A DNA stretch of 64,000 bases from Streptomyces longispororuber (lineage in GTDB: Bacteria; Actinomycetota; Actinomycetes; Streptomycetales; Streptomycetaceae). The position numbers and the translations under genes are program-made. The stretch covers positions 62,001 through 126,000 of the forward strand of contig NZ_BNBT01000007.1 of the NCBI RefSeq assembly GCF_014656095.1, in the 5' to 3' direction. Under the pieces are notes generated by a model. The model was not told the DNA's origin, did not search any database, and worked only from the letters and a program-made list of their open reading frames with translations. Below, piece after piece: positions 1 to 64,000 of this stretch (position 1 is the first letter of the stretch; each line of letters opens with the position of its first letter).

Positions 1-1226
1 GAGCGGACGTGGACCATCGCGCTCTGCGACAGCGCGGCGAGGAGCTTGTGGGTCGACTGGGTGGCGAAGACCGTGGGCCGGTCCGGGCCGGGGAAGGTGT
101 CCTCGTCCACCGACATGCCGTAGCGGCCCGCGTAGAGCGGGTGGAAGCGCGCGTACGCGAACCACGCCTCGTCGAAGTGCAGCCGGGGGGTGCTCGCGGC
201 GAAGGCCCGTGCCGCCGCCTAGGCGTCGTAGCAGAGCCCGTCGTAGGTGGAGTTGGTGAAGACGGCGTACTGGGGACGGGGCGAGGGCGCCTGTCCGGAC
301 AGCGGGTGGGCGGCGACGCGGGCCGCGATCGACTCCGCCGCGAGCTCCGCCGGGGGCAGGGGCCCCGCCAGGCCGTAGCCGTTGCGGGTGGGGATCAGGT
401 AGACGGGGCGGGCGCCGGAGATCACCAGGGAGTGCAGCACCGACTTGTGGCAGTTGCGGTCCACCAGGGCGATCTCGTCCCGGGTGACGCTGAAGTGGCC
501 GACCACGCGGTTGCAGGTGGAGTCCCCGTGCAGCACGAAGTAGGTGAGGTCGGCGCCGAAGACCCGGGCCGCGTTGCGCTCGGCCGCGCCGATCGGGCCG
601 GTGTGCTCGAACAGCGAGCCGAGTTCCTCCACCGAGATGGACAGGTCGCTGCGCAGCAGCCGTTCCCCGAAGTAGCTGTGGAAGGCGCGGCCCGCCGGGG
701 ACTTCAGCAGGGCGACGCCGCCGGAGTGGGCGGGGGTGTGCCAGGAGTACTCGTGCGCGTCGTCGAAGCGGCGCAGGGCCCGGAAGAACGGCGGCAGGAC
801 GTCCTCCCGGTAGGCGCGGGCGGCGGCGGTGACGCGGCCGCCGATGAAGCCGGGGGTGTCCTCCAGCGGCCACACGTAGCCCACGACGGACTCCGACACC
901 CACAGGGGCAGGTCCTGGGTGCCCTCGTCGCTCATGACGAGGAAGACCGGCAGGCCGTGGTAGCGGCGGCCGATGGAGCGAAGCACCGCGGCGCCGCCCG
1001 GTCCGCCGTCGGCGCCGCCCGGGCCCGGCAGTTCCCAGGCGACCAGGGCGGCGGTGAGTCCCGCCTCCGTGCGCAGCACCGCCTGCGCGTCGGCCGCGTC
1101 GACCGCCCAGCGCACCGCGAAGCCCCGGGCCTCGATCGCCTCGCGGACGCGCACCAACTGCTGGGCACCCGCGCCGTCGTCCCGTGGGTGTTCGCGTACC
1201 GCGACCAGAATCCCGCTGTCCGTCAT
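1..1226 (-). pseudogene. Orn/Lys/Arg decarboxylase, interrupted by in-frame TAG, cut by window edge
   Basis: Read leftwards from an ATG at 1226 with a purine-rich GGGAGGGGAG just upstream. The protein has a Rossmann-like N-terminal domain and then the PLP-dependent fold-type I decarboxylase core (SWHTPAHSGG, HGDSTCN, DRNCHKS, TNSTYDGLCYDA). At 219-221 the frame meets TAG. Beyond it the same frame stays open to the window edge and is still the same family: HFDEAWFAYARFHPLY, then FATQSTHK, whose lysine is the expected PLP Schiff-base residue. A single codon therefore separates two good halves. If unsuppressed, the product lacks its cofactor lysine and is dead. Family members decarboxylate basic amino acids; substrate not predictable here. 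It could be a real nonsense mutation, a sequencing error or, much less likely, readthrough. Confidence 0.85.
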
Positions 1227-1463
1227 GCGACTCCCCTCCCGGCGGCGCGCGCCGCCCCGGCCCAGTGTGGGAGCGGCCCGGCCCCGGTGGGGTCCCGCCG
1301 GGGGCAAACCACCCGCAGGTGGGAACGGCGGACCGTGGCCGCGGCGCGGGCCGGGGGCCCCGTCAGGGGCGGTACGTCTGTCCGCAGCGCCGGGGCCATG
1401 GGGCGGGCCCGCGGCAGCCCTCCACACCGGCCGCGCCCGGGCCGCACCCCGGAAGGACGCGGG

Positions 1464-2315
1464 CTACGGCCTGCGGCGGGGCTTGCCGCGCTGGGTGGTC
1501 TTCGCGCCGCCGGAGCCGCGGCGCGGGCCCTTGCCGGACGCCTTGCCCGTCGGCTTGCCCGAGGCGGTCCTGCCGCTCCCCTTGCCCGCGGCCTTCCCGG
1601 TCTGCCCGGTCTTCCCGGTCTGCCCGGTTTTTCCGGCCGCGGGCTGCCGCCGGGCCCCGCCCTTGTCCGCGCGCCGGTCCTTCGCCGGGGCCTCGGCCTC
1701 GGCGCGGCGGCCGCGGGTGCTGTTGACGGTGCGGCCCCGGACGATGCCGATGAAGTCCTCCACCCTGTCGGTGGTGGCCTCCTGCGGCCACGACAACGCG
1801 ACGCGGGAGGCCGGGACGTCCGTGAGCGTGCGGTACGTGAGGTCCTTGCGGTGGTGCAGCCGGGCGAGCGACTGGGGCACGACGAGCAGGCCCACGCCCG
1901 CGGCGACCAGCTCCACGGCGTCGGCCGTGGTGGCGGGGCGCTCCAGCGCCGGGCGGCCCGGCGGGTGGTCCCAGTCCAGGGTGTCGTCGAGGGGGTGCAG
2001 CACCAGTTCGTCGGCGAGCTCGTCGGGGGTGACCTCGTCGGCCGCCGCGACGAGGTGGTCCTTGGGGACCACGACGACGGTCGTCTCCTCGTACAGCGGG
2101 ATCGCGCTGAGGTCGTCGCCGTCGACCGGCAGCCGGACGAACCCCGCGTCGGCGTCGCCCCGGCGCAGGGCGCCGCACGCCTCCGCGGAGGGCACCTGGA
2201 CGAGGGTGAGGGGGATGTCGGGCAGCCGCTCGTTCCAGATGCGCACCCACTTCGAGGGCGTCACCCCGGGGACGTAGGCGAGCCGGAACGCGGTGGAGTC
2301 TTCCGAGGCTGTCAC
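1464..2315 (-). CDS. LysR-type substrate-binding domain protein with Lys/Gly-rich tail
   Basis: 283 aa. Residues about 8-195 resemble the periplasmic-binding-like effector domain of LysR regulators (FRLAYVPGVTPSKW, GDADAGFVRLP, VVVPKDHL), but there is no N-terminal helix-turn-helix. The last 80 residues are a basic low-complexity tail with repeated GKTGQTGKTGQTGK units, which may bind nucleic acid nonspecifically. It is divergent from the DUF5997 gene across about 106 bp, an arrangement I remember as recurrent in Streptomyces. It probably senses a small molecule or binds a partner; the ligand is unknown. Whether this should be called a regulator is uncertain because the DNA-binding domain is absent. 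Confidence 0.8.
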   Translation of the reverse strand: MTASEDSTAFRLAYVPGVTPSKWVRIWNERLPDIPLTLVQVPSAEACGALRRGDADAGFVRLPVDGDDLSAIPLYEETTVVVVPKDHLVAAADEVTPDELADELVLHPLDDTLDWDHPPGRPALERPATTADAVELVAAGVGLLVVPQSLARLHHRKDLTYRTLTDVPASRVALSWPQEATTDRVEDFIGIVRGRTVNSTRGRRAEAEAPAKDRRADKGGARRQPAAGKTGQTGKTGQTGKAAGKGSGRTASGKPTGKASGKGPRRGSGGAKTTQRGKPRRRP

Positions 2316-2421
2316 CTCGCCAGACTACCGGCCGTAGTCACCCCCGGGCCCACCGGCGGGGGCGGCGGGCGTCCGGTCCGCCGTGGTCAGGAGTCGCTCG
2401 TTCGATCGATACCCTTGTCCC
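2316..2421. promoter_or_regulatory. Divergent promoter region, LysR-like protein / DUF5997
   Basis: About 106 bp between two divergent starts (2315 leftwards, 2422 rightwards). It must carry both promoters. I do not see a clear operator; TTCGATCGAT at 2401 is a partly palindromic stretch close to the rightward start. Confidence 0.4.
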
Positions 2422-2892
2422 ATGACGTCGCACCACACCGCCCAGACCATGAAGCCCGCCACCGCGGCGAAGAAGCTGGGTGTGTACCTCGAGGCCACCC
2501 CCGCCGAGTTCCGGGAGGGTGCCGTCTCGCGGACCGAGCTGAACGCGCTCCAGGCCGACCCGCCCGAGTGGCTGCGGGAGCTGCGCCGCAACGGCCCGCA
2601 CCCCCGCCAGGTCGTCGCCGCCAAGCTGGGCGTCTCGGTGTCGGGGCTGGCCCGCGCCGGCGTCACCGAGGCCCTCACCACGGAGCAGATCGAGGCGCTG
2701 AAGGAGGAGCGCCCCGAGTGGCTGGAGCGCGAGCGCGCCACGCAGGCGGAGGTCCGCAAGGAGACGGTACGGATCAAGGCCCTGCACGCCGAGAAGGCGG
2801 AGAAGGCCGAGCAGGCCGCGCGCACCGAGGACACCGGGGAGACCGGCGCGGCGGAGCGCGAGGACCGGCGCGGCCCACGCGCACGCCGCTGA
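2422..2892 (+). CDS. DUF5997 family protein
   Basis: 156 aa from ATG 2422 (an upstream GTG at 2383 would add 13 residues). The sequence opens TMKPATAAKKLGVYLEATP and contains a short helix-turn-helix-like segment around RQVVAAKLGVSVSGLARAGV, followed by a charged, probably coiled-coil region (ERERATQAEVRKETVRIKAL) and an acidic/basic tail. This matches my memory of the actinobacterial DUF5997 family, which usually sits divergent from a LysR-like gene as here. No enzymatic motif is visible. A nucleic-acid or regulatory role is a guess from the helix pattern. Confidence 0.8.
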   Translation: MTSHHTAQTMKPATAAKKLGVYLEATPAEFREGAVSRTELNALQADPPEWLRELRRNGPHPRQVVAAKLGVSVSGLARAGVTEALTTEQIEALKEERPEWLERERATQAEVRKETVRIKALHAEKAEKAEQAARTEDTGETGAAEREDRRGPRARR

Positions 2893-3061
2893 CCTCGGCG
2901 CACGCCCTAGGACGCCCCGCCCCAGCGCCCCCGGCGGACCGTGGGTACTCTCCCCCGGTGGCGCCCGCCGGGGACGCCACGGACGACAGCGGGCACACCC
3001 GCCCACTCGCCCACCCGCCCGCCGCCACCAGACCGCCGCCGTCGCACCAGGAGCCACCGCC

Positions 3062-3907
3062 TTGTCCCAGCCCACCGCGCACGCCGCCCAGCCCGACCTG
3101 CGGGCGGACTGCGGAAGCTGTTTCGGTCTGTGCTGTGTGGCGCTGCCCTTCTCCCGCTCCTCCGACTTCCCGGTGACCAAGTCGGCCGGTTCGCCGTGCG
3201 GCAACCTCCTGGAGGACTTCCGCTGCGGGATCCACGAGCGGCTGCGCGACAAGGGCTACAACGGCTGCACGGTCTTCGACTGCTTCGGCGCGGGCCAGAA
3301 GGTCTCGCAGGTCACGTTCAAGGGCGTCGGCTGGCGGGAGGAGCCGGGTTCGGCCCGCGCGATGTACGAGGTCTTCCCCGTCGTACGGCACCTGCACGAG
3401 CTGCTGAAGTACACCGCGCAGGCCCTGGACCTGGCCGCGGCCCGGCCCGTGCACCGGGAGCTGCGCCGGGCGTACGACCGGATCGACGCGCTGACCCGGG
3501 ACACGGCCGAGGCCCTGCTGGCCGTGGACGTGGACGCGCTGCGCGGCGAGGTGAACCCGCTGCTGGTGCGCGCCAGTGAGCTGGCCCGGGCGGCGGTGCC
3601 GGGCCGCAAGAAGGACCACCGGGGCGCCAACCTCATGGGCGCCCGGCTGCGCGGCGCGAAGCTGCGCGGCGCCGGCCTGCGCGGCGCCCTGCTGATCGCG
3701 GCCGACCTGTCCGGCGCGGACCTGCGGGACACCGACGTCATCGGCGCGGACATGCGGGACACGAACCTGCGCGGCGCCGACCTGACCGGCGCTCTCTTCC
3801 TCACCCAGCCCCAGCTCAACGCCGCCCACGGCGACGCCCGCACGAAGATCCCGCCCCTCCTGGAGCGCCCCGCGCACTGGGAGGCCCAAGGCACGTCGCG
3901 TACCTGA
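3062..3907 (+). CDS. Cys-rich N-terminal domain plus pentapeptide repeats
   Basis: 281 aa from TTG 3062, preceded by AGGAG about 10 bases upstream. Residues 17-75 contain a cysteine cluster (CGSCFGLCC, CGNL, CGIH, CTVFDCF) resembling YkgJ-type metal-binding domains. A helical middle follows. Residues about 190-255 are pentapeptide repeats (GANLMGARLRGAKLRGAGLR, GADLRDTDVIGADMRDTNLR), which fold as a right-handed quadrilateral beta helix. Function unknown; pentapeptide proteins of other types mimic DNA or act as scaffolds. It is monocistronic between the DUF5997 gene and a convergent glycosyltransferase. Confidence 0.85.
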   Translation: MSQPTAHAAQPDLRADCGSCFGLCCVALPFSRSSDFPVTKSAGSPCGNLLEDFRCGIHERLRDKGYNGCTVFDCFGAGQKVSQVTFKGVGWREEPGSARAMYEVFPVVRHLHELLKYTAQALDLAAARPVHRELRRAYDRIDALTRDTAEALLAVDVDALRGEVNPLLVRASELARAAVPGRKKDHRGANLMGARLRGAKLRGAGLRGALLIAADLSGADLRDTDVIGADMRDTNLRGADLTGALFLTQPQLNAAHGDARTKIPPLLERPAHWEAQGTSRT

Positions 3908-3947
3908 CTCCCCGTCCAGGCCCGGCTTCGCGGCGCGGTGGTGCCGG

Positions 3948-5198
3948 TCAAGGCCATGTCCCCGGACGGGTCTCGAGCCGGGTCCGTACCGGATCCACGG
4001 AGTCCTCCGTGGCCAGGCGGGCCGCGAGGGCCTGGGCGCGTGCGCGGTACGACGGGGTGCTCGTCGCGCGGGTGAGCGCCGCGGCGAGGTTTTCGGCGGA
4101 GAGGTGGCGCAGCGGCAGTACGCCGGGGGCCGTGCCGAGGGTGGTGAGGCGGTGGGCCCAGAAGGTCTCGTCGAACTGGACGGGGACCGGGACCGCGGGG
4201 ACGCCCGCGCGCAGCCCGGCGCCGGTGGTGCCCGCGCCGCAGTGGTGGACGACGGCGGCCATGCGCGGGAACAGCAGGCTGTGGGGTACGTCGTCGATGG
4301 TCAGGACGTCGTCGCCGGTGACGGACAGGCCCGCCCAGCCGCGCTGGATCACACCGCGCAGGCCCGCCGCGCGCAGGGCGCGGACGACGTGGTCGCCGAG
4401 GCGCTCGGGGTCGGGGGTGGTGGCGCTGCCGAGGCCGACGAAGACGGGGGCGGGGCCCGCGGCGAGGAAGTCCTCCAGGTCGGCGGGCAGGGGCCGGGTG
4501 TCGTACGGCCACCAGTAGCCCACGACGTCCAGGCCGGGGCGCCAGTCGGCGGGGCGGGGCACGACGTGCGGGCTGAAGCCGTACAGGACGGGCCAGCCGG
4601 CGCGTTCACGGGCGCGGCGGGCGGCGGCGACGCCGCGGCGCGGCAGACCGAGCCGGACCCGGGCGTCCCGGACGGCGTCGGTGAAGACCCGCTCCACGGC
4701 GGCGGTGACGCCGTGTCCGGCCAGGAGGTTGCCGAGGGAGCCGAGGGAGCGCAGTCCGGCCATCGGCGGCGCGAAGGCGCGGGTGGGGTGCATGGGCTGG
4801 AGGTTCACGCCGATGGTGGGCAGCCGCAGCCCTTCGGCGACGGCACAGCCGAGCGGGGCCACCGCTCCGGCCAGGATCAGTACGTCCGCGGTCTCGGCCG
4901 CCGCGATGAGGCCGTCGGTGAGCCGGCCGACGAGTTCCCTGGCCATCGACACGACTTTCACCAGTTTGGCCGGGCCGATGCCGCTGCGGTGCAGCTCCCG
5001 GCCCCGCTCCGAGTGGAGTTCGGCCCGCGGGTCGATGGGCAGGGGGTGGAAGCGGACGCCGGAGCCGTGTGTCAGGGGGGCGAACATCTCGTGCGTCGCC
5101 AGCGTCACGTCGTGTCCGGCCCGGACGAGGCCGGCACCGAGGCCGGTGAACGGGGCGACGTCGCCCCTCGAACCCGCTGTCATCATCACCACGCGCAC
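3948..5198 (-). CDS. Glycosyltransferase, family 1 (UGT/sterol-macrolide type)
   Basis: About 416 aa, start assigned to GTG 5198 because the family N-terminus (RVVMMTAGSRGDVAPFTGLG) begins there; the frame is open a further 186 bp upstream but that part has no family character. GT-B fold: an acceptor-binding N half and a C half with the donor-binding signature VVHHCGAGTTGAGLRAGVPA and the following QFDE. Such enzymes move a sugar from a nucleotide sugar to a lipid, sterol or natural product in the cytosol. No sugar biosynthesis or aglycone genes are nearby, so acceptor and purpose are open. No convincing ribosome site precedes the chosen start. Confidence 0.88.
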   Translation of the reverse strand: MRVVMMTAGSRGDVAPFTGLGAGLVRAGHDVTLATHEMFAPLTHGSGVRFHPLPIDPRAELHSERGRELHRSGIGPAKLVKVVSMARELVGRLTDGLIAAAETADVLILAGAVAPLGCAVAEGLRLPTIGVNLQPMHPTRAFAPPMAGLRSLGSLGNLLAGHGVTAAVERVFTDAVRDARVRLGLPRRGVAAARRARERAGWPVLYGFSPHVVPRPADWRPGLDVVGYWWPYDTRPLPADLEDFLAAGPAPVFVGLGSATTPDPERLGDHVVRALRAAGLRGVIQRGWAGLSVTGDDVLTIDDVPHSLLFPRMAAVVHHCGAGTTGAGLRAGVPAVPVPVQFDETFWAHRLTTLGTAPGVLPLRHLSAENLAAALTRATSTPSYRARAQALAARLATEDSVDPVRTRLETRPGTWP

Positions 5199-5407
5199 AG
5201 CGCACAGTATGGGAGGCGGGCACGGCGTCACGGGCGGAAACGCGGGAGGTTCACGCGTGGGTCGGCCCGTATGCGCCTTCCGGGCCACCGGTTCGGGCCC
5301 CGTCCCCGTTCGCGCCGCCGGTTCGCGCCGCCGGTTCGGGCTGCGTCCCGAGCAGTGGACGGGCGGACCGGCGAGCGGGTGCACCGCAGAGGGGTGCGCC
5401 GGTGGAC

Positions 5408-5450
5408 GAGCCGCCGGGTCCGGTCCCGTACGGGCCGGGTCCGGCGGCTC
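5408..5450 (-). terminator. Inverted repeat downstream of the chitinase
   Basis: GAGCCGCCGGGTCCGG at 5408 faces CCGGGTCCGGCGGCTC ending at 5450, an almost perfect GC-rich stem with a 10-11 base loop just after the chitinase stop. No U tract, as is usual in Streptomyces. Confidence 0.6.
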
Positions 5451-5459
5451 GGTGGCGGG

Positions 5460-6431
5460 TCAGCAGCTCAGCTTGTCACCGGGGGTGGTGCCGAGGATCT
5501 GCGTGAACTCCTTGAAGCGGTTGATCCGGCTCTGCACCTGGGCGGGGTTGCCGCCGTTGCACTCCAGGGTGCCGTTGATGCTGCGGATCGACTCGCCGAA
5601 GCCGTGGCCGTCGACGATGGCCTGGTGGCCCGTCACGGTGCCCGGGCCCTTCTGCGTGTTCCAGTACCACAGGCCGGTCTGCCAGGCGACGGACGGGTCC
5701 CGCTCGACCAGCCACGGGTTGTTCAGGAGGTCGATGCCGAGCGCGTCACCCGCGGCCTTGTAGTTGAAGTTCCAGCTCAACTGGATGGGGCCGCGCCCGT
5801 AGTAGGCGTCGTTGCCCGCGGGGCAGCCGTAGGGCTGGGTCTTGTCGCAGTAGTGCGGGTAGTTGGCCTGGTTCTGCTCGACGACGTGGACGAGCCCGCC
5901 GGTCTCGTGGCTGACGTTGGCGAGGAAGGCGGCGGCCTCGCGCTTGCGCACCTCTTCGCTGCCGGTCTTCGTGAACTCGGGGTACGCCTTCAGCGCGTCG
6001 ACGAGGCCCTGGTACGTGTAGAACGGCTTGCGGTTCGGGAACATCTGCTCGAACTGGGCCTGGCTCACGATGAAGCCGCTGGGGTCGGGGTTGCCGCTCC
6101 CGGTGCCGCACTCGCCCTTGTCCACCCAGACGCCCCACTGTCCGGTGGTGCCGGGCGTCTCGCCCCGCGTCCACCACTTGGCCTGCCAGTTGTGGTTGCC
6201 GTGCGACACGGTGGAGCCACCGGTGTAGACCGCTCCGGAGTTCCAGGCCGTGGCGCAGGCGGGCGCGGCGGCCGGGGCGGCCGTCGCCGGGGACACGGGG
6301 AGCAGGACGGCCACGAGGGCCGCCGCCCCGGAGGCCGCCGAGGCGGCGAGCCACGGCCGCAGCCGCCGGGCGCGGGCGCGGATACGGGCGGTGACGCGTC
6401 CTGAGGACTTGCGCTCGTTCAATCTCTTCAC
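5460..6431 (-). CDS. Secreted GH19 chitinase with N-terminal chitin-binding module
   Basis: Up to 323 aa. Arg-rich n-region, hydrophobic core and ATAAPA cleavage region make an export signal of about 50 residues. Next comes a short aromatic-rich CBM5/12-like module (WNSGAVYTGGSTVSHGNHNW, QWGVWVDKGEC). The GH19 catalytic domain follows, with FLANVSHETGG (catalytic Glu), YYGRGPIQLSWNFNY and conserved cysteines. It hydrolyses extracellular chitin. The start is either GTG 6431 or TTG 6422; the latter is better spaced from GAGGA. Regulation is visible: two DasR-type operators lie 60-92 bp upstream. The gene is followed by its own inverted repeat. Confidence 0.93.
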   Translation of the reverse strand: MKRLNERKSSGRVTARIRARARRLRPWLAASAASGAAALVAVLLPVSPATAAPAAAPACATAWNSGAVYTGGSTVSHGNHNWQAKWWTRGETPGTTGQWGVWVDKGECGTGSGNPDPSGFIVSQAQFEQMFPNRKPFYTYQGLVDALKAYPEFTKTGSEEVRKREAAAFLANVSHETGGLVHVVEQNQANYPHYCDKTQPYGCPAGNDAYYGRGPIQLSWNFNYKAAGDALGIDLLNNPWLVERDPSVAWQTGLWYWNTQKGPGTVTGHQAIVDGHGFGESIRSINGTLECNGGNPAQVQSRINRFKEFTQILGTTPGDKLSC

Positions 6432-6490
6432 TCCTCGGTGCGGCGACGAGCCACGGTGGGGGCCGAGTCGGACTGGGCGCAGTCAACAGC

Positions 6491-6523
6491 CTTGGTCTAT
6501 ACCAGTCAAGGGTTTAGACCAAT
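6491..6523 (-). promoter_or_regulatory. Two DasR-like (dre) operators / chitinase direct repeats
   Basis: On the chitinase strand, ACTGGTATAGACCAAG (6506-6491) and ATTGGTCTAAACCCTT (6523-6508) lie back to back. Both match the DasR consensus ACTGGTCTAGACCACT known from Streptomyces, and the pair forms the 12-bp direct repeats classically seen at chitinase promoters. DasR is a GntR repressor released by glucosamine-6-phosphate, so expression should follow N-acetylglucosamine metabolism. The repressor gene is not in the window. Confidence 0.85.
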
Positions 6524-6624
6524 CCGGCCGCCGTGAACTCCCCTGCGGCGAGGCGCCGTTCGGCGGGCCGGGCCCACGCCGTCCGGTGGGCGGCGCCACC
6601 GGACGGCCGTACCGTCGTTCGAGG

Positions 6625-7257
6625 TCAGACGCCGTCCAGGACGGTGTCGGTGGTGGTGACCACGGCGCAGCGGCCCGCGGCCCAGCGCAGGGCCATGGCA
6701 TGGTCGGCGGCGGAGAAGTCGGCGACGGCGTCGGCCACCACGAAGGCCTGGATGTCGCGCATCCAGGCGTCGCAGGCCGTCATCAGGACGCCGATGTGGG
6801 CGTAGACGCCGGTGACGACGAGCTGGTCGCGGCCCTGGTCGCGGAGGTCGCGCTCCAGCGACGTGCGGACGAACCCGCTGTACTTCCACTTGGTGAGGAC
6901 CCGGCCGTCCGGCCCGGGCGCCACGGCGTCGGCGATGGCCGCCGCGTGCGGGTCCGCGGGCAGGCCCGGCCCCCAGAAGTCCTGCTGGAGGCCGCGTTCG
7001 GCGGGGGTCTGGCCGCCGGGCTGGGCGGTGTGGACGACGGGGATGCCGAGGGCGGCCGCGCGCAGCTTCAAGGCGCGTACGTTGCGCAGGAGTTCGGTGA
7101 CCGGCGAGGCCTCGGGGTCGTACGCGGACAGGAAGTAGTTCTGCAGGTCGTGCACGAGCAGCACGGCGCGGTCGGGGTCCACCTTCCAGTCGACGCGGTT
7201 GGCGGGCAGGTCCGCGGCGGCGGGCATGGGGTAGGGCGTGATGGTGGGCAGGGCCAT
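6625..7257 (-). CDS. dhbB: Isochorismatase (2,3-dihydro-2,3-dihydroxybenzoate synthase)
   Basis: 210 aa, isochorismatase hydrolase domain only. Visible: [20 protein letters not shown] (acid residue D of the family), KWKYSGF (active-site Lys) and [20 protein letters not shown]. It splits isochorismate to 2,3-dihydro-2,3-dihydroxybenzoate plus pyruvate. Bifunctional EntB/DhbB proteins carry a C-terminal aryl-carrier domain; this one stops right after the hydrolase ([10 protein letters not shown]), so an ArCP must be supplied from elsewhere if a siderophore NRPS is used. Last gene of the leftward dhb operon, 79 bp after dhbE. Confidence 0.92.
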
Positions 7258-7336
7258 GGCGGGGTGCTTTCCGTCAGGAGGGTGCGGGGTGACACGGGGG
7301 TGGGGTCACGCGGGGTGCCCGGTGAGGGGTGCGCGG

Positions 7337-9057
<1,721 letters not shown>

Positions 9058-9061
<4 letters not shown>

Positions 9062-10311
9062 AGCTCGGCTCCCACGGCGGTGAGGAACGTACGGAACTTC
9101 GCGGCGGTCTCGGCGATCTCCGCCGCGGGCTCGGACGCGGCCACGACCCCGGCACCGGCGTACAGGCGCAGGGAGGTGCGCTCCGCCTCGGCGCAGCGGA
9201 TGGTGACGACCCATTCGCCGTCGCCGGTGGCGTCGCCCCAGCCGACCATGCCGGTGAAGAAGCCCCGGTCGAAGGGCTCGCTCCCGCGGATGACCTCGCG
9301 GGCGGTGGCGGTCGGGGTGCCGCACACGGCCGGGGTGGGGTGCAGCGCGCAGGCGAGTTCCAGCGCGGAGGTGAGCGGATCGGTGAGGGTGCCGGTGACC
9401 GTCGTGGACAGGTGCCACATGGCGGCCGTGCGGATCAGGGTGGGCGTTGCGGGCACGGTCATGTCCGTGCAGTACGGGGCGAGCGCCTGGTGCACGGCGT
9501 CGACGACGACGGCGTGCTCGTGCAGGTCCTTGGCGGACTGCAGCAGGGCCGCCGCGCGGCGTACGTCCTCGGCCAGGTCGTCGCTGCGCGGGACGGAGCC
9601 CGCGAGCGGGTTGGCGACGACCTGGCGGCCGCGGCGGGACACCAGGAGTTCGGGGCTGGCGCCCAGCAGGGTGCGCCCGGGGCCCGTGGGCAGGGCGAAG
9701 GTGTAGCCGCCGGGGTCGCGGCGGGCGAGGCGCTGGAGCATGGCCGGCACGTCCAGGGGCGCGGGACTGTCGAGTTCGAGGGTGCGGGCGAGGACGACCT
9801 TGCTGAACTCGCCGCGCCACATGCGGGCGACGGCGTCGGCGACGGCCTCCCCGTAGCGCTCGGGGCCGGGCACCTGGCGGATGCGCCACCGGGCGGGGGC
9901 GGGCGGCTCGGCGGGCAGGGCGACGAGGGGGTCGGCGGCCAATGGCGGCGTGCCGCGCACCGCGGCGGGCACGGCCAGTGCCGCCGGGGCCGCCTGGTCG
10001 AAGGGTACGGCGCCGATGACGACGGGCGCCTCGACACCCGCCGCCCGTGCGGCGGCCAGGGTGTGCGCGACGCGTGCCGCCAACGGCCGCTCGTCGTGCG
10101 GCACTTCGCTGTGGACGCCCTGTCCGAGCAGCGTGCGCGTGGGGGTGCCGAGGAAGCGGGCGCCCGGAGTGTAGGCGGCGAGGAGCGCGGTGGCGGCTCC
10201 CACGGCCGGGTGGGCCGGGGCGGACGCCACGCCGGCGTGGTCCGGGACGGCCGCCGCGGCGGGGCCGGCCGGGGCCGGGGCGGGTGTGGCGACACGGGGT
10301 GCCGTCGACAC
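9058..10311 (-). CDS. dhbC: Isochorismate synthase
   Basis: 417 aa from GTG 10311, with GGAG about 9 bases upstream. Chorismate-binding domain of the MenF/EntC/DhbC type: [51 protein letters not shown] (catalytic Glu/His region), [30 protein letters not shown]. It isomerises chorismate to isochorismate, the first committed step to 2,3-DHB. The Ala/Pro-rich first 35 residues are probably disordered. Second gene of the operon after dhbA (171 bp gap), overlapping dhbE by 4 bp. Confidence 0.94.
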
Positions 10312-10482
10312 GGGGAACTCCGTTTCTCCCGGGCTCCGTCGGCGTGCGCCGGGGTGGCGCGCGGCACGGGCGCGGGTGGGCGTGCGGATGCGGGGTGAGG
10401 ACGCGGGGGTGTGCTGTGCGGTACGGGCCGGACGGGCCGGACGGGGGGTGCGGCCGCGCGACCGACAGGGCGGTGGTGTTCG

Positions 10483-11370
10483 TCAGCGGAGGGTGGCGCC
10501 GCCGTCGACGTAGAGCTCCTGCATGGTGATGTGGCGGGCCCGGTCCGAGACGAGGAAGAGCACCGCCTCCGCGATGTCCCGGGGCGCCGCGATGCGGCCG
10601 AGCGGGATGCCGGTGCGGTACGTGGCCGGGTCACCGTCGATGACCCGCCGGGGCGCCTCGTCGTCGGTCCACAGGGCGCGCTGCATGGCGGTGTCGGTCG
10701 AGCCGGGGGCGACGACGTTGCAGCGCACACCGCTGCGGGCCAGTTCCAGGCCGAGGCACTTGGTGTACATGGCGGCCGCGGCCTTGGAGGCGGCGTAGGC
10801 GGCCATGCCGGTGCGGGGCACCCCGGCGGCGTTGGAGCCGACGGTGACGACGCTGCCGCCGCCCCGCGCGGCCATGCGCGGCGTGACGGCGCGGGAGGTG
10901 TGGAAGACGCCGCTGGTGTTCACGGCGAACGTGTCCGCCCAGTCGGCGTCGGTGAGTGCGGCGGCCGGTCCCGGGCGCAGGATTCCGGCGACGTTGACCA
11001 GGATGTCCAGCGGGCCGTGGGTGTCCTCGGTGTCCGCCACGACGGCCTCGACGGACGCCGCGTCGGTGACGTCCATGACGCGGGCGGTGATGGCGCCCTC
11101 CGCGTCGGCGCCCTGCCGGTCCTGCCGGCCTCGTCGGTCCTGCCGTTCTCGTCGGTCCTGCCGGTCCCGTCGGCCCTGCCGGTCCGGCCGTCCGACCCAC
11201 TCGGCGGCGAGCTTCGTGATGCCCTCGGCGGTCCGGTCGGTGGCCACCACGTGGGCGCCCTCGGCGGCCAGCGCCTCCGCGACGGCCGCCCCGATGCCCT
11301 GCCCCGCCCCGGTGACCAGGGCTGTTCTTCGGGCGAGTGTGGTGCCGGCACTGGGTATGTGGTCAGGCAT
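10483..11370 (-). CDS. dhbA: 2,3-dihydro-2,3-dihydroxybenzoate dehydrogenase with repeat insertion
   Basis: 295 aa from ATG 11370 (GGGGG 9 bases upstream). Short-chain dehydrogenase: [15 protein letters not shown] is the NAD-binding TGxxxGx[10 protein letters not shown] the NNAG equivalent, GSNAAG...YAASK the Ser/Tyr/Lys triad. It oxidises 2,3-dihydro-2,3-DHB to 2,3-DHB. Odd feature: between the beta-2 region ([10 protein letters not shown]) and [12 protein letters not shown] lies about 30 residues of arginine-rich repeat ([15 protein letters not shown]) that ordinary DhbA/EntA lack; it falls in a surface loop. First gene of the dhb operon, under two iron boxes. Confidence 0.93.
11108..11190 (-). 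repeat. In-frame tandem repeat inside dhbA
   Basis: Degenerate units of about 9/18 bp (core CTGCCGGTC / CTCGTCGGTC on the plus strand) encode alternating Gln-Asp-Arg-Arg. The period keeps the dhbA frame. Confidence 0.8.
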
Positions 11371-11390
11371 GAGCAAACCCCCGGTGTTGG

Positions 11391-11409
11391 TTAGGTAAGG
11401 CTAACCTAA
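11391..11409. promoter_or_regulatory. Iron box 1 (DmdR/IdeR operator) upstream of dhbA
   Basis: TTAGGTAAGGCTAACCTAA, a 19-bp interrupted palindrome 21 bp upstream of the dhbA start. It matches the DmdR1/IdeR/DtxR consensus TTAGGTTAGGCTAACCTAA, so the dhb operon should be repressed by ferrous iron. Confidence 0.93.
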
Positions 11410-11450
11410 TACACAGGCATGACCCGATCGACACCGGGCCATGATCAGAC

Positions 11451-11469
11451 TTTGGTTAGCCTAACCTCA
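11451..11469. promoter_or_regulatory. Iron box 2 upstream of dhbA
   Basis: TTTGGTTAGCCTAACCTCA (TGAGGTTAGGCTAACCAAA on the operon strand), a second DmdR/IdeR-type site 60 bp further upstream than box 1. Paired boxes suggest tight iron repression. The neighbouring permease gene ends, not starts, here, so the sites serve dhb. Confidence 0.9.
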
Positions 11470-11612
11470 GTACGCCGGTTCGCGGAATGTGGGAGCGGGG
11501 GTTCCTCCGGCTGAAGGGCCGCTCCCCCGGGGCGAGTTCGGGGGCGCCTTGGGGCCGCAGGCCTTCAGGCCCCGGGGGGCGGCAAGGGAGGAGGACCAGG
11601 TCCGGCAGACCG

Positions 11613-13091
11613 TCAGGCCCGGGAGCCCGAAGGCGCCGCGGACGACAGCGGTGCCGCGATGTCCTCCAGGGAGCGGCGCTCGGCGCGTACGGCGAGAGCG
11701 GCCGCCACCAGTCCGGCCAGCGTCATCAGGGCGGCCCCGACCTGGAAGGCGAGCACCGTGTCGGCGACGACGCCGGACTCGGTCAGCTTCGCGAAGAGCA
11801 GCGGGCCGCTGATGCCGCCGGCCGCCGTACCGATGGCGTAGAAGAAGGCGATGGCCATCGCGCGGGTCTCCATCGGGAAGATCTCGCTCACCGTCAGGTA
11901 CGCCGAACTCGCCCCGGCGGAGGCGAAGAAGAGGACCACGCACCAGCAGGCGGTCAGGGTCTTCGCGGTGAGGTGCCCGCCGTCGAACAGCCAGGCGGTG
12001 AGGAAGAGCAGCACCCCGGAGGCCAGATACGTACCGGAGATCATGACGCGGCGGCCGAGCGTGTCGAAGAGGCGGCCGAGGACCAGCGGCCCGACGAAGT
12101 TGCCGGCCGCCATCACCGCGAAGTAGTAGCCCGTCGACCCGCTCGGCACGTCGTAGAACGTGGTGAGGATGGTGCCGAACCCGAACGTGATCGCGTTGTA
12201 GAGGAAGGCCTGGCCGACGAAGAGCGAGAAGCCCAGAACGGCACGCTTGCGGTAGGTGGACAGGACCGTGCGGGCGATGACGCCGAAGCCGATGCTCTTG
12301 CGCGTGTGGACGGTGATCTCGCCCTCGGGCTCGGGGAGCGGGCCGCCCTTCTCCGCCGCGATCTGCCTCTCCACGTCCGCGACGAGCGTCTCCGCCTCCT
12401 CGCCGCGTCCGTGCAGGAACAGCCAGCGGGGGCTCTCCGGCACGTTGCGGCGCACCAGCAGGATGACCAGGCCGAGGACCACGCCGAGGGCGAAGGTCAG
12501 CCGCCAGCCGACGTTCGCCGCGAAGACGTCGGTGTCGAGGGCGAGTACCGAGAGCAGGGCACCGCCCACCGCGCCGAGCCAGAAGCTGCCGTTGATGACG
12601 AGGTCGACGCGGCCCCGGTAGCGGGACGGGATCAGCTCGTCGACGGCCGAGTTGATGGCCGCGTACTCGCCTCCGATGCCGAAGCCCGTCAGGAAGCGGA
12701 AGGCGAAGAACCACCAGCTCGAGAAGGAGACCGCGGTCAGCGCGGTCGCCGCGAGATAGACGGCGAGAGTGACCAGGAAGAGCTTCTTGCGGCCGTAGCG
12801 GTCGGTGAGCCAGCCGAAGAACAGCGCGCCCGTGCAGGCGCCCGCCACGTACAGGGCCGCGGCGATGCCCGTCACCTGCGCGGCGCTGACGGGCAGGCCG
12901 CTGCCCTCCTCGGACAGGCGGCTCGCGATGCTGCCGACGACCGTGACCTCCAGGCCGTCGAGGATCCACACGGTGCCGAGCCCGATCACGACCGTCCAGT
13001 GCCAGCGCGACCACGGGAGCCGGTCCAGCCGCGCCGGTACGGACGTCGTCACCGTGCCGGTCCGCGCACCCGTCCGGTCTTCTGTCGCCAT
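11613..13091 (-). CDS. MFS transporter (sugar/aromatic-acid porter type)
   Basis: 492 aa from ATG 13091, with GGAGG 6 bases upstream. Twelve hydrophobic segments. Family marks: LDGLEVTVVGSIASRL in TM1, GWLTDRYGRKKLFLVTLAVY between TM2 and TM3, RFLTGFGIGGEYAAINSAVD in TM4, ESPRWLFLHGRGEEAE in the central loop, GRLFDTLGRRVMI after TM8. Substrate cannot be read from sequence; the ES PRWL/GGEY signature is that of sugar, aromatic-acid and metabolite:H+ symporters. It lies upstream of dhb in the same direction but the two iron boxes and a possible hairpin separate them, so it is probably a separate unit. Confidence 0.88.
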   Translation of the reverse strand: MATEDRTGARTGTVTTSVPARLDRLPWSRWHWTVVIGLGTVWILDGLEVTVVGSIASRLSEEGSGLPVSAAQVTGIAAALYVAGACTGALFFGWLTDRYGRKKLFLVTLAVYLAATALTAVSFSSWWFFAFRFLTGFGIGGEYAAINSAVDELIPSRYRGRVDLVINGSFWLGAVGGALLSVLALDTDVFAANVGWRLTFALGVVLGLVILLVRRNVPESPRWLFLHGRGEEAETLVADVERQIAAEKGGPLPEPEGEITVHTRKSIGFGVIARTVLSTYRKRAVLGFSLFVGQAFLYNAITFGFGTILTTFYDVPSGSTGYYFAVMAAGNFVGPLVLGRLFDTLGRRVMISGTYLASGVLLFLTAWLFDGGHLTAKTLTACWCVVLFFASAGASSAYLTVSEIFPMETRAMAIAFFYAIGTAAGGISGPLLFAKLTESGVVADTVLAFQVGAALMTLAGLVAAALAVRAERRSLEDIAAPLSSAAPSGSRA

Positions 13092-13467
13092 CGCCGCCTC
13101 CTTCACCCGCCCGGCCGGGGCCCGTTCCCCCGGCGCTCCCGGCCGCGCCCGGCCGTGGCGTACCACCGCTTTCCCTGTGCCGATCGGCGCACACGTCCGC
13201 GTGACCGGCCGCGGGGCGCGCGGCGGCGTTTTCGAGCAGCAGGAGGCTGCGGGGCTTGTCTGGCCTCATCGTCAGGACCGCCCGGGGGGACCGCACGTAC
13301 GGAGGGGCCGGACGAGGGACCCCTGGCGGCGACGGGGGGTCGGCCACTCGGCGGTTCGCCGTGCCGGACCGCGGGGTCGAGCCGGTCCGTGGAGCGTGGG
13401 CTGGGCTCAGTGCGCCCCACCGAGTGGCGACCGGCGACAAGGACGCACGGAGCCGGTGCGTCCGGTC
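13092..13467. other. 376-bp intergenic stretch, nothing recognised
   Basis: Upstream of the MFS gene and downstream of the C39 gene of the van locus. It should contain the MFS promoter. No coding frame with a ribosome site, no operator and no convincing terminator was found. Confidence 0.4.
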
Positions 13468-14199
13468 TCACGACGGCGCGCTGATCAGGATTCCCCGTCC
13501 TGCGTGGAACCGTTCGAATACGTGCAGGGGAAGCGCTGCGGAGACCGCGTTGTGGGAGTGGCCCGACGGGTCGTGAAAGCGCACCTTCCCGCCCTGGACC
13601 GCATGCACCAGCACGAGGTGTCCTCCCCGTTGCGGTGCGAGGGTTCCCGGGTCACGGATCTCGGGAGACACCGAAGCGATCAGGGCGCGCCCTGGGCGCA
13701 CCGCTCGGGCGGACGCCTGGATCGGTGTGTTCTCGACCAGTTGGCATGTGAACCCGAATTGTGAGCTGACCCAAGCCATGAACGGCCTGTAGATGAGTCC
13801 TCTGACGTTGCCCCGGGGTTCCACCACGTAGCAGCCCCGGTCGAGGGCCAGCGCGAGCAGCTCACGCATCGGCAGTCGTATGTCCGTCCAGCCGTGGAGC
13901 AGGGACTGCAGGCATGCCAAGCCGCAGACCTTGCGGGACCAGAACAGGTACTCCTCGCTCGAGTGGTACCCGTCGGAGGCCCAGTCGTGCAGGTGCGACG
14001 GATCGGTGCGCCTCAGGAAGACGTCGAGACCCGATGGCGCGGCACGCCGCATGACGACATCGGCGTTCCGGTCCAGGCTTCCCCACTGGGAGACGTAAGG
14101 GAGGGTTCCCTCATGTGTTTCCCCATGTGTTTCTTCGTGCGTTTCTTCATGTGTTTCCCCATGTGTTTCCTCATGTGAGGGGAAAGTCGAAGTAGACAT
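13468..14199 (-). CDS. Papain-like C39-family peptidase homologue in the van operon
   Basis: About 243 aa from ATG 14199 (GTG 14214 is an alternative). After a repeat-rich N-terminus (HEETHGETHEETHEE) comes a small papain-like domain: RKVCGLACLQSLLHGW supplies the Cys nucleophile, GGHLVLVHAV the His, FHDPSGH the Asp/Asn position. It overlaps the end of vanX by about 29 bp, so it is almost certainly co-transcribed with vanHAX. No signal peptide or membrane segment is seen, so it is predicted cytosolic. C39-like proteins cut peptides or transfer acyl groups. Here a peptidase acting on a peptidoglycan precursor or a peptide is possible; the role is unknown. It is not part of the canonical van set I know. 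Confidence 0.75.
   Translation of the reverse strand: MSTSTFPSHEETHGETHEETHEETHGETHEGTLPYVSQWGSLDRNADVVMRRAAPSGLDVFLRRTDPSHLHDWASDGYHSSEEYLFWSRKVCGLACLQSLLHGWTDIRLPMRELLALALDRGCYVVEPRGNVRGLIYRPFMAWVSSQFGFTCQLVENTPIQASARAVRPGRALIASVSPEIRDPGTLAPQRGGHLVLVHAVQGGKVRFHDPSGHSHNAVSAALPLHVFERFHAGRGILISAPS
14111..14178 (-). repeat. 12-bp tandem repeat at the 5' end of the C39 gene
   Basis: Units of CATGTGTTTCCC with small variants run about five to six times. They encode the four-residue unit HGET/HEET, so copy number changes would keep the frame. Confidence 0.9.
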
Positions 14200-14779
14200 C
14201 TGCACAGGGCTCACTCTTCAGCGTGTAGTGCCACCACTCGCAGGTGTAGGGAGCAAATCCGCAGCCCTCCATGATGGAGCGGAGGAGTTCGCGGTTCCTC
14301 GCTTCGGTGGGGGTCGTTCCTTCTGCTCCGTGATGGGAGATCGGGTCCATGAGGTCGTGGTCGCCGCCCATGGGGAGGGCTTCTCCGGTGGCGAGGGCGC
14401 AGAGCGTCAAGTCGACGGCGATGCCGCGACTGTGGTCCGACCTGGCAGCCACGTAGCCCCTGTCCAAGAGCTCGGACCTGTCGATGCCGGGATAGTGGCG
14501 CTGCTTCGTCCGGCCGTCCTCCGGCTGCTTCGTCCAGCGCAGGAAGCAGTCGACGGCGCGTTGCGGACGGTATCCGTCCCACACGAGCAAGCCGAGGCCG
14601 AGGACCGCGGCCTCTTCTTGCGCTCGCCCCAGGGCGGTGCACAGAGCCGTGGTGCCGACTATCCGGTTGGCCTGGTATCCGTCCACCGGTTTCCCGGTGA
14701 AGTTGTCCCCGGTGGCGTACTTGGCGTCCCAACGGATGCCCGGCACCAGTTCGTCCAGGTACACGAAGTCGTCATTCAT
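14171..14779 (-). CDS. vanX: D-Ala-D-Ala dipeptidase
   Basis: 202 aa, the normal VanX length. Zn-binding and catalytic motifs are intact: SDHSRGIAVDLTL (SxHxxGxAxD), CEWWHYTLKSEP (ExxH with catalytic Glu), and WDGYRPQRAV with the conserved Arg. It destroys D-Ala-D-Ala so that only D-Ala-D-Lac enters cell-wall precursors. Its ATG overlaps the vanA stop (ATGA). Downstream the C39 gene begins inside its last codons. Confidence 0.97.
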   Translation of the reverse strand: MNDDFVYLDELVPGIRWDAKYATGDNFTGKPVDGYQANRIVGTTALCTALGRAQEEAAVLGLGLLVWDGYRPQRAVDCFLRWTKQPEDGRTKQRHYPGIDRSELLDRGYVAARSDHSRGIAVDLTLCALATGEALPMGGDHDLMDPISHHGAEGTTPTEARNRELLRSIMEGCGFAPYTCEWWHYTLKSEPCADVYFDFPLT

Positions 14780-15831
14780 CGCCTTTCCCGGGGCAGTGCC
14801 TTCCGGCGCAGCGTCATGGACACGAGCCGGTCGAGCACGTCGGGGAGCGGCAGTCCCGCGGCGGCCATCATCCGGGGATAGCGGCTGTAGGAGGTCATGC
14901 CGGGCAGGGTGTTGACTTCGTTGAGCACCACCTGGCCGCCCTCGGTGAGGAACATGTCCACACGGGCGAGCCCCTGACAGCCCAGTACGCGGTAGACGGT
15001 CTTGGCGCTTTCCTGGACGAGCCGACGCGACGCGTCGTCGATGTCGGCGGGAACGACGAACGTCGAGTTCTCCGAACCGGTCTCGGGCGAATCCTCCTGA
15101 TGGATCCTGAAGAACCCGTGCGAGAGGGCTACGCGGTCCACCTCGCCCGCGATCGGGGCGCTTGGGTCCCCGAGAATGGCGCAGCCGACCTCGCTCCCGA
15201 CCACGGCCTCTTCGATCAGGACCTTCGAGTCGTACTGTCGTGCGGCGTCCAGCGCGCTCGGCAAGTCCTCCGCCCCGGCCACTTTGCTGACGCCGAAGGA
15301 TGAGCCCGACCGGGCCGGCTTCACGAAGACGGGATAGGGAAGCCGCTCGGCATCGACCTTCTCGTTCTCCGTGACCACCCAGAACCGCGGCGTGGCGATT
15401 CCCGCGCTCCGGGCGACGGTGTAGGTCAGGGATTTGTCCATGCACAGGGCGGAGCTCTGGACGTCACAGCCGACATAGGGGACGCCGGAGAGCTCCAACA
15501 GGCCCTGGATCGCCCCGTCTTCGCCGAGCGTGCCGTGCAGAACGGGCAGCACGAGGTCCAGGCGGATCGCTTCGTATCGCCCCTGTTCCAGGACGATCAG
15601 TCCGTGGACGCTTCGGTCGGGTGACAGCATGACCGGCCGAGCGCCACCGTGCTCCCGGTCGGCGCCGGGGAAGTCGCAGAGCTGCCAGGCTCCGGACCGT
15701 GTTATGCCGATCCAATACGGTTCGTACGTATCGGTGTCGAGGTTCTTCGCGACCTCCTGGGCGGACTTGACGGAGACGTGGTGTTCTTCGGAAGAGCCCC
15801 CGAAGACGACGCCGATCTTCAACTTGTCCAT
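14776..15831 (-). CDS. vanA: D-Ala--D-Lac ligase
   Basis: 351 aa, ATP-grasp ligase of the VanA/VanB type. It shows MDKLKIGVVFGGSSEEHHVS, VFVKPARSGSSFGVSKV, LIEEAVVGSEVGCAILGD and LNEVNTLPGMTSYSRYPRMM. It makes the depsipeptide D-Ala-D-Lac that lowers vancomycin affinity. It starts 13 bp inside the end of vanH and overlaps vanX by 4 bp, the standard vanHAX order. The omega-loop region (SHGFFRIHQEDSPE) is of the resistance-ligase kind rather than housekeeping Ddl. Confidence 0.96.
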   Translation of the reverse strand: MDKLKIGVVFGGSSEEHHVSVKSAQEVAKNLDTDTYEPYWIGITRSGAWQLCDFPGADREHGGARPVMLSPDRSVHGLIVLEQGRYEAIRLDLVLPVLHGTLGEDGAIQGLLELSGVPYVGCDVQSSALCMDKSLTYTVARSAGIATPRFWVVTENEKVDAERLPYPVFVKPARSGSSFGVSKVAGAEDLPSALDAARQYDSKVLIEEAVVGSEVGCAILGDPSAPIAGEVDRVALSHGFFRIHQEDSPETGSENSTFVVPADIDDASRRLVQESAKTVYRVLGCQGLARVDMFLTEGGQVVLNEVNTLPGMTSYSRYPRMMAAAGLPLPDVLDRLVSMTLRRKALPRERR

Positions 15832-16943
15832 GTTCCACCACTTTCGAATGCGAGGCAGTTGAGGAGACTGTTCCTTACGGTGTCGCTCAGCGCGTGGTCG
15901 GTGTAATAGGCCACGTGTGGACTGATGAACACGTTCGGCAGCGCCTGCAGGCGCAGCAGCGTCCGGTTCTCGATCGGCTTGTTCCGGCAGTCGGCGTAGA
16001 AAATCCCTTCCTCGCCGTCGAGGACGTCCAACGCCGCACCGCCCAACCTGCCGCTCTCCAGCGCCGGAAGAAGGGCTTCGGTGTCAATGAGCGGCCCGCG
16101 TGCGGTGTTCACGATGAACGCGCCGCTTTTCATCCGCTCGATACGCCGGCGATCGACGAGATGGCGGGTCTCCGCGGTGAGCGGGGTGTGGAGCGTGACG
16201 ATGTCGCTGCGTTGGAACAATTCGTCGATCGGTGTGTGAGTGGCGGATGTCGTGGGTCGGTTGGCGGAGGTTGTGGGGCGGTTGCCGTACGCCGCCGAGT
16301 GGTTGTCGTAGACCGCCGGGCGGTTGTCGTAGGCGGTGGGGCGGTTGTCGTACGTCAGCACGCGGCAGCCGAAGCCTCGCAGCCGGTCGATGACCGCTGT
16401 GCCGATGCGCCCCGTGCCGACCACTCCGACAGTCAGGTCGCGCAGTTCCTTGCCGCGTCTCTCACTCAGCCGGTAGTCATGGGCGTCGACACGACGGAGG
16501 GTGGCCTTCGCGTGGCGCACCGCCATCAGCATCACCATCAGCGTGTAGTCAGCGACGCTGTCGGGTGAGTACGTCACGTTCCCGACGGAGATGCCGACGC
16601 TTTCCGCGTAGCCCACGTCTATGTGGTCGAATCCGATGCTCCGTGTGGAGAGGTACTCCACACCGGCGCGGCTCAGTGCGGCGAGCGCGGCTCGGGTGAC
16701 TCGCGCCTTGTGGCCGATGCTGACGCAGCGATTCCCGGCCGCCAGGTCGGTATTGGCTTCGGATACCGCCGCCTTCGTGATGGTGGGCACCACGCCGAAG
16801 CGAGGCGCCATTTCCCGGAAGAGGCGGGCCTCGTCCGGCTCGCACCCATAGATCGTGATGCCCGTGGTCGAGGCAGTCCGTGAGGACGACGCCGGCGCTC
16901 GGGTGCGGCACGCCGCCGCTCGTGTTGGTCCGCTGGAACTCAT
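15819..16943 (-). CDS. vanH: D-lactate dehydrogenase with repeat insertion and N-terminal extension
   Basis: 374 aa, longer than the usual 320-330. NAD-dependent 2-hydroxyacid dehydrogenase that reduces pyruvate to D-lactate: GVVGTGRIGTAVIDRLRGFG, VDRRRIERMKSGAFIVNTARG, ALDVLDGEEGIFYADCRNKP, SPHVAYYTDHA. Two oddities. (1) The only start in frame is ATG 16943, giving about 26 residues before the normal beginning TTGITIYGCEP. (2) After GCRVLTYDN a block YDNRP/YDNHS/YGNRP of about 35 residues is inserted before the normal PIDELFQRSDIVTLHTPL. The start lies inside a mirrored promoter element shared with the murF-like gene. Confidence 0.95.
   Translation of the reverse strand: MSSSGPTRAAACRTRAPASSSRTASTTGITIYGCEPDEARLFREMAPRFGVVPTITKAAVSEANTDLAAGNRCVSIGHKARVTRAALAALSRAGVEYLSTRSIGFDHIDVGYAESVGISVGNVTYSPDSVADYTLMVMLMAVRHAKATLRRVDAHDYRLSERRGKELRDLTVGVVGTGRIGTAVIDRLRGFGCRVLTYDNRPTAYDNRPAVYDNHSAAYGNRPTTSANRPTTSATHTPIDELFQRSDIVTLHTPLTAETRHLVDRRRIERMKSGAFIVNTARGPLIDTEALLPALESGRLGGAALDVLDGEEGIFYADCRNKPIENRTLLRLQALPNVFISPHVAYYTDHALSDTVRNSLLNCLAFESGGTWTS
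16241..16350 (-). repeat. 24-bp tandem repeat inside vanH
   Basis: Degenerate units around GGGCGGTTGTCGTAGGC, about four and a half copies, encode YDNRPTA-like octapeptides in frame. They sit in the loop after the NAD-domain motif. Confidence 0.88.
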
Positions 16944-17238
16944 GCCTTCCAGTCAAGAGAGCGCGGTGTTGCCGACGCGTATGCGTTTTCCGATACGCGG
17001 ACGATAGGGCGCCGATCGCCGCGATCCCACGACGGCTCCCGGCTTGACCTGCGAGATGAATTCCCAGGCCCTACAGGGCGCGGCGGCGCGGCGCATACGC
17101 ACCGCGTTGTCGTGTCTCCCCCAGGGCTCCGGGCGGTCCCGCGGCGGCGCCCGAGTGGGCCGGCCACCACCTATCGTCGGTGTATCGGAATGCGCATACG
17201 CGCAGACAACACCGCCCTCTCTTGACTGGAGGGCATGA
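16940..17238. promoter_or_regulatory. Mirror-image divergent promoters (69-bp inverted repeat) of vanH and the murF-like gene
   Basis: Bases 16940-17008 and the reverse complement of 17170-17238 align without gaps over 69 bp with about 9 mismatches by hand count. Each arm ends with TCATG containing the start of the gene it serves, has CCAGTCAAGAGAG next to it, and further out CGTATGCG...CCGATAC...GACGATAGG. The outer part (dyad-like GTATCGG..GCATAC) is probably the VanR-binding and promoter core; a similar CATATCGTCGACGTATCG stands upstream of vanR at 21700. The 161-bp spacer between arms holds no gene. Confidence 0.8.
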
Positions 17239-17360
17239 CTTTCCGTGACACATCCTCTGCCCTTCACAGCCTCGTGAGTCCGCCGCCCCCGATCGCCGTC
17301 ATGGCGGCCGGCCGGTCGGCGACGCGCAGCGCCGGTCCCTGCGCGGCGGTCCGCGCGTGA
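17235..17360 (+). CDS. Possible 41-aa leader ORF upstream of the murF-like gene
   Basis: ATG 17235 occupies the mirror position of the vanH start in the inverted repeat. The frame runs 41 codons ([13 protein letters not shown]...PCAAVRA) to a TGA overlapping the murF-like GTG by 4 bp. This fits translational coupling, but GGAGGG is only 2 bases from the ATG and the peptide resembles nothing I know. It may be a remnant of a duplicated vanH 5' end rather than a functional product. Confidence 0.35.
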
Positions 17361-18745
17361 TCCCGCTCAGCCTCGGTGAGATCGCCGCGGTCGTCGGCGG
17401 GACGGTCGAGGGCGACGGCGCCGTGAAGGTGACCGCGCCGGCCGTGCTCGACGGCCGGCGGGCCGAGCCGGGCGGCCTCTTCGTCGCCTTCACCGGCGAG
17501 CACGCCGACGGCCACGACCACGCCGCCCAGGCAGGCCGGGCCGGTGCGGTGGCCGTGCTCGGCTCCCGGCCCACGGCGCTGCCGACCGTCGTCGTCGAGG
17601 ACGCCAGGGCCGCCTTGCAGGCGCTCGCCGCCCACGTCGTGGCACGGCTGCGCGACGGGCTGACCGTCGTCGGGGTGACCGGATCCCGCGGCAAGACCAG
17701 CACCAAGGACCTGCTGGCGGCCGTGGTGTCGAGCACCGCGCCGACGGTCGCCACGACCGGCTCGCTCAACAACGAGCTCGGCGTGCCGCTCACCATGCTG
17801 CGTACCACCCCGGCCACCCGGTTCCTCGTCCTTGAGATGGGCGTCCGCCGCATCGGCGACCTCACCGAACTCACCGGCCTGGTCGCGCCCGACATCGGTG
17901 TCGTCCTCAACGTCGGCCGCGCCCACCTCAGCCATCTCGGGTCACGCGAGGCCATCGCCCGGGCCAAGGGCGAGCTGGTGCGGGGCCTTGCGCCCGGCGG
18001 CACGGCGGTCCTGAGCGCCGACGACCCCCGGGTGGCCGCGATGCGCGCACTCACCGACGGCCCGGTGCTGACCTTCGGCCGGGCGGAACACGCCGACGTC
18101 CGCGTACGCGACGTGGTCCTCGACCGGCTCGCCCGGCCGTCCTTCACCCTGCGGACCGCCGCCGCCCGGGCTCCGGTCACGCTGCCGCTCGTGGGCGCTC
18201 ACCAGGCGCTCAACGCGGCGGCCGTCGCCGCGGCGGGGCTGGCGGCCGGCGTGCCCCTCGACGCGGCCGCGGCGGCGCTGCCCACGGTCTCGCTGTCGAA
18301 GTGGCGCCTGGAGCTGCGTACCCTCGCCGGCGGCGCGACGCTGCTCGACGACTCCTTCAACGCCGACCCCGACTCGGCCCGTGCCGCCCTGGACGCGCTG
18401 GCCGCCGTCGAGGGCGAGCGCCGCATCGCCGTCCTCGGCCGGATGCTCGAACTCGGCGACGCCGACGAGGCCGAGCACCGTGCCGTCGGGGCGTACGCCG
18501 CCTCCCGGGCCGACGTGGTGGTCGCGGTCGGCGCCCGGCCGCTCGCCGACGGAGCCGCGGAACAGGCAGTGGCGGTGGAGGTGGCCGACAACGCCGCGGC
18601 CGTCGCGTGGCTGCGCGGTCGGCTCACCGCCGGCGACGTGGTGCTCGTCAAGGCCTCCCGCGGGGCGCGCCTCGACGAGGTCGCCGCCGAGCTCACGTCA
18701 GGACCCCACGACGCGCCGGCAGACCGGCCGATGGACGACAGGTAG
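17357..18745 (+). CDS. MurF-like UDP-MurNAc-tripeptide:D-Ala-D-X ligase
   Basis: 462 aa from GTG 17357. Mur-ligase architecture: N-terminal UDP-substrate domain, central ATPase domain with P-loop [15 protein letters not shown] and [26 protein letters not shown], and C-terminal domain with [19 protein letters not shown] and GRMLELGD. MurF adds the terminal dipeptide to the muramyl tripeptide. A dedicated paralogue beside vanHAX probably prefers D-Ala-D-Lac; I recall similar murF-like genes in some glycopeptide producers' clusters. It is expressed from the mirrored van promoter and followed 8 bp later by vanK. Confidence 0.88.
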
Positions 18746-18753
18746 GAGTGGCT

Positions 18754-19875
18754 GTGGCTTTTCGGGTACGGACCATCACGGCGCGCGAGCACACCGCGTT
18801 CAACGCGACGCGACCCGCGGTGAGCTTCCTGCAGACCCCCGCCTGGGCGGCGGTGAAGCGCGAGTGGGGGTCGGAGTCGCTGGGCTGGTTCGACGACCTC
18901 GGTCGACTGGTCGGCGCGGGCCTGGTGCTGTACCGGCGGCTGCCCGGGACCAAGATGTCGCTGGCGTACCTCCCCGAAGGACCGGTGATCGACTGGGCCT
19001 CGGACGACCTGGGCGGCTGGCTCGACCCGATGGTGGACCATCTGAAGCGCTCCGGCGCCTTCGCCGTACGCATCGGGTCGACGGCGGTGACCCGCACCTG
19101 GAGTGCCGCGACGATCAAGGCCGCCATCGCCGACCCGGGGATCACCAGGCTGAGCGACGCGCCGCCGGACACGGTCAACGACGTCGCCGCCCGGACGAGC
19201 AGCCGGCTCCGGCGGCTGGGCTGGCGCCCGCCGAAGGACGGACAGGGGGGCTTCGCCGCCGGGCAGCCGCGCTGGGTGTTCCAGGTCCCGTTGGCCGGCA
19301 AGGACGAGGACCAGCTCCTCAAGGGGATGAACCAGCTCTGGCGGCGCAACATCAAGAAGGCCGCCAGAGCGGGCGTCGTCGTGACCCAGGGCGGTGTCGA
19401 GGACCTGCCCGACTTCTACCGGGTCTACGTCGAGACCGCGGCACGTGATCAGTTCATACCGCGGCCGTTCAGCTACTTCCCCGTCATGTTCGAGGCGCTG
19501 CTTGCCGAGGACAAGGACCGGATCCGGCTCTACCTCGCCCACCACGAAGGCGACCTCGTCGCCTCCACCCTCTGGATCCGGGTCGGAGCCCACGCCTGGT
19601 ACAGCTACGGCGCCTCCGCCACGGCCAAACGGGAGGTACGCGGGTCGAACGCCGTGCAGTGGAGGATGGTCACTGACGCCCTGGCCGCCGGATGCACGGT
19701 CTACGACCTGCGCGGCATCACCGACACCGTGGACGCGAACGACCCGCAACTGGGCCTGATCCAGTTCAAGGTCGGCACCGGCGGCGAAGCCGTGGAGTAC
19801 CTCGGCGAATGGGATCTGCCGCTGCACCGCCTGCTGTACAAGGCGTTCGACGTCTACATGTCCCGTCGAGGCTGA
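18754..19875 (+). CDS. vanK: FemX-family aminoacyltransferase
   Basis: 373 aa; GTG 18754 is chosen because GGAG lies 5 bases upstream, although a GTG at 18748 is in frame. FemABX fold with tandem GNAT domains: FLQTPAWAAVKREWG, YLPEGPVIDWASDDL, GMNQLWRRNIKKAARAGV, YRVYVETAARDQF, SYGASATAKREVRGSNAVQW, YDLRGITDTVDAND. In S. coelicolor VanK adds the branch glycine to D-Lac-ending precursors, needed because FemX cannot use them. Same job inferred here. Confidence 0.93.
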   Translation: MAFRVRTITAREHTAFNATRPAVSFLQTPAWAAVKREWGSESLGWFDDLGRLVGAGLVLYRRLPGTKMSLAYLPEGPVIDWASDDLGGWLDPMVDHLKRSGAFAVRIGSTAVTRTWSAATIKAAIADPGITRLSDAPPDTVNDVAARTSSRLRRLGWRPPKDGQGGFAAGQPRWVFQVPLAGKDEDQLLKGMNQLWRRNIKKAARAGVVVTQGGVEDLPDFYRVYVETAARDQFIPRPFSYFPVMFEALLAEDKDRIRLYLAHHEGDLVASTLWIRVGAHAWYSYGASATAKREVRGSNAVQWRMVTDALAAGCTVYDLRGITDTVDANDPQLGLIQFKVGTGGEAVEYLGEWDLPLHRLLYKAFDVYMSRRG

Positions 19876-19886
19876 GGCGGCCGTGA

Positions 19887-20987
19887 TCACTGACGCGCCG
19901 GCGCGGCGGGCAGCCGCACCGTGACGCGGAGCCCGCCGGCGGGGCGGGGAGTGAGGGTGAGGGCTCCGTCATGTGCTCGGACGATGCTCTTGACGATGGC
20001 CAGGCCGAGACCGAAACCCGCGTGACCGGTGTGCAGGCGTTCGGAGCCGCGCTGGAACGGCTCCGTGAGTGTCGAGACCAGCTCCGGGGTGAGCCTCTCG
20101 CCGGTGTTCTCGACCGTGAGCACGGCCGTGTCGGTGCGGATGCCGGTACGCACCCATACGGTGCCCTGTCCGGGCAGGTTGTGGCCGATCGCGTTGTGCA
20201 GGAGGTTCATGGTCATCTGCAGCAGGAGCGCCTGTGAGCCGGTGGTGGTGCTCATGTCGCCGGAGGTCTCGATGGTGACACCGTGCTTCTCCGCCAAGGG
20301 GAGGAGCGTCTCCGTGGCTTCTTCCGCCAGGAGGGACAGGTCGACGTGTTTCCTCGTGAAGGACCGCTGGTCGGCCCGGCTGAGCAGGAGCAGTGCTTCG
20401 GTGAGGTCGATGGCGCGGGTGTTGACCGCGCGGAGTCGCGCGACGAGTTGGCCGGTGTCGTGGTGCGGATCACTGCCGGCCACGTCGAGCAGCGCCTGCG
20501 TGACCGCCAGCGGTGTGCGCAGTTCGTGGGAGGCGTTGGCCGCGAACCGCTCCTGTTCGGCGACGTGGGCTTCGAGCCGCGCGAGCATGGCGTCGAAGGA
20601 GTCGGCGAGTTCGCGGAACTCGTCCCGGCGGCCCGGCAGGCGGATCCGGTAGGAGAGCGGTCCGTTCGCCACCCTGCGGGTGGCGTCGGTGATGCGCGTC
20701 AGCGGGGCGAGCATCCGGCCGGCCAGGATCCACCCGCCCACGAGACCGAACACCAGCAGGAACGCGAGCACCAGGATTCCCGCCGGGACGAAGACGACCG
20801 GGCCGAAATTGCCGGGAGTGAAGACGCGCACGAAGTCCGCCCGCTCGGGGACGGCCAGGCTGTTGGACCTTCCCCGCAGCAGGAACACCCATACGGCGGC
20901 GAGCAGCAAGGTGCCCGCGATCACGAGGAACCCCGCGTAGCTGAGGGTGAGCTTGAGACGCACGCTCAGCCCTTGACGCCTATCCAC
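19887..20987 (-). CDS. vanS: Sensor histidine kinase
   Basis: 366 aa. Two membrane helices (about residues 11-37 and 62-88) bracket a short external loop of about 25 residues. Then come a HAMP linker, H-box FAANASHELRTPLAVTQALL, N-box MTMNLLHNAIGHN and G-box GHAGFGLGLAIVKSIV. The very short sensor loop is the form seen in S. coelicolor VanS, reported to bind vancomycin directly. Overlaps vanR by 8 bp and is convergent with vanK (11 bp gap). Confidence 0.93.
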   Translation of the reverse strand: MDRRQGLSVRLKLTLSYAGFLVIAGTLLLAAVWVFLLRGRSNSLAVPERADFVRVFTPGNFGPVVFVPAGILVLAFLLVFGLVGGWILAGRMLAPLTRITDATRRVANGPLSYRIRLPGRRDEFRELADSFDAMLARLEAHVAEQERFAANASHELRTPLAVTQALLDVAGSDPHHDTGQLVARLRAVNTRAIDLTEALLLLSRADQRSFTRKHVDLSLLAEEATETLLPLAEKHGVTIETSGDMSTTTGSQALLLQMTMNLLHNAIGHNLPGQGTVWVRTGIRTDTAVLTVENTGERLTPELVSTLTEPFQRGSERLHTGHAGFGLGLAIVKSIVRAHDGALTLTPRPAGGLRVTVRLPAAPARQ

Positions 20988-21675
20988 GCTCCGCGCCCCG
21001 GTCGTCCGCGTCCGGTCCTGTGCCGATGCGGTAACCGACCCCGGCCACGGTGTCGATCAGTTGGGGCTCGCCGAGGCGTTTGCGCAGGGCCGAGACCGTG
21101 ATGCGCACGGCGTTGGTGAACGGGTCCGCGTTCTCGTCCCACGCCCGCTCCAGCAACTCCTCCGCGCTGACGACACCGCCTTCGGCGGCGACGAGGACTT
21201 CGAGTACGGCGAACTGCTTCCTGGTGAGCGCGATGTGGCGGCCCTCTCGGTAGACCTCGCGGCGGAACGGATCCACGCGTAAGCCTGCGATTTCCCGCAC
21301 GGGTGGTCTGCTGTGGGCGCGCCTGCGGTCGAGTGCTCTGAGCCTCAGCACGAGTTCGCGCATGTCGAAGGGCTTGGTGAGGTAGTCGTCGGCACCGAGC
21401 TCGAACCCGGTGGCCTTGTCGTCGAGCCGGTCGGCAGCGGTCAGCATGAGGATCGGCGTGCCGCCGCCGGAGGCGACGATGTGCGCGGCGATCTCGTCAC
21501 CGGTGGGCCCGGGGATGTCCCGGTCGAGCACGGCGATGTCGTACGCGTTGGTGCTCAGCAGCTCCAGAGCCGTATCACCGTCCCCGGCGATGTCGGCCGC
21601 GATCGCTTCCAGGCGCAGCCCATCACGGATGGCCTCCGCCATGTAGGGCTCGTCCTCGACGACTAACACACGCAT
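20980..21675 (-). CDS. vanR: OmpR-family response regulator
   Basis: 231 aa. Receiver domain with acidic pair VVEDEP, phospho-acceptor Asp in VLDRDIPG, Lys in YLTKPFDMREL; winged-helix output domain ending AVRITVSALRKRLGEPQLIDTVAGVGYRIG. Activates the van genes when phosphorylated by VanS. Its own upstream sequence has a dyad resembling the mirrored vanH/murF promoter arms, suggesting autoregulation. Confidence 0.95.
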   Translation of the reverse strand: MRVLVVEDEPYMAEAIRDGLRLEAIAADIAGDGDTALELLSTNAYDIAVLDRDIPGPTGDEIAAHIVASGGGTPILMLTAADRLDDKATGFELGADDYLTKPFDMRELVLRLRALDRRRAHSRPPVREIAGLRVDPFRREVYREGRHIALTRKQFAVLEVLVAAEGGVVSAEELLERAWDENADPFTNAVRITVSALRKRLGEPQLIDTVAGVGYRIGTGPDADDRGAERG

Positions 21676-22046
21676 GGTCCGATGCTACGAGCCGACGCAT
21701 ATCGTCGACGTATCGAAAGCAGCAGGGTGCCCGCCGACGCTCGCTCAACTCCTGCTTCTGGGCCCCTGCGCGGGCGGGAGGACAGCGCGCCTGCCCCGCG
21801 TGGCCTGCTTCCCTCATGCCCACCCGGTGAGGTCGTAGACCGCGTCACACAGTGGATCCACAGCCCCGTCGACGCGGTGCGCGGGAAGCGTTGCACGGTC
21901 GGGTCGGCGGGGTTCGTGTCGGCCTGTTCGGCAGCCGTCCGGGAAGGCGGCGGTGGGCTGTCGGCGAGGGCAGGCCGGTCGACGGAGCCACCTCGGGCCC
22001 CCTCGGCCCCAGAGGTTGTGGCCAAGGGGGCACGGGGTACCCGTCG
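21676..22046. other. vanR promoter and 370-bp gap
   Basis: The leftward vanR promoter lies at 21676-21720, containing CGACGCATATCGTCGACGTATCG, a dyad similar to part of the vanH promoter arms. The rest, up to the small secreted peptide gene, shows no frame with a ribosome site. Confidence 0.45.
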
Positions 22047-22214
22047 TCAGTTCGTGATGTTGTTGTCGATAAGGCTCAGGATGTTGAGCAGGTTGAGCAC
22101 GGTCACGTTCGACGGCTCTTCATTCCCGTCATTCGCGGCGTGCGCGGCCGTCGCCCCCGTGAGGACCAGCACGCAGGTGAGGAGAGCCGTCGCGCCAAAG
22201 GTGCGTATACGCAT
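22047..22214 (-). CDS. Small secreted peptide, about 29 aa when mature
   Basis: 55 codons, ATG 22214 with AAGGAGC 7 bases upstream, an excellent ribosome site. MRIRTFG is followed by a hydrophobic core (ATALLTCVLVLTGATA) and AHA-A, a textbook signal peptidase I site. The mature part begins ANDGNEEPSN and ends in an amphipathic stretch VTVLNLLNILSLIDNNITN. It has no cysteine. It could self-assemble or act as a surface or signalling peptide. It lies on its own between vanR and the fructosamine-kinase-like gene. I do not recognise a family. Confidence 0.8.
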   Translation of the reverse strand: MRIRTFGATALLTCVLVLTGATAAHAANDGNEEPSNVTVLNLLNILSLIDNNITN

Positions 22215-22730
22215 CTGTTGCTCCTTTTCCGTGGATGGGACACAGCCATCACACCGGACACCGGCGCGGAGTGCCCGCTATGTTGCTCCGTTCAGAGTCA
22301 GGCCGCACCGGCGGCGAGGGCCCGGACCAGGACACCGGACCCTCCGAGCAGCCGCGCCACCTGCGTCTCCGGCGCGCTACGGCGTCGGGGGTCGGGCCGG
22401 CTCATGCCGCAGCCCTCCCCCGCCCGGGGCCGGCTCCGGCGTACGGCCTGCGTCTCCGGCGTGCACGTCGCCGTCGCGTACGGGCGGGCCGCCACGTACC
22501 CCGGTGAACGCCCGGCCGCGCGGGCGGGCCGGTGGCACGGGGCATGGGTCGCGGCGCGAGACTGGACGGCGTGGCGCGTCCGCCGGATCCAGTGGCGCGC
22601 CCGTCGGATCCAGTGGCGCGTCCGCCGGATCCGGCAGGACCGCTCGGGAAGGACCCGCACACGTGCTGAACGCCCACGCCGTACGTACGTCCGCTCCGTC
22701 GGCCCGGAGGCACGGGCCCGGCGGTGCCGC
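22215..22730. other. 516-bp intergenic stretch with 21-bp repeats
   Basis: Separates the divergent small peptide and fructosamine-kinase-like genes. It contains the three 21-bp repeats noted below and presumably both promoters. No gene supported. Confidence 0.4.
22571..22633. repeat. Three tandem 21-bp units
   Basis: GTGGCGCGTCCGCCGGATCC plus one base, at 22571, 22592 and 22613, with one or two differences per copy. They are outside any supported gene, yet the period is a multiple of three. Confidence 0.85.
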
Positions 22731-23612
22731 ATGACCGCCCGGCCTGCGGCCGGCGGGGGCACCGGCGCGCGTGCCGTGGCGAGCCGCCTCACCGGCCTGC
22801 GGGCGACCGCCGAGCGGCCGCTGGCGGGGACGCTCGGCGAAGTCGTGCTCGACGGCGGGGCGGTGGTCGTGGTCAAGCGCGCCGACACGCCGGGGGCGGC
22901 GCGCGCCGAGGCGGCCGGGATGCGCTGGCTCGCCGCCACGGGGACGGTGCGCGTGCCCGCCGTGCGCGGCCGGGAGGGACCGTGGCTGGTGACCGACCGG
23001 GTGGCGTCCGGGCGGCCGAGCGCCGAAGCGGCCACCCGGTTCGGCCGGGACCTGGCCGCGCTGCACGCCTGCGGCGCGCCCGCGTTCGGCGCCCCGCCGC
23101 CGGACGGGCCCGAGGACGCGTTCATCGGCTCGGCCCCGCTGCGCAACGTCCGCGGCGACGACTGGCCGGGCTGGTACGCCGAGCACCGGGTGCTGCCCTA
23201 TTTGCGCCAAGCGGTCGACGACGGGTCGCTCCACCACGCCGAAGCCGCCGTGGTGGAGCGTGTCTGCGCGCGACTGCCCGAGCTGGCGGGCCCGGCCCAA
23301 CCGCCCGCCCGGCTGCACGGGGACCTGTGGAACGGCAACGTCCTGTGGGACCCGGAGGGGCACGCCTGGCTCATCGACCCCGCCGCCCACGGAGGCCACC
23401 GGGAGACCGACCTCGCGATGCTCCAGCTCTTCGGCTGCCCCCATCTGGAGCGCGTCCTCGACGGCTACCGGCAGCGGGCACCCCTGGCGGACGGCTGGCG
23501 GGAGCGTGTTTCCCTGCACCAGCTCTTCCCGCTGCTGGTGCACACCGTGCTCTTCGGCCGGGGCTACGCCGAGCAGGCCGTGGCGGCGGCACGGGCGGCG
23601 CTGGCGGCGTGA
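22731..23612 (+). CDS. Fructosamine kinase family protein
   Basis: 293 aa from ATG 22731. Aminoglycoside-phosphotransferase-like kinase fold: VVVVKRADTPGAARAEAAGM (Lys and Glu), RLHGDLWNGNVLWDPEGHAW (catalytic loop HGDLxxxN), LIDPAAHGGHRETDLAMLQL (DPA magnesium motif and HRExDLAM typical of fructosamine/ketosamine kinases). Phosphorylates glycated amines or proteins at sugar O-3, aiding deglycation. The start is not backed by a close ribosome site (GGAGG is about 22 bases away). Confidence 0.9.
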   Translation: MTARPAAGGGTGARAVASRLTGLRATAERPLAGTLGEVVLDGGAVVVVKRADTPGAARAEAAGMRWLAATGTVRVPAVRGREGPWLVTDRVASGRPSAEAATRFGRDLAALHACGAPAFGAPPPDGPEDAFIGSAPLRNVRGDDWPGWYAEHRVLPYLRQAVDDGSLHHAEAAVVERVCARLPELAGPAQPPARLHGDLWNGNVLWDPEGHAWLIDPAAHGGHRETDLAMLQLFGCPHLERVLDGYRQRAPLADGWRERVSLHQLFPLLVHTVLFGRGYAEQAVAAARAALAA

Positions 23613-23666
23613 GGCGTCACGAAGGTCCCGCGCCGGCGGTGTGAGGCGGCACGAAGGTCCCGCGCC
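23609..23666. repeat. Direct repeat of about 26 bp after the kinase gene
   Basis: GTGAGGCGTCACGAAGGTCC at 23609 recurs with one change at 23641, offset 32 bp. The first copy contains the kinase stop codon, so the duplication extended the 3' end. Confidence 0.8.
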
Positions 23667-23687
23667 CCCGGCCGCCGGCCCCCGCTG

Positions 23688-24644
23688 CTACGGCAGCGTC
23701 TCGGCGACCACGGACGCGGCCCGGGCGATCAGCGTGTCGTCGGGGGTGGCGTCCTTGTCGGCGCGGTGCGACAGGATCGAGATGACGAGCGGGGCGGCGT
23801 TCGGCCGCCAGACGACGGCGATGTCGTTGCGGGCGCCGTAGTAGCTGCCGGTGCCGGTCTTGTCGCCGACGACCCAGTCCTTGGGCACCCCGGCCTTGAT
23901 GACCTTGTCGCCGGTGGTGTTCGTCCGCAGCCACGTCGCGAGCTGCTCGCGCTCCGGCTCGCCGAGGACGTCCCCGAGGACGTACGCCCGCAGGTCCTTC
24001 GCGAGCGCCCGGGGCGTGCTCGTGTCCCGCTTCTCCCCCGGGACCCACCGGCTGAGGTAGGGCTCGATCCGCTCCACGCGGGTCACGCGGTCGCCCAGCT
24101 CCTCCAGGTCCCGGTCGAGGCCCTTGGGGCCGCCGAGGGCCTCGAACAGGAGGTTGGCCGCGGTGTTGTCGCTGTAGCGGACCGCGGCGTCGCACAGCTC
24201 GCGCAGGGTCATCCCCGTGTCGACGTGCTTCTCCGTCACCGGGGAGTAGTCGACCAGGTCCTCCTTGGAGTACTTCACCACCTTGTCCATGCCCGCCAGG
24301 GTGTACTTGCGCAGCACGGCTCCGGCGGCCAGGGCCTTGAACGTGGAGTTGTAGGCGAAGCGCCGGTTGTCGCGGTAGGCCACCTCGCGCCCGGTGCCGG
24401 TGTCGAGGGCGTAGACCCCGAGCGTCGCGTCGTACTCGCGCTCCAGCTTCTTGAACGCGCGGCCGTACGCCGCCGGCGCGTTCACCGACGGCTTCCCCGT
24501 CGTGTCGGCCGCCTCCTGGACCGTGGTCGTGACGGTCTTGGCGGAGGACGTGGGGGTCTCGTTGTCGCCGCAGGCCACGAGCGGGACCAGGACGAGCGTG
24601 GTGAGGGCGGCCAGAGCAGCGCGCCGGGTACGGGTGTACCGCAT
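23688..24644 (-). CDS. bla: Class A beta-lactamase, lipoprotein
   Basis: 318 aa. Lipobox LVPLVACG gives a membrane-anchored exported enzyme. Active-site motifs are complete: [11 protein letters not shown] (S-x-x-K), [12 protein letters not shown] (SDN loop), the Glu in the omega-loop region ([22 protein letters not shown]), [15 protein letters not shown] (KTG). It hydrolyses penicillins/cephalosporins. It is divergent from blaA, whose product is the expected activator, exactly as in the Streptomyces cacaoi bla locus. Confidence 0.96.
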
Positions 24645-24810
24645 GGTCTAAACCTCCAGGGCGCCCCGCACGCGGGGCACGGGGGACGGAGCGGCACGGC
24701 CCCGTCCCGACGGGTGGTGATCAGTACCGGCACCACCCTGGTCGCCCGGCGTCATGCGGTCCAATACGCTTCCGCGCGGTTCCATGCCGAACTCGCATAG
24801 AGTGCGGGGT
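24645..24810. promoter_or_regulatory. bla-blaA divergent promoter with LysR-type dyad
   Basis: 166-bp divergent region. ATGCCGAACTCGCAT at 24784-24798 is an interrupted palindrome with the T-N11-A spacing used by LysR regulators such as BlaA. It sits close to the blaA start, fitting autoregulation; further weaker sites towards bla cannot be excluded. Confidence 0.5.
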
Positions 24811-25755
24811 GTGGATCTCGTGGGAGCGTGCCGGGCCTTCGTCAGCGTCAGCGAGCGGGGCGGCTTCACCGTCGGGGCGGCCGCCGCCCGTATGTCGCAG
24901 TCGGTGGCCAGCCGCCGGGTCGCCGCGCTGGAGGAGCACCTCGGCGAGCCGCTGTTCGAGCGGACCTCCCGGCGGGCGGTCCTCACGCCGTTCGGCCGGG
25001 ACATGCTGCCGACGGCCCGCCGGCTCGTCCAGGACGCCGACGTCCTGCTGCACGAGGCACAGGCCGCCAAGCGCAAGCCGTGGCGGCTCGCGGTGCCCGG
25101 CACCTGCTCCACCGCCGCGCTGGCCCGCCTGGTGGCCGAGGCGCGCGGCCACGGCGTCACGCTCGACCTGCGGGTCGCGGCCCCGCCGCGCCGCCTGGAG
25201 CTCATCCACGCCCAGCAGGTCCGCGCCGCGCTCCTGGCCGTGCCCGCCGACGAGGCGACGTGGTCGGTGCCGCTCGGCCTCGCCACGGCCCAGGACCCGG
25301 GCGTGAACCGCGTCTACCTGGAGACGCTGCGGCTGCGGCGCGGCGCCACCGGACCGGTCCGTCGTGTGTGGATCCAGCCGGAGGACGACGTACCGCACAT
25401 CCGCGACCCGCTGACCCGGCTGCGGGACGCGCTCGGCCTGCGGCCCGCGCAGCTCGTCACCGCGGACGACCTGACGACGGCCGCCGCGGAGGCCCTCAGC
25501 TCCCGCGACCTGCTGCTGTGCTCCCCCGCGCAGGCCGACGAGCTGGGCCTGAACTGGCGCCCCGTCGGCGAGGTGGCCCTCAGCCGCGGGTTCGCCCTGA
25601 CCGCCGCCGCGGACGGCAACCCCGAGCACCTCCGGGCACGCCTCGGGGACGCCCTCGCCCGCTGCCTGGGCGCGGCCACGGCGGACACCGGCCCGGCCCG
25701 GTCCCGGCGACCGAACGACGACCAGCCCCCGACCCCGCGAGGAACCACCACGTGA
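24811..25755 (+). CDS. blaA: LysR-family regulator of beta-lactamase
   Basis: 314 aa from GTG 24811 (ATG 24784 in frame is an alternative). N-terminal winged HTH: CRAFVSVSERGGFTVGAAAA, RMSQSVASRRVAALEEHLGE, PLFERTSRRAVLTPFGRDML. C-terminal effector domain is divergent from standard LysR proteins. In S. cacaoi BlaA with BlaB activates the divergent beta-lactamase gene; same order and spacing here. The GTGA overlap with blaB indicates coupling. Confidence 0.9.
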   Translation: MDLVGACRAFVSVSERGGFTVGAAAARMSQSVASRRVAALEEHLGEPLFERTSRRAVLTPFGRDMLPTARRLVQDADVLLHEAQAAKRKPWRLAVPGTCSTAALARLVAEARGHGVTLDLRVAAPPRRLELIHAQQVRAALLAVPADEATWSVPLGLATAQDPGVNRVYLETLRLRRGATGPVRRVWIQPEDDVPHIRDPLTRLRDALGLRPAQLVTADDLTTAAAEALSSRDLLLCSPAQADELGLNWRPVGEVALSRGFALTAAADGNPEHLRARLGDALARCLGAATADTGPARSRRPNDDQPPTPRGTTT

Positions 25756-26654
25756 ACACCGAGGCGCTCCTGAGCGACCTGCGGCAGGAACTGCGCGACG
25801 GCGGCCTGCGCGGCTGCTTTCTCGTACGGGACCTGCACACGGGCGACGAGCTCGGCATCGAGCCGGACACGCAGTTGCCCGCCGCGTCCCTGGTCAAGAT
25901 CCTGCTCGCGGTGGCGACGGCGGAGCGCGTCCGGCGCGGCGAGCTCGACGGGGGCACGCCGCTGGACGTACGGCCCGGCCGGGTCACCACGCCCGGCCCC
26001 ACCGGGGTGAGCCGCTTCCGCCACCCCGCGCGCATCGCGCTCGACGACCTGCTCTACCTGAGCACGTCCATAAGCGACGGGGCGGCCGCCGACGCGCTGT
26101 TCGCACTCACCCCGCCCGCCCGGGTCGCCGCCCTCCTCGACGACCTCGGCCTGCGCGGCTTCACCGTCCGCCACGACATGCGCGAGCTGATCGACACCCC
26201 CTCCGAGCGCTTCCCCGCCGCGCAGGTCCACCTCGCCCACGCCCTCGCCATCGACGCGGGCACCAGCGGCCGCGGGCACCGGCTGCCCCAGCTCGACACC
26301 ACCCGCGCCAACACCGGCAGCGCCCGCGCCTACGTCGACCTGCTGCAGGCGCTGTGGACGCCCTCGGCGATCCACCCCGACGTGGCCGCGCGCGTCCGCG
26401 AGCTCATGGCCAACAACCTGATCCGGCACCGGCTCACCCCGGACTTCAGCTCCGACGCGACGACCTGGTCCTCCAAGACCGGCACCCTGCTCAACCTGCG
26501 GCACGAGGTCGGTGTCGTCGAGCACGCCGACGGCCAGACGTTCGCCGTCGCGGCCCTCACCGAGTCCCTGGTCCCGGCCGGGAACCAGCCGGGCGCCGAC
26601 GCCCTCATGGCGCACGTCGCCCGCAGCCTGCGGGACCACCTCCGGCAGTGGTAG
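25752..26654 (+). CDS. blaB: BlaB-like serine penicillin-recognising protein
   Basis: 300 aa from GTG 25752 (4-bp overlap with blaA). Beta-lactamase-like fold without signal peptide: LPAASLVKILLAVATAER is the SxxK, LSTSISDGAAADAL occupies the SDN position (SIS/SDG), TTWSSKTGTLLNL the KTG. BlaB of S. cacaoi is a cytoplasmic protein of this fold required for beta-lactamase induction and is not itself a useful lactamase. The intact SLVK and SKTG suggest ligand acylation may still occur. Confidence 0.88.
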   Translation: MNTEALLSDLRQELRDGGLRGCFLVRDLHTGDELGIEPDTQLPAASLVKILLAVATAERVRRGELDGGTPLDVRPGRVTTPGPTGVSRFRHPARIALDDLLYLSTSISDGAAADALFALTPPARVAALLDDLGLRGFTVRHDMRELIDTPSERFPAAQVHLAHALAIDAGTSGRGHRLPQLDTTRANTGSARAYVDLLQALWTPSAIHPDVAARVRELMANNLIRHRLTPDFSSDATTWSSKTGTLLNLRHEVGVVEHADGQTFAVAALTESLVPAGNQPGADALMAHVARSLRDHLRQW

Positions 26655-26692
26655 GCAGGGCGAGCCGCCGAGCCGGGGGCGCACCGGACGTA

Positions 26693-26727
26693 GCCGTGGC
26701 CGCGCCCGGGCGCGGCGCGGCCACGGC
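26693..26727. terminator. Bidirectional terminator between blaB and a small membrane gene
   Basis: GCCGTGGCCGCG (26693-26704) and CGCGGCCACGGC (26716-26727) form a perfect 12-bp stem with an 11-base loop between two convergent genes. Confidence 0.85.
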
Positions 26728-26742
26728 GGTGCTCAGGGGGTG

Positions 26743-27045
26743 TCATCCGCGGGTGTCGTCACCCTGGCCGCGGATGCCGCTCTTGGCCAGGCCCCGGCTG
26801 ATCATGTAACCGATCGTCAGGAGCGTGACGTACAGCCACGCCTGGTCCGCCGCGAAGCGGTCGGTGCCGCCGTCGTCGTCCCCCACCACGGCGGACGCGA
26901 TCAGTGTGGCGATCACCGCGGCGACGTAGGCGATCATCTCGGTGGTCTTGTAGGCGGGCTTCGTCTCCCTGACCACCCGCTCCCCGGCGTACGTGGTCCG
27001 CGGTGCGCCGGACTCCGGGTAACCGGCTGACGATGCAGCGGACAT
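26743..27045 (-). CDS. Small two-helix membrane protein
   Basis: 100 aa from ATG 27045 with CAGGAGG well spaced upstream. A polar N-terminus (YPESGAPRTTYAGERVVRET) precedes two membrane spans (MIAYVAAVIATLIASAVVG and AWLYVTLLTIGYMISRGLA) joined by an acidic loop GDDDGGTDRF. It is of a type common in Streptomyces, with no assigned function. Confidence 0.85.
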   Translation of the reverse strand: MSAASSAGYPESGAPRTTYAGERVVRETKPAYKTTEMIAYVAAVIATLIASAVVGDDDGGTDRFAADQAWLYVTLLTIGYMISRGLAKSGIRGQGDDTRG

Positions 27046-27476
27046 CGTGTCCTCCTGTGTCGGGCTGAATCGGGGTGCGCCCGACGGTCGTCGGGCCATG
27101 CGAGCCGGTACCCGGGAGGACCGGTCCATAACGGAGCGTCAGCCGCAGGCCCGTGGTGGCGGCGCGCGGTGCCGGGACCACCGGCGCGTGCCCCGGTGGG
27201 CGTCCCGGCGCGCTGGACGCGGAAGGCGTCGCGGGGGCGCAGGTCACCGCGTTCCGCTTGTGGCCCGCGCGGGTGGGACGTGCCGAGCGGCTACGCACGA
27301 ATGCGGTGGTCGCCGTACGACGACCGGCGCCCGCCCGACGGGTCCGGAGCCGACAGACGACCGGTTCGTGCTTCCGCATAGGGACGGCCCCGCTGGTACC
27401 GGCGTCCGCCGCGCACCGCCCCCGCTGTCGGTGCGCGTCCACGCACGCCGGTCCGTGGGGGCGCGGCACGGGCGTG
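27046..27476. other. 431-bp gap, nothing recognised
   Basis: Lies upstream of the small membrane protein and downstream of the TmrB-like kinase. It should hold the membrane protein promoter. Long open frames here look like shadows of GC-rich sequence without ribosome sites. Confidence 0.4.
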
Positions 27477-28022
27477 CTACCCGGTGGCGCCCGCGCCGAT
27501 CCGGGCCAGCACCTGCTCGGCCAGGTCCCGCGGGGGCGACTCGCCGTCCAGGAACACCGTGTCCGGGGGCAGCGTGTCGGCCGCGGCCAGGCACGGGGCG
27601 ATGCGGTCCTTGCACCAGCGCCGGACCTGCTCCTCCCGGACGGGGTCCCCGGGGGCGTGCGTACGGCCGTCGATCCGCTGCTCCAACACCTCCCGGGAGA
27701 CCGTGAGGAAGAAGTGGTGGAGCTCGATGCCCGCGTCCCGGACCCGGCCGAAGACCTCCGCGACGTACCCGGGGTGGACCAGGGTCATGGGGACGAGCAC
27801 GGGGCGGCGGTACTCCTCGACCAGCCCGACCGCAAGATCGGCGACCTGGCGGCGCCACAGCCGCAGGTCCTGGAAGTCGCCGGTCGGCACCTCCACGATC
27901 TCGCGCAGCACGAAGCCGACCATCTCCGGGTCGTACAGCAGCGCTTCGGGCCACCGCCCGCGCAACTCCTCCGTCAGCGTGGTCTTGCCGCTGCCGAACG
28001 CCCCATTGATCCAGACGATCAA
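27477..28022 (-). CDS. P-loop kinase-like ATPase (TmrB type)
   Basis: 181 aa from TTG 28022, overlapping the upstream gene's stop (TTGA) and preceded by GGGGAGGGG. Walker A is VWINGAFGSGKTTLTEELR; then LLYDPEMVGFVLRE, VPMTLVHPGYV, HHFFLTVSREVLEQRI, RRWCKDRIAPCLAA (lid-like). This pattern is that of AAA/kinase proteins near tunicamycin-resistance TmrB. A small-molecule or nucleotide kinase role is likely but unspecified. Coupled to the phosphotransferase gene. Confidence 0.85.
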   Translation of the reverse strand: MIVWINGAFGSGKTTLTEELRGRWPEALLYDPEMVGFVLREIVEVPTGDFQDLRLWRRQVADLAVGLVEEYRRPVLVPMTLVHPGYVAEVFGRVRDAGIELHHFFLTVSREVLEQRIDGRTHAPGDPVREEQVRRWCKDRIAPCLAAADTLPPDTVFLDGESPPRDLAEQVLARIGAGATG

Positions 28023-29011
28023 CGTGCCCCTCCCCCGCCGTGGCCGCCGCCGCGTGCCGGGGACGGCCCGTCGGCGAGGACCTCGCCGACGACGTGGCGC
28101 GCCACCGTCGCCATGGTCACGTTCGTCTCCCGGTACGAGGCGAGTTCGAGGAGCGCGACGGAGAGCGCCCAGCCGCGCCCCCGGGCCCAGGCGGCGTCGT
28201 CGAGCGGCAGCGCCGCGCGGAAGGCGTCCCGGGCCCCGGCGGGCAGCACGTACCAGGAGGCGATCAGGTCGACGGCGGGGTCGCCGAGGCCGAGGCACTC
28301 GAAGTCGATGACGGCGCTCAGCCGGCCCCGGGTCAGCAGGATGTTCCCCGGCTGGAGGTCGGCGTGGATCCACACCGGCGGGCCGGGCCACTCGGGGGCG
28401 TCCAAGGCCTCCTCCCAGGCGGCGGTCGCCGCGTCCGCGTCGACGAGGTCGCGTACGGCCCCGAGCGCGGTACGGGTCGCGGCGTCGCGTTCCTTCAAGG
28501 TCTCACTACGGTACGAGGGCGGCCCGCCGACGGGGTCGATCGCGTGCAGGGCGGCGACGAACGCGGCCAGGTCGGCGGCGAGCGCGCCCGGTTCGGCGAG
28601 GCGTCCCACGACCGGGTTCTCGCCCTCGGCCCAGCGGAAGACGGACCAGTGCCAGGGGTAGCCCTCGCCCGGCCGCCCCGCGCCCAGCGGCACGGGCACG
28701 GCCACCGGCAACGACGGGGCGAGGCGCGGCAGCCACAGGTGCTCCTTGTCCACGTCGGCGGCGGAGCCCGCCCGGCGAGGCAGCCGCACGACCATGTCGG
28801 GGCCGAGCCGGTACATGACGTTCGACGTGCTGGAGGAGCCGACCCGCTCCACGGGGAGGTCCGCCCAGTGCGGGAACTGCGCCGCGACGAGACGGCGTAC
28901 GAGAGTCGTGTCGATGCGTGGGACGGCAGCGTGCGGGACGGCAGCGTGCGGCACATCGGCGTGCGGGACGTCGGCGTGCGAGACCTCGGCGTGCGGGGGG
29001 CGACCGCTCAT
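28019..29011 (-). CDS. Aminoglycoside phosphotransferase family protein
   Basis: 330 aa from ATG 29011 (AAAGGTG 5 bases upstream). After a repeated N-terminus (HADVPHADVPHAAVPHAAVP) comes an APH kinase: FPHWADLPVERVGSSSTSNV, MVVRLPRR (ATP Lys region), WHWSVFRWAEGENP, VWIHADLQPGNILL (catalytic HxDLxxxN), AVIDFECLGLGDPAVDL. The family phosphorylates aminoglycosides, macrolides or metabolites; no resistance phenotype can be inferred. It overlaps the TmrB-like gene, suggesting they act together. Confidence 0.88.
   Translation of the reverse strand: MSGRPPHAEVSHADVPHADVPHAAVPHAAVPRIDTTLVRRLVAAQFPHWADLPVERVGSSSTSNVMYRLGPDMVVRLPRRAGSAADVDKEHLWLPRLAPSLPVAVPVPLGAGRPGEGYPWHWSVFRWAEGENPVVGRLAEPGALAADLAAFVAALHAIDPVGGPPSYRSETLKERDAATRTALGAVRDLVDADAATAAWEEALDAPEWPGPPVWIHADLQPGNILLTRGRLSAVIDFECLGLGDPAVDLIASWYVLPAGARDAFRAALPLDDAAWARGRGWALSVALLELASYRETNVTMATVARHVVGEVLADGPSPARGGGHGGGGAR
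28916..28997 (-). repeat. 15-bp tandem repeat at the 5' end of the phosphotransferase gene
   Basis: Units around GCGTGCGGGACGTCG encode HA(E/D/A)V(S/P) five times. The period preserves frame. Confidence 0.88.
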
Positions 29012-29222
29012 GAACACCTTTTCGAAGACGGTGACGGTTTCGCGCGCGCGTCGTACGGACCCGTGCGCGAAGGTGATCATCCGAACGCTTCGGGGCGGGG
29101 TCCGTCAACCGGAATTCGGTGGCGGGGTCGGGCACGCCCGGCCGCCTTCGGCCCGAGCCGCTGTCCGGCCCACGTCCGGGGACGGCAGACGGCCCGTCGG
29201 ACGGGCGTGCGAGGATCCCGGG

Positions 29223-29786
29223 GTGAACGAGCTGCGCTTCCGCCCTGCCACCGAGGCCGATCTGACCGCCCTCGTCCGCCTCCGCGACGACGCCGCCCGC
29301 TGGATGCTCGCCCGGGGCATCACCGGCCAATGGCGCCCGGGGGAGCTGGACGAGGACCACTTCGGCCGGGTCATGGCGCGCGGCGAGGTCTGGCTCGCGG
29401 AGGCGGCCCGGTCCGTCGCGGGCGCCTGGGAGCTGTGGTGGGAGGACGAGGCGGCCTGGGGGCCGCAGCCGCCCGTGGCCGGGTACGTGCACCGCCTCAT
29501 GGTGGACCGGGGCGCCGCCGCGCCGGGGACGGGGCGGCTGCTCCTGGCGGCCGCGGAACGCCGCGTGGCCGCGACGGGCCGGACGCGGGTGCGCCTGGAC
29601 TGCCTGGCCGGCAACGCGCGCCTCAACGCGTACTACCAGGACGCCGGTTACCGCGTCGTGGGCCACAAGGCGGGCAAGCCGCAGCCCGGTGCGGCGCCCA
29701 AGTCCTTCACGCTGCTGGAGAAGGAGCTGCGGCACGCGGAGGGCGACGCCACCGCCGCGACGGAGTGGTCACGGCGCCCGCGATGA
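29223..29786 (+). CDS. GNAT-family acetyltransferase
   Basis: 187 aa from GTG 29223. FRPATEADLTALVRLRDDAA, WMLARGITGQW, VAGYVHRLMVDR, GAAAPGTGRLLLAAAERR (acetyl-CoA loop), VRLDCLAGNARLNAYYQDAGY. It is the type often annotated as a small-molecule N-acetyltransferase. Substrate unknown; monocistronic. Confidence 0.85.
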   Translation: MNELRFRPATEADLTALVRLRDDAARWMLARGITGQWRPGELDEDHFGRVMARGEVWLAEAARSVAGAWELWWEDEAAWGPQPPVAGYVHRLMVDRGAAAPGTGRLLLAAAERRVAATGRTRVRLDCLAGNARLNAYYQDAGYRVVGHKAGKPQPGAAPKSFTLLEKELRHAEGDATAATEWSRRPR

Positions 29787-29861
29787 GCGGGGGAAGGCAG
29801 GGTCGGGCAGCGAAGGGAAAATCGGCTGCCTCGCGGGCCGCGCATGGCGGAGGATCGTCCC

Positions 29862-30551
29862 ATGGCTGACATGGAGTCCTTCCGGGAAGCGGTGACCGCG
29901 TGGGCGGCCGTGGACGCCGGTGTCCGGGACGACGCCCGTGAGGCGGGTGACGCCGGTGACCGGGACGACGCCCGTGAGGCGGGTGACGCCGGTGACTCCG
30001 TACGGGAGCTCGCCGCGCGGCTGTCCGTGCGGACGGTCGTGCTGCTCGAAGGGCGCAGCGACGCCGAGGCCGTCGACGCCCTCGCCGCGCGCCACGGCCG
30101 GGACCTGGCGGCCGAGGGCGTCTGCGTGCTGTCGATGGGCGGGGCGATGAGCGTCGGCCGCTACGCCCGCCTGCTCGGCCCGGCGGGCCTGGGCCTGCGG
30201 CTGACGGGGCTGTGCGACGAGGCGGAGCGCGGCTACTACCGCCGCGGCTTCGAGCGGGCCGGTGCGGCTGACCAGGAGTTCTTCGTCTGCGCGGCGGACC
30301 TGGAGGACGAGCTCATCCGCGCCCTCGGCGTGGTGCGGGTGGAGGAGTTGGTCCGGGCGGAGGGCGACCTGCGCCCCCTGCGGAGCTTCCTGCGCCAGCC
30401 CGCGCAGCGCGACCGCGACCCGCGGCAGCGGCTGCGGCGCTTCCTCGGCACGAAGAAGGGCCGCAAGATCCGCTACGGCCGCGTCCTGGTCGAGGCCCTC
30501 GACCCCGACCGCGTACCCGCCCCGCTGGACGGCCTGCTCGCCGGCCTGTGA
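29862..30551 (+). CDS. TOPRIM/OLD-like nucleotidyl transferase-hydrolase domain protein
   Basis: 229 aa from ATG 29862 (GGAGG 8 bases upstream; ATG 29844 also in frame). TOPRIM core: VVLLEGRSDAEAVDALA has the conserved Glu, VCVLSMGGAMSVGRYARLL follows, and GLCDEAERGYYRRG gives the DxE pair. No ATPase domain is attached, so it is a stand-alone TOPRIM protein. Metal-dependent nucleic-acid cleavage or strand transfer is possible. Residues 20-46 contain an exact 12-residue duplication. Confidence 0.78.
   Translation: MADMESFREAVTAWAAVDAGVRDDAREAGDAGDRDDAREAGDAGDSVRELAARLSVRTVVLLEGRSDAEAVDALAARHGRDLAAEGVCVLSMGGAMSVGRYARLLGPAGLGLRLTGLCDEAERGYYRRGFERAGAADQEFFVCAADLEDELIRALGVVRVEELVRAEGDLRPLRSFLRQPAQRDRDPRQRLRRFLGTKKGRKIRYGRVLVEALDPDRVPAPLDGLLAGL
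29925..29996 (+). repeat. Perfect 36-bp tandem duplication in the TOPRIM gene
   Basis: 29925-29960 and 29961-29996 are identical (start CGGGACGACGCCCGTGAGGC). They encode RDDAREAGDAGD twice. The perfect identity implies a recent event. Confidence 0.97.
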
Positions 30552-30605
30552 CCGCGGGGGCGCGGGACGCGGGGGCGCGGGGCCCAGGGCGCGAGGCCCG
30601 GGGGC

Positions 30606-31361
30606 CTACGCCTGCACCGGCGCCGGCAGGAACTGGTCGTAGAAGTCCGTCTTCAGCCGCAGCGCCCGCTCCTCGACCTCCTTGAAGGAGTCGGTCGACG
30701 GCTCGCGCGCGAGGAGTTCGCTCAGGCGGCGGCCGAGCCGGTCGGAGTGCGTCGTGGAGAGCAGGGAGACCTTGGCGAGCGGGTGGGCCTTGGCGTCGTG
30801 GGAGTGGTGCGGGTAGTAGAAGCGCGAGCGGTTCTCGCCGTCGCGCGTGAGCAGCGGGCCCATCCGCTCCCACAGGCGCCCGTACTCGACGGAGACCAGG
30901 ACCTCGCCCCAGAAGCGCAGCAGCGTCAACAGCCGTACGTCGGCGTCGTCCTCGGCGCCCGCGTCGGCGATCAGCTCCAGGGAGTCGAGGATGACCCGCC
31001 GGGTGGTGGCGGTCGGCCGGGAGGTGACCAGGGCCCGGCGGGAGATGCCGAGGTGGAGCAGGTCCTCCGTCATGTCCTCGCGGTGCGAGCGGGTGTGGCC
31101 GTGGCTGTCGGGGTACTCCTCGCGCAGGATGACCCGGGCGATGCGCACCCCGACCTCGTCGTCGAGCAGGTCGATCGCGAGGTCGTAGCAGGGGGTGAAG
31201 GCGAGGGACACGAAGCGGCGTTGCAGCAGGACGGCCGCGAAGACGTCGTCCGGCAGCAGCGTGACGTTCGCGAGCACCGGGTGCTTCTCGAACCGCTCGA
31301 TCAGGTCGTCCTCGAACGCGTCGAGGCGGTCGAGGCCCTCGGGTCCGTCCAGTCGTGGCAT
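30606..31361 (-). CDS. Conserved protein, possible heme-oxygenase-like fold
   Basis: 251 aa, all-helical by appearance, no membrane segment. Blocks: LAFTPCYDLAIDLLDDEVGV, RVILREEYPDSHGHTRSHRE, DMTEDLLHLGISRRALV, YYPHHSHDAKAHPLAKVSLL. The His/Glu/Asp-rich helices recall iron-containing redox enzymes of the heme-oxygenase-like superfamily, but I cannot assign metal ligands with confidence. It is the second gene of a two-gene unit, 19 bp after a membrane PLD-like protein, so the two probably act together. Confidence 0.65.
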   Translation of the reverse strand: MPRLDGPEGLDRLDAFEDDLIERFEKHPVLANVTLLPDDVFAAVLLQRRFVSLAFTPCYDLAIDLLDDEVGVRIARVILREEYPDSHGHTRSHREDMTEDLLHLGISRRALVTSRPTATTRRVILDSLELIADAGAEDDADVRLLTLLRFWGEVLVSVEYGRLWERMGPLLTRDGENRSRFYYPHHSHDAKAHPLAKVSLLSTTHSDRLGRRLSELLAREPSTDSFKEVEERALRLKTDFYDQFLPAPVQA

Positions 31362-31380
31362 GGCCGTGCTCTCTTCCGGG

Positions 31381-32223
31381 TCACAAGTTGATTCGTCCGA
31401 CGGATCCGCGCCAGTCGCTCAGGTCCACGGGGCGGCCGATGCTCCAGAGCGTGTCCACCTCGTGCTGCACCTCGCGGCCCATCACCGTGCCGCAGCCGTC
31501 GATCTCGATCTGGGTGGAGCGGATCGCGAGCCGTCCGTGCAGGAACGAGCTCACCAGGTAGTGGTCGTCGGCCTTGTACACGGCGACCGACGGCAGGGAG
31601 TTGTACACCCGCACCTCCAGGCGGGCGCGGTCCTCGTCGGCCGCGTCGTGGACGAGGGAGGCCAGCGTGGACAGGCACTGCTCGATGTTGACCCGTACGT
31701 CGCCGTCGCGGGCGGGGTCGCGCACGGTGCGCAGGGCCTCGCTGCGCAGCCCGGCCACCGGTGACGACGGGTGCAGCAGCAGCACGCGGACGCGCACCTG
31801 CCGCTCCAGGACGGCCTTGCGCAGCTCGCGGTCGAACTCGTCGAGGTTCGGTATCCACGTCTGGAGGACGGCCACCTCGCGGGTGGCGCCGTCGACGAGC
31901 GCGGCGAACCGGTCGTCGGGGAACCGCTCGTGCACCCGGACCGCCCCGGCGTAGTGCCGCTGCTTCGCCTCGCGCGCGATGGCGTCGATGTCCAGCTTGG
32001 ACAGTTGGGTGTGGACGTCGTCGAGCACCTTGAGGCGGTCGAACTCCAGGAGCAGGAAGAGCGTGACCGTGCTCAGGATCAGCAGCGTCACCTTGGGCAG
32101 GGTGCTGCCCGGGGCCAGCTCGTCGAGCCAGCCCAGGAGATCGGCGAGTACCACCAGGATGCCCGCCGCCGCCATCACGGCCAGCGCGATGCGCTCGGCC
32201 CGGTGGCGCATGCCGCCCCTCAT
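31381..32223 (-). CDS. Two-helix membrane protein with degenerate PLD-like domain
   Basis: 280 aa from ATG 32223 (GGAG 6 bases upstream). Two membrane spans (IALAVMAAAGILVVLADLLG and VTLLILSTVTLFLLLEF) are followed by a helical linker. The cytoplasmic domain has VAVLQTWIPNLDEFDRELRK, VRVRVLLLHPSSPVAG and a C-terminal YNSLPSVAVYKADDHYLVSS, resembling the phospholipase-D-like fold, but without a clear HxKxxxxD pair. Such non-catalytic domains occur in sensing or defence proteins. Coupled to the helical protein downstream. Function unknown. Confidence 0.7.
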   Translation of the reverse strand: MRGGMRHRAERIALAVMAAAGILVVLADLLGWLDELAPGSTLPKVTLLILSTVTLFLLLEFDRLKVLDDVHTQLSKLDIDAIAREAKQRHYAGAVRVHERFPDDRFAALVDGATREVAVLQTWIPNLDEFDRELRKAVLERQVRVRVLLLHPSSPVAGLRSEALRTVRDPARDGDVRVNIEQCLSTLASLVHDAADEDRARLEVRVYNSLPSVAVYKADDHYLVSSFLHGRLAIRSTQIEIDGCGTVMGREVQHEVDTLWSIGRPVDLSDWRGSVGRINL

Positions 32224-32588
32224 CCCCCGCTCCAGCCTGCCGCCCGGCGTCGTAGGCGACGATGCTAGCCGGGTCGCGTCCGCCGTGGGAGCACTTCGCC
32301 GAGGCCGGTCGGCGGCCGGGGCGCCGGCCGCCGAACACGCATGCGGGGACTCGCGGTGGGGGCTACCGGGACCCGGACGGGGCGCCCCGTGAGGGGCGCG
32401 GGGAACGGCGCGCCCAGCCCCCACGCACCCGCGGCGATCCGGAAGAGGGAGGTGGGGGCGGAGAGGCGCCCAGCCCCCGTCCGTGGCGCACGGCGGCGAC
32501 CTCATCGACCCACCTCGCACGAACCGGCGGAGCCTCCGCGGCGGCCGGCCCGGAGCGCCGTCGGCCGCGGGCCTAGTCGGCCGCGGGC
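32224..32588. other. 365-bp gap containing a common Streptomyces intergenic repeat
   Basis: Between the sigma-factor stop and the membrane PLD-like gene start. At about 32378-32436 it contains GAGGGGCGCGGGGAACGGCG followed by CGCCCAGCCCCCACGCACCC, a motif I recognise as recurring in many Streptomyces intergenic regions (usually GGGGAACTGCGCGACCAGCC). It can fold (GGGGCGCCCC..GGGGCGCGGGG). The rest holds the promoter of the two-gene unit. Confidence 0.5.
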
Positions 32589-33521
32589 CTAGTCGTCCGC
32601 GAGCAGTCCTGTCCGCAGGCGGGCGAGGGTGTGGGAGAGCAGGCGCGACACGTGCATCTGCGAGATGCCGAGCGCCCTGCCGATCTCGGCCTGGGTCATC
32701 TCCTGGCCGAAGCGCATCTCGATGATGCGCCGCTCCCGCTCCCCCAGCTCCGCGAGGAGCGGCGCCAGGGCGTGCAGGTGCTCGACGGTCTCCAGGGCCG
32801 GGTCGGGGGCGCCCATGACGTCGGCGATCGAGCGGCCGCGCCGGTGCGTCTCACCCTCGTCGCGCGGATCGTTCGGGGCGTCGAGGGAGCCGGCGGTGTA
32901 CCCGTTGGCGGCCACGATCGCCTCCAGGGCCTGCTCCTCGGTCACCTCCAGCTCGGCGGCGAGCTCCCTGACCGTCGGCTCGCGGCCGAGCGTGGTGGAC
33001 AGCTTCTCCTGGGCGGCGGCGAGGCGGGACCGCAGCTCCTGGAGCCGGCGCGGTACGTGCACCGCCCAGCTCGTGTCACGGAAGTGGCGCTTGATCTCCC
33101 CGAGGATCCAGGGGACGGCGAACGTGGTGAACTCGACGCCGCGGCTCAGGTCGAACCGGTCGATCGCCTTGATCAGCCCCACCGTCCCCACCTGGACGAT
33201 GTCCTCCATCTGTCCGCTGCCGCGGGCCCGGTACCGGCCCGCGACGTAGTGCACGAGGGTGAGGTTCATCTCGATCAGCGTGTTGCGCGCGTACTCGTAC
33301 TCGCGCGTCCCCTCCTCCAGGACGCGGAGCCGGTCGACGAAGAGCTTCGTCAGCTCCCGCGCGTCCTTCGGCGCGACGTCGACGGCCTCCTCGATCCACG
33401 GCAGCCCGGCGGAGGCGGCGCGGCCGCCGCGCCCCCCGGTCGCGGCGGCGGTCCGGTCGGCGTCGGCCCCGTGGCAGCGTGCGCGTGGTGTCGTCCCGCT
33501 CACGCCGATGTTGGCAGGCAC
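32589..33521 (-). CDS. SigB/SigF/SigG-family sigma factor
   Basis: 310 aa from GTG 33521 (GGGAG 8 bases upstream). Region 2: YARNTLIEMNLTLVHYVAGR, EDIVQVGTVGLIKAIDRFDL, FTTFAVPWILGEIKRHFRDT. Region 3: REPTVRELAAELEVTEEQAL. Region 4: ERERRIIEMRFGQEMTQAEI, GRALGISQMHVSRLLSHTLA. This is the stress/sporulation sigma class normally controlled by an anti-sigma kinase and STAS antagonist. The adjoining PP2C and STAS genes fit such partner switching, but no kinase is present here. A disordered N-terminal 40 residues precede the core. Confidence 0.93.
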   Translation of the reverse strand: MPANIGVSGTTPRARCHGADADRTAAATGGRGGRAASAGLPWIEEAVDVAPKDARELTKLFVDRLRVLEEGTREYEYARNTLIEMNLTLVHYVAGRYRARGSGQMEDIVQVGTVGLIKAIDRFDLSRGVEFTTFAVPWILGEIKRHFRDTSWAVHVPRRLQELRSRLAAAQEKLSTTLGREPTVRELAAELEVTEEQALEAIVAANGYTAGSLDAPNDPRDEGETHRRGRSIADVMGAPDPALETVEHLHALAPLLAELGERERRIIEMRFGQEMTQAEIGRALGISQMHVSRLLSHTLARLRTGLLADD

Positions 33522-33804
33522 AGTCTTGCTCCCTCACCCGATTCGTGCGGTCGGGCGAGTGATTCCGCAACGGCCGCGCCGTGTACCGGGACCTTCCTCA
33601 CCGGGGGCCGGGACCATGGCCACGACTTCGCAGGACCCAAGGGCCCGAGGACCCAAGAACCCACGGGTCCGCCCGCCGGGCCCGCCCCGGCCCCCGGCGC
33701 CCGTACGCCCCGTCCGTACGCCCCGCCCACACGCCCTGCCCCGCCCCGCACGCGGGCACGATCCCGCGTGCGGTGTGAGACTGCCCCTGAGGAGGTGAGC
33801 GCAG

Positions 33805-35004
33805 GTGGTGAGCCAGCCGATGGCGTCCGGCCCGGGAGAGCTGCTGCTCGAACAGCTCCTGACCGCGGCCCACGCGGCGACCCCGATGGAGCTTCCCTCC
33901 CTGGTGCAGCGGTTCGCCGACGCCACCAGCCTCGACCAGATCGACGTGTACCTGGTCGACCTCCAGCAGCGCTGCCTGGTGCCGCTGAGCGACGGGCCGC
34001 CGACGCTGGACGTGAACACCTCCGTCGCCGGATCGGCCTACCGGGCCCACGACCTGCGGGTCGAGGAGCTGCCGCAGGGCAGGATCACGGTCTGGCTGCC
34101 GCTGATCGACGGTGCGGAGCGGCTCGGCGTCATCGGGGCCACGGCGCCCCTGATCGACGGGGTGCTGCTGCGGCGCTGCCGCATGCTGGCCTCCATCCTC
34201 GCCATGGTGATCACCTCGAAGCGCGCCTCCAGCGACAGCTTCGCGCGCCGGACCCGCTCCCAGGTCATGCAGTTGCCCGCCGAGATGCTGCGGGCCTTCC
34301 TGCCGCCCCGCACGGTCGGCAACTCCCGGGCGATCTCGACCGCCGTCCTGGAGCCGGCCTACAACATCGGCGGCGACGTCTTCGACCACTCCCTGACCAG
34401 CTCCACGCTGCACGTGGCGATCCTCGACGCCATGGGGCACAACCTGGCGTCCGGCCTGACGACGTCCGTGGCCATGGCGGGCTGCCGCAACGCCCGGCGG
34501 GCGGGCGCGGAGCTGCCCGAGCTCGTCGACAACATCCAGCGGGCCCTCGCCGAGTGGCTGCCCGAGCAGTTCTGCACGGGCATCTTCGCCCAGCTCGACC
34601 TGGCCGGAGGCGTCCTGCGGTGGTGCAACTGCGGGCATCCTCCGCCCCTGCTCATCCGCGACCACCGGGTCCTCGCCGGTGCCCTGGAGCGCTCGGCGCA
34701 GCCGCCGCTGGGCACGCCCGGACTGCTGGCCGGCAACCCGTGGCAGGTGCACGAGGAACACCTCAAGCCGGGCGACCGGGTGCTGATGTACACCGACGGC
34801 GTGACCGAGGCGCGTACCGGCAACGGCGTCGAATTCGGCCTGGAGCGGTTCACGGACACCATCATCCGGGCGACGGCCGCGGGCGAGTCGGCACCGGAGG
34901 CGCTGCGGCAGCTCATCCACTCCCTCCTCGACCGGCAGGAGAAGCCGCTGCGCGACGACGCCACGCTGCTGCTCATGGAGTGGTGCCCGTCGAGCCCGCG
35001 CTGA
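33805..35004 (+). CDS. PP2C-type (SpoIIE) phosphatase with GAF-like N-terminus
   Basis: 399 aa from GTG 33805, with GGAGG 9 bases upstream. A GAF-like N half (LDQIDVYLVDLQQRCLVPLS, LPLIDGAERLGVIG) precedes the SpoIIE/RsbU phosphatase: AYNIGGDVFDHSLTSSTLHV, AILDAMGHNLASGL, FCTGIFAQLDL, WCNCGHPPPLLI, LMYTDGVTEARTGNGVEFG, LRDDATLLLMEW. Metal-binding Asp residues are present. It should dephosphorylate a STAS antagonist to free a sigma factor; it is divergent from the sigma gene. Confidence 0.92.
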   Translation: MVSQPMASGPGELLLEQLLTAAHAATPMELPSLVQRFADATSLDQIDVYLVDLQQRCLVPLSDGPPTLDVNTSVAGSAYRAHDLRVEELPQGRITVWLPLIDGAERLGVIGATAPLIDGVLLRRCRMLASILAMVITSKRASSDSFARRTRSQVMQLPAEMLRAFLPPRTVGNSRAISTAVLEPAYNIGGDVFDHSLTSSTLHVAILDAMGHNLASGLTTSVAMAGCRNARRAGAELPELVDNIQRALAEWLPEQFCTGIFAQLDLAGGVLRWCNCGHPPPLLIRDHRVLAGALERSAQPPLGTPGLLAGNPWQVHEEHLKPGDRVLMYTDGVTEARTGNGVEFGLERFTDTIIRATAAGESAPEALRQLIHSLLDRQEKPLRDDATLLLMEWCPSSPR

Positions 35005-35010
35005 CCGGGC

Positions 35011-35037
35011 GGGCCCGCGGCCGTCCGCCGCGGCCCC
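35011..35037. terminator. Terminator between convergent phosphatase and STAS genes
   Basis: GGGCCCGCGGC at 35011-35021 faces GCCGCGGCCCC at 35027-35037, one mismatch, 5-base loop. Confidence 0.7.
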
Positions 35038-35214
35038 GTCCGCACGTGAGCCCGCCCCCGCGGTGACGGTGTGGACGACCCGGTGCCGTCGGGGTCGGTG
35101 ACCGAGGTGACCTTTGCCGCGTCCGGCACCGCGGACCGGCTCTCTCTCAGCATGATCGTCGAGGGCTTCGCTGCCTTCGCGCCGCTGTTGGTGCCGCCTG
35201 GCGAGCGAGGGGGT

Positions 35215-35583
35215 TCAGGTGGTGGTGCGGTTGCCTTGGCGTGCGGCGAGCGCGGCGTCGGCGCTGGGATAGGCGGGCAGGAAGGTGTCCATCCCGGTGA
35301 CGTTGAGCAGGCGGCCCAGCCGGTCGGGGATGGCCGCCAGGGTGAGGGTGCCGTCGGCGTCCTTGGCGCAGCGCCAGATGCCGACGAGGGCGCCCAGGCC
35401 GGAGGAGTCGCAGAAGGTGACGCCCGCCAGGTCGGCGACCAGGTCGGGGTGGCCGTTCGCGATGAGGTCAAGGGCGCGGGCCCGCACGGCGGGGGCCGTG
35501 GTGATGTCGAATTCACCGGACAGTGCGATGACGGCCAGGGTGCCGCCGGTGTGGGGGACGTCGATGTGGAGTGTGTCGGTCAT
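35215..35583 (-). CDS. STAS-domain anti-sigma factor antagonist
   Basis: 122 aa from ATG 35583, overlapping the upstream phosphatase stop (ATGA). STAS fold: LAVIALSGEFDITTAPAVRA, LVADLAGVTFCDSSGLGALV where the DSSG serine is the phospho-site, LLNVTGMDTFLPAYPS. It is the expected substrate of the PP2C encoded immediately upstream and would bind an anti-sigma kinase when dephosphorylated. Confidence 0.93.
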   Translation of the reverse strand: MTDTLHIDVPHTGGTLAVIALSGEFDITTAPAVRARALDLIANGHPDLVADLAGVTFCDSSGLGALVGIWRCAKDADGTLTLAAIPDRLGRLLNVTGMDTFLPAYPSADAALAARQGNRTTT

Positions 35584-37028
35584 GGGCGTGGGTTCTCCTG
35601 CCCGACGGAGGCGTCGGCGGTCGGGGCGGCGGCGCTGTGAGCGGTGGTGGTGATGCCCGCGGGGGCGGCATCGGGGGTGGGGACGGACAGGGCCAGGAGT
35701 GCCACGTCGTCGCGTTCGGTGTCGGGCAGGGTGTCCAGGAGGGCGACGGTGTCGTCGATCAGGCAGCCGGCGCTGACCGGCCCCTGGCGCCGGGCCAGGA
35801 AGTCCGTCAGGCCGGTATCGGCGAGCATGTCGCCTTCGGCGGTGCGGGCCTCGGTCAGCCCGTCGGTGTAGAGCAGCAGTCCCTGGCCGGGTGCCAGGTG
35901 CAGGGTGCGTGAGGCGAAGGCGGCTTCGGCGAACGCGCCGACCAGCATGCCGCCCTTGACGCGGGCCGCCTCCACCCGCATGCCGCCGTCCTCGGTGGGG
36001 CTGAGGTGGTAGGCGGGCGGGTGGCCGCCGGTGGCCAGCGTGACCGTGAAACCGCCGTCCCGGGCGGGATCGAGCAGGCCGAAGACGGCGGTGCAGAAGC
36101 GGGTGCCGACCGCCGGGTCCAGCAGCAGGGCGGCGTTCAGGGCCTTGAGCGCGGCCGTGGGTTCGGCGTCGACGAGGGCTGCGGCCCGCAGCGTGTAGCG
36201 GGTCAGTGAGGTGACCGAGGCGGCTTCGGCGCCCTTGCCGCACACATCGCCCAGGAAGAACGCCCACCGGCCGTCGCCGACGGGGAAGACGTCGTAGAAG
36301 TCGCCCCCCACTTCCTGGGGGGAGGCGGTCTTGTAGTGACAGGCCAGCTCCAGTCCCGGTACCGCGGGCAGCGCGGGAGGCACCAGGGTGCGCTGCAGGG
36401 TGGAGGCGAACGCGGCGATGGCCGCCTTGTCCCGCTCCGCGCGCTGCCGGGCCTCTTCCTCCGCCTGCCGCTTGTCCTGCTCGGCGCGCACGACGTGCAA
36501 CGCCGACAGCCGCAGTTCGAGCTGGTCACGCACCACCGCCGCCAGGTCCGCCAGCGTGGCCGTATCCGCCTCGCTGATCTCGCGGGGGCGGGTGTCGAGG
36601 ACGTTGACCGTGCCCAGCCGGTACCCGTCGGCGGTGATGATCGGAGCGGCGGCGTAGAACCGCACCCCCATCGGGCCGGCGACCAGCGGATTGGAGCAGG
36701 CGACCGGATCGAGCAGGGTGTCGGGGATGACGGTGGTGTCGTCGGTCAGGACCGCCGAGGCGCACAACCCCGGGTCCCGGCCGATCTCGGTGACACCCTC
36801 CAGGCCGTGCGTGGCCTTGAACCAGATCCGGTCCTCGTCCACGATGGTCACCGTCGCCACCGGCACCTCGAACAGGCGAGCGGCCAGCGCCGCGACCCGG
36901 TCGTAGGCGCCGTCCGGAGGGGTGTCGAGAATGTCGTAACGGCGCACCGCCGCCATCCGCGCCGCCTCGACCGACACGGCCAGAGGTTCCTGCGGCGCTA
37001 TCGCAGGCGGGCTCGCTTGCTCCGGCAT
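35580..37028 (-). CDS. GAF-SpoIIE phosphatase
   Basis: 482 aa from ATG 37028 with GAGGG upstream. GAF domain (RYDILDTPPDGAYDRVAALA, VDEDRIWFKATHGLEGV, DPGLCASAVL, NPLVAGPMGVRFYAAAPIIT) belongs to the class that reads small ligands or redox state. A coiled coil rich in Glu/Arg (RAEQDKRQAEEEARQRAERD) links it to the phosphatase: EVGGDFYDVFPVGDGRWAFF, LGDVCGKGAEAASVTSLTRY, LATGGHPPAY, LLYTDGLTEARTAEGDMLAD, DDVALLALSV. Coupled to the STAS gene, its likely substrate. Confidence 0.93.
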   Translation of the reverse strand: MPEQASPPAIAPQEPLAVSVEAARMAAVRRYDILDTPPDGAYDRVAALAARLFEVPVATVTIVDEDRIWFKATHGLEGVTEIGRDPGLCASAVLTDDTTVIPDTLLDPVACSNPLVAGPMGVRFYAAAPIITADGYRLGTVNVLDTRPREISEADTATLADLAAVVRDQLELRLSALHVVRAEQDKRQAEEEARQRAERDKAAIAAFASTLQRTLVPPALPAVPGLELACHYKTASPQEVGGDFYDVFPVGDGRWAFFLGDVCGKGAEAASVTSLTRYTLRAAALVDAEPTAALKALNAALLLDPAVGTRFCTAVFGLLDPARDGGFTVTLATGGHPPAYHLSPTEDGGMRVEAARVKGGMLVGAFAEAAFASRTLHLAPGQGLLLYTDGLTEARTAEGDMLADTGLTDFLARRQGPVSAGCLIDDTVALLDTLPDTERDDVALLALSVPTPDAAPAGITTTAHSAAAPTADASVGQENPRP

Positions 37029-37192
37029 AACCCTCGTCTCGCTCGTCCCCCAGGAAAGCGCCGACCAGACAGCCGGCACCCCCACACAGTACCGACACGC
37101 CCAGCTTCCCCCGTACCGACGACGAACTACGCGGAAACAGTCGCAACTGAGCACAGCGATGCACAAACGGGCAAACCGCGACAATCTGCGCG

Positions 37193-37339
37193 CTACGAGA
37201 CGGCAAGTCCGGCCGCCCCGGAGCTGTCGAGGCTTTGCTCGGTCTCGGCAACCTTATCCTGCAGGCAGCGCAACGCCCTGGCGGTGATGAACGCCGCGAC
37301 CTTGGCCGAGGTCGCGGGGACTGGGATCCGGTCACTCAC
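37193..37339 (-). CDS. 48-aa ORF translationally coupled to the type III PKS
   Basis: GTG 37339 overlaps the PKS stop (TGGTGAGTG; GTGA overlap). The frame reads MSDRIPVPATSAKVAAFITA and then RALRCLQDKVAETEQSLDSS to TAG at 37193-37195, with G/C at nearly all third positions. Predicted helical, one Cys, no membrane span. Coupling and codon use argue for a real product; it might be a small partner of the PKS or a gene remnant. No family recognised. Confidence 0.55.
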   Translation of the reverse strand: MSDRIPVPATSAKVAAFITARALRCLQDKVAETEQSLDSSGAAGLAVS

Positions 37340-38463
37340 CAGCGGGTCAGTACCAGTTCGATGGCGAAGCCGGGACCCATGGCGGAGATCAATCCGGGTG
37401 CGCCGGTGGGCGGTGGGGTTCGCATCGCCTCGTGGAGGACGTGCAGCACGGCGGAGGAGGAGAGGTTGCCCTTGGCGGCCAGGGAGGTGCGCGTCGCGTC
37501 CAGTGCCGGCGGGGGCAGGCCCATGGACTCCTCGAAGGCGGTCATGACCTTGGGGCCGCCGGCGTGGACGATCCAGGTGGCGATCTCGTCGGGGGTGAGG
37601 CCATGGCGGCCGAGCAGTTCGTGGACGGCCTTGGGCAGGTGTTCAGCGGTGAGGTCGGGTACTTCGGGGGCGAGCAGGATGCGGAGGCCATGGGAGCCGA
37701 TGTCCCAGCCGAGGACGTCCTCGGTGCCCGGCACCAGGTAACTCAGGCTGTCGACGAGTTCGGGGCCGGGCAAGCCCTGGGCGCGCTTCGCCCCCATGCC
37801 GACCACGGCGGCCGCGCCGTCGCCGAAGAGGCTGCCGGCGACGATGTTGGCCATCGAGGTGTCCTGCATCTGGTAGGCCAGCGAGCACAGTTCGACCGAG
37901 AGCAGTACCGCCGCGTGGTCGGGGTGGCCGAGCAGGTACTCGCGCAGGCGGGCGAGGCCTGCCGCGCCGCCCGCGCATCCGTTGCCGAACAGGGGGATCC
38001 GGCGCACGTCGGGGCGCATGCCCATGCGGTGGGCGAGCCGGGCCTCGAGGGAGGGGACGGCCATGCCGGTGACCGTGGTGCTGATCACCGCGTCGACGCC
38101 GTCGGGGCGCAGGCCCGCCTGTTCCAGCGCCTCGGTGACCACCTTCTCGCCGATCTCCAGGGCGGTCTCCAGCCACACACGGTTGGCGTCGGAGAAGTCG
38201 GTGAGCTCCCGCAGTTCCTCGAGCGGCCGGGCGAAGTGGCGCGCGTCCACCCCGGCGTTGGACTGAATCTGCTGAAGCATGGCCGCGCCGGTCACCGACC
38301 GGCCCAGTGTCGTGCCCGCCAGGAAGTCCATGATCTGTTCCTGCTGGAACCGGTGCGGCGGCACGGCGGTCGCGATCGACGTCACCCTCGGCGCCGGCGC
38401 GCCCGGTGCACGGCACCCGCGACCTGCTCTTGAGTGCTCCGCCGTCGTCTGCTCTGTGGTCAA
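37336..38463 (-). CDS. Type III polyketide synthase
   Basis: 375 aa from TTG 38463 (AAGGGCGAG 5 bases upstream). Chalcone/stilbene-synthase fold with the full triad: LFGNGCAGGAAGLARLREYL (nucleophilic Cys), GSHGLRILLAPEVP (His) and AAKGNLSSSAVLHVLHEAMR (Asn), plus GPGFAIELVL near the C-terminus. It condenses malonyl-CoA onto an acyl starter to give pyrones, resorcinols or phloroglucinols. The neighbourhood (desaturase, ACP, ketosynthase) suggests a fatty, possibly ACP-borne, starter. It is 60 bp downstream of the ketosynthase gene. Confidence 0.94.
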   Translation of the reverse strand: MTTEQTTAEHSRAGRGCRAPGAPAPRVTSIATAVPPHRFQQEQIMDFLAGTTLGRSVTGAAMLQQIQSNAGVDARHFARPLEELRELTDFSDANRVWLETALEIGEKVVTEALEQAGLRPDGVDAVISTTVTGMAVPSLEARLAHRMGMRPDVRRIPLFGNGCAGGAAGLARLREYLLGHPDHAAVLLSVELCSLAYQMQDTSMANIVAGSLFGDGAAAVVGMGAKRAQGLPGPELVDSLSYLVPGTEDVLGWDIGSHGLRILLAPEVPDLTAEHLPKAVHELLGRHGLTPDEIATWIVHAGGPKVMTAFEESMGLPPPALDATRTSLAAKGNLSSSAVLHVLHEAMRTPPPTGAPGLISAMGPGFAIELVLTRW

Positions 38464-38523
38464 CTCGCCCTTCGCCCCTTCGGGGATCCCGGTGGTAGCG
38501 GTGGATGGTGGTCATGCGGTCGG

Positions 38524-39747
38524 TCACGCGTCGCTGAGCACCAGAACGACGTTCTGCCCGCCGAAACCGAAGGCGCAGCTCATGGCCGTTCGCATGGGGG
38601 CCAGGCGCGGTTTCCCGGCCACGATGTCGAGCTTGTGCTCCCCGTCCTGACCCTGGAAGTTCGCGACAGGTGGGACGGCCCCGTGGCGCAGCGCGAGGAC
38701 CGTGTATGCCGCCTGGATCGCCGCCGACGCTCCCAGGGAGTGGCCGATCACGCCCTTCGCCGCCGTGACCGGGGGCGGCGTGTCACCGAAGACGCGTGCC
38801 AGGGCGGCGGCCTCGACCGCGTCGCCCAGCGGCGTGGAGGTTCCGTGCGCGTTCACGTGCCCGATGTCCCGCGGGCGGCATCCCGCGTCCTCCAGTGCGG
38901 CCACGATGACGCGGGCGGCACCTTCGCCCTGTGGGTGCGGGGCCACGGGGTGGTGGGCGTCGGAGCCGGCGCCGTAACCGCGCAGCAGCGCCAGAACCGG
39001 TGCCTTCCTGGCGTGCGCGTCGGCAGCCCTTTCCAGGACGAGGACGGCGGCGCCCTCGCCCAGGACCATTCCGTCCCTGCCCGCGTCGAACGGCCTGCTG
39101 GCCAGTGCGGGTTCGTCACGGCGCCGTGACAGCGCGCGCATCTGGGTGAAGCAGGTGGCCGTCATCCGGGACCGGGCGGATTCGCTGCCGCCGGCCAGGA
39201 CGATGTCGCAGGTACCGGACCGCAGCAGATCACGTGCCACCCCGAGCGCGGTGGCACCTGAGGCGCAGGCGCTGGCGGTGGTGAAATTGGGACCTTGCGC
39301 GCCCAGGTCGATGGCGACCTCGCCTGCCGCCATGCTGGGCACGCTGCGCGGCAGTGCCAGCGGGGACACGCGCCGCGGCCGGTCCGCGCCGAGGTGGCCG
39401 AACTCGGTGACGTACGTGCTCAGGCAGTTGGAACCGACGCCGAGGACGACTCCGACCCGCGGGCCGAGACCGCCCTGCGTGGACAGGCCGGCGTCCTCGA
39501 CGGCCCGGCGCGCCGCGACGAGCGCGAACCGGGTGAACGGGTCCACGCGCCGCGCCAGCGGCGGGCCGAGTTCTCCCGCCGCGTCGAGGCCGGTGACCTG
39601 GCAGGAGAAGTCGACCGGCAGGCCTGTGAGTTCGGGATCCGGGGCGGCCAGCGAACGCCCCCGGCACAGGGCCGCCCAGTTCTCTTCCGGCGTGTGTCCG
39701 GCCGGGGTCACGAGCCCGAGCCCGGTGACAGCGACGTCAGCGGGCAT
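38524..39747 (-). CDS. Beta-ketoacyl-ACP synthase (FabF/KAS II-like)
   Basis: 407 aa from ATG 39747, 11 bp inside the ACP gene (GTG 39771 would add 8 residues). VAVTGLGLVTPAG, TASACASGATALGVARDLLR (Cys nucleophile), HVNAHGTSTPLGDAVEAAAL (first His), KGVIGHSLGASAAIQAAYTV (Lys and second His), SCAFGFGGQNVVLVL. All catalytic residues are intact. A single ketosynthase without a chain-length-factor partner makes a FabF-like elongation step more likely than an aromatic type II PKS. Confidence 0.94.
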   Translation of the reverse strand: MPADVAVTGLGLVTPAGHTPEENWAALCRGRSLAAPDPELTGLPVDFSCQVTGLDAAGELGPPLARRVDPFTRFALVAARRAVEDAGLSTQGGLGPRVGVVLGVGSNCLSTYVTEFGHLGADRPRRVSPLALPRSVPSMAAGEVAIDLGAQGPNFTTASACASGATALGVARDLLRSGTCDIVLAGGSESARSRMTATCFTQMRALSRRRDEPALASRPFDAGRDGMVLGEGAAVLVLERAADAHARKAPVLALLRGYGAGSDAHHPVAPHPQGEGAARVIVAALEDAGCRPRDIGHVNAHGTSTPLGDAVEAAALARVFGDTPPPVTAAKGVIGHSLGASAAIQAAYTVLALRHGAVPPVANFQGQDGEHKLDIVAGKPRLAPMRTAMSCAFGFGGQNVVLVLSDA

Positions 39748-39994
39748 CGGCGATGACACGGGCGGCGTCACCGAGGGTGGCGGACGGGGACAGGTCCAGG
39801 GCCTCCTCGGACGGCACGATCCCGAACCGTTCCTCCGCTGCGACGATCATCTCCATGAGCGCCAGCGAGTCCATGCCGAGACTCACGAACGTGGTGGACG
39901 GCGTGAGGGCTTCGGGTTCCGCCTCCACCTTGCAGTACTCCGTGAGCAGGGCGACGAGCGGTTCGGGAAGGGCGTCCTGTCTTTCCTGCGTCAT
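39737..39994 (-). CDS. Acyl carrier protein
   Basis: 85 aa. FVSLGMDSLALMEMIVAAEE contains the Ser in DSL that receives 4'-phosphopantetheine. ATG 39994 overlaps the desaturase stop (ATGA). It is presumably the carrier on which the desaturase and ketosynthase act. It is discrete and not a PCP by sequence (acidic helix II, FGIVPSEEAL). Confidence 0.93.
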   Translation of the reverse strand: MTQERQDALPEPLVALLTEYCKVEAEPEALTPSTTFVSLGMDSLALMEMIVAAEERFGIVPSEEALDLSPSATLGDAARVIADAR

Positions 39995-40959
39995 GCCTGT
40001 GTCTCCTTCGTGGATTGCGCGGTGACCGCGGGATTCTTGTGGGGGGTCATGCGCTCGAACAACTCACGTGAGCGGGCCGCGCGTTCGGTGAGCTGCTCCA
40101 GGTACGTGCCCAGACGTTCGCGTGCCTGCTCGCCGGCCGGCCCGAGGCCGGGCAGGGACATCACCTTCAGCGCACGCACCAGCGGTGTCACCACGTACTC
40201 GCGGTGGACGTCCAGGTTGTAGATCCCGGACGCGGCGATGCGCGCGGCGCGTGGGCGGAATCCGGGGATCGCCGCGCCCGGCATCGTGAAGTCCCGCAGC
40301 ACGTCCGCGAGGGCGGTCATCGCCTCGTTCGGGAACACGGCGAGGGCGTCGGCGAACAGCCTCCGGTAGAAGAGCATGTGCAGGTTCTCGTCCGCCGCGA
40401 TCCGTGCCATCAGCAGTTCGCCGGCCTTGTCCTGGCAGGCGGCCCCGGTGTTGCGGTGCGCCTGGCGGGTGGCCAGTTCCTGGACGGTGACGTAGGCCAG
40501 CGAGTGCAACAGCGTCGGCAGGCCGGTGTGGAATCCGGTCCCGACGTGCCGCATGCGCAGCGCTTCCAGCGCGACGGGGTCCACGGCGCGCCGGGCGTGG
40601 ACGTAGGCGCGCAGGACCGAGGCGTGCCGGTCCTCCTCCGCGGTCCATCGATGCACCCATGCGCCCCAGGCGCCGTCCCGGCCGAACCGGCCGGCGATCT
40701 CGAAGTGGTAGCTGGGCAGGTTGTCCTCGGTGAGAAGGTTGACGACCAGTGCGTCCCGGACGGCCTGCGGCAGTGGCGACTGGTCCGGTGACCAGGGCGT
40801 GCCGTCCAGGGGGCCGTCGAAGTCCAGGGACGCGGACCATGGCACGTACTGGTGGGGAAGCCAGTCACGGGCAGCGTCGAGATGCTGTGCCATGAGCCGT
40901 TCCACCGAGGGTTCCAGTTCGTGCAGGACGTGTTCCGACGCGGCTGGGGGCTCAGCCAT
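39991..40959 (-). CDS. Acyl-ACP desaturase (ferritin-like diiron)
   Basis: 322 aa from ATG 40959 (GAGGGGA 9 bases upstream). Diiron ligands appear in the expected pattern: LLTEDNLPSYHFE (first E..E/H), WTAEEDRHASVLRAY (EExxH), VTVQELATRQAHR, IAADENLHMLFYRRLF (second ExxH). Acyl-ACP desaturases insert a double bond into an ACP-bound chain using ferredoxin and O2. First gene of the leftward unit desaturase-ACP-KAS-PKS, divergent from an exporter. Confidence 0.92.
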   Translation of the reverse strand: MAEPPAASEHVLHELEPSVERLMAQHLDAARDWLPHQYVPWSASLDFDGPLDGTPWSPDQSPLPQAVRDALVVNLLTEDNLPSYHFEIAGRFGRDGAWGAWVHRWTAEEDRHASVLRAYVHARRAVDPVALEALRMRHVGTGFHTGLPTLLHSLAYVTVQELATRQAHRNTGAACQDKAGELLMARIAADENLHMLFYRRLFADALAVFPNEAMTALADVLRDFTMPGAAIPGFRPRAARIAASGIYNLDVHREYVVTPLVRALKVMSLPGLGPAGEQARERLGTYLEQLTERAARSRELFERMTPHKNPAVTAQSTKETQA

Positions 40960-41211
40960 TCGCACGTCCCCTCATCATGTACGCAGGACACATCTGTACG
41001 ACTTCCTGTTAACGCATTTCACGTCCGGGGGGAACGGTCTTTCACCCGATCGGCACCCTCGGCCAACAGGCCGCATGCGGCGTGCGGCTTTCGCGTGACG
41101 GTGACCTGTCGAGCACGCTCGGGCCGGTAGTTCTTGTCGGGTGATCGCCTCGGCCTCTTCCCGTTCAGTCCTGCCGTCGACGCGCACGCCTTCACGAGGG
41201 ACGTGTGTCCG
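40960..41211. promoter_or_regulatory. Divergent promoter, desaturase operon / DHA2 exporter
   Basis: 252 bp. GTACGCAGGACACATCTGTA and ACTTCCTGTTAACGC near the desaturase side are AT-richer than the surroundings and suit a promoter. No regulator gene is adjacent, and I see no clean long palindrome. Confidence 0.4.
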
Positions 41212-42816
41212 ATGACCGACATCATCGATCCCGTCCCCGATCCCGATCCCGGTTCCGTCCCCGATCCCGGTTCCGGTATCGGTTCCGACTCCGTCGCCGG
41301 TCCCTCCGGGTCCGGCACCAAGGACGACGGCGGGGTGAAGACCGGTGGCGTGCTGTTCGCGATGTGCCTGGCACTGGTCCTGGTCACCGCGTCCATGTCC
41401 AGCCTGTATCTCGCGCTGCCCGACCTGGCCGTCGACCTGGGCGCGTCCACCGCCTCGCTGACCTGGATCGTCGACGGTTACGTGCTGGCCCTCGCCGGGC
41501 TGGTCCTTCCGTTCGGCGCGCTCGGCGACCGGCTCGGCCGGCGTGCGGTGCTCCTCGCGGGCGCGGTCGTGCTCGGGGCCGCGGCGCTCGCCGCCTCCGA
41601 GGCGTCGGGGACGACCGCGCTGATCGCCTGGCGTGCCGTGATGGGTCTCGGCGCGGCCATGATCATGCCCGGCACGCTGTCCACGATCACCGCCGTGCTT
41701 CCGGACGCACAGCGGCAGAAGGGCATCGCCGTCTGGTCCGCGTGTGCGGCGGTCGGCGTGATCCTGGGGATGCTCGCCACCGGCGTGCTGCTGCACTGGT
41801 TCAATTGGCGGTCGATCTTCGTCTCGGGCGCCGTGGCCGCGCTGGGCGTCGCACTCGCCGCGGTGTTCCTGGCCCCGGAGACCAAGGGCGGGGAGCGGCA
41901 CCGGTTCGATGTCGCTGGTGCGCTGTGCACGGCGCTCGCGCCCGCCGGTCTGGTGTACGCGCTGATCGAGGGCAACGACGCGGGCTGGGGCCGGCCCACG
42001 GTCCTCGCGGCACTGGCCGTCACCGTGGTGGTCGGCATCGCGTACGTCGTTCTGGGGCTGCGCACCGAACACCCACTCCTGGACCCGCGGCTCTTTCGCA
42101 ACCGGGGATTCAGGGCCGGGGCCGTGACCATCGCCGTGCAGTTCATGGCCGTGTTCGGGTTCTTCTTCGTCGGGTTGCAGTACCTGCAACTGGTGCTCGG
42201 CTACAGCCCGTTGAAGTCCGCACTCGCTCTGGTGCCCGTGGCGGTGGTCGTCGCCGTCGTCTCGGAGGTGACACCTCGTCTCACCATGCGACTCGGCATG
42301 CGCACCGTCATGATGGGCGGGCTGCTGCTGCTCGGCACCGGGCTGTTCACGCTGTCCCTGATCGACGTCGATTCCGGCTACCCGCCCTTCCTGGGCAGCC
42401 TTGTGCTCGCCGGGCTCGGGATCGGTCTCACCGGAGTCGTCGGCACCTCGGCGATCACTGGTTCGCTCCCCCGCGAACAGCAGGGCGTCGCCTCCGCGAT
42501 GAACGACGTCACCCGCGAGGCGGGCGCGGCGATCGGGATCGCTTTGATGGGCTCGCTGTTCGGCAGTCACTACCGGTCCTCGTTGCCCGACCTCTCGGGC
42601 CTGCCCGAGCCCGCCGCGGAGGTCGTGCGCCACTCCGCGGTGGGCGGCCTCGAGGTCGCCGACCGCCTCGGCCCGCAGGGCGTGGTGCTCGCCACGGACG
42701 TCAAGGAGGCGCTCGTGACCGGCATGTCGGTGGCGCTCGGCTCGATCGCGGCGATCACCGCCGTCGCCGCCTGTCTCCTCGTACGCACTCCGCAGCAGCC
42801 GGCATCGCCGGAATGA
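41212..42816 (+). CDS. DHA2-family MFS exporter (14 TM)
   Basis: 534 aa from ATG 41212. N-terminal PDPDPGSVPDPGSG repeat, then fourteen hydrophobic spans of the EmrB/QacA type: YLALPDLAVDLGASTASLTW, GALGDRLGRRAVLLAGA, GTLSTITAVLPDAQRQKGIA, SACAAVGVILGMLATGVLL (motif C region), SAMNDVTREAGAAIGIALMG. Proton-driven drug or metabolite export, probably of the product of the divergent operon. GAGGGA lies about 11 bases before the start. Confidence 0.92.
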   Translation: MTDIIDPVPDPDPGSVPDPGSGIGSDSVAGPSGSGTKDDGGVKTGGVLFAMCLALVLVTASMSSLYLALPDLAVDLGASTASLTWIVDGYVLALAGLVLPFGALGDRLGRRAVLLAGAVVLGAAALAASEASGTTALIAWRAVMGLGAAMIMPGTLSTITAVLPDAQRQKGIAVWSACAAVGVILGMLATGVLLHWFNWRSIFVSGAVAALGVALAAVFLAPETKGGERHRFDVAGALCTALAPAGLVYALIEGNDAGWGRPTVLAALAVTVVVGIAYVVLGLRTEHPLLDPRLFRNRGFRAGAVTIAVQFMAVFGFFFVGLQYLQLVLGYSPLKSALALVPVAVVVAVVSEVTPRLTMRLGMRTVMMGGLLLLGTGLFTLSLIDVDSGYPPFLGSLVLAGLGIGLTGVVGTSAITGSLPREQQGVASAMNDVTREAGAAIGIALMGSLFGSHYRSSLPDLSGLPEPAAEVVRHSAVGGLEVADRLGPQGVVLATDVKEALVTGMSVALGSIAAITAVAACLLVRTPQQPASPE

Positions 42817-42840
42817 GCACCTCGGAGAGGACCCCTTTCC

Positions 42841-43203
42841 GTGAACGAGCCGGGCTTCGCCCACCTGCCCGCCGGGCTGCTGATCCTCGTCGCGGCTCTC
42901 GTCGCCGAGCGGCTGCGCGCACTCGTGGTGGCCCGCCGTAACGCGCGCTGGGCCGCCGCCCGCGGAGGCGTCGAGTACGGACAGGGGCACACCCGGTGAT
43001 GGTCGTGCTCCATGCGGGCCGTGTGGTCGGCATGCCGGCCGAAGTCGCCCTGGCAGCACGGACGTTCGTCCCGGCGCTCGGCTGGACCGCGTGGGCCGCG
43101 GTCGTCCTGGTGAACGTCATACGGGCCTGGTGCATGCACGCGCTCGGTCCGCAGTGGAACACGCGCGTGATCGTCGTACCGGGCCTGCCGCTGGTGAGCG
43201 ACC
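42841..43203 (+). pseudogene. Isoprenylcysteine-carboxylmethyltransferase-like gene, frameshifted and truncated
   Basis: The first frame (GTG 42841, 52 codons, [38 protein letters not shown]) stops at TGA 42997-42999. The next frame continues the same family: MVVLHAGRVVG, PALGWTAWAAVVLVNVIRAW, CMHALGPQWNTRVIVVPGLP. Adding one base after CAC at 42988-42990 restores ...GGVEYGQGHYPVMVVLHAG.., so a one-base deletion is the simplest cause. After VPGLPLVSDLPE homology ends near 43203, before the expected YRWLRHPNY segment, so the C-terminal catalytic part is missing. Relatives methylate small molecules, often beside type III PKS genes. Confidence 0.82.
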
Positions 43204-43673
43204 TGCCTGAACGCACCGGTGTCAGGCGAGCAGCCCGGCCATTCCTCTGGAACGGCAGCTCCTGGACGCGGCTGCCCGCACCCTTCGGCCCGGCGGCCGG
43301 GCACGTGTCCGCGCTCCTGGTCCGCGACGGCGTCTCCTGTGCCGGCGGCTCGGTGGATCAGCGCGCGGCCGCGGCCGCCTGGGACGGCCGCGCGTGGTCA
43401 CCGCGGCACCCGTCCGGCCTGGAGGCCTCCGAGGTCCAGCACTTCGCGGCGTACGGCACGCAGGTGTGGGCGGCGGGCACCCGCGTGCCGCTCCAGCGGT
43501 GGACCGGCTCGTCCTGGTCCACGGGCGAGGGACCGCCGCCCGGGGCGCCGACGGCGGACGCGGTGACGCACGGCCCGGACGGCGCCCTGTGGCTGGCGGG
43601 CCACGTCGAGGGCACGGCGGACGGCGTCACCACGTACTTCCTGGCCGAGCTACCGACGGCCGCCCGCCCGTGA
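42999..43673 (+). CDS. Chimeric ORF: methyltransferase remnant fused to a repeat-propeller-like tail
   Basis: 224 codons from ATG 42999. Residues 1-70 are the methyltransferase remnant described above. From about residue 75 the character changes: LWNGSSWTRLPAPFGPAAGH, AWDGRAWSPRHPSGLEASEV, QRWTGSSWSTGEGPPPG, WLAGHVEGTADGV. The WxGxxW units spaced about 45 residues apart look like the C-terminal blades of a secreted propeller-type repeat protein, with its start and signal peptide missing. The ORF seems to be an accidental fusion at a recombination join near 43200. Confidence 0.6.
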   Translation: MVVLHAGRVVGMPAEVALAARTFVPALGWTAWAAVVLVNVIRAWCMHALGPQWNTRVIVVPGLPLVSDLPERTGVRRAARPFLWNGSSWTRLPAPFGPAAGHVSALLVRDGVSCAGGSVDQRAAAAAWDGRAWSPRHPSGLEASEVQHFAAYGTQVWAAGTRVPLQRWTGSSWSTGEGPPPGAPTADAVTHGPDGALWLAGHVEGTADGVTTYFLAELPTAARP

Positions 43674-43691
43674 CCGGGGCCGGGGCTGGGG

Positions 43692-43719
43692 CCCTGACCG
43701 GGGCCGGGGCCGGTCAGGG
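43692..43719. terminator. Inverted repeat between the chimeric ORF and the SDR gene
   Basis: CCCTGACCGG (43692-43701) and CCGGTCAGGG (43710-43719), perfect 10-bp stem, overlapping the SDR stop codon. Suits convergent termination. Confidence 0.7.
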
Positions 43720-44508
43720 AAGGATCGCGTCGACGTACCCGCCGTCGACGCGCAGCGCGCCGCCGGTCGTGGCGGAGGCCAGGTCGGAGCTGAGGTACAC
43801 CACCATGTTGGCGATCTCCTCCGGTTCGATGAGGCGCTGGAGCAGCGACTGGGGGCGGTGCTCCTTCATGAAGACGCGCTGTGCCTCGTCCCAGGGCAGG
43901 TCGCGGTCGACGAGCTGGTAGACGAAGTCCTCCACGCCCTTGGTGTGGGTGGGCCCGGCGATGACGGAGTTCACGGTGACGCCGGTGCCCGCGGCCTGTT
44001 TGGCGAAGCCGCGGCCGACGGCGAGCAGGGCGGTCTTCGACACGCCGTAGTGGATCATCTCGGCGGGGGTCACGACGGCCGAGTCGCTGGCGATGTACTG
44101 GACGCGGCCCCAGCCCCGCTCGGCCATCCGCGGCAGGTACGTGCGGGTGAGGCGGACGGCGGCCAGGACGTTGACGTCGAAGTAGCGGCGCCACTCCGCG
44201 TCCGTGATCTCCAGCGGGTCCTGGGCGCCGAAGATGCCGAGGTTGTTGATGAGGACGTCGACCTCCGGCAGGAGCTCGTGCACCCGCTCCCCGCCGTCGT
44301 CGGCGGCGACGTCGGCGGCCACGGGGACGAAGTCGCCGCCCGGCACCTCCTCCCCGAGCCGCTCGACGGCCTCGTCCACCCGCTTCGGGTCCCGTCCGTT
44401 GATCCCGACGCGTGCCCCGGCCCGGGCGAGCCCGGTCGCGATGGCGGCCCCGATGCCCTGGGTGGACCCGGTCACGAGAGCCGTCCGTCCGGTGAGGTCG
44501 ATCTGCAT
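43714..44508 (-). CDS. Short-chain dehydrogenase/reductase
   Basis: 264 aa from ATG 44508. TALVTGSTQGIGAAIATGLA (cofactor loop), INGRDPKRV (suggests NADP preference), VDVLINNLGIFG, YIASDSAVV and IHYGVSKTALL (Ser-Tyr-Lys triad), GGALRVDGGYVDA. Classical SDR; substrate unknown. Monocistronic, with a 340-bp upstream gap. Confidence 0.9.
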   Translation of the reverse strand: MQIDLTGRTALVTGSTQGIGAAIATGLARAGARVGINGRDPKRVDEAVERLGEEVPGGDFVPVAADVAADDGGERVHELLPEVDVLINNLGIFGAQDPLEITDAEWRRYFDVNVLAAVRLTRTYLPRMAERGWGRVQYIASDSAVVTPAEMIHYGVSKTALLAVGRGFAKQAAGTGVTVNSVIAGPTHTKGVEDFVYQLVDRDLPWDEAQRVFMKEHRPQSLLQRLIEPEEIANMVVYLSSDLASATTGGALRVDGGYVDAILP

Positions 44509-44847
44509 GGCGTGCCTTCTCCTCGCTGTGCGACGTACACAAGGTCGGTGGGTGGGCGCGGTGCGCGGCTCGCGGCGGCCCGGTCACGAGGCTTCCCCGG
44601 CGGCGGGCCGATGATCCGTCCGGATCCTCGTACGTCGACATCGTTCGGCCACCCGGCGGACGGGGCGGAACGCCGCGGGACGGGACGGGAGCGGACGATC
44701 AGGGCGATCAGGACAGGGCAGGGCAGGAGCGAGCCGGGGGCGACCCGGGGGGCGCGGGCCCGGTACGCCCGCTCGCGGGCCGTCTCCCGCTCCGTGGGGC
44801 CCGTGCCTTTCGCTGCACGAGGCGCATACATCCCTTAACGTGCCCAT
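44509..44847. other. 339-bp divergent intergenic region
   Basis: Between the SDR start and the PepSY lipoprotein start. Purine-rich (GGGACGGGAGCGGACGATCA, then GGGCGATCAGGACAGGGCAG). No operator or gene recognised; it must contain both promoters. Confidence 0.4.
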
Positions 44848-45549
44848 ATGGTCACTAAAAGGAATGAAACCGTTCCCGGGAAGAAGCGCGGGCCCCTCCC
44901 GACGGCGCGCGGCGCGGGCCTGCTGTGCGCGGCGGTCGCGGCGGCGGCCCTGCTCACGGGCTGCGGCGACGACGACAAGGACAACGGCGACGGGAGCGGC
45001 GCCGCCGGCACCTCCAAGGCGCCGCCCACCGCCGCCTCCGCCACGGCGAGCGGCGGTGCCCTCACCGAGGACCAGTCCGAGCGCAAGGACCTCGTCCCGA
45101 AGGCCAAGGTCGGCTACGACAAGGCGCTGAGCGCCGCGGTCGCGGCGGTGCCGAAGTCGAAGCCCGTCTCCACCGAGCTGAAGGGCCCGGCCGACAGGCC
45201 CGTCTGGGAGACCGAGGTCGCCACCACCGACGGCTCCGCCCACACCGTCCGCGTGGACGCGGTCACCGGAAAGGCCGACAAGGCGCAGGCGAAGGCGGAC
45301 GACGACGCCGACGACAAGCGCGAGCTGGCACGGTGGCTGGACAAGGCCACGGTGAGCGCGGAGCAGGCCGCGCAGACCGCCACCGGCAAGACCAAGGGCA
45401 CGGTGACCTCCGTCGAGCTCGACGACACCGACAAGGGCACGCCGAAGTGGTCCGTCGACGTCGTGACGACCGACGACTGGAACAAGACGACGTACGACAT
45501 CGACGCGACCAACCGCAAGGTCCTGCGGGAACACGTGGACCGCGACTGA
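44848..45549 (+). CDS. PepSY-domain lipoprotein
   Basis: 233 aa. A long n-region, hydrophobic stretch and lipobox ALLTGCG indicate a lipoprotein; an acidic/Ala-Ser linker follows. Two PepSY units: VGYDKALSAAVAAVPKSKPV to WETEVATTDGSAHTVRVDAV, and DKATVSAEQAAQTATGKT to WSVDVVTTDDWNKTTYDIDA. PepSY proteins often inhibit proteases or sense at the cell surface. Followed by a strong hairpin. Confidence 0.88.
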   Translation: MVTKRNETVPGKKRGPLPTARGAGLLCAAVAAAALLTGCGDDDKDNGDGSGAAGTSKAPPTAASATASGGALTEDQSERKDLVPKAKVGYDKALSAAVAAVPKSKPVSTELKGPADRPVWETEVATTDGSAHTVRVDAVTGKADKAQAKADDDADDKRELARWLDKATVSAEQAAQTATGKTKGTVTSVELDDTDKGTPKWSVDVVTTDDWNKTTYDIDATNRKVLREHVDRD

Positions 45550-45568
45550 CGGGACCGCCCGCACCCGC

Positions 45569-45612
45569 GCGGTGAGGCGCCGCCCCGGAGTCCGGGGCCG
45601 GTGCCTCACCGC
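45569..45612. terminator. Bidirectional terminator
   Basis: GCGGTGAGGC (45569-45578) pairs with GCCTCACCGC (45603-45612), extended inwards by GCCCC/GGGGC. Lies between convergent PepSY and GNAT genes. Confidence 0.85.
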
Positions 45613-45657
45613 TGTCGTCCGTCGCGCCCGCTCCCCGACGGTTCCACTCGTGGTTCC

Positions 45658-46053
45658 TCAGAGCGCGACGAGCCCGGCGCGGGTCGGCGTGAAGCCGCAG
45701 GACTCGACGTAGAACGGCGCGAGTCCGTCGTCGAAGTCGACGTGCAGCCACTCGCACCCGGCCGCGCGTGCCCGCCGGACGGTCTCGGCGACGAGCCCGG
45801 CCCCGACACCGCGGCGGCGGTGCGCCGCGGCGACCACCGTGTCCAGGACGAAGGCGTGCACGCCGCCGTCCCAGGCGACGTTCACGAACCCGACCAGGGC
45901 GCCGTCGCGGTGCGCGCAGACCCAGCCGAGGCTGTGCCGCCGCACCTGCGCGAGCCAGTCGATGTCCAGGACCGGGTGGCCGAACCCCTCCGCGTGCAGC
46001 GCGTTGACGTCCTCGTTGTCGAAGTCGCCGCGCCAGGTGTACCTGATCGTCAT
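45658..46053 (-). CDS. GNAT-family acetyltransferase
   Basis: 131 aa from ATG 46053. YTWRGDFDNEDVNALHAEGF, FVNVAWDGGVHAFVLDTVVA, AHRRRGVGAGLVAETVRRAR (acetyl-CoA loop R-x-x-G-x-G), AGCEWLHVDFDDGLAPFYVE, SCGFTPTRAGL. Small, complete GNAT. Substrate unknown. Confidence 0.88.
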   Translation of the reverse strand: MTIRYTWRGDFDNEDVNALHAEGFGHPVLDIDWLAQVRRHSLGWVCAHRDGALVGFVNVAWDGGVHAFVLDTVVAAAHRRRGVGAGLVAETVRRARAAGCEWLHVDFDDGLAPFYVESCGFTPTRAGLVAL

Positions 46054-46178
46054 GGCACCGACGATGCCATGGCCGACGGTGTCGTACCGGGCGCGCGGAC
46101 CGTATTCCGACGGGACTACGGGACTCGCCGGACCGGGTCCCGTACGCAATACGCGCACCGGCCCCACCCGAAGGCCGC

Positions 46179-46958
46179 TCAGGGCCGCGGCACCGGCGCG
46201 CGCGGCCCCACCCGGGTCGTGCGCGCCCTCCGGAAGAGGGGCATCGCGAGGGCCACGGGAGGACGCGCCGACGAGGGCTCCCCCACGGGCTCGGCGGGCG
46301 CGGGGAACCGGCGCGGCACGGCGTCGCCGGGAGCGGGAGCGGGGGCGGGGGCCCGCAGGGTGCGGGTCAGGCGGTCGCCCGCGCGCAGCACCTCGTGGCG
46401 GCGCCGGACGCGACGCCAGGCCAGGCACCACCGCTCCCAATCGCCGCCCGTGACGTCGCACACCCGCAGGAACGCGTCGAGCTGCTGGAGGTCGAGCACG
46501 GACTTGCCCGCGAGCATGCGGTGCAGCGTGCTGTGCGGGAGTTCCCCGTGGCGTCCGGCCCGGCGCTCCATCTCGTCCAGGGGCATCGCGCCCGCCTGGT
46601 GGTAGAGCTGCTGCAAGGCGTGGATCAGCTCGTCCCTGTTGTACACGCTGTCGGGCCGGGGCACGTCCACCTCGGGGTTCCGGCGCCGGTACTCGGCGTA
46701 GCGCGCGGCCCGCCACAGGCCGCGCGCGTGTCCCACGGGGGCCCCGCAGGCCCGGGCGTACGCCTCCACCACCGGCAGGCGCGGGACGCGGGTGCCCGTG
46801 GTGGCGCGGGAGAAGGTGGTGTCGGAGAAGGCGTACGCGGACCTCCTGGCCAGCTCCCGGTGCGTGAGCCCTGCCGCGTGGCGCCACTCGCGCAGCCAGC
46901 GGGCCAGCTTCTCCAGGGCCGGGTCGGCGGCCGCCACCGGCCGTTCCGGGCGTCCCAC
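46179..46958 (-). CDS. XRE-family helix-turn-helix protein
   Basis: 259 aa from GTG 46958 with GGAGGAGG 5 bases upstream. An HTH domain at residues 15-75 (LARWLREWRHAAGLTHRELA, RRSAYAFSDTTFSRATTGTR) is followed by a second HTH-like segment (RRAGRHGELPHSTLHRMLAG) and a proline/arginine-rich tail. This architecture is common in Streptomyces regulators. It starts 13 bp after the FQP-repeat membrane gene, so the two are one unit. Confidence 0.85.
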   Translation of the reverse strand: MGRPERPVAAADPALEKLARWLREWRHAAGLTHRELARRSAYAFSDTTFSRATTGTRVPRLPVVEAYARACGAPVGHARGLWRAARYAEYRRRNPEVDVPRPDSVYNRDELIHALQQLYHQAGAMPLDEMERRAGRHGELPHSTLHRMLAGKSVLDLQQLDAFLRVCDVTGGDWERWCLAWRRVRRRHEVLRAGDRLTRTLRAPAPAPAPGDAVPRRFPAPAEPVGEPSSARPPVALAMPLFRRARTTRVGPRAPVPRP

Positions 46959-46971
46959 GGCACCTCCTCCG

Positions 46972-47391
46972 TCACCGCGCGTCCGGCGCGAGCGGGGCGT
47001 GCCGCGCCAGGTGGGCGCCGACCAGGCCCGCGGCCGCCAGCACCTCGGCGACGACGACGGCGGGCAGCCCGGCGGCGGCCAGGGCAGCCCCGAGGACGAG
47101 GACCACGACGACGATGACGGTCCGCCCGGTGCCGGGGCGGACCGGGAACGTGTCGGGGGCGCAGGCAGGACGTCGGCGTGACGGGCACGGTGACTTGGGC
47201 GACCGGAAGGACCGGGAAGAACTGAAAGACCGGAAAGACCGGAAAGACCGGAGCGGCTCGACCGGCTCGACCGACTTGAACGACTCGACCGGCTCGACCG
47301 GCTCGACCGGCTGGAACGGCTGGAACGGCTGGAACGGCTGGAACGGCTGGAACGGCTGGAACGGCTGGAACGGCTGGAACGGCTGGAACAT
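46972..47391 (-). CDS. FQP-repeat membrane protein
   Basis: 139 aa from ATG 47391, AGAGG 6 bases upstream. It opens with nine FQP triplets, then VEPVEPVES, RSFRSFRSF-type triplets, a basic Cys-containing segment and finally a hydrophobic C-terminal region (TVIVVVVLVLGAALAAAG, VVVAEVLAAAGLVGAHL) that makes one or two membrane helices. The repeat part would be a disordered aromatic/proline chain on one face of the membrane. I know no family. It is the leading gene of the unit with the XRE regulator, so it may be its target or partner. Confidence 0.65.
   Translation of the reverse strand: MFQPFQPFQPFQPFQPFQPFQPFQPFQPVEPVEPVESFKSVEPVEPLRSFRSFRSFSSSRSFRSPKSPCPSRRRPACAPDTFPVRPGTGRTVIVVVVLVLGAALAAAGLPAVVVAEVLAAAGLVGAHLARHAPLAPDAR
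47205..47390 (-). repeat. 9-bp minisatellite encoding FQP/VEP/SFR triplets
   Basis: Nine nearly perfect GGCTGGAAC units, then GGCTCGACC units, then GACCGGAAA-type units, all of period 9 across about 185 bp and all in the frame of the membrane protein. Confidence 0.95.
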
Positions 47392-47519
47392 GGACTACCT
47401 CTGGTTCTCGGTGTGCGGCGTTCCTCGCCCCCGTGCCAGGACGCCGTGCGGGGGCAACCGGGCGACGGCGTACGCCCGTTGGGCAGCATGGTGGCAGTCC
47501 GCCGCGCGCCCTCGCGGGG

Positions 47520-47652
47520 GTTGATGCGGTGGCGCCCCGCCCACCGCCGCCCCCGGGGCCCCGCGGCTCCGCTCCCCCGCGCGCGGCACCTGCGCGGACG
47601 CGTCGGGTGCGCGGGTGTGGGGCGCCCGGGGAAGGGAGTTGATGCGGTGGCG
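47520..47652. promoter_or_regulatory. Direct repeat upstream of the FQP/XRE unit
   Basis: GTTGATGCGGTGGCG occurs at 47520-47534 and identically at 47638-47652, 118 bp apart, in the promoter region of the FQP gene and downstream of the ThrRS gene. Candidate binding site for the XRE regulator. Confidence 0.45.
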
Positions 47653-47678
47653 GCCAACGCCCCTGTGGCGACCCGGTG

Positions 47679-48905
47679 CTACAGGGCGTCGTCGTCCCAC
47701 AGGCGGGGGCTGTGGGCGGCGACGAGCGCGCTGACGCGGGCGAGGGCGTCGTCCGCCGGGAGGGGGGCGGGCCGCCGCCCGTCCCGCAGGCGCAGCGCGA
47801 CGTGGCCGTCGGCCGCCTCCCTGGCGCCGATGACGGCTTGGTAGGGCACCAGGCGGGCCTCGCGGACGCGGGCGCCGAGGCTGCCGCGCTCCGGGCCGAC
47901 GACGTCCGCGCGCAGTCCTCGCTCGTCGCACCGCCGGGCGAGCGCCGCGGCCTGCGGCACCTGGGCGTCGGACACCGGCAGGACCGCCACCTGGGTGGGG
48001 GCGAGCCAGACGGGGAAGGCGCCGCCGTGCCGTTCGACGAGGTGGGCGACGGCGCGCTCCACGCTGCCGACGATGCTGCGGTGGACCATGACCGGCCGGT
48101 GCCTGGCGCCGTCCGCGCCGGTGTAGCGCAGGTCGAACCGCTCGGGCTGGTGGAGGTCGACCTGGACGGTGGACAGGGTGGACTCGCGGCCGGCGCTGTC
48201 GGCGACCTGGACGTCGATCTTGGGGCCGTAGAAGGCGGCCTCCCCCTCGGCGGCCTCGTAGGCGAGCCCGGAGCGGTCAAGGGCCTCGGCCAGCAGCGCG
48301 GTGGACCGCTGCCACTTCTCGGGGTCGGCGACGTACTTGCCGCCGGTGCCGGGCAGGGAGAGCCGGTAACGGGCCGGGGTGAGGCCGAGCGCCTCGTACG
48401 CCCGGCGGATCATCTCCAGTGCCGCCCGCACCTCGTCGGCGACCTGGTCCAGGGTGCAGAAGACGTGCGCGTCGTTGAGGTGGATGGCCCGCACCCGGGT
48501 CAGCCCGCCGAGGACGCCCGACGGCTCCGAGCGGTACATGCCGCCGAGTTCGGCCATGCGCAGCGGCAGTTCGCGGTAGCTGTGCGCACGGGAGCGGTAG
48601 ATCACCGCGTGGTGCGGGCACAGGCTCGGGCGCAGGACGACCTGCTCGCCGCCCAACTCCATGGGCGGGAACATGTCGTCGCTGTAGTGCGACCAGTGCC
48701 CCGAGAGCTCGTACAGCTCGCGTTTGCCGAGCACCGGCGAGTAGACGTGCCGGTAGCCCGCGCGCCGCTCCGCCGCGTGGAGGTACTCCTCCAGGGCGTG
48801 CCGGACGGCCGCGCCGTCGGGCAGCCAGTACGGCAGGCCCGCGCCGATCAGCGGGGCGGTGTCGAACAGGCCGAGTTCGCGGCCGAGTCTGCGGTGGTCG
48901 TGCAT
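47679..48905 (-). CDS. thrS: Threonyl-tRNA synthetase paralogue lacking TGS and editing domains
   Basis: 408 aa from ATG 48905 (GGAG 6 bases upstream) against about 650 for a standard bacterial ThrRS. The catalytic core begins immediately: LFDTAPLIGAGLPYWLPDG (motif 1 region), LRPSLCPHHAVIYRSRAHSY (Zn Cys), MYRSEPSGVLGGLTRVRAIH and LNDAHVFC (motif 2, Zn His), PVMVHRSIVGSVERAVAHLV (Zn His, motif 3). The C-terminal anticodon-binding domain (VAVLPVSDAQVPQAAALARR) completes it. Without the N2 domain it cannot edit Ser-tRNA-Thr. Preceded by a Thr-coding leader and hairpin, so it is probably made only on threonine starvation or ThrRS inhibition. Confidence 0.92.
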   Translation of the reverse strand: MHDHRRLGRELGLFDTAPLIGAGLPYWLPDGAAVRHALEEYLHAAERRAGYRHVYSPVLGKRELYELSGHWSHYSDDMFPPMELGGEQVVLRPSLCPHHAVIYRSRAHSYRELPLRMAELGGMYRSEPSGVLGGLTRVRAIHLNDAHVFCTLDQVADEVRAALEMIRRAYEALGLTPARYRLSLPGTGGKYVADPEKWQRSTALLAEALDRSGLAYEAAEGEAAFYGPKIDVQVADSAGRESTLSTVQVDLHQPERFDLRYTGADGARHRPVMVHRSIVGSVERAVAHLVERHGGAFPVWLAPTQVAVLPVSDAQVPQAAALARRCDERGLRADVVGPERGSLGARVREARLVPYQAVIGAREAADGHVALRLRDGRRPAPLPADDALARVSALVAAHSPRLWDDDAL

Positions 48906-48946
48906 GGCGGTCTCCTCACGGACGGTGGGCGAGTGACCGCACGGCG

Positions 48947-48974
48947 AAGCCCCAGGGCACTCGCCCCGGGGCTT
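48947..48974 (-). terminator. Attenuator terminator hairpin of the ThrRS leader
   Basis: On the gene strand AAGCCCC (48974-48968) pairs with GGGGCTT (48953-48947), with an inner GGC/GCC. It lies between the leader peptide stop and the synthetase start. A competing antiterminator, GTCCCGG (49004-48998) with CCGGGGC (48969-48963), overlaps its 5' arm. Confidence 0.75.
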
Positions 48975-48989
48975 TCGGCCAGACATCTG

Positions 48990-49040
48990 TCAGCGCGCCG
49001 GGACGTTCTCCGGCGTCGTCGTCACCTGTGCGCGCTTCAT
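48990..49040 (-). CDS. Threonine leader peptide (16 aa) of the ThrRS gene
   Basis: ATG 49040 to TGA 48992-48990 encodes MKRAQVTTTPENVPAR with three consecutive ACG codons. A hairpin CGCCGG (49015-49010)/CCGGCG (49001-48996) begins within the last Thr codon. A ribosome stalled at the Thr codons would cover its first arm and release the second to form the antiterminator. There is no ribosome site; TAGCGT 8 bases before the ATG looks like a -10 box, so the mRNA is probably leaderless. Confidence 0.75.
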   Translation of the reverse strand: MKRAQVTTTPENVPAR

Positions 49041-49047
49041 GCGGGGG

Positions 49048-49053
49048 ACGCTA
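49048..49053 (-). promoter_or_regulatory. Candidate -10 box for a leaderless ThrRS leader transcript
   Basis: TAGCGT on the gene strand, 7 bases before the leader ATG, matches the actinobacterial TAnnnT -10 element with transcription starting at or next to the A of ATG. The -35 is not obvious. Confidence 0.5.
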
Positions 49054-49176
49054 GTCGGCCCGGTACGCGGCTCGCACCCGCTTTTCCGTTCGCGGGCGTG
49101 TCGGCGATGAGTTTCCCCGGCCCCGGCAGTCGCACTAGTGTCCGTGTTCTCGGGGGAAAGCTTCCGGAGGAATCAC

Positions 49177-49836
49177 ATGCCAGGGAACCACACGCCACAG
49201 TTGCTGAAGGTGCAGAACTTCACGGTCTCGCGGGACGGGTTCGGCGCCGGGGAGGGCCAGAGCCTGGAGCGGCCGTTCGGCCACGCCGACCCCCGGACGA
49301 TGATCGCCTGGGCCGGTGCCACGGCGAGCTGGCCCAACCGCACCGACGCCGGGGGCAGCCGCGGCCTCGACGACTACTTCACCCGCGACTTCCACCACAA
49401 CATCGGCGCCGAGATCATGGGCCGGAACAAGTTCGGTCCCCAGCGCGGGCCGTGGCGTGACGAGGAGTGGCGCGGCTGGTGGGGCGACGAACCCCCCTTC
49501 CACACCCCGGTGTTCGTCATGACGCACCACGAGCGCCCCTCGTTCACGCTCTCCGACACCACGTTCCACTTCGTGAACGCGGACCCGGCCACGGTGCTCG
49601 ACCGAGCGCGGGAGGCGGCGCGGGGCAAGGACGTCCGCCTCGGCGGCGGGGCCACCGTCATCCGGGAGTTCCTGGAGGCGGACCTCGTCGACACCCTGCA
49701 CGTGGCGGTCTGCGACGTGGAGCTCGGCTCCGGGGTGCGGCTCTGGGAGTCGCCGAAGGAGCTGCTCGACCGGTTCCACCTGGAGGTCGTGCCGAGCCCG
49801 AGCGGCGTGACGCACCACCTCTTCTGGCGGAAGTGA
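49177..49836 (+). CDS. Dihydrofolate reductase/RibD C-terminal-like protein
   Basis: 219 aa from ATG 49177 (GGAGG 6 bases upstream). LLKVQNFTVSRDGFGAGEGQ, EIMGRNKFGPQRGPW, PVFVMTHHERPSFTLSDTTF, VRLGGGATVIREFLEADLVD, TLHVAVCDVELGSGVRLWES. Typical RibD-C fold NADPH reductase. Not a true folate enzyme by context; substrate unknown. Confidence 0.88.
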   Translation: MPGNHTPQLLKVQNFTVSRDGFGAGEGQSLERPFGHADPRTMIAWAGATASWPNRTDAGGSRGLDDYFTRDFHHNIGAEIMGRNKFGPQRGPWRDEEWRGWWGDEPPFHTPVFVMTHHERPSFTLSDTTFHFVNADPATVLDRAREAARGKDVRLGGGATVIREFLEADLVDTLHVAVCDVELGSGVRLWESPKELLDRFHLEVVPSPSGVTHHLFWRK

Positions 49837-49950
49837 CACGGGGGCGGGCAGCCGCGCGCAAGAGCTGCTGCCCGCCCCAGGCCCCGGGCTCCCGGCCCCG
49901 CGCCCGTGAGGGGGCGCCCGCGGGAGGACACCCGTACCCCTCGCGGTAGT

Positions 49951-50493
49951 TCAGCCCACCCGCCGCACCAGCACCTGACCCGGCCAGCCCCCGTGCGCGA
50001 ACCGCTCGGCCGGGGTGAAGCCGTTGCGCTCGTAGAAGGCGACCAGCTCGCCTCCGCCGCCCGCCCAGCAGTCGACCCGCAGCAGTCCCACGCCCGCGCC
50101 GCGCGTCTCCTCGACGGCGTGGGCCAGCAGCGCCGCGCCGATGCCGGACCCGGCGTGCCGCCGGTCGGAGACCAGCAGCCGGACGTAGCGCTCCGGCTCC
50201 TCGGCCGGTGCGATTGGCATCTGCGGGCTGGGGCCGGTGTCCAGGACGAGGGCGCCCACCGGGGTGCCGTCCGCCTCCGCGACGTACGGGGTGTTCTCGG
50301 TCATGTACCGCTCGACCCGCGCCACCCCGCCGGGCTTGCGCGAGTAGGGCGTCGTGCCCCACTGCTCGGTGTTGCCGCGCGCGTTCATCCAGGCCACGGC
50401 TGCGTCGAGCATGTCCAGTACGGCCGGCGCGTCGGCCGGGCCGCCGGGGCGGATGCGGACGCCGTTCCGTATGTCAGGTGTCGTCTCGTTCAC
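49951..50493 (-). CDS. GNAT-family acetyltransferase
   Basis: 180 aa from GTG 50493. VRIRPGGPADAPAVLDMLDA, WMNARGNTEQWG (as in the GNAT gene near 29.3 kb), VRLLVSDRRHAGSGIGAALL (CoA loop), LLRVDCWAGGGGELVAFYER, NGFTPAERF. Complete. Substrate unknown; about 25% of its length resembles the 29.2-kb GNAT, same subfamily. Confidence 0.87.
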   Translation of the reverse strand: MNETTPDIRNGVRIRPGGPADAPAVLDMLDAAVAWMNARGNTEQWGTTPYSRKPGGVARVERYMTENTPYVAEADGTPVGALVLDTGPSPQMPIAPAEEPERYVRLLVSDRRHAGSGIGAALLAHAVEETRGAGVGLLRVDCWAGGGGELVAFYERNGFTPAERFAHGGWPGQVLVRRVG

Positions 50494-50651
50494 GCCGGGA
50501 GCCTAGTCAAAACCCTGGTGCGCGCGGGCAGGCGCCGATCTAGGCTGCCCCCGGACAGGGCCGCCCGCCGAGGGCCACGACGGCGCGGTCGTCCGGGCGG
50601 GCGCGGCCCCTCCCGGACGCACGCGGGCCCGCTCGGACGAACAGGAACCCC

Positions 50652-51236
50652 ATGAGTGACCACCTGAGTGACCACCTGAGTGAGCAGCCCGCGCGCTGGA
50701 CCCGAGCGACCACGTACCCCGACATGTGGGCCGACCCGGACGACGACCCCCGCGACACCGGCGGCCCCGCCCCGGAGGGCGAACTCGCCACGCTCCAGGA
50801 CTTCTTGACGAACTACCGCCTGACCCTGCGCATGAAGTGCGAGGGCCTGGACGCGGAGCAACTGGCCCGCCGGGCGGTGCCGCCGTCGTCGATGTCCCTG
50901 CTCGGCCTGGTCCGTCACCTGGCCGAGGTGGAGCGGGACTGGCGCAACTGGATCACCGACGGCGCACCCCTGCCGAAGCTGTACGGGAAGCGCGACGCGG
51001 ACTTCGACGGGGCGGTGGGCGAACAGGCCGTGGTCGACGCCGCGTTCGCGGACCTGGCACGCGAACAGGTTGCGACCGACGCGGCGCTGGCCACCCACCC
51101 GGACCTCGGCGAGCGCCTGGGCAAGGACCGGATCGCGGTCCGGGAACTCCTCGTGCACAGGATCGAGGAGTACGCCCGGCACTGCGGGCACGCCGACTTC
51201 CTGCGCGAGCGCGTCGACGGCCGGGTCGGCCAGTGA
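50652..51236 (+). CDS. DinB-family (DUF664) metal-binding protein
   Basis: 194 aa from ATG 50652. The start carries MSDHLSDHLSE, a tandem duplication. DinB four-helix bundle with three His positions: LLGLVRHLAEVERDWRNW, VRELLVHRIEEYARHCGHAD. Such proteins bind a metal and often transfer thiol groups (mycothiol-dependent) in actinomycetes. Partner unknown. Confidence 0.88.
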   Translation: MSDHLSDHLSEQPARWTRATTYPDMWADPDDDPRDTGGPAPEGELATLQDFLTNYRLTLRMKCEGLDAEQLARRAVPPSSMSLLGLVRHLAEVERDWRNWITDGAPLPKLYGKRDADFDGAVGEQAVVDAAFADLAREQVATDAALATHPDLGERLGKDRIAVRELLVHRIEEYARHCGHADFLRERVDGRVGQ

Positions 51237-51451
51237 CCCCCGGCGAACGGCCGGTGTCCAACGAGGCCCGGCCGTCACCCGAGCAGCCCGTGTCCCCCAA
51301 GGCCCCACACGTACCCGAGCGCCCCGTGTCCGAGAACGCCCCATAGCCGCCCAAGCGGCACGCACGAGGCCGTGTACACCGGCGCCCCCCGGGTACCCGG
51401 CGGTTTCCCGCTGCGAGTCCAGCTTCTCTCACGACACAAGGGAGGTTCCCC

Positions 51452-51688
51452 ATGACCAGCAGCACGGAGACCGGCGGCGTCACCGGCACGCAGGACAAGT
51501 CGTACAACCTGATCTGGTACGTCGAGGCGTGTCTGAGCAACGCGCTGCGGCTCGAGTCCTACATCCAGGACGCGGAGCGCGAGAAGGACACCGAGGTGGC
51601 GGAGTTGTTCCGCAAGGCGCAGTCCGACAGCCGCAAGGGCGCCGAGCTGGGCAAGAAGCTGCTCCGCTCCCGCCTGCGGGACGACTGA
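51452..51688 (+). CDS. Small conserved helical protein
   Basis: 78 aa from ATG 51452 (GGGAGG 7 bases upstream). NLIWYVEACLSNALRLESYI, QDAEREKDTEVAELFRKAQS, RKGAELGKKLLRSRL: two amphipathic helices, high charge. I have seen close relatives in Streptomyces without a function. Monocistronic, ends in a strong terminator. Confidence 0.85.
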   Translation: MTSSTETGGVTGTQDKSYNLIWYVEACLSNALRLESYIQDAEREKDTEVAELFRKAQSDSRKGAELGKKLLRSRLRDD

Positions 51689-51740
51689 CGCACGACCGCC
51701 GCACCACAGGACCGCGCGCCGGTGCGGCCGCGCGGTCCCG

Positions 51741-51770
51741 AGCCCCCTCGCCCCCACCGGCGAGGGGGCT
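51741..51770 (+). terminator. Rho-independent-type terminator
   Basis: AGCCCCCTCGCC (51741-51752) and GGCGAGGGGGCT (51759-51770), perfect 12-bp stem, 6-base loop, followed by TCC. A second dyad GACCGCGCG/CGCGCGGTC precedes it. Confidence 0.9.
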
Positions 51771-51911
51771 TCCGCCTGTTCCCGCCCGTGCGGCTCCCGC
51801 CCGCCTCCATCTGCGCGGTCCCGTCACCCGTGCCCGCTACGATCTCGATCACCAGGGGCTCCTGCGGGCCCCCGACCACTTCGAGACGCAGGCAGGCTGG
51901 GGGAAATCCGC

Positions 51912-53183
51912 ATGAAGAGAACCATGTTCGCGCGTACGGCCACCGTGACCGTGACCGGTGCGGTGCTCGCGGCGCTGGGCACCGCCCACGCCGCGGCCGA
52001 GGCGCCGGACGGCCGGGCGGAACCGCCGGGCGTCCGCGCCGCGCTGGACCGCACCGTCGCCGCGGGGGCGCCCGGCGCCTTCGCGGTCGTCCGGGACCAC
52101 GGCGCCACGGACCGCGACGAGACCGTGGCCGTCGGCAAGGCGAACCTCGACGGCACGCCCATGAACGGAGGCTGGCGCTTCCGCGTCGGCTCCAACACCA
52201 AGATGTTCACCTCCGCGCTGGTGCTGCGCCTGGCCGACCAGGGCAGGATCGACCTGGACCGGCCGGTACGCGACCACCTCCCCGAGGGCACCCTGCCCGA
52301 GGGCTGGAACATGACGACCCGCCAGGTGCTGCAGCACCGCTCCGGCGTCTACGACCACACCAACGCGCTGCTCGAACAGCCCGGCGAGGAGACCACCAGC
52401 GCGTTCGAGAAGCGCATCCGCAACACCGTCTACGAGCCCGCCGACCTCGTGGCCCTGTCGGTCAAGCGCGGCCCGCAGAGCAAGCCGGGCACCACGTACT
52501 CCTACTCCAACACCAACTACGTGCTGCTGGGCATGGCGATCGAGCAGGTCACCGGCCGCTCGTACGCGCAGGCGCTGCGCGAGGAGATCACCGAGCCGCT
52601 CGGCCTGACGGAGACCTCGTACGTCGTTCCGGACAAGACGATCGCCGGGGCGCACGTCACCGGCTACCTCACCAACGACGACCGCTCCAAGCCGCTGCTC
52701 GACTCCACCGAGCAGAACGGCTCCTGGGTGGGCAGCGCGGGTGCCGTCATCTCCTCCGCCGCCGACATGGACCGCTTCCTGACGGCCCTGCTTGCGGGCG
52801 ACTCCGGCAAGCTGGTCTCCGACGCGTCGGTGCGCCAGATGACGACCACGCTGCCCACGCCCACGGCGAACGTCCGCTACGGCCTGGGCCTGCGCGAGAT
52901 CACCCTGTCCTGCGGCAAGGTCTACGGCCACGGCGGCATCGTCCAGGGCTACCAGACCCAGTCGTACAGCACCCGCGACGGCGGCCGTACGGTCGTGGTC
53001 TTCGCCAACGCCTCCAACAACGGGGCGGTCACCCAAGGGGTGACGAACACGCTGGAGCCCGCGTTCTGCGGCACCAAGCCGGCGCCCAAGGCGCTCCACC
53101 GCTCCCTCCCCGCGGACCGGACGGCCGGGCCGGACACCGCCCGCGCTCCCTGGGTGCCTGCCGTCGAGGACACCCGTATCTGA
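51912..53183 (+). CDS. Secreted serine hydrolase, DD-peptidase/beta-lactamase class C type
   Basis: 423 aa. Signal peptide ending GTAHAAAEA. FRVGSNTKMFTSALVLRLAD carries SxxK (SNTK), TTYSYSNTNYVLLGMAIEQV carries YSN, KVYGHGGIVQGYQTQSYSTR carries HGG replacing KTG, as in the Streptomyces R61 DD-carboxypeptidase. It probably trims peptidoglycan stem peptides or related esters outside the cell. One Cys pair near the C-terminus (LSCGKV, AFCGTK). Monocistronic. Confidence 0.92.
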   Translation: MKRTMFARTATVTVTGAVLAALGTAHAAAEAPDGRAEPPGVRAALDRTVAAGAPGAFAVVRDHGATDRDETVAVGKANLDGTPMNGGWRFRVGSNTKMFTSALVLRLADQGRIDLDRPVRDHLPEGTLPEGWNMTTRQVLQHRSGVYDHTNALLEQPGEETTSAFEKRIRNTVYEPADLVALSVKRGPQSKPGTTYSYSNTNYVLLGMAIEQVTGRSYAQALREEITEPLGLTETSYVVPDKTIAGAHVTGYLTNDDRSKPLLDSTEQNGSWVGSAGAVISSAADMDRFLTALLAGDSGKLVSDASVRQMTTTLPTPTANVRYGLGLREITLSCGKVYGHGGIVQGYQTQSYSTRDGGRTVVVFANASNNGAVTQGVTNTLEPAFCGTKPAPKALHRSLPADRTAGPDTARAPWVPAVEDTRI

Positions 53184-53214
53184 CCCGTCAGGTCCCCTCA
53201 GCGGGCGTACGCGC

Positions 53215-53256
53215 GCACGGGTGCCTCCCCCGCTCCGGCCGGGGAGGCACCCGTGC
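53215..53256. terminator. Strong bidirectional terminator
   Basis: GCACGGGTGCCTCCCC (53215-53230) pairs perfectly with GGGGAGGCACCCGTGC (53241-53256), between the convergent hydrolase and P450 genes. Confidence 0.92.
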
Positions 53257-53277
53257 GAGGTCCGCGGGAGGCAGCGG

Positions 53278-54483
53278 TCAGCGGGTGAGCAGCGGCAGCC
53301 GCGAGGGGCCGAGCAGACCGTCGACCGTCATGAACTCCGGCGGGTCGTCCGGATCGGTACGCAGCGTCGGGTACCGGTCCAGGAGCAGGGTGAGCCCGAC
53401 GCGGCTCTCCAGGCGGGCCAGGGGCGCGCCGAGGCAGAAGTGGATCCCGCGGCCGAAGGCCAGGTGCGGGTTGGGGTCGCGGTCCGGGTCGAACACGTGC
53501 GGCCGGTCGAACCGGCGCTCGTCCCGGTTGGCCGCCCCGAGCCAGAGCTTGACCATCGTCCCCTCGGGGACGGCGACGCCCGCCAGTTCGGTGTCGGCGG
53601 TGGCCGCGCGGGGCGCGTGCGCGATCGGGCCGAGGAACCGCAGGGTCTCCTCGACGACCCCCGGGGCGAGGCCTGGGTCCGCGCGCAGCCGTGCCTGCTG
53701 CGCCGGGTGGGCGTCCAGGCACAGCACGGCGTTGCCGAGGGTGAGAGCGGTGGTGCCGTGCCCGGCGACGAGGAGTTCCCTGGCGAGGTTCACCACGGCG
53801 GCCTCGCTCAGGCGCTCGCCGTCGACCTCGGCCTCGACCAGCTTGGTGAGCAGGTCCTCCCGGGGCCGCACGCGCCGCTCGGCCACCTGCTCGCGCAGGT
53901 AGGCCAGCATCTCGGGGACGCGCCCGAGGGCCACCGCGACGTCGTCGCCGCCCTGCCGCGCGCCCCCGGCCTCCACCGGGAACGCGCCCGCGGCGGCCGC
54001 CATGCGGTCCACCCACTGCTTGAACAGGGCCCGGTCGCCGTGCGGCACGCCGAGCATGTCCGCGATCACGATCATGGGCAGCGGGTACGCGAAGTGCTCG
54101 ACGAGGTCCAGCTTCCCGGTGCCCACGGCGGCGTCCAGCAGCTCCTGGGCGATCTTGACGATGCCCGGTTCGAGCCCGGCCACCATGCGCGGGGTGAACA
54201 CGCGGCTCACGAGCTTCCGCAGCTTCGTGTGGCGCGGCGGGTCCGTCTCCGTCAGCACGCCCTCGGCGAGCGCCTCCTCCTCCGGGGTCGGGGCCCGGCC
54301 GCACCACAGCTCCTCCACCCTGGACGAGTACACCGCCGGGTTCCCGTAGACCTCGGCGCACTCGGCGTGCCCGTACACGTGCACCATGCCGGTGGCGTCG
54401 GCTTCGACGGGGGCGTCCGGCCGCCGGCCCCACATCCAGAAGTACGCCGGGTCCAGGCCCCAGCGGTCAGCGAGCTGCGTCAT
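53278..54483 (-). CDS. Cytochrome P450
   Basis: 401 aa from ATG 54483. ARELLVAGHGTTALTLGNAV (I-helix with the Thr pair of O2 activation), EETLRFLGPIAHAPRAATAD (ExxR), FGRGIHFCLGAPLARLESRV (heme-Cys loop), VYSSRVEELWCGRAP. Class I bacterial P450; needs ferredoxin and reductase from elsewhere, none adjacent. Substrate unknown. It is not next to a recognisable biosynthetic cluster. Confidence 0.94.
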   Translation of the reverse strand: MTQLADRWGLDPAYFWMWGRRPDAPVEADATGMVHVYGHAECAEVYGNPAVYSSRVEELWCGRAPTPEEEALAEGVLTETDPPRHTKLRKLVSRVFTPRMVAGLEPGIVKIAQELLDAAVGTGKLDLVEHFAYPLPMIVIADMLGVPHGDRALFKQWVDRMAAAAGAFPVEAGGARQGGDDVAVALGRVPEMLAYLREQVAERRVRPREDLLTKLVEAEVDGERLSEAAVVNLARELLVAGHGTTALTLGNAVLCLDAHPAQQARLRADPGLAPGVVEETLRFLGPIAHAPRAATADTELAGVAVPEGTMVKLWLGAANRDERRFDRPHVFDPDRDPNPHLAFGRGIHFCLGAPLARLESRVGLTLLLDRYPTLRTDPDDPPEFMTVDGLLGPSRLPLLTR

Positions 54484-54815
54484 GTTGTGCTTTCTCGGGT
54501 TTCTCGGTTTCTCGGTTTCTCGGTTTCTCGGTGGTGCTCTGTTCGTGTTTGTCGGTGGGTGGCTCTGTTCGTGCGCGCGGCTCACGGTGGCAGCCGGTCC
54601 ACGATGCGGGACACCGCCACGCCGACCGGCCGCGCAAGGCCCACGACGGTGTGACACGGCTCGCCCGCTCGTTCGAGGTCGACCGGGCTCCGACCTGTGG
54701 GGTCACCTTGAGGTTCCCCAGGCACCAAAAAGTGCTTTCTTCCCTGATCGCGGACGCTCTCCTACAGTTCCCGAGTAACTATTGGAGAGCGCAAGCACGG
54801 CGGTTCGGAGACAGC
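54484..54815. other. 332-bp divergent region, P450 / RidA, with 8-bp repeat
   Basis: Contains five copies of TTTCTCGG at 54491-54532 just upstream of the P450 start, in its 5' untranslated region. It also holds an AT-richer stretch (CCAAAAAGTGCTTTCTTCCC, GAGTAACTATTGGAG) before RidA that suits a promoter. No gene. Confidence 0.5.
54491..54532. repeat. 8-bp tandem repeat upstream of the P450 gene
   Basis: TTTCTCGG repeated about five times. The period is not a multiple of three, consistent with being non-coding and supporting the P450 start at 54483. Confidence 0.92.
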
Positions 54816-55223
54816 ATGGCCATCACTCTCGTCAATCCCAGCGGGCTTCCGGAGATCGACGCCTACCGGCAGGTGTCGGTCGCGACGGGCTCGAAGCTGG
54901 TGCACATCGCCGGACAGGTCGCCTGGGACGCGCAGGGGGTCACGGTCGGAAAGGGCGACCTCGCCGCCCAGGTCGAGCAGTGCTACCTCAACATCGGCAC
55001 CGCTCTGGCCGCGGTCGGCGGCTCGTTCGACGACGTGGCCAAGCTGACCGTCCACGTCGTCGACTGGACCCCCGACAAGATGCCCGCGTTCCTGGACGGT
55101 GTCGCGCGGGCGGCGGCGAAGCTGGGGGGCACGCCGGTGCCGCCGGGCACGCTGCTGGGCGTCGCGGCGCTCGACGTGCCCGAGCACCTGGTGGAGGTCG
55201 AGGCCACCGCGGTCCTCGACTGA
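54816..55223 (+). CDS. RidA-family deaminase
   Basis: 135 aa from ATG 54816 (GGAG 6 bases upstream). YRQVSVATGSKLVHIAGQVA, WDAQGVTVGKGDLAAQVEQC, YLNIGTALAAVGGSFDDVAK, LTVHVVDWTPDKMPAFLDGV, PPGTLLGVAALDVPEHLVEV. RidA/YjgF proteins hydrolyse reactive enamines/imines. The usual catalytic Arg in the xxPxRxxxxV strand appears as PPGTLLGV, so it belongs to a subgroup lacking that Arg and may not be an imine deaminase. Confidence 0.85.
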   Translation: MAITLVNPSGLPEIDAYRQVSVATGSKLVHIAGQVAWDAQGVTVGKGDLAAQVEQCYLNIGTALAAVGGSFDDVAKLTVHVVDWTPDKMPAFLDGVARAAAKLGGTPVPPGTLLGVAALDVPEHLVEVEATAVLD

Positions 55224-55283
55224 CCCGGGCGGCGGCGCCCGGGACGCCGCGGCCCCGTCCCCCGTGGCGGGGCCGCGCTCGCG

Positions 55284-55547
55284 CTAGTCGTTGCTGACCA
55301 GGACGTTGAGCCGGTAGTTCAGCGGGTCGGGCCACTCGATGTTGACCCAGATGACGTACTGGCCGTCCCGTGGTGCCACGTTGTGCACCGTCATGCGCGC
55401 GCTGCCGACGAACGCGTCGCCGTTGCCGTCGACTTCGGTGATGGACGCGACGATGGTGCTGCCCTTGAAGGCGACAGGTGAGTTGATGGGCTGGACGAAG
55501 CTGCCGTTGCCCCTGCCGTTGAATACGCGCCGGATAACCGTGCTCAT
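55284..55547 (-). CDS. Small beta-rich protein of unknown function
   Basis: 87 aa from ATG 55547 (CAGGGGAC 3 bases upstream). STVIRRVFNGRGNGSFVQPI, NSPVAFKGSTIVASITEVDG, SARMTVHNVAPRDGQYVIWV, NIEWPDPLNYRLNVLVSND. Alternating hydrophobic pattern suggests a beta sandwich or lectin-like module. The frame is open 141 bp further upstream through a Gln-rich repeat (QQGQQEQQDQQGQQEG) to ATG/GTG 55688, so a 134-aa form with a disordered Q-rich head is possible. No family recognised. Confidence 0.65.
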   Translation of the reverse strand: MSTVIRRVFNGRGNGSFVQPINSPVAFKGSTIVASITEVDGNGDAFVGSARMTVHNVAPRDGQYVIWVNIEWPDPLNYRLNVLVSND

Positions 55548-55564
55548 GTCCCCTGTTTCCCCTT

Positions 55565-55636
55565 CCTGTTGGCCCTGTTGATCCTGTTGTTCCTGTTGGC
55601 CCTGTTGGCCCCGTTGCTCCTGCGGGGCCTGTTGAC
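55565..55636 (-). repeat. 9-bp repeat (CCTGTTGNN) encoding Gln-rich segment
   Basis: About eight degenerate copies of CCTGTTGGC. Period 9 keeps the frame of the possible N-terminal extension, which argues that this segment is translated. Confidence 0.88.
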
Positions 55637-55688
55637 CATCCGTTCGCGCGGTTCCTCGGGGGCCGGCCGTTCCGGTGCCGGCTGACAC

Positions 55689-56219
55689 TGATGGGTGTTT
55701 GCTGCCGGTGGGTGTCCGACGCGGTGGTCGTCCGTCTCCGGTGATCGGGGTGGGGTCGGCCGGGCCGCGCCCGGCCGGGTCAGACCGCTTCGTCGTCCGC
55801 GGCCGCGAGCACCGTGGGTGCCCCGGCGCGCTCGCCGCCGTGGTCCGGTGCCTGGTCCTCGCCCACCGCCTCGGCCCTGGGCGGGTGCACGCCCGGCACG
55901 GCGGGCTCGTCCTGTCCCGTGCCGGCGATCCGCGGCCCGGGGCGCGCTGCGTGGCTGCCGCTCACACGGTTCTCCTCTCTGTCCGCTGCGCGAGGTGCGA
56001 GGGGGGAAGGGGGACGTGGGGTCCCGTTCCCCTCCGCAGTCCCGCAGGAGGTGCTGACGGGTCGCCACCGTCCCGCCGGTGCGCCCCCGTGTCCATCACC
56101 CACAAGGCTCGCAAGGCGAACAGACCGATCAGTCTCGGACAAAGAACCGCGGCGCGGGGCACGCGTCCCCGCGCACGGACTCACGCCTCGGCGGCGGACC
56201 GGGCAGGACCCCGCCGGCA
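55689..56219. other. 531-bp stretch with one weak ORF
   Basis: Between the small beta-rich gene and the quercetinase-like gene. Apart from the 61-codon frame described at 55780-55965 nothing is supported; the 3' part (56040-56219) is presumably the quercetinase trailer. Confidence 0.4.
55780..55965 (-). CDS. Possible 61-aa hypothetical protein
   Basis: GTG 55965 is preceded by AGAGGAGAA at 6 bases, a good ribosome site. The frame (SGSHAARPGPRIAGTGQDEP...APTVLAAADDEAV) is Pro/Ala/Glu-rich, without Cys, helix pattern or signal peptide. Coding status is uncertain. Confidence 0.35.
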   Translation of the reverse strand: MSGSHAARPGPRIAGTGQDEPAVPGVHPPRAEAVGEDQAPDHGGERAGAPTVLAAADDEAV

Positions 56220-56777
56220 TCACCCGGTCCGCCACCGGTGGTCGGGCAGGAAGCGCACGTCGTACCGCTGGGGGACGGTCGCGAACTTGTCGGGGCCGGG
56301 GACGACCGGCTCGGCGGGCAGGCCGAGTTGGTCGGTGGGGGTGCCGAGGGTTTCGAAGAACCGCTCGAAGGTGCCGCCGGGCCCGGCCGCCACGCCGACG
56401 ACCTGGCTGTGGTGGCGCTCCATGCGGTAGGCGTGCGGGCAGTTCGGGGGCACGAAGCCGAAGTCGCCGGGGGTGAGCAGCTTCTCCTGCTGCCGGCCCT
56501 CGGTGTCCTCGACGAACAGCCGGACCGCGCCGTGGGTGACGTAGAAGACCTCGTAGGTGTCGGGGTGGAGGTGCGCGGGGATGAGGTCGCCCTTGGGGCC
56601 TTCCACGGTGAAGAAGTTGAAGGCGTTCCCGGTCTGCTCACCGCCCGCGTAGACGGTGACCAGATCGCCGAAGAGGTGGGCGCGGTCCCCCTCGCCCTTC
56701 TCGATGAAGTACGGCTTCCCCGGCTCGGCCGGGATGCGGGAGGCCTGACGGTAGCGGGTGGCGTACTCGATGGTCAC
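56220..56777 (-). CDS. Quercetin 2,3-dioxygenase-like monocupin
   Basis: 185 aa. RQASRIPAEPGKPYFIEKGE, GDLIPAHLHPDTYEVFYVTH (HxH...E metal motif), TPGDFGFVPPNCPHAYRMER (second His). Length and the HLHxxxYE motif match the single-cupin quercetinase described from Streptomyces sp. FLA, which opens the flavonol ring with release of CO. Divergent from a MarR regulator with a palindrome between them; a flavonoid or aromatic inducer is likely. Confidence 0.82.
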   Translation of the reverse strand: MTIEYATRYRQASRIPAEPGKPYFIEKGEGDRAHLFGDLVTVYAGGEQTGNAFNFFTVEGPKGDLIPAHLHPDTYEVFYVTHGAVRLFVEDTEGRQQEKLLTPGDFGFVPPNCPHAYRMERHHSQVVGVAAGPGGTFERFFETLGTPTDQLGLPAEPVVPGPDKFATVPQRYDVRFLPDHRWRTG

Positions 56778-56807
56778 GGGCTCGTTCCTCCTGGGGCGAC
56801 CTGGTGA

Positions 56808-56826
56808 ATGTCAGGTAGCCTGACAT
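56808..56826. promoter_or_regulatory. Perfect palindromic operator for the MarR regulator
   Basis: ATGTCAGGTAGCCTGACAT: 8-bp perfect arms with a 3-bp centre, 31 bp upstream of the quercetinase start and 40 bp upstream of marR. Typical MarR operator size; it can repress both genes. Confidence 0.88.
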
Positions 56827-56865
56827 GAGAGGGTGTCGGAGGCAAGCCGAACTCACGAGGAACCG

Positions 56866-57303
56866 ATGCCGTCCATCCACCGCCCCCTCCCCCATCTGCT
56901 CAGTGACGCCCGACGCTGGTTCGAGGAAGGGCTGTTGGCCACGCTGGAGGCGTCCGGGACCGCGCCGGTCTCCGCGCCGCAGCTCCAGCTCTTCGCCGTC
57001 CTCGACGACCCGGGCACGACGGTGTCCGAGCTGGCGCGGCGCATGGGCGTCACCCGGCAGACCGCGCACCAAGCCGTGCACGGGCTGATCGCCGCCGGCC
57101 TCCTCGAACAGGTCCCGGACCCCGCCTCCGCCCGGCAGCGCCTGATCCGGCGCACCCCGGAAGGGCGGCGCGTCCACCGCGAAGCCGTCCTCGTCCTGGA
57201 GCGGCTGGAGGCCCAACTCGCCGCGCGGATCGGCCGGGAGGCCGTCGACGCCCTGCGCGCGGCGCTGGAGGCGCCGTGGGGCGAGCCGCCCGGCACCGCC
57301 TGA
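56866..57303 (+). CDS. MarR-family regulator
   Basis: 145 aa from ATG 56866 (GAGGA 5 bases upstream). PQLQLFAVLDDPGTTVSELA, RRMGVTRQTAHQAVHGLIAA (recognition helix), GLLEQVPDPASARQRLIRRT (wing), PEGRRVHREAVLVLERLEAQ (dimer helix). Likely repressor of the divergent quercetinase and of itself, released by a phenolic ligand. Confidence 0.93.
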   Translation: MPSIHRPLPHLLSDARRWFEEGLLATLEASGTAPVSAPQLQLFAVLDDPGTTVSELARRMGVTRQTAHQAVHGLIAAGLLEQVPDPASARQRLIRRTPEGRRVHREAVLVLERLEAQLAARIGREAVDALRAALEAPWGEPPGTA

Positions 57304-57538
57304 TCCGCGCGCCGCGTACGAGCCACGACGAAAGCCCCGTCGAGGCCCCGGGAAATCGGCGCGCATGACCGGCGTGGGTGCGGGCACACGGAAGTCAGGG
57401 CCCGCCGCGCTCCCCCGTCGCGGCGGGCCCGCTGGTCAGGCCGCTGCGCGGCGGCCGAGGAGACCGGGCTGTCAGCGTGTTCGTCCCGGCTCTCCGCGGT
57501 GACCCGAAGCAAGGACCCCGAGGAGAGGAAAGCCCGTC

Positions 57539-57634
57539 ATGACAGTGCTGGTCCTCCTGATCGCACCGATGGTCCTGGCCGTCCTGCTGACCTACCGGCC
57601 GGAGCACCACCGGGCGCGGCACCGGGCGCGCTGA
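57539..57634 (+). CDS. 31-aa single-span membrane miniprotein
   Basis: ATG 57539 with GAGGAGAGGAAAG about 8 bases upstream, an unusually strong site for a tiny frame. MTVLVLLIAPMVLAVLLTYR is a membrane helix, followed by PEHHRARHRAR and TGA. The shape recalls KdpF-like or other regulatory miniproteins, but no kdp genes are near. Too short for homology by eye. Confidence 0.6.
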   Translation: MTVLVLLIAPMVLAVLLTYRPEHHRARHRAR

Positions 57635-57739
57635 ACCGCCGACGAGCGCGGTGGGGCGGGCCGTCGGCACCGCCCCACCGCGGCCGGTGGACAGGGGGGC
57701 CCGGGAGCGGCCCCCGGGACGGCCAGGCTCTACCAGGGT

Positions 57740-58207
57740 CTACGAGGTGCCTGCTTCGGTGGCGCTGCCGTCCGCCGCAACTCCCCCGCCTCCTTCGGTA
57801 CGTGCGTCTCCCGCTCCCTCGATCGCTCCCTCGGTACGTCCGTCGGTACGTCCGTCCCCCTCGGCCTCGCGTGTCGCGGGCGCGGTGAGGTGGTCCAGTA
57901 CGTTCGTCATGTCGAGCAGACGGTTCAGGACGGTCGGCCGGTTGTCGAGGTGCAGGGTGACGCCGGCGGCTCCGGTGCGGCGGCGGATCATCAGCAGGGC
58001 GGACAGGCCCGCGGAGTCGATCCAGGTCAGCTCGTGGAAGTCGAGGCGCACGTCGGCCAGCCGGGGGTGCGCGGCCATGTGCTCGGTCACCGCGTCGACC
58101 AGGTCGTCGCTGGTGTCGTAGTCGAGGTCGCCGGCCAACCGTACGATCAGCGCGCCGGGTTCGCGGTGGATGCTGAGGCTGAACTCGAAAGGGGGAAGGC
58201 TGGTCAT
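57740..58207 (-). CDS. STAS-domain anti-sigma factor antagonist with low-complexity tail
   Basis: 155 aa from ATG 58207 (ATGA overlap with the B12 gene). ALIVRLAGDLDYDTSDDLVD, VRLDFHELTWIDSAGLSALL (phospho-Ser in DSAG), LHLDNRPTVLNRLLDMTNVL. The last 45 residues are a DGRTDGRTEG-type repeat. Last gene of the PP2C-B12-STAS operon, and likely substrate of that phosphatase. Confidence 0.92.
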   Translation of the reverse strand: MTSLPPFEFSLSIHREPGALIVRLAGDLDYDTSDDLVDAVTEHMAAHPRLADVRLDFHELTWIDSAGLSALLMIRRRTGAAGVTLHLDNRPTVLNRLLDMTNVLDHLTAPATREAEGDGRTDGRTEGAIEGAGDARTEGGGGVAADGSATEAGTS

Positions 58208-59283
58208 GCGCACATCTCGGGGCCGGGGGCGGAGGGGCCGTGCAGGGCGGTGGTGCCCTCGCGGAGCAGCCGTACCGCCCGGGGGAAGTCGCGTAGCTGC
58301 TCGGAGAGCGCGTCGAGGGCGGGCACCAGGGAGCGGGCGCGGACGTTGCGGGCCTCGAGGATGTCCGCGGTCCAGGTGAGGAACGCGGTGAAGATCTCGG
58401 CGGCGTCGACGTACAGGGCGGTGGCCAGGAAGTCGACGATGTGGGCGATGTCCTCCGCGGTGCGCTCGCGCTGGGCGTCACTGTAGTCGCGCATCGCGGG
58501 CAGCCGCTCCTCCAGGGCGACCAGGGTCTCCTTGACGAGGTGCGGCCGGGACCGGACGACCATCGTGTACTCCTGGTCGGCCAGGTGCGGCAGGTCGTCC
58601 GCCGCCTGGCGCCGGGCCGCCGGGTGGGGCCGGGCCAGGCCCCCGGCGAGCACGGCCGCCGCGCCGCGGGCGTCGGCGGCCCACCGGTCGGCGCCCAGGG
58701 CCCGGGCGTAGCGGCCGTCGTACCCGAAGGCGCGGCCGCCGGCCAGGACGGGGACGCCGATGGCCTGGCAGGCGGTGATGGCGGCGTGGGCGGTCGGCAG
58801 ATGGGTGGCGATCGACCCGGACAGCAGGACCGCGTCGGGGTTGGTGCGGTGCAGGTGGGCCACCAGGTGCGGCGTGGGGGTCTGGGCGCCGAGGTAGTCG
58901 ACCTGCCAGCCGCGCAGGCGCAGCACCTCGGCGACGAGCCGGGCGGGGAAGGCGTGCCACTCGCCGTCGATGCAGCTCACGGTCGCCCGCCCGCGGGGCG
59001 GGGTGGGGGGCGCGGCCGACGGCGGGTGGTGCGCGAGGCAGGCGATGACCCGCTCGTTGATGGCGGTGGCGGTGTGTTCCTGGGCGACGGTGATGCGGTC
59101 GGCGGCCCATTCGACGCCGACTCTCGCCTGCACGGGGGCGATCACGTCCAGCAGGAGCGCCTCCTCGTCGACGCCCTCGGCGAGGGCCGCCCGGACGAGG
59201 CCGACGGCCTCCTGTTCGTCTCCGCCGGTCACGGCCTGCCACAGCCGGTCCGGCAGGGCGGCCGCGGTCGTGGGGAGCGTCAC
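58204..59283 (-). CDS. Cobalamin-binding photoreceptor-like protein (CarH-type module)
   Basis: 359 aa from GTG 59283 (GTGA overlap with the phosphatase stop, GGAGG upstream). Residues 10-85 are the four-helix cap that precedes B12 domains and contain W59-x9-E69-H70 (GVEWAADRITVAQEHTATAI), the signature of CarH/LitR light-sensing B12 domains. Residues 100-225 are the Rossmann-like B12 domain: CIDGEWHAFPARLVAEVLRL with candidate axial His110, LRGWQVDYLGAQTPTPHLVA, LLSGSIATHLPTAHAAITAC, VLAGGRAFG. A helical C-terminal domain follows (residues 245-350, SDAQRERTAEDIAHIVDFLA). There is no MerR DNA-binding domain. It probably senses adenosylcobalamin, and possibly light, for the phosphatase/STAS pair. 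Confidence 0.85.
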   Translation of the reverse strand: MTLPTTAAALPDRLWQAVTGGDEQEAVGLVRAALAEGVDEEALLLDVIAPVQARVGVEWAADRITVAQEHTATAINERVIACLAHHPPSAAPPTPPRGRATVSCIDGEWHAFPARLVAEVLRLRGWQVDYLGAQTPTPHLVAHLHRTNPDAVLLSGSIATHLPTAHAAITACQAIGVPVLAGGRAFGYDGRYARALGADRWAADARGAAAVLAGGLARPHPAARRQAADDLPHLADQEYTMVVRSRPHLVKETLVALEERLPAMRDYSDAQRERTAEDIAHIVDFLATALYVDAAEIFTAFLTWTADILEARNVRARSLVPALDALSEQLRDFPRAVRLLREGTTALHGPSAPGPEMCA

Positions 59284-60962
59284 CTGTGCCTCCTGGGGTT
59301 CCCGCCGTCCGCGCGCCCGTCGAGGGCCGCCAGGGAGCCGGGCTTGGGGGCGCTGATGGCGACGGCCGCCATGTCGTCGTGGCCGCCCGCCCCCAGCCAC
59401 TGGGCGGTCAGCATGCGCACCCGCTCCACCACCGCCTCCGCCGGCATGCCGGCGCACTCGGCCAGGGCCCGCCGCAGCCGGTGCTCGCCGAACAGGTCGT
59501 CGCCGAGCGGGCCGCCGCGGGCCTCGGTGATGCCGTCGGTGTAGAGGAGGCACGTCTCCCCCGGGGCGAGGACGGCCTCGACGGTGCGGGCGGTGACGGT
59601 CGGCAGGGCGCCGACCAGGGTGCCCCGGGTGGGCACCTCCTCGACCATGCCGTCGTTGCGGACGATCAGCGGCGGCGGGTGCCCGGCGCTGGTCAGCCGC
59701 AGCTCCACGTGCCCGCGGTGGCGGCGTACGGAGGCGAGCACCAGGGTGGCGAAACGCGTGTGGTGGGAGGTGAGCAGTGCGCCGTTGAGCAGGCTGAGCA
59801 CCTGGAGGTGGTCGTCGGCCAGCGGGAGCAGGGCGTGCAGCGTGTTGCGGATCTTGCCGGTGAGGACCGCGGCTTCCAGGCCCTTCCCCGCGACGTCCCC
59901 GAGGGCGACGAGGGTGCTCCGGGAGGCGTCGGCCCCGGGGTGGACGTCGTAGAAGTCGCCGCCGATCCGCTCCTGGTCCTGGGAGGCGCGGTACCCCCCG
60001 GCGTACTCGACGCCGTGCACACTGGTCAGCGGCGGGGGCAGCAGGTCCTGCATCAGCGTGGCGGTGATGGCGGCCTGCTCGCTGTAGAGGCCCGCCGCCG
60101 ACAGGGCGGAGCCGGCGCGGGCGGCGAACAGGCGGGCGAGGAGTTCCTCGTTCTCGGTGAAGGCCTGCTCGGTGCTGGAGCGCAGCAGGATCAGCGCGCC
60201 GGCGGGCAGGCCGTGGCCGGGGAGCGGGGTGACGATGACGGAGCCGACCGGCCCGGCGAAGTCGTCCGGGATCACCCAGTCCGGGATGTCGCCCGGGTTG
60301 ATCCAGCGGGCCGGCACGGGCGGGAACCCCTGGAGGGCCTCGGGCAGGCCCGGCACGATCGATACGTCGACGCGCCGCGTGACCTGGGTGACGGGGCCGC
60401 CCCGGCGCGCGTAGGTCAGCGGGTGGCGCCGCCCCTGGGGCGGGCCGACGAGGACGGCGGCCTCGGCGAGATGCTCCGCGGCCATGGTCGCCGCCACCTC
60501 CATGCAGCGCGGCACGTTCAGGCTGGACAGCAGGGCGCTGGACACCTCCGCGAGGATCTCCGACCGTGCCAGGGCGTCGCTCAGCGCGTTCTCGGCGTGG
60601 TGCCGGCCGGTCTCGTCGACCAGCCACCACACCACGTCGCCGTCGGCGCCCGGGGTGGGGTGGGCCTCGAAGAACCGGTCGTCGATGGTGCCGGTCGGCG
60701 GGCCGGGGTCGGCGCCGGGCAGCCCGTCGCTGACGCGCCGGTGTGCGTCCGCGAGCCAGGACGGCACGCGCGCGGCCGCTCCGTCACCGCCGGCGGCGCC
60801 GCGCAGCAGCACCCGCGCGGCTTCGTTGACGCGGACCAGGCCGCCGTGCCGGTCGACGACCAGCACGGGACAGGGGGCCTCGGCCCACGCCGTGCCGACC
60901 GCGAGGTCGGCGCCGGACGGAGCCGCGGAAGAGCCTTGGGAAGCAGACACACGCGGAGGCAC
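59280..60962 (-). CDS. PAS-GAF-SpoIIE phosphatase
   Basis: About 560 aa; the start is uncertain (GTG 60962, 60950 or 60980). A PAS-like segment (CPVLVVDRHGGLVRVNEAAR, WWLVDETGRHHAENALSD) precedes a GAF domain (LSSLNVPRCMEVAATMAAEH, GSVIVTPLPGHGLPAGALIL). The phosphatase has QERIGGDFYDVHPGADASRS, LVALGDVAGKGLEAAVLTGK, RLTSAGHPPPLIVRNDG, CLLYTDGITEARGGPLGDDL and GGHDDMAAVAIS. First gene of the operon with the B12-binding and STAS proteins, whose phosphorylation state it should control. Confidence 0.9.
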   Translation of the reverse strand: MPPRVSASQGSSAAPSGADLAVGTAWAEAPCPVLVVDRHGGLVRVNEAARVLLRGAAGGDGAAARVPSWLADAHRRVSDGLPGADPGPPTGTIDDRFFEAHPTPGADGDVVWWLVDETGRHHAENALSDALARSEILAEVSSALLSSLNVPRCMEVAATMAAEHLAEAAVLVGPPQGRRHPLTYARRGGPVTQVTRRVDVSIVPGLPEALQGFPPVPARWINPGDIPDWVIPDDFAGPVGSVIVTPLPGHGLPAGALILLRSSTEQAFTENEELLARLFAARAGSALSAAGLYSEQAAITATLMQDLLPPPLTSVHGVEYAGGYRASQDQERIGGDFYDVHPGADASRSTLVALGDVAGKGLEAAVLTGKIRNTLHALLPLADDHLQVLSLLNGALLTSHHTRFATLVLASVRRHRGHVELRLTSAGHPPPLIVRNDGMVEEVPTRGTLVGALPTVTARTVEAVLAPGETCLLYTDGITEARGGPLGDDLFGEHRLRRALAECAGMPAEAVVERVRMLTAQWLGAGGHDDMAAVAISAPKPGSLAALDGRADGGNPRRHR

Positions 60963-61243
60963 GCACCGTGCGCACCCCACCACCTTCCTGCAATGGGAAA
61001 CAGATGTCCTGCGGCAACAGTCCCTCATCATGCGGCGCGGCTGCAACCCACCCTCGAGGAATCCCACTTGCGCGTGACACCCACGCCGCCGGACCCTCCC
61101 GGGCGGGCCCCGCCGCACCGGCCCGCCGGGGTGCGCCACGGCCTTGCGGCGGCAGGCATTCCGGATGCGCACGCGGGGCGTTCCGTACGGCGGGCGGGCC
61201 GGTCGCGCGGTGTGCCGTACGGCACTTGTGAGGCGAACGTCAC

Positions 61244-61486
61244 TCACACACCGGTGGGCTCCCGCTTCCGTTCGCTCTCCCTTCCGCGCCGGAAGCGCAG
61301 GGTCAGATACGTGAGCAGCGCGCCGGTGAAGGCCACCAGCACGACGGTCCGCAGGCCGAACCAGAACGGCCCGCCGAGGTGGACGAACTCCGCGAGCAGG
61401 TTCAGCGTTACCGCGAGCCCGTAGGTGGCCCAGGTCCAGTTCTTGGCCTTGCTCTCCCTGATGCGGAGCGGGGAGGGGATCGCCAT
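61244..61486 (-). CDS. Small two-helix membrane protein
   Basis: 80 aa from ATG 61486 (AGGAGG 7 bases upstream). KNWTWATYGLAVTLNLLAEF and GLRTVVLVAFTGALLTYLTL are membrane spans, with a basic tail FRRGRESERKREP. No function known; monocistronic. Confidence 0.82.
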   Translation of the reverse strand: MAIPSPLRIRESKAKNWTWATYGLAVTLNLLAEFVHLGGPFWFGLRTVVLVAFTGALLTYLTLRFRRGRESERKREPTGV

Positions 61487-61726
61487 CGGAGTCCTCCTGG
61501 CCGAGACGGATACAGGAAGCCGTCATGCCTGTCGTGCTCGTGCCGAGGGCACCCATGGGCACCCGAAACGCCGCCATCTCCTACGGGTGCCCCCTGGGAC
61601 CGCGAAGATGCGTGCGGGGCGGCCTGGGCCCGGCCGGTACGGGCCTCGGTGTCAGCCGCCCGTCAGCGGGCGGCCCTATCTTGCGCCGTCGTCGGGCACT
61701 GTGCGAACGGGCGAAGGGGCGGACTC

Positions 61727-62740
61727 ATGAACTGGCAGACGCGCCATCGAGGGAACCGTCGAGGGACCCCGCGGCGGAAGCGGTCGTCCTGGCGGGCGGT
61801 CGCGGTCGCCGTGGTCGTCGACGGGGTGCTGGCCGCGTGCCTGGCGTTCACGGGCCCGGCCGGGGCCGCGGACGGCTCGGCCCGCGCGGCCGACATCACC
61901 GTCGTGGCGTTGCACAGCGGCCTGTGCGTGGAGGTCGGCTCGACGGCCAGCGGCGAGGCGGTCCGGCAGAGCCACTGCGCGGGGAAGCGCGCGGCCCTGT
62001 GGACGCTGCGGCAGTCGACGCTGGGCTCGGACCTCGTCCATGTGGTGAACTCCGCCAGCGGCCTGTGCATGACGGTGGCGGACTCCAGCCCCGCCGACGG
62101 CGCCCCGCTCCGGCAGGAGAGCTGCGACGGCCGGCCCGGGGCGAGCTTCCGGGTGGTGGACAGCGGGGACGGTGCCTGGCTGCAGCCGGCGACGACGAGC
62201 CCGCGCAAGTGCGTGGGCGTGGCGGGCGCCTCCAGGGCCGACCGGGCGGAGCTCGCGCAGTGGGCCTGCGACAGCGGGGCGGGCATCCGCTTCCAGCAGC
62301 GCAGGCCGCCCGCCGAGTGGCGTACGACGGTCGTGAACGCCACCAGCGGCAAGTGCCTCGGCATGCGCGACGCGGGCCACGCCGAGCGGGAGTGGGCCAT
62401 GCAGCGCACCTGTACGGGCAACGCCGACGAGACCTGGCGCGTCGTCACCCTGGACGGCGAGGGCGTGGCCGTCGTCAACCTGAACAGCGACAAGTGCCTG
62501 GTGTCCACGCAGGACACCAACGGGGCCAACGGCAGCCAGGCCAAACAGGCCACATGCGACGGGTACCCGTACCAGCGGTGGTACCTGGAGGAGCAGAGCC
62601 CGGGGGTGTACGCCCTGCGGAACCTCAAGCTGCGGCAGTACGTGGGCGTACGGCCGCCGGTGACGGCCGACGGGGCGCTGGCGGAGTTCTGGGAGCGGGC
62701 CCCCGACCGGGCGCAGGAGTGGCGGCTCAGCGGCTTCTGA
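61727..62740 (+). CDS. Secreted protein with ricin-type beta-trefoil lectin domains
   Basis: 337 aa from ATG 61727 (AAGGGG 8 bases upstream). The N-terminus has twin arginines followed by a hydrophobic core (VAVAVVVDGVLAACLAFTGP) and AGAADG; a Cys near the core could instead make it a lipoprotein. The rest repeats trefoil units: HSGLCVEVGSTASGEAVRQS, NSASGLCMTVADSSPADGAP, NATSGKCLGMRDAG, NLNSDKCLVSTQDTNGANGS, each with QxW-like ends. No catalytic domain, so a carbohydrate-binding surface or secreted lectin. Confidence 0.88.
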   Translation: MNWQTRHRGNRRGTPRRKRSSWRAVAVAVVVDGVLAACLAFTGPAGAADGSARAADITVVALHSGLCVEVGSTASGEAVRQSHCAGKRAALWTLRQSTLGSDLVHVVNSASGLCMTVADSSPADGAPLRQESCDGRPGASFRVVDSGDGAWLQPATTSPRKCVGVAGASRADRAELAQWACDSGAGIRFQQRRPPAEWRTTVVNATSGKCLGMRDAGHAEREWAMQRTCTGNADETWRVVTLDGEGVAVVNLNSDKCLVSTQDTNGANGSQAKQATCDGYPYQRWYLEEQSPGVYALRNLKLRQYVGVRPPVTADGALAEFWERAPDRAQEWRLSGF

Positions 62741-62954
62741 GGCCCACCGGGGGTGCGCGCGGCCGGACTTGAGCCTCCAGCGGGTGGAGACCTGAGACTG
62801 GACGCGGGAGGGCGGCAGGTCCCCCGCGGCCGGGGCGCTCGCGCGCCGCGGGACGGCGGGGCAGACCCGCCGCGGCCGGGGCGCTCGCGCGCCGGGCCGT
62901 GGGGGACGACGGCCGCCGTCCCGGACGCGCGCCCACTTCGAGGAGACAGTACGC

Positions 62955-63566
62955 ATGCACCCCCGCACCCCGCGGCCCCTGCCCCTGGACCCCGCCACCA
63001 CCCGTATCGTGGCGGACGCCCCACCGTCGGCCCCGGCCCTCCTGCTGCGCCCGTGGGAGCCCTCCGACGTGCCCGAACTGGCCCTGATCTGCCGGGACGA
63101 CCCCGTCCTGCGCCACTGGACCAGCACGGGCGTGCACGACCACGCGAGCGCGGCCCGGTGGATCGAGGCGCGGCGGCGGGGGTGGGAGGCCGGTGACCGC
63201 TTCGCCTTCGCCGTCGAGGAGTCGCGGCCCGCGAGGGCCGGGGGGCGACTCCTGGGGGACGTGGTCCTCAAGCGCGGCACCACGCCCGGCCCGTCGGCGG
63301 AGGTCGGCTACTGGACCGCCGCCCGCGCACGGGGCCGGGGGGTGGCTCCGCGGGCCCTTCGGTCGCTGACCCGCTGGGCGTTCAGCACGTTCGGCGATGC
63401 CGGGCTGTCGGCTCTCGAACTGCTGCACCAGGTGGACAACACGGCGTCCTGCCGCGTCGCGCGGAAGTGCGGCTACGAGCTGACCGGGCTGCGGCCCGCG
63501 TCGCCGCCCGCGTACCCCCTGGACGGGCATGTGCACCGCCGGGAGTACGCGCCGCCGACGAGCTGA
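62955..63566 (+). CDS. GNAT-family acetyltransferase (RimJ/RimL type)
   Basis: 203 aa from ATG 62955 (GAGGAG 10 bases upstream). LLLRPWEPSDVPELALICRD, AEVGYWTAARARGRGVAPRA (CoA loop), LELLHQVDNTASCRVARKCG, YELTG. The pattern is that of RimJ/RimL enzymes that acetylate N-termini or antibiotics. Substrate unknown; followed by a strong terminator. Confidence 0.88.
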   Translation: MHPRTPRPLPLDPATTRIVADAPPSAPALLLRPWEPSDVPELALICRDDPVLRHWTSTGVHDHASAARWIEARRRGWEAGDRFAFAVEESRPARAGGRLLGDVVLKRGTTPGPSAEVGYWTAARARGRGVAPRALRSLTRWAFSTFGDAGLSALELLHQVDNTASCRVARKCGYELTGLRPASPPAYPLDGHVHRREYAPPTS

Positions 63567-63594
63567 AGCGACGGCTCCGCCGCACGGAACGGCG

Positions 63595-63625
63595 AAGGAC
63601 CCCCACCAGCTCGGTGGGGGTCCTT
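63595..63625. terminator. Perfect bidirectional terminator
   Basis: AAGGACCCCCACC (63595-63607) pairs with GGTGGGGGTCCTT (63613-63625) around a 5-base loop and ends in TCCTT. Confidence 0.93.
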
Positions 63626-63809
63626 CCTCTGGAGCGCCCGGCAGGCCTTGCACCTACATTTCCCATCGGATGATGGGCGTCTTTCCTTGGACCACAGACG
63701 CGCGACTTCCGTGCCGTGCACCGAAGTTGTGAGGAGATCATACACAAGATCCAGGCGCCTCGCCCCGCCCCCCTCCCCGCGGTCCTCGCCCCTCATGCCG
63801 TCGGGGCCG

Positions 63810-64000
63810 TCACCTCCCGCGCGAGCAGACCGCCGCGTCCAGGAGCTTCCGCAGCGACGTCGCCATGGGCTGCTCCGGATGGAGCGGGAACTCCGTCGTG
63901 GTGACGGACCAGACGACGCGGCGCGTGCGGTCCTGCGTGGTGGCGGCCATCGTGTGGTAGCCGTGGATCTCGCCGTTGTGGCCGATGACCGTGGTGCCGC
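63810..64000 (-). CDS. C-terminal end of a serine hydrolase (beta-lactamase/DD-peptidase type), cut by window edge
   Basis: Only the last 62 codons are in the window, ending TGA at 63810-63812. VIGHNGEIHGYHTMAATTQD has the HxG motif III position (GHNGEIHGY) of the class C/R61 family, followed by RRVVWSVTTTEFP and a C-terminal helix MATSLRKLLDAAVC. Start and SxxK motif lie beyond the right edge. Related in type to the hydrolase at 51.9-53.2 kb. Confidence 0.8.
   Translation of the reverse strand, partial: GTTVIGHNGEIHGYHTMAATTQDRTRRVVWSVTTTEFPLHPEQPMATSLRKLLDAAVCSRGR

What the first reader, a model, noticed from the sequence alone, without database searches (positions are those of the whole stretch)
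37193..42816. Type III PKS operon with its own acyl-ACP desaturase, ACP and ketosynthase
Seen: desaturase, ACP, KAS, type III PKS and a coupled 48-codon ORF run in one direction with overlapping stops and starts, divergent from a DHA2 exporter. All catalytic residues are intact. Known: type III PKSs usually take acyl-CoA starters; desaturases of this family act on acyl-ACP. Inference: a modified fatty acyl-ACP is made locally, perhaps elongated once by the KAS, and passed to the type III PKS to give an unsaturated alkyl-resorcinol or alkyl-pyrone. I do not recognise this set as a described pathway.
Basis: partly seen in the sequence, partly recalled or inferred. Interest (0 to 1): 0.72.

Follow-up and report, generated by a model that had tools for sequence, protein, structure and literature searches.

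The report
Type III PKS operon with acyl-ACP supply
A small group of soil bacteria carries a lipid-making gene set in which a ring-forming enzyme travels with its own fatty-acid desaturase, carrier protein and chain-extending enzyme, so it probably makes unsaturated phenolic lipids; it looks like a new version of a known pathway, and in this strain its methylating gene is broken.

Summary
The observation mostly holds: desaturase, ACP, FabF-like ketosynthase (KAS) and type III PKS lie in one direction with catalytic residues intact. Two details fail: KAS and PKS do not overlap, and the 48-codon ORF is a by-product of the PKS ending TGG-TGA, without counterpart in the relatives searched. Three named Streptomyces have the window's exact layout and a fourth the same genes in one direction; others have an MMPL exporter instead. 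The PKS is of the SrsA/PKS11 family. Its common Streptomyces form is PKS-ICMT without acyl-supply genes (17 of 17 loci examined); PKSs of the new set form their own supported clade of 15 loci, all with a desaturase or its remains and 13 with ACP plus KAS. In one subclade of three loci the original desaturase is broken, fragmentary or absent, and a different one sits beside the PKS. Best reading: a variant alkylresorcinol pathway with dedicated unsaturated acyl-ACP supply. Product, starter thioester and role of KAS are inferred. Ten paper searches showed no described cluster with this set. New variant of a known kind; moderate interest.

The parts
39991..40965 (-). acyl-ACP desaturase (FA_desaturase_2)
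   Evidence: Pfam 200.9 bits; best solved relative M. tuberculosis DesA2 1za0, 147.5 bits; diiron-type motifs invariant in 7 homologues; apart from the 5 putative housekeeping desaturases in the tree
39737..39994 (-). dedicated acyl carrier protein, Ser43 in GMDSL
   Evidence: PP-binding 44.7 bits; alignment of 5
38524..39747 (-).
   Evidence: Pfam; NCBIfam PRK07314 396 bits, cut-off 387, but below the fabF equivalog cut-off (412.4 of 493.75); active site aligned; start codons
37336..38463 (-). type III polyketide synthase, SrsA/PKS11 family, separate clade
   Evidence: Pfam; PKS11 E 3.2e-103; triad and Trp253; tree
41134..42816 (+). DHA2-like MFS exporter, divergent
   Evidence: MFS_1 158.6 bits; same place in L096-L098, same direction as the core in L099
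42841..43214 (+). remains of an ICMT-type methyltransferase: reading frame broken near 42980-42999, C-terminal third lost and replaced by unrelated sequence
   Evidence: frames; PF04140 24.2 bits, cut-off 24; 72% and 68% identity to residues 2-51 and 48-125 of the 178-aa L098 protein; alignment
37193..37339 (-). 48-codon ORF, judged not a gene
   Evidence: no family match; not found in the relatives searched

Best explanation
A variant of the srs-type phenolic lipid pathway of Streptomyces with its own starter supply. The desaturase puts a double bond into a fatty acyl-ACP. The dedicated ACP and FabF-like KAS extend and/or carry that chain. The type III PKS takes the acyl (or 3-ketoacyl) group from ACP, adds malonyl units and closes the ring by aldol condensation to an alkenylresorcinol (or its carboxylic acid). 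Where intact, the ICMT-type enzyme O-methylates it, and a DHA2-like or MMPL transporter exports it. In the window strain this methyltransferase is broken, so the unmethylated lipid is expected. Shown: gene content, intact residues, conserved linkage, separate clade. Inferred: every chemical step.
For: Linkage: DES-ACP-KAS-PKS + MFS + ICMT in S. griseocarneus, S. orinoci, S. sp. KL109B and S. griseosporeus; DES-ACP-KAS-MMPL-PKS-ICMT in S. morookaense, Streptantibioticus rubrisoli and unnamed G227 and G051. PKSs of these loci form one clade (15 rows, 96/96) apart from the PKS-ICMT set with PKS11 (18 rows, 98/99). Desaturase or remains in 15 of 15 clade loci, ACP and linked KAS in 13 of 15; none of the three in 17 of 17 PKS-ICMT loci at E 1e-3. 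In one subclade (G159, G696, G969) the first desaturase is broken, fragmentary or not found, and another (43-44% identity) sits between PKS and ICMT. Trp253, at the position of ArsB Trp281 needed for resorcinols, in 15 of 15 (role, passages). SCO7671, Gcs and ArsB/C reported to use acyl-ACP (passages).
Against: No product or assay. The PKS could still use acyl-CoA. DES with KAS also occurs without a type III PKS in the stretches fetched (L036, L041, L042, L044, L045; L040 is a 4.8-kb contig and cannot tell). SCO7671 made pyrones in vitro although srs-type, and PKS11, which has the same Trp, is deposited as a pyrone synthase. The clade's PKSs are not more basic than the others, so charge gives no sign of ACP docking. 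Genes decay in several loci: DES in G159 and L101, KAS in G836 (which has another KAS, 60% identity, just upstream), MMPL in L117, L101 and L121, ICMT in the window and not found in L101, L116, L117, so the set may be dispensable or idle in some strains.
Confidence: 0.66

Rival explanations
1. The product is an alkenyl-pyrone rather than a resorcinol, methylated by the ICMT-type enzyme as recalled for the Bacillus BpsA/BpsB pair.
For: Best structural relative PKS11 is deposited as an alpha-pyrone synthase; SCO7671 formed pyrones in vitro (passages).
Against: Trp253 is the resorcinol-type residue (passages); PKS11 has it too, so it is only a hint.
Confidence: 0.22
2. DES-ACP-KAS is an independent unsaturated-lipid module that merely sits beside the PKS, which draws acyl-CoA from the general pool.
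For: KAS-DES without PKS: with a cyclopropane synthase and MMPL in L041/L042; with ACP, a second desaturase, WS/DGAT and MMPL in L036. The L036 KAS and DES fall among those of the PKS-linked loci.
Against: Linkage kept across the 15-locus PKS clade, tight gene order, and a second desaturase next to the PKS in one subclade.
Confidence: 0.12
3. Within the best explanation: the KAS acts as an ordinary FabF and only lengthens the chain, with host reductases, before the PKS loads a fully reduced acyl-ACP.
For: FabF-like; no reductase in the operon, but host FAS could supply it (inference); in Pelargonium a 14:1 made by an acyl-ACP desaturase is thought to be elongated by the FAS system before the polyketide step (passages).
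Against: A KAS plus its own ACP beside a PKS that could accept 3-ketoacyl chains also fits direct hand-over.
Confidence: 0.4
4. The cluster is decaying and silent in this strain.
For: ICMT broken, with no near copy elsewhere in the genome.
Against: The four core genes are open with coding-type GC3; another ICMT-family gene on contig 80 (25.3 bits, cut-off 24) might stand in.
Confidence: 0.12

Closest known systems
srsABC of S. griseus / sco7669-7671 / pkq polyketide quinone operons
   Same: Related PKS with a methyltransferase next to it; Trp conserved; SCO7671 reported to accept acyl-ACP (PMC4573997, PMC9927152, PMC6274091, passages)
   Different: Here desaturase, ACP, KAS and an exporter are added, the FAD monooxygenase is not in the window's operon, and the PKS forms a separate clade. 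That SrsB is ICMT-like is recalled; no SrsA or SCO7671 sequence was in the tree
Azotobacter ars system
   Same: Alkylresorcinol-type PKS fed by ACP-bound fatty acid (PMC6274091, passages)
   Different: There a fatty acid synthase with an ACP domain (ArsA, type I by the cited title) supplies the chain; no desaturase known to me
Cylindrocyclophane (cyl) pathway
   Same: Free ACP, oxidative change of the acyl-ACP, elongation, then type III PKS CylI to a resorcinol (PMC8086630, passages)
   Different: Halogenase not desaturase, type I PKSs not a FabF-like KAS; CylI is more distant (195 bits against 349 for PKS11)
Plant omega-5 anacardic acid pathway of Pelargonium
   Same: Acyl-ACP desaturase, elongation, probable type III PKS (PMC8002970, passages)
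   Different: Plant enzymes, different ring, no operon
adp (adipostatin) and losA (loseolamycin) clusters
   Same: Actinobacterial alkylresorcinol PKS
   Different: adp is described as PKS, sulfotransferase and PAPS genes; no desaturase, ACP or KAS is listed in the part of the losA gene table that I saw (PMC12135136, PMC7587189, passages)

Membership tests
SrsA/PKS11-type type III PKS | Cys-His-Asn triad, chalcone-synthase domains | tested here: met
SrsA/PKS11-type type III PKS | Trp at the ArsB Trp281 position | tested here: met
   role passages
SrsA/PKS11-type type III PKS | falls inside the clade of PKS-ICMT loci and PKS11 | tested here: not met
   separate clade of 15 rows; the tool warns that the PKS11 row is long and its place unsure, and no SrsA sequence was in the tree
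srs/pkq operon | adjacent methyltransferase | tested here: inconclusive
   ICMT open over at least 167 aligned residues without stops in 11 of 15 clade loci, broken in the window, not found in 3
srs/pkq operon | adjacent FAD monooxygenase | tested here: not met
   none between or beside the window's core genes; present in PKS-ICMT loci L081 and L085 (one L083 ORF tried had no match), and a FAD_binding_3 gene also lies upstream of DES in L099
THN synthase (RppA) | closest to RppA, no resorcinol-type Trp | tested here: not met
   identity of 1u0m as a THN synthase recalled
acyl-ACP desaturase | FA_desaturase_2 with ExxH / DExxH motifs | tested here: met
acyl-ACP desaturase | desaturates acyl-ACP at a defined carbon | not testable with these tools
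   needs enzyme assay
FabF-type KAS | Cys-His-His condensing enzyme | tested here: met
type III PKS that uses acyl-ACP | transfer from ACP to the PKS | not testable with these tools
   precedent only
cyl-type cluster | type I PKS, halogenase and AMP-binding enzyme | tested here: not met
   none among the window's operon genes

The most novel reading that the evidence does not exclude
A type II/type III hybrid line: the KAS makes an unsaturated 3-ketoacyl-ACP on the dedicated ACP and the type III PKS takes it directly, so the first ring carbon pair is laid down by a FabF-like enzyme. This would give a bacterial counterpart of the plant desaturase-KAS-PKS route to alkenyl phenolic lipids.
Probability: 0.3. 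Interest if true: 0.62.

Novelty: new variant of a known kind. Interest (0 to 1): 0.46.

Why it matters
It ties starter choice of a type III PKS to a co-encoded acyl-ACP supply. In the literature seen here, acyl-ACP use rested on in vitro work, on the Azotobacter FAS and on the cyanobacterial hybrid clusters. It predicts unsaturated, possibly O-methylated resorcinols from named Streptomyces (S. griseocarneus, S. orinoci, S. griseosporeus, S. morookaense), so the question of what donates the starter in vivo becomes testable by single gene deletions.

Tried and rejected
Rejected: THN synthase. The 48-codon ORF as a coupled gene. A basic-surface sign of ACP docking: pI 5.1-6.7 in the clade, 5.5-9.4 in the PKS-ICMT set, so no support. 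A near copy of ICMT or its missing part elsewhere in the genome: two other matches, E 0.12 and 0.22; an ICMT-family match on contig 80 (25.3 bits, just over the cut-off) was not followed up. Promoter scan of 36900-43800: 0 promoter-like and 3 terminator-like sites, against 0.3 and 1.4 in shuffles. Papers: 10 searches; I saw listings with titles and abstract starts, and none describes this gene set; one search found no paper. The library lacks most subscription papers; the SrsB and Gcs papers could not be read. Structure prediction was not used.

Mends after checking: my note says 18 of 20 fetched loci have ICMT; one search shows 19 of 20 (L091 lacks it). The second desaturase is in one subclade of three loci, not in three separate lineages, which weakens that argument; confidence lowered from 0.68 to 0.66. 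One search was run to recount ICMT, DES, ACP, KAS and the 48-codon ORF.

The 20 loci were chosen by me from the matches, mostly the best. L094 begins 150 bases before its PKS and L078 is a 6-kb contig, so neighbours there can be missed.
Full report
What is there. On the minus strand the window encodes an acyl-ACP desaturase (39991-40965), an ACP (39737-39994), a FabF-like ketosynthase (38524 to 39747 or 39771) and a type III PKS (37336-38463); a DHA2-like MFS gene (41134-42816) diverges from them. DES/ACP and ACP/KAS overlap; KAS and PKS are 60 nt apart. The expected catalytic residues are present. The 48-codon ORF is not supported: no family match and no counterpart in 35 relatives' loci at E 1e-2; its overlapping GTG is what any gene ending TGG-TGA shows.

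Directly after the MFS gene lie the remains of an ICMT-type methyltransferase. Residues 2-51 and 48-125 of the intact 178-aa protein of S. sp. KL109B match two adjacent window pieces in different frames (72% and 68% identity); the last third is replaced by unrelated sequence. No near copy was found in the 9.08 Mb genome, although one other ICMT-family match on contig 80 passes the curated cut-off (25.3 bits, cut-off 24).

The organism. The window genome (354 contigs) shares its genus group with G218 and G788, whose contigs have the lengths of S. morookaense and S. griseosporeus records carrying the same locus, so it is Streptomyces (inference).

Relatives. A scan of named genomes with an alignment of four PKSs gave 9 loci. 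L096 (S. griseocarneus), L097 (S. orinoci) and L098 (S. sp. KL109B) have the window's layout with an open ICMT; L099 (S. griseosporeus) has DES-ACP-KAS-PKS-MFS-ICMT in one direction; L100 (S. morookaense) and L102 (Streptantibioticus rubrisoli) have DES-ACP-KAS-MMPL-PKS-ICMT; L101 (S. sp. MspMP-M5) has a DES split over frames, a partial MMPL match and no ICMT on its 11-kb contig; L103 and L104 (sphingomonads) have PKS-ICMT without the other genes sought. The MMPL and ICMT families were named by Pfam on L037 and L038. In a sample of 295 Streptomyces genomes, 119 have a PKS match at E 1e-70 or better. In at least 5 of the 295 (G000, G051, G218, G227, G159) the PKS is linked to DES, ACP and KAS; only the loci were examined for this. 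The specialised desaturase (62% identity or more) was found in 11 of 295 and, at E 1e-106 or better, in 3 of 394 genomes of the class sample, all in this genus (1 of 137 genera). In the family sample 11 of 394 had a PKS match at 1e-112 or better, in 3 of 17 genera.

Phylogeny. In a tree of 41 PKS rows, the 15 rows from the new set form one clade (96/96), apart from an 18-row set (98/99) with PKS11 and 17 PKS-ICMT loci. The tool warns that the PKS11 row is long and its place unsure. Of the 15, all have a desaturase or remains of one, and 13 have ACP and a linked KAS: G836 (L116) has ACP, a broken KAS and another KAS (60% identity) upstream of DES, and G969 (L121) has neither in the stretch fetched. 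Eleven have an open ICMT, the window a broken one, and 3 (L101, L116, L117) none in the stretch. Of the 17 loci in the other set, all have ICMT and none has DES, ACP or KAS nearby at E 1e-3 (L094 has almost no upstream sequence). A third group of four (L077, L078, L091, L122) lies outside both: L077 and L122 have PKS-ACP-KAS-ICMT without a desaturase, L078 has PKS-ICMT, L091 the PKS alone. This suggests that ACP and KAS joined first (inference). DES and KAS trees group the linked loci too, with different fine branching; G082 (L036), with DES-ACP-KAS and no PKS, falls among them, so the PKS was lost or the module moved. Related loci are not independent, so these counts are not a significance test.

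A second desaturase. In G159 the first desaturase is in two frames, in G696 only fragments match, and in G969 none is found. All three, which form one subclade (100/100), have another desaturase (43-44% identity to the window's; FA_desaturase_2 in the one tested, L118) between PKS and ICMT. Replacement next to the PKS, probably a single event, suggests that desaturation belongs to the pathway.

Product. Trp253 aligns with PKS11 Trp230 and is present in 15 of 15 new-set, 17 of 17 PKS-ICMT and 3 of 4 third-group loci; the other two type III PKSs of the window's genome that pass the family cut-off have Gly and Tyr there. The literature ties this Trp to resorcinol formation (PMC5916927, PMC6274091 and PMC9927152, passages), but PKS11 is deposited as a pyrone synthase and SCO7671 has given pyrones, so the ring type is open. 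SCO7671, Gcs, ArsB and ArsC are reported to take acyl-ACP. SrsB, an O-methyltransferase acting on alkylresorcylic acid, was seen only as a reference title; that it is ICMT-like is recalled.

Mechanism and novelty. Most likely: desaturation on ACP, carrying or extension by ACP/KAS, transfer to the PKS, ring closure, O-methylation where ICMT is intact, export. The FAD monooxygenase of the quinone-forming srs/pkq operons (seen in L081 and L085) is not in the window's operon, so a resorcinol rather than a quinone end product is expected; L099 does have a FAD-binding gene upstream of DES. Ten paper searches (listed under Tried and rejected) showed no cluster with this set; the library is incomplete. 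Verdict: new variant of a known kind.

Noticed in passing
L041 5244-11468 and L042 5356-11550: KAS, acyl-ACP desaturase and cyclopropane fatty acid synthase in one run with an MMPL match (37% identity), no type III PKS match: perhaps another exported modified-lipid module.
   Followed up: partly
L036 8352-18615: DES-ACP-KAS plus a second desaturase, WS/DGAT, pyridoxal-dependent decarboxylase and an MMPL match, no PKS, although DES and KAS are near the window's.
   Followed up: partly
L077 7893-11205 and L122 9533-12693: PKS-ACP-KAS-ICMT without desaturase, a possible earlier stage of the set.
   Followed up: partly
window 32589-37184: Sigma-70-family factor, two SpoIIE-type phosphatases (one with GAF domain) and a STAS domain beside the operon, perhaps a stress-sigma control group.
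   Followed up: no
window 47250-47389: 15.6 copies of a 9-bp repeat, within the predicted ORF 46179-47657.
   Followed up: no
L125 and L126 (G000 contigs 9 and 171): Two other type III PKSs in the same genome with Gly and Tyr at the resorcinol Trp position.
   Followed up: no
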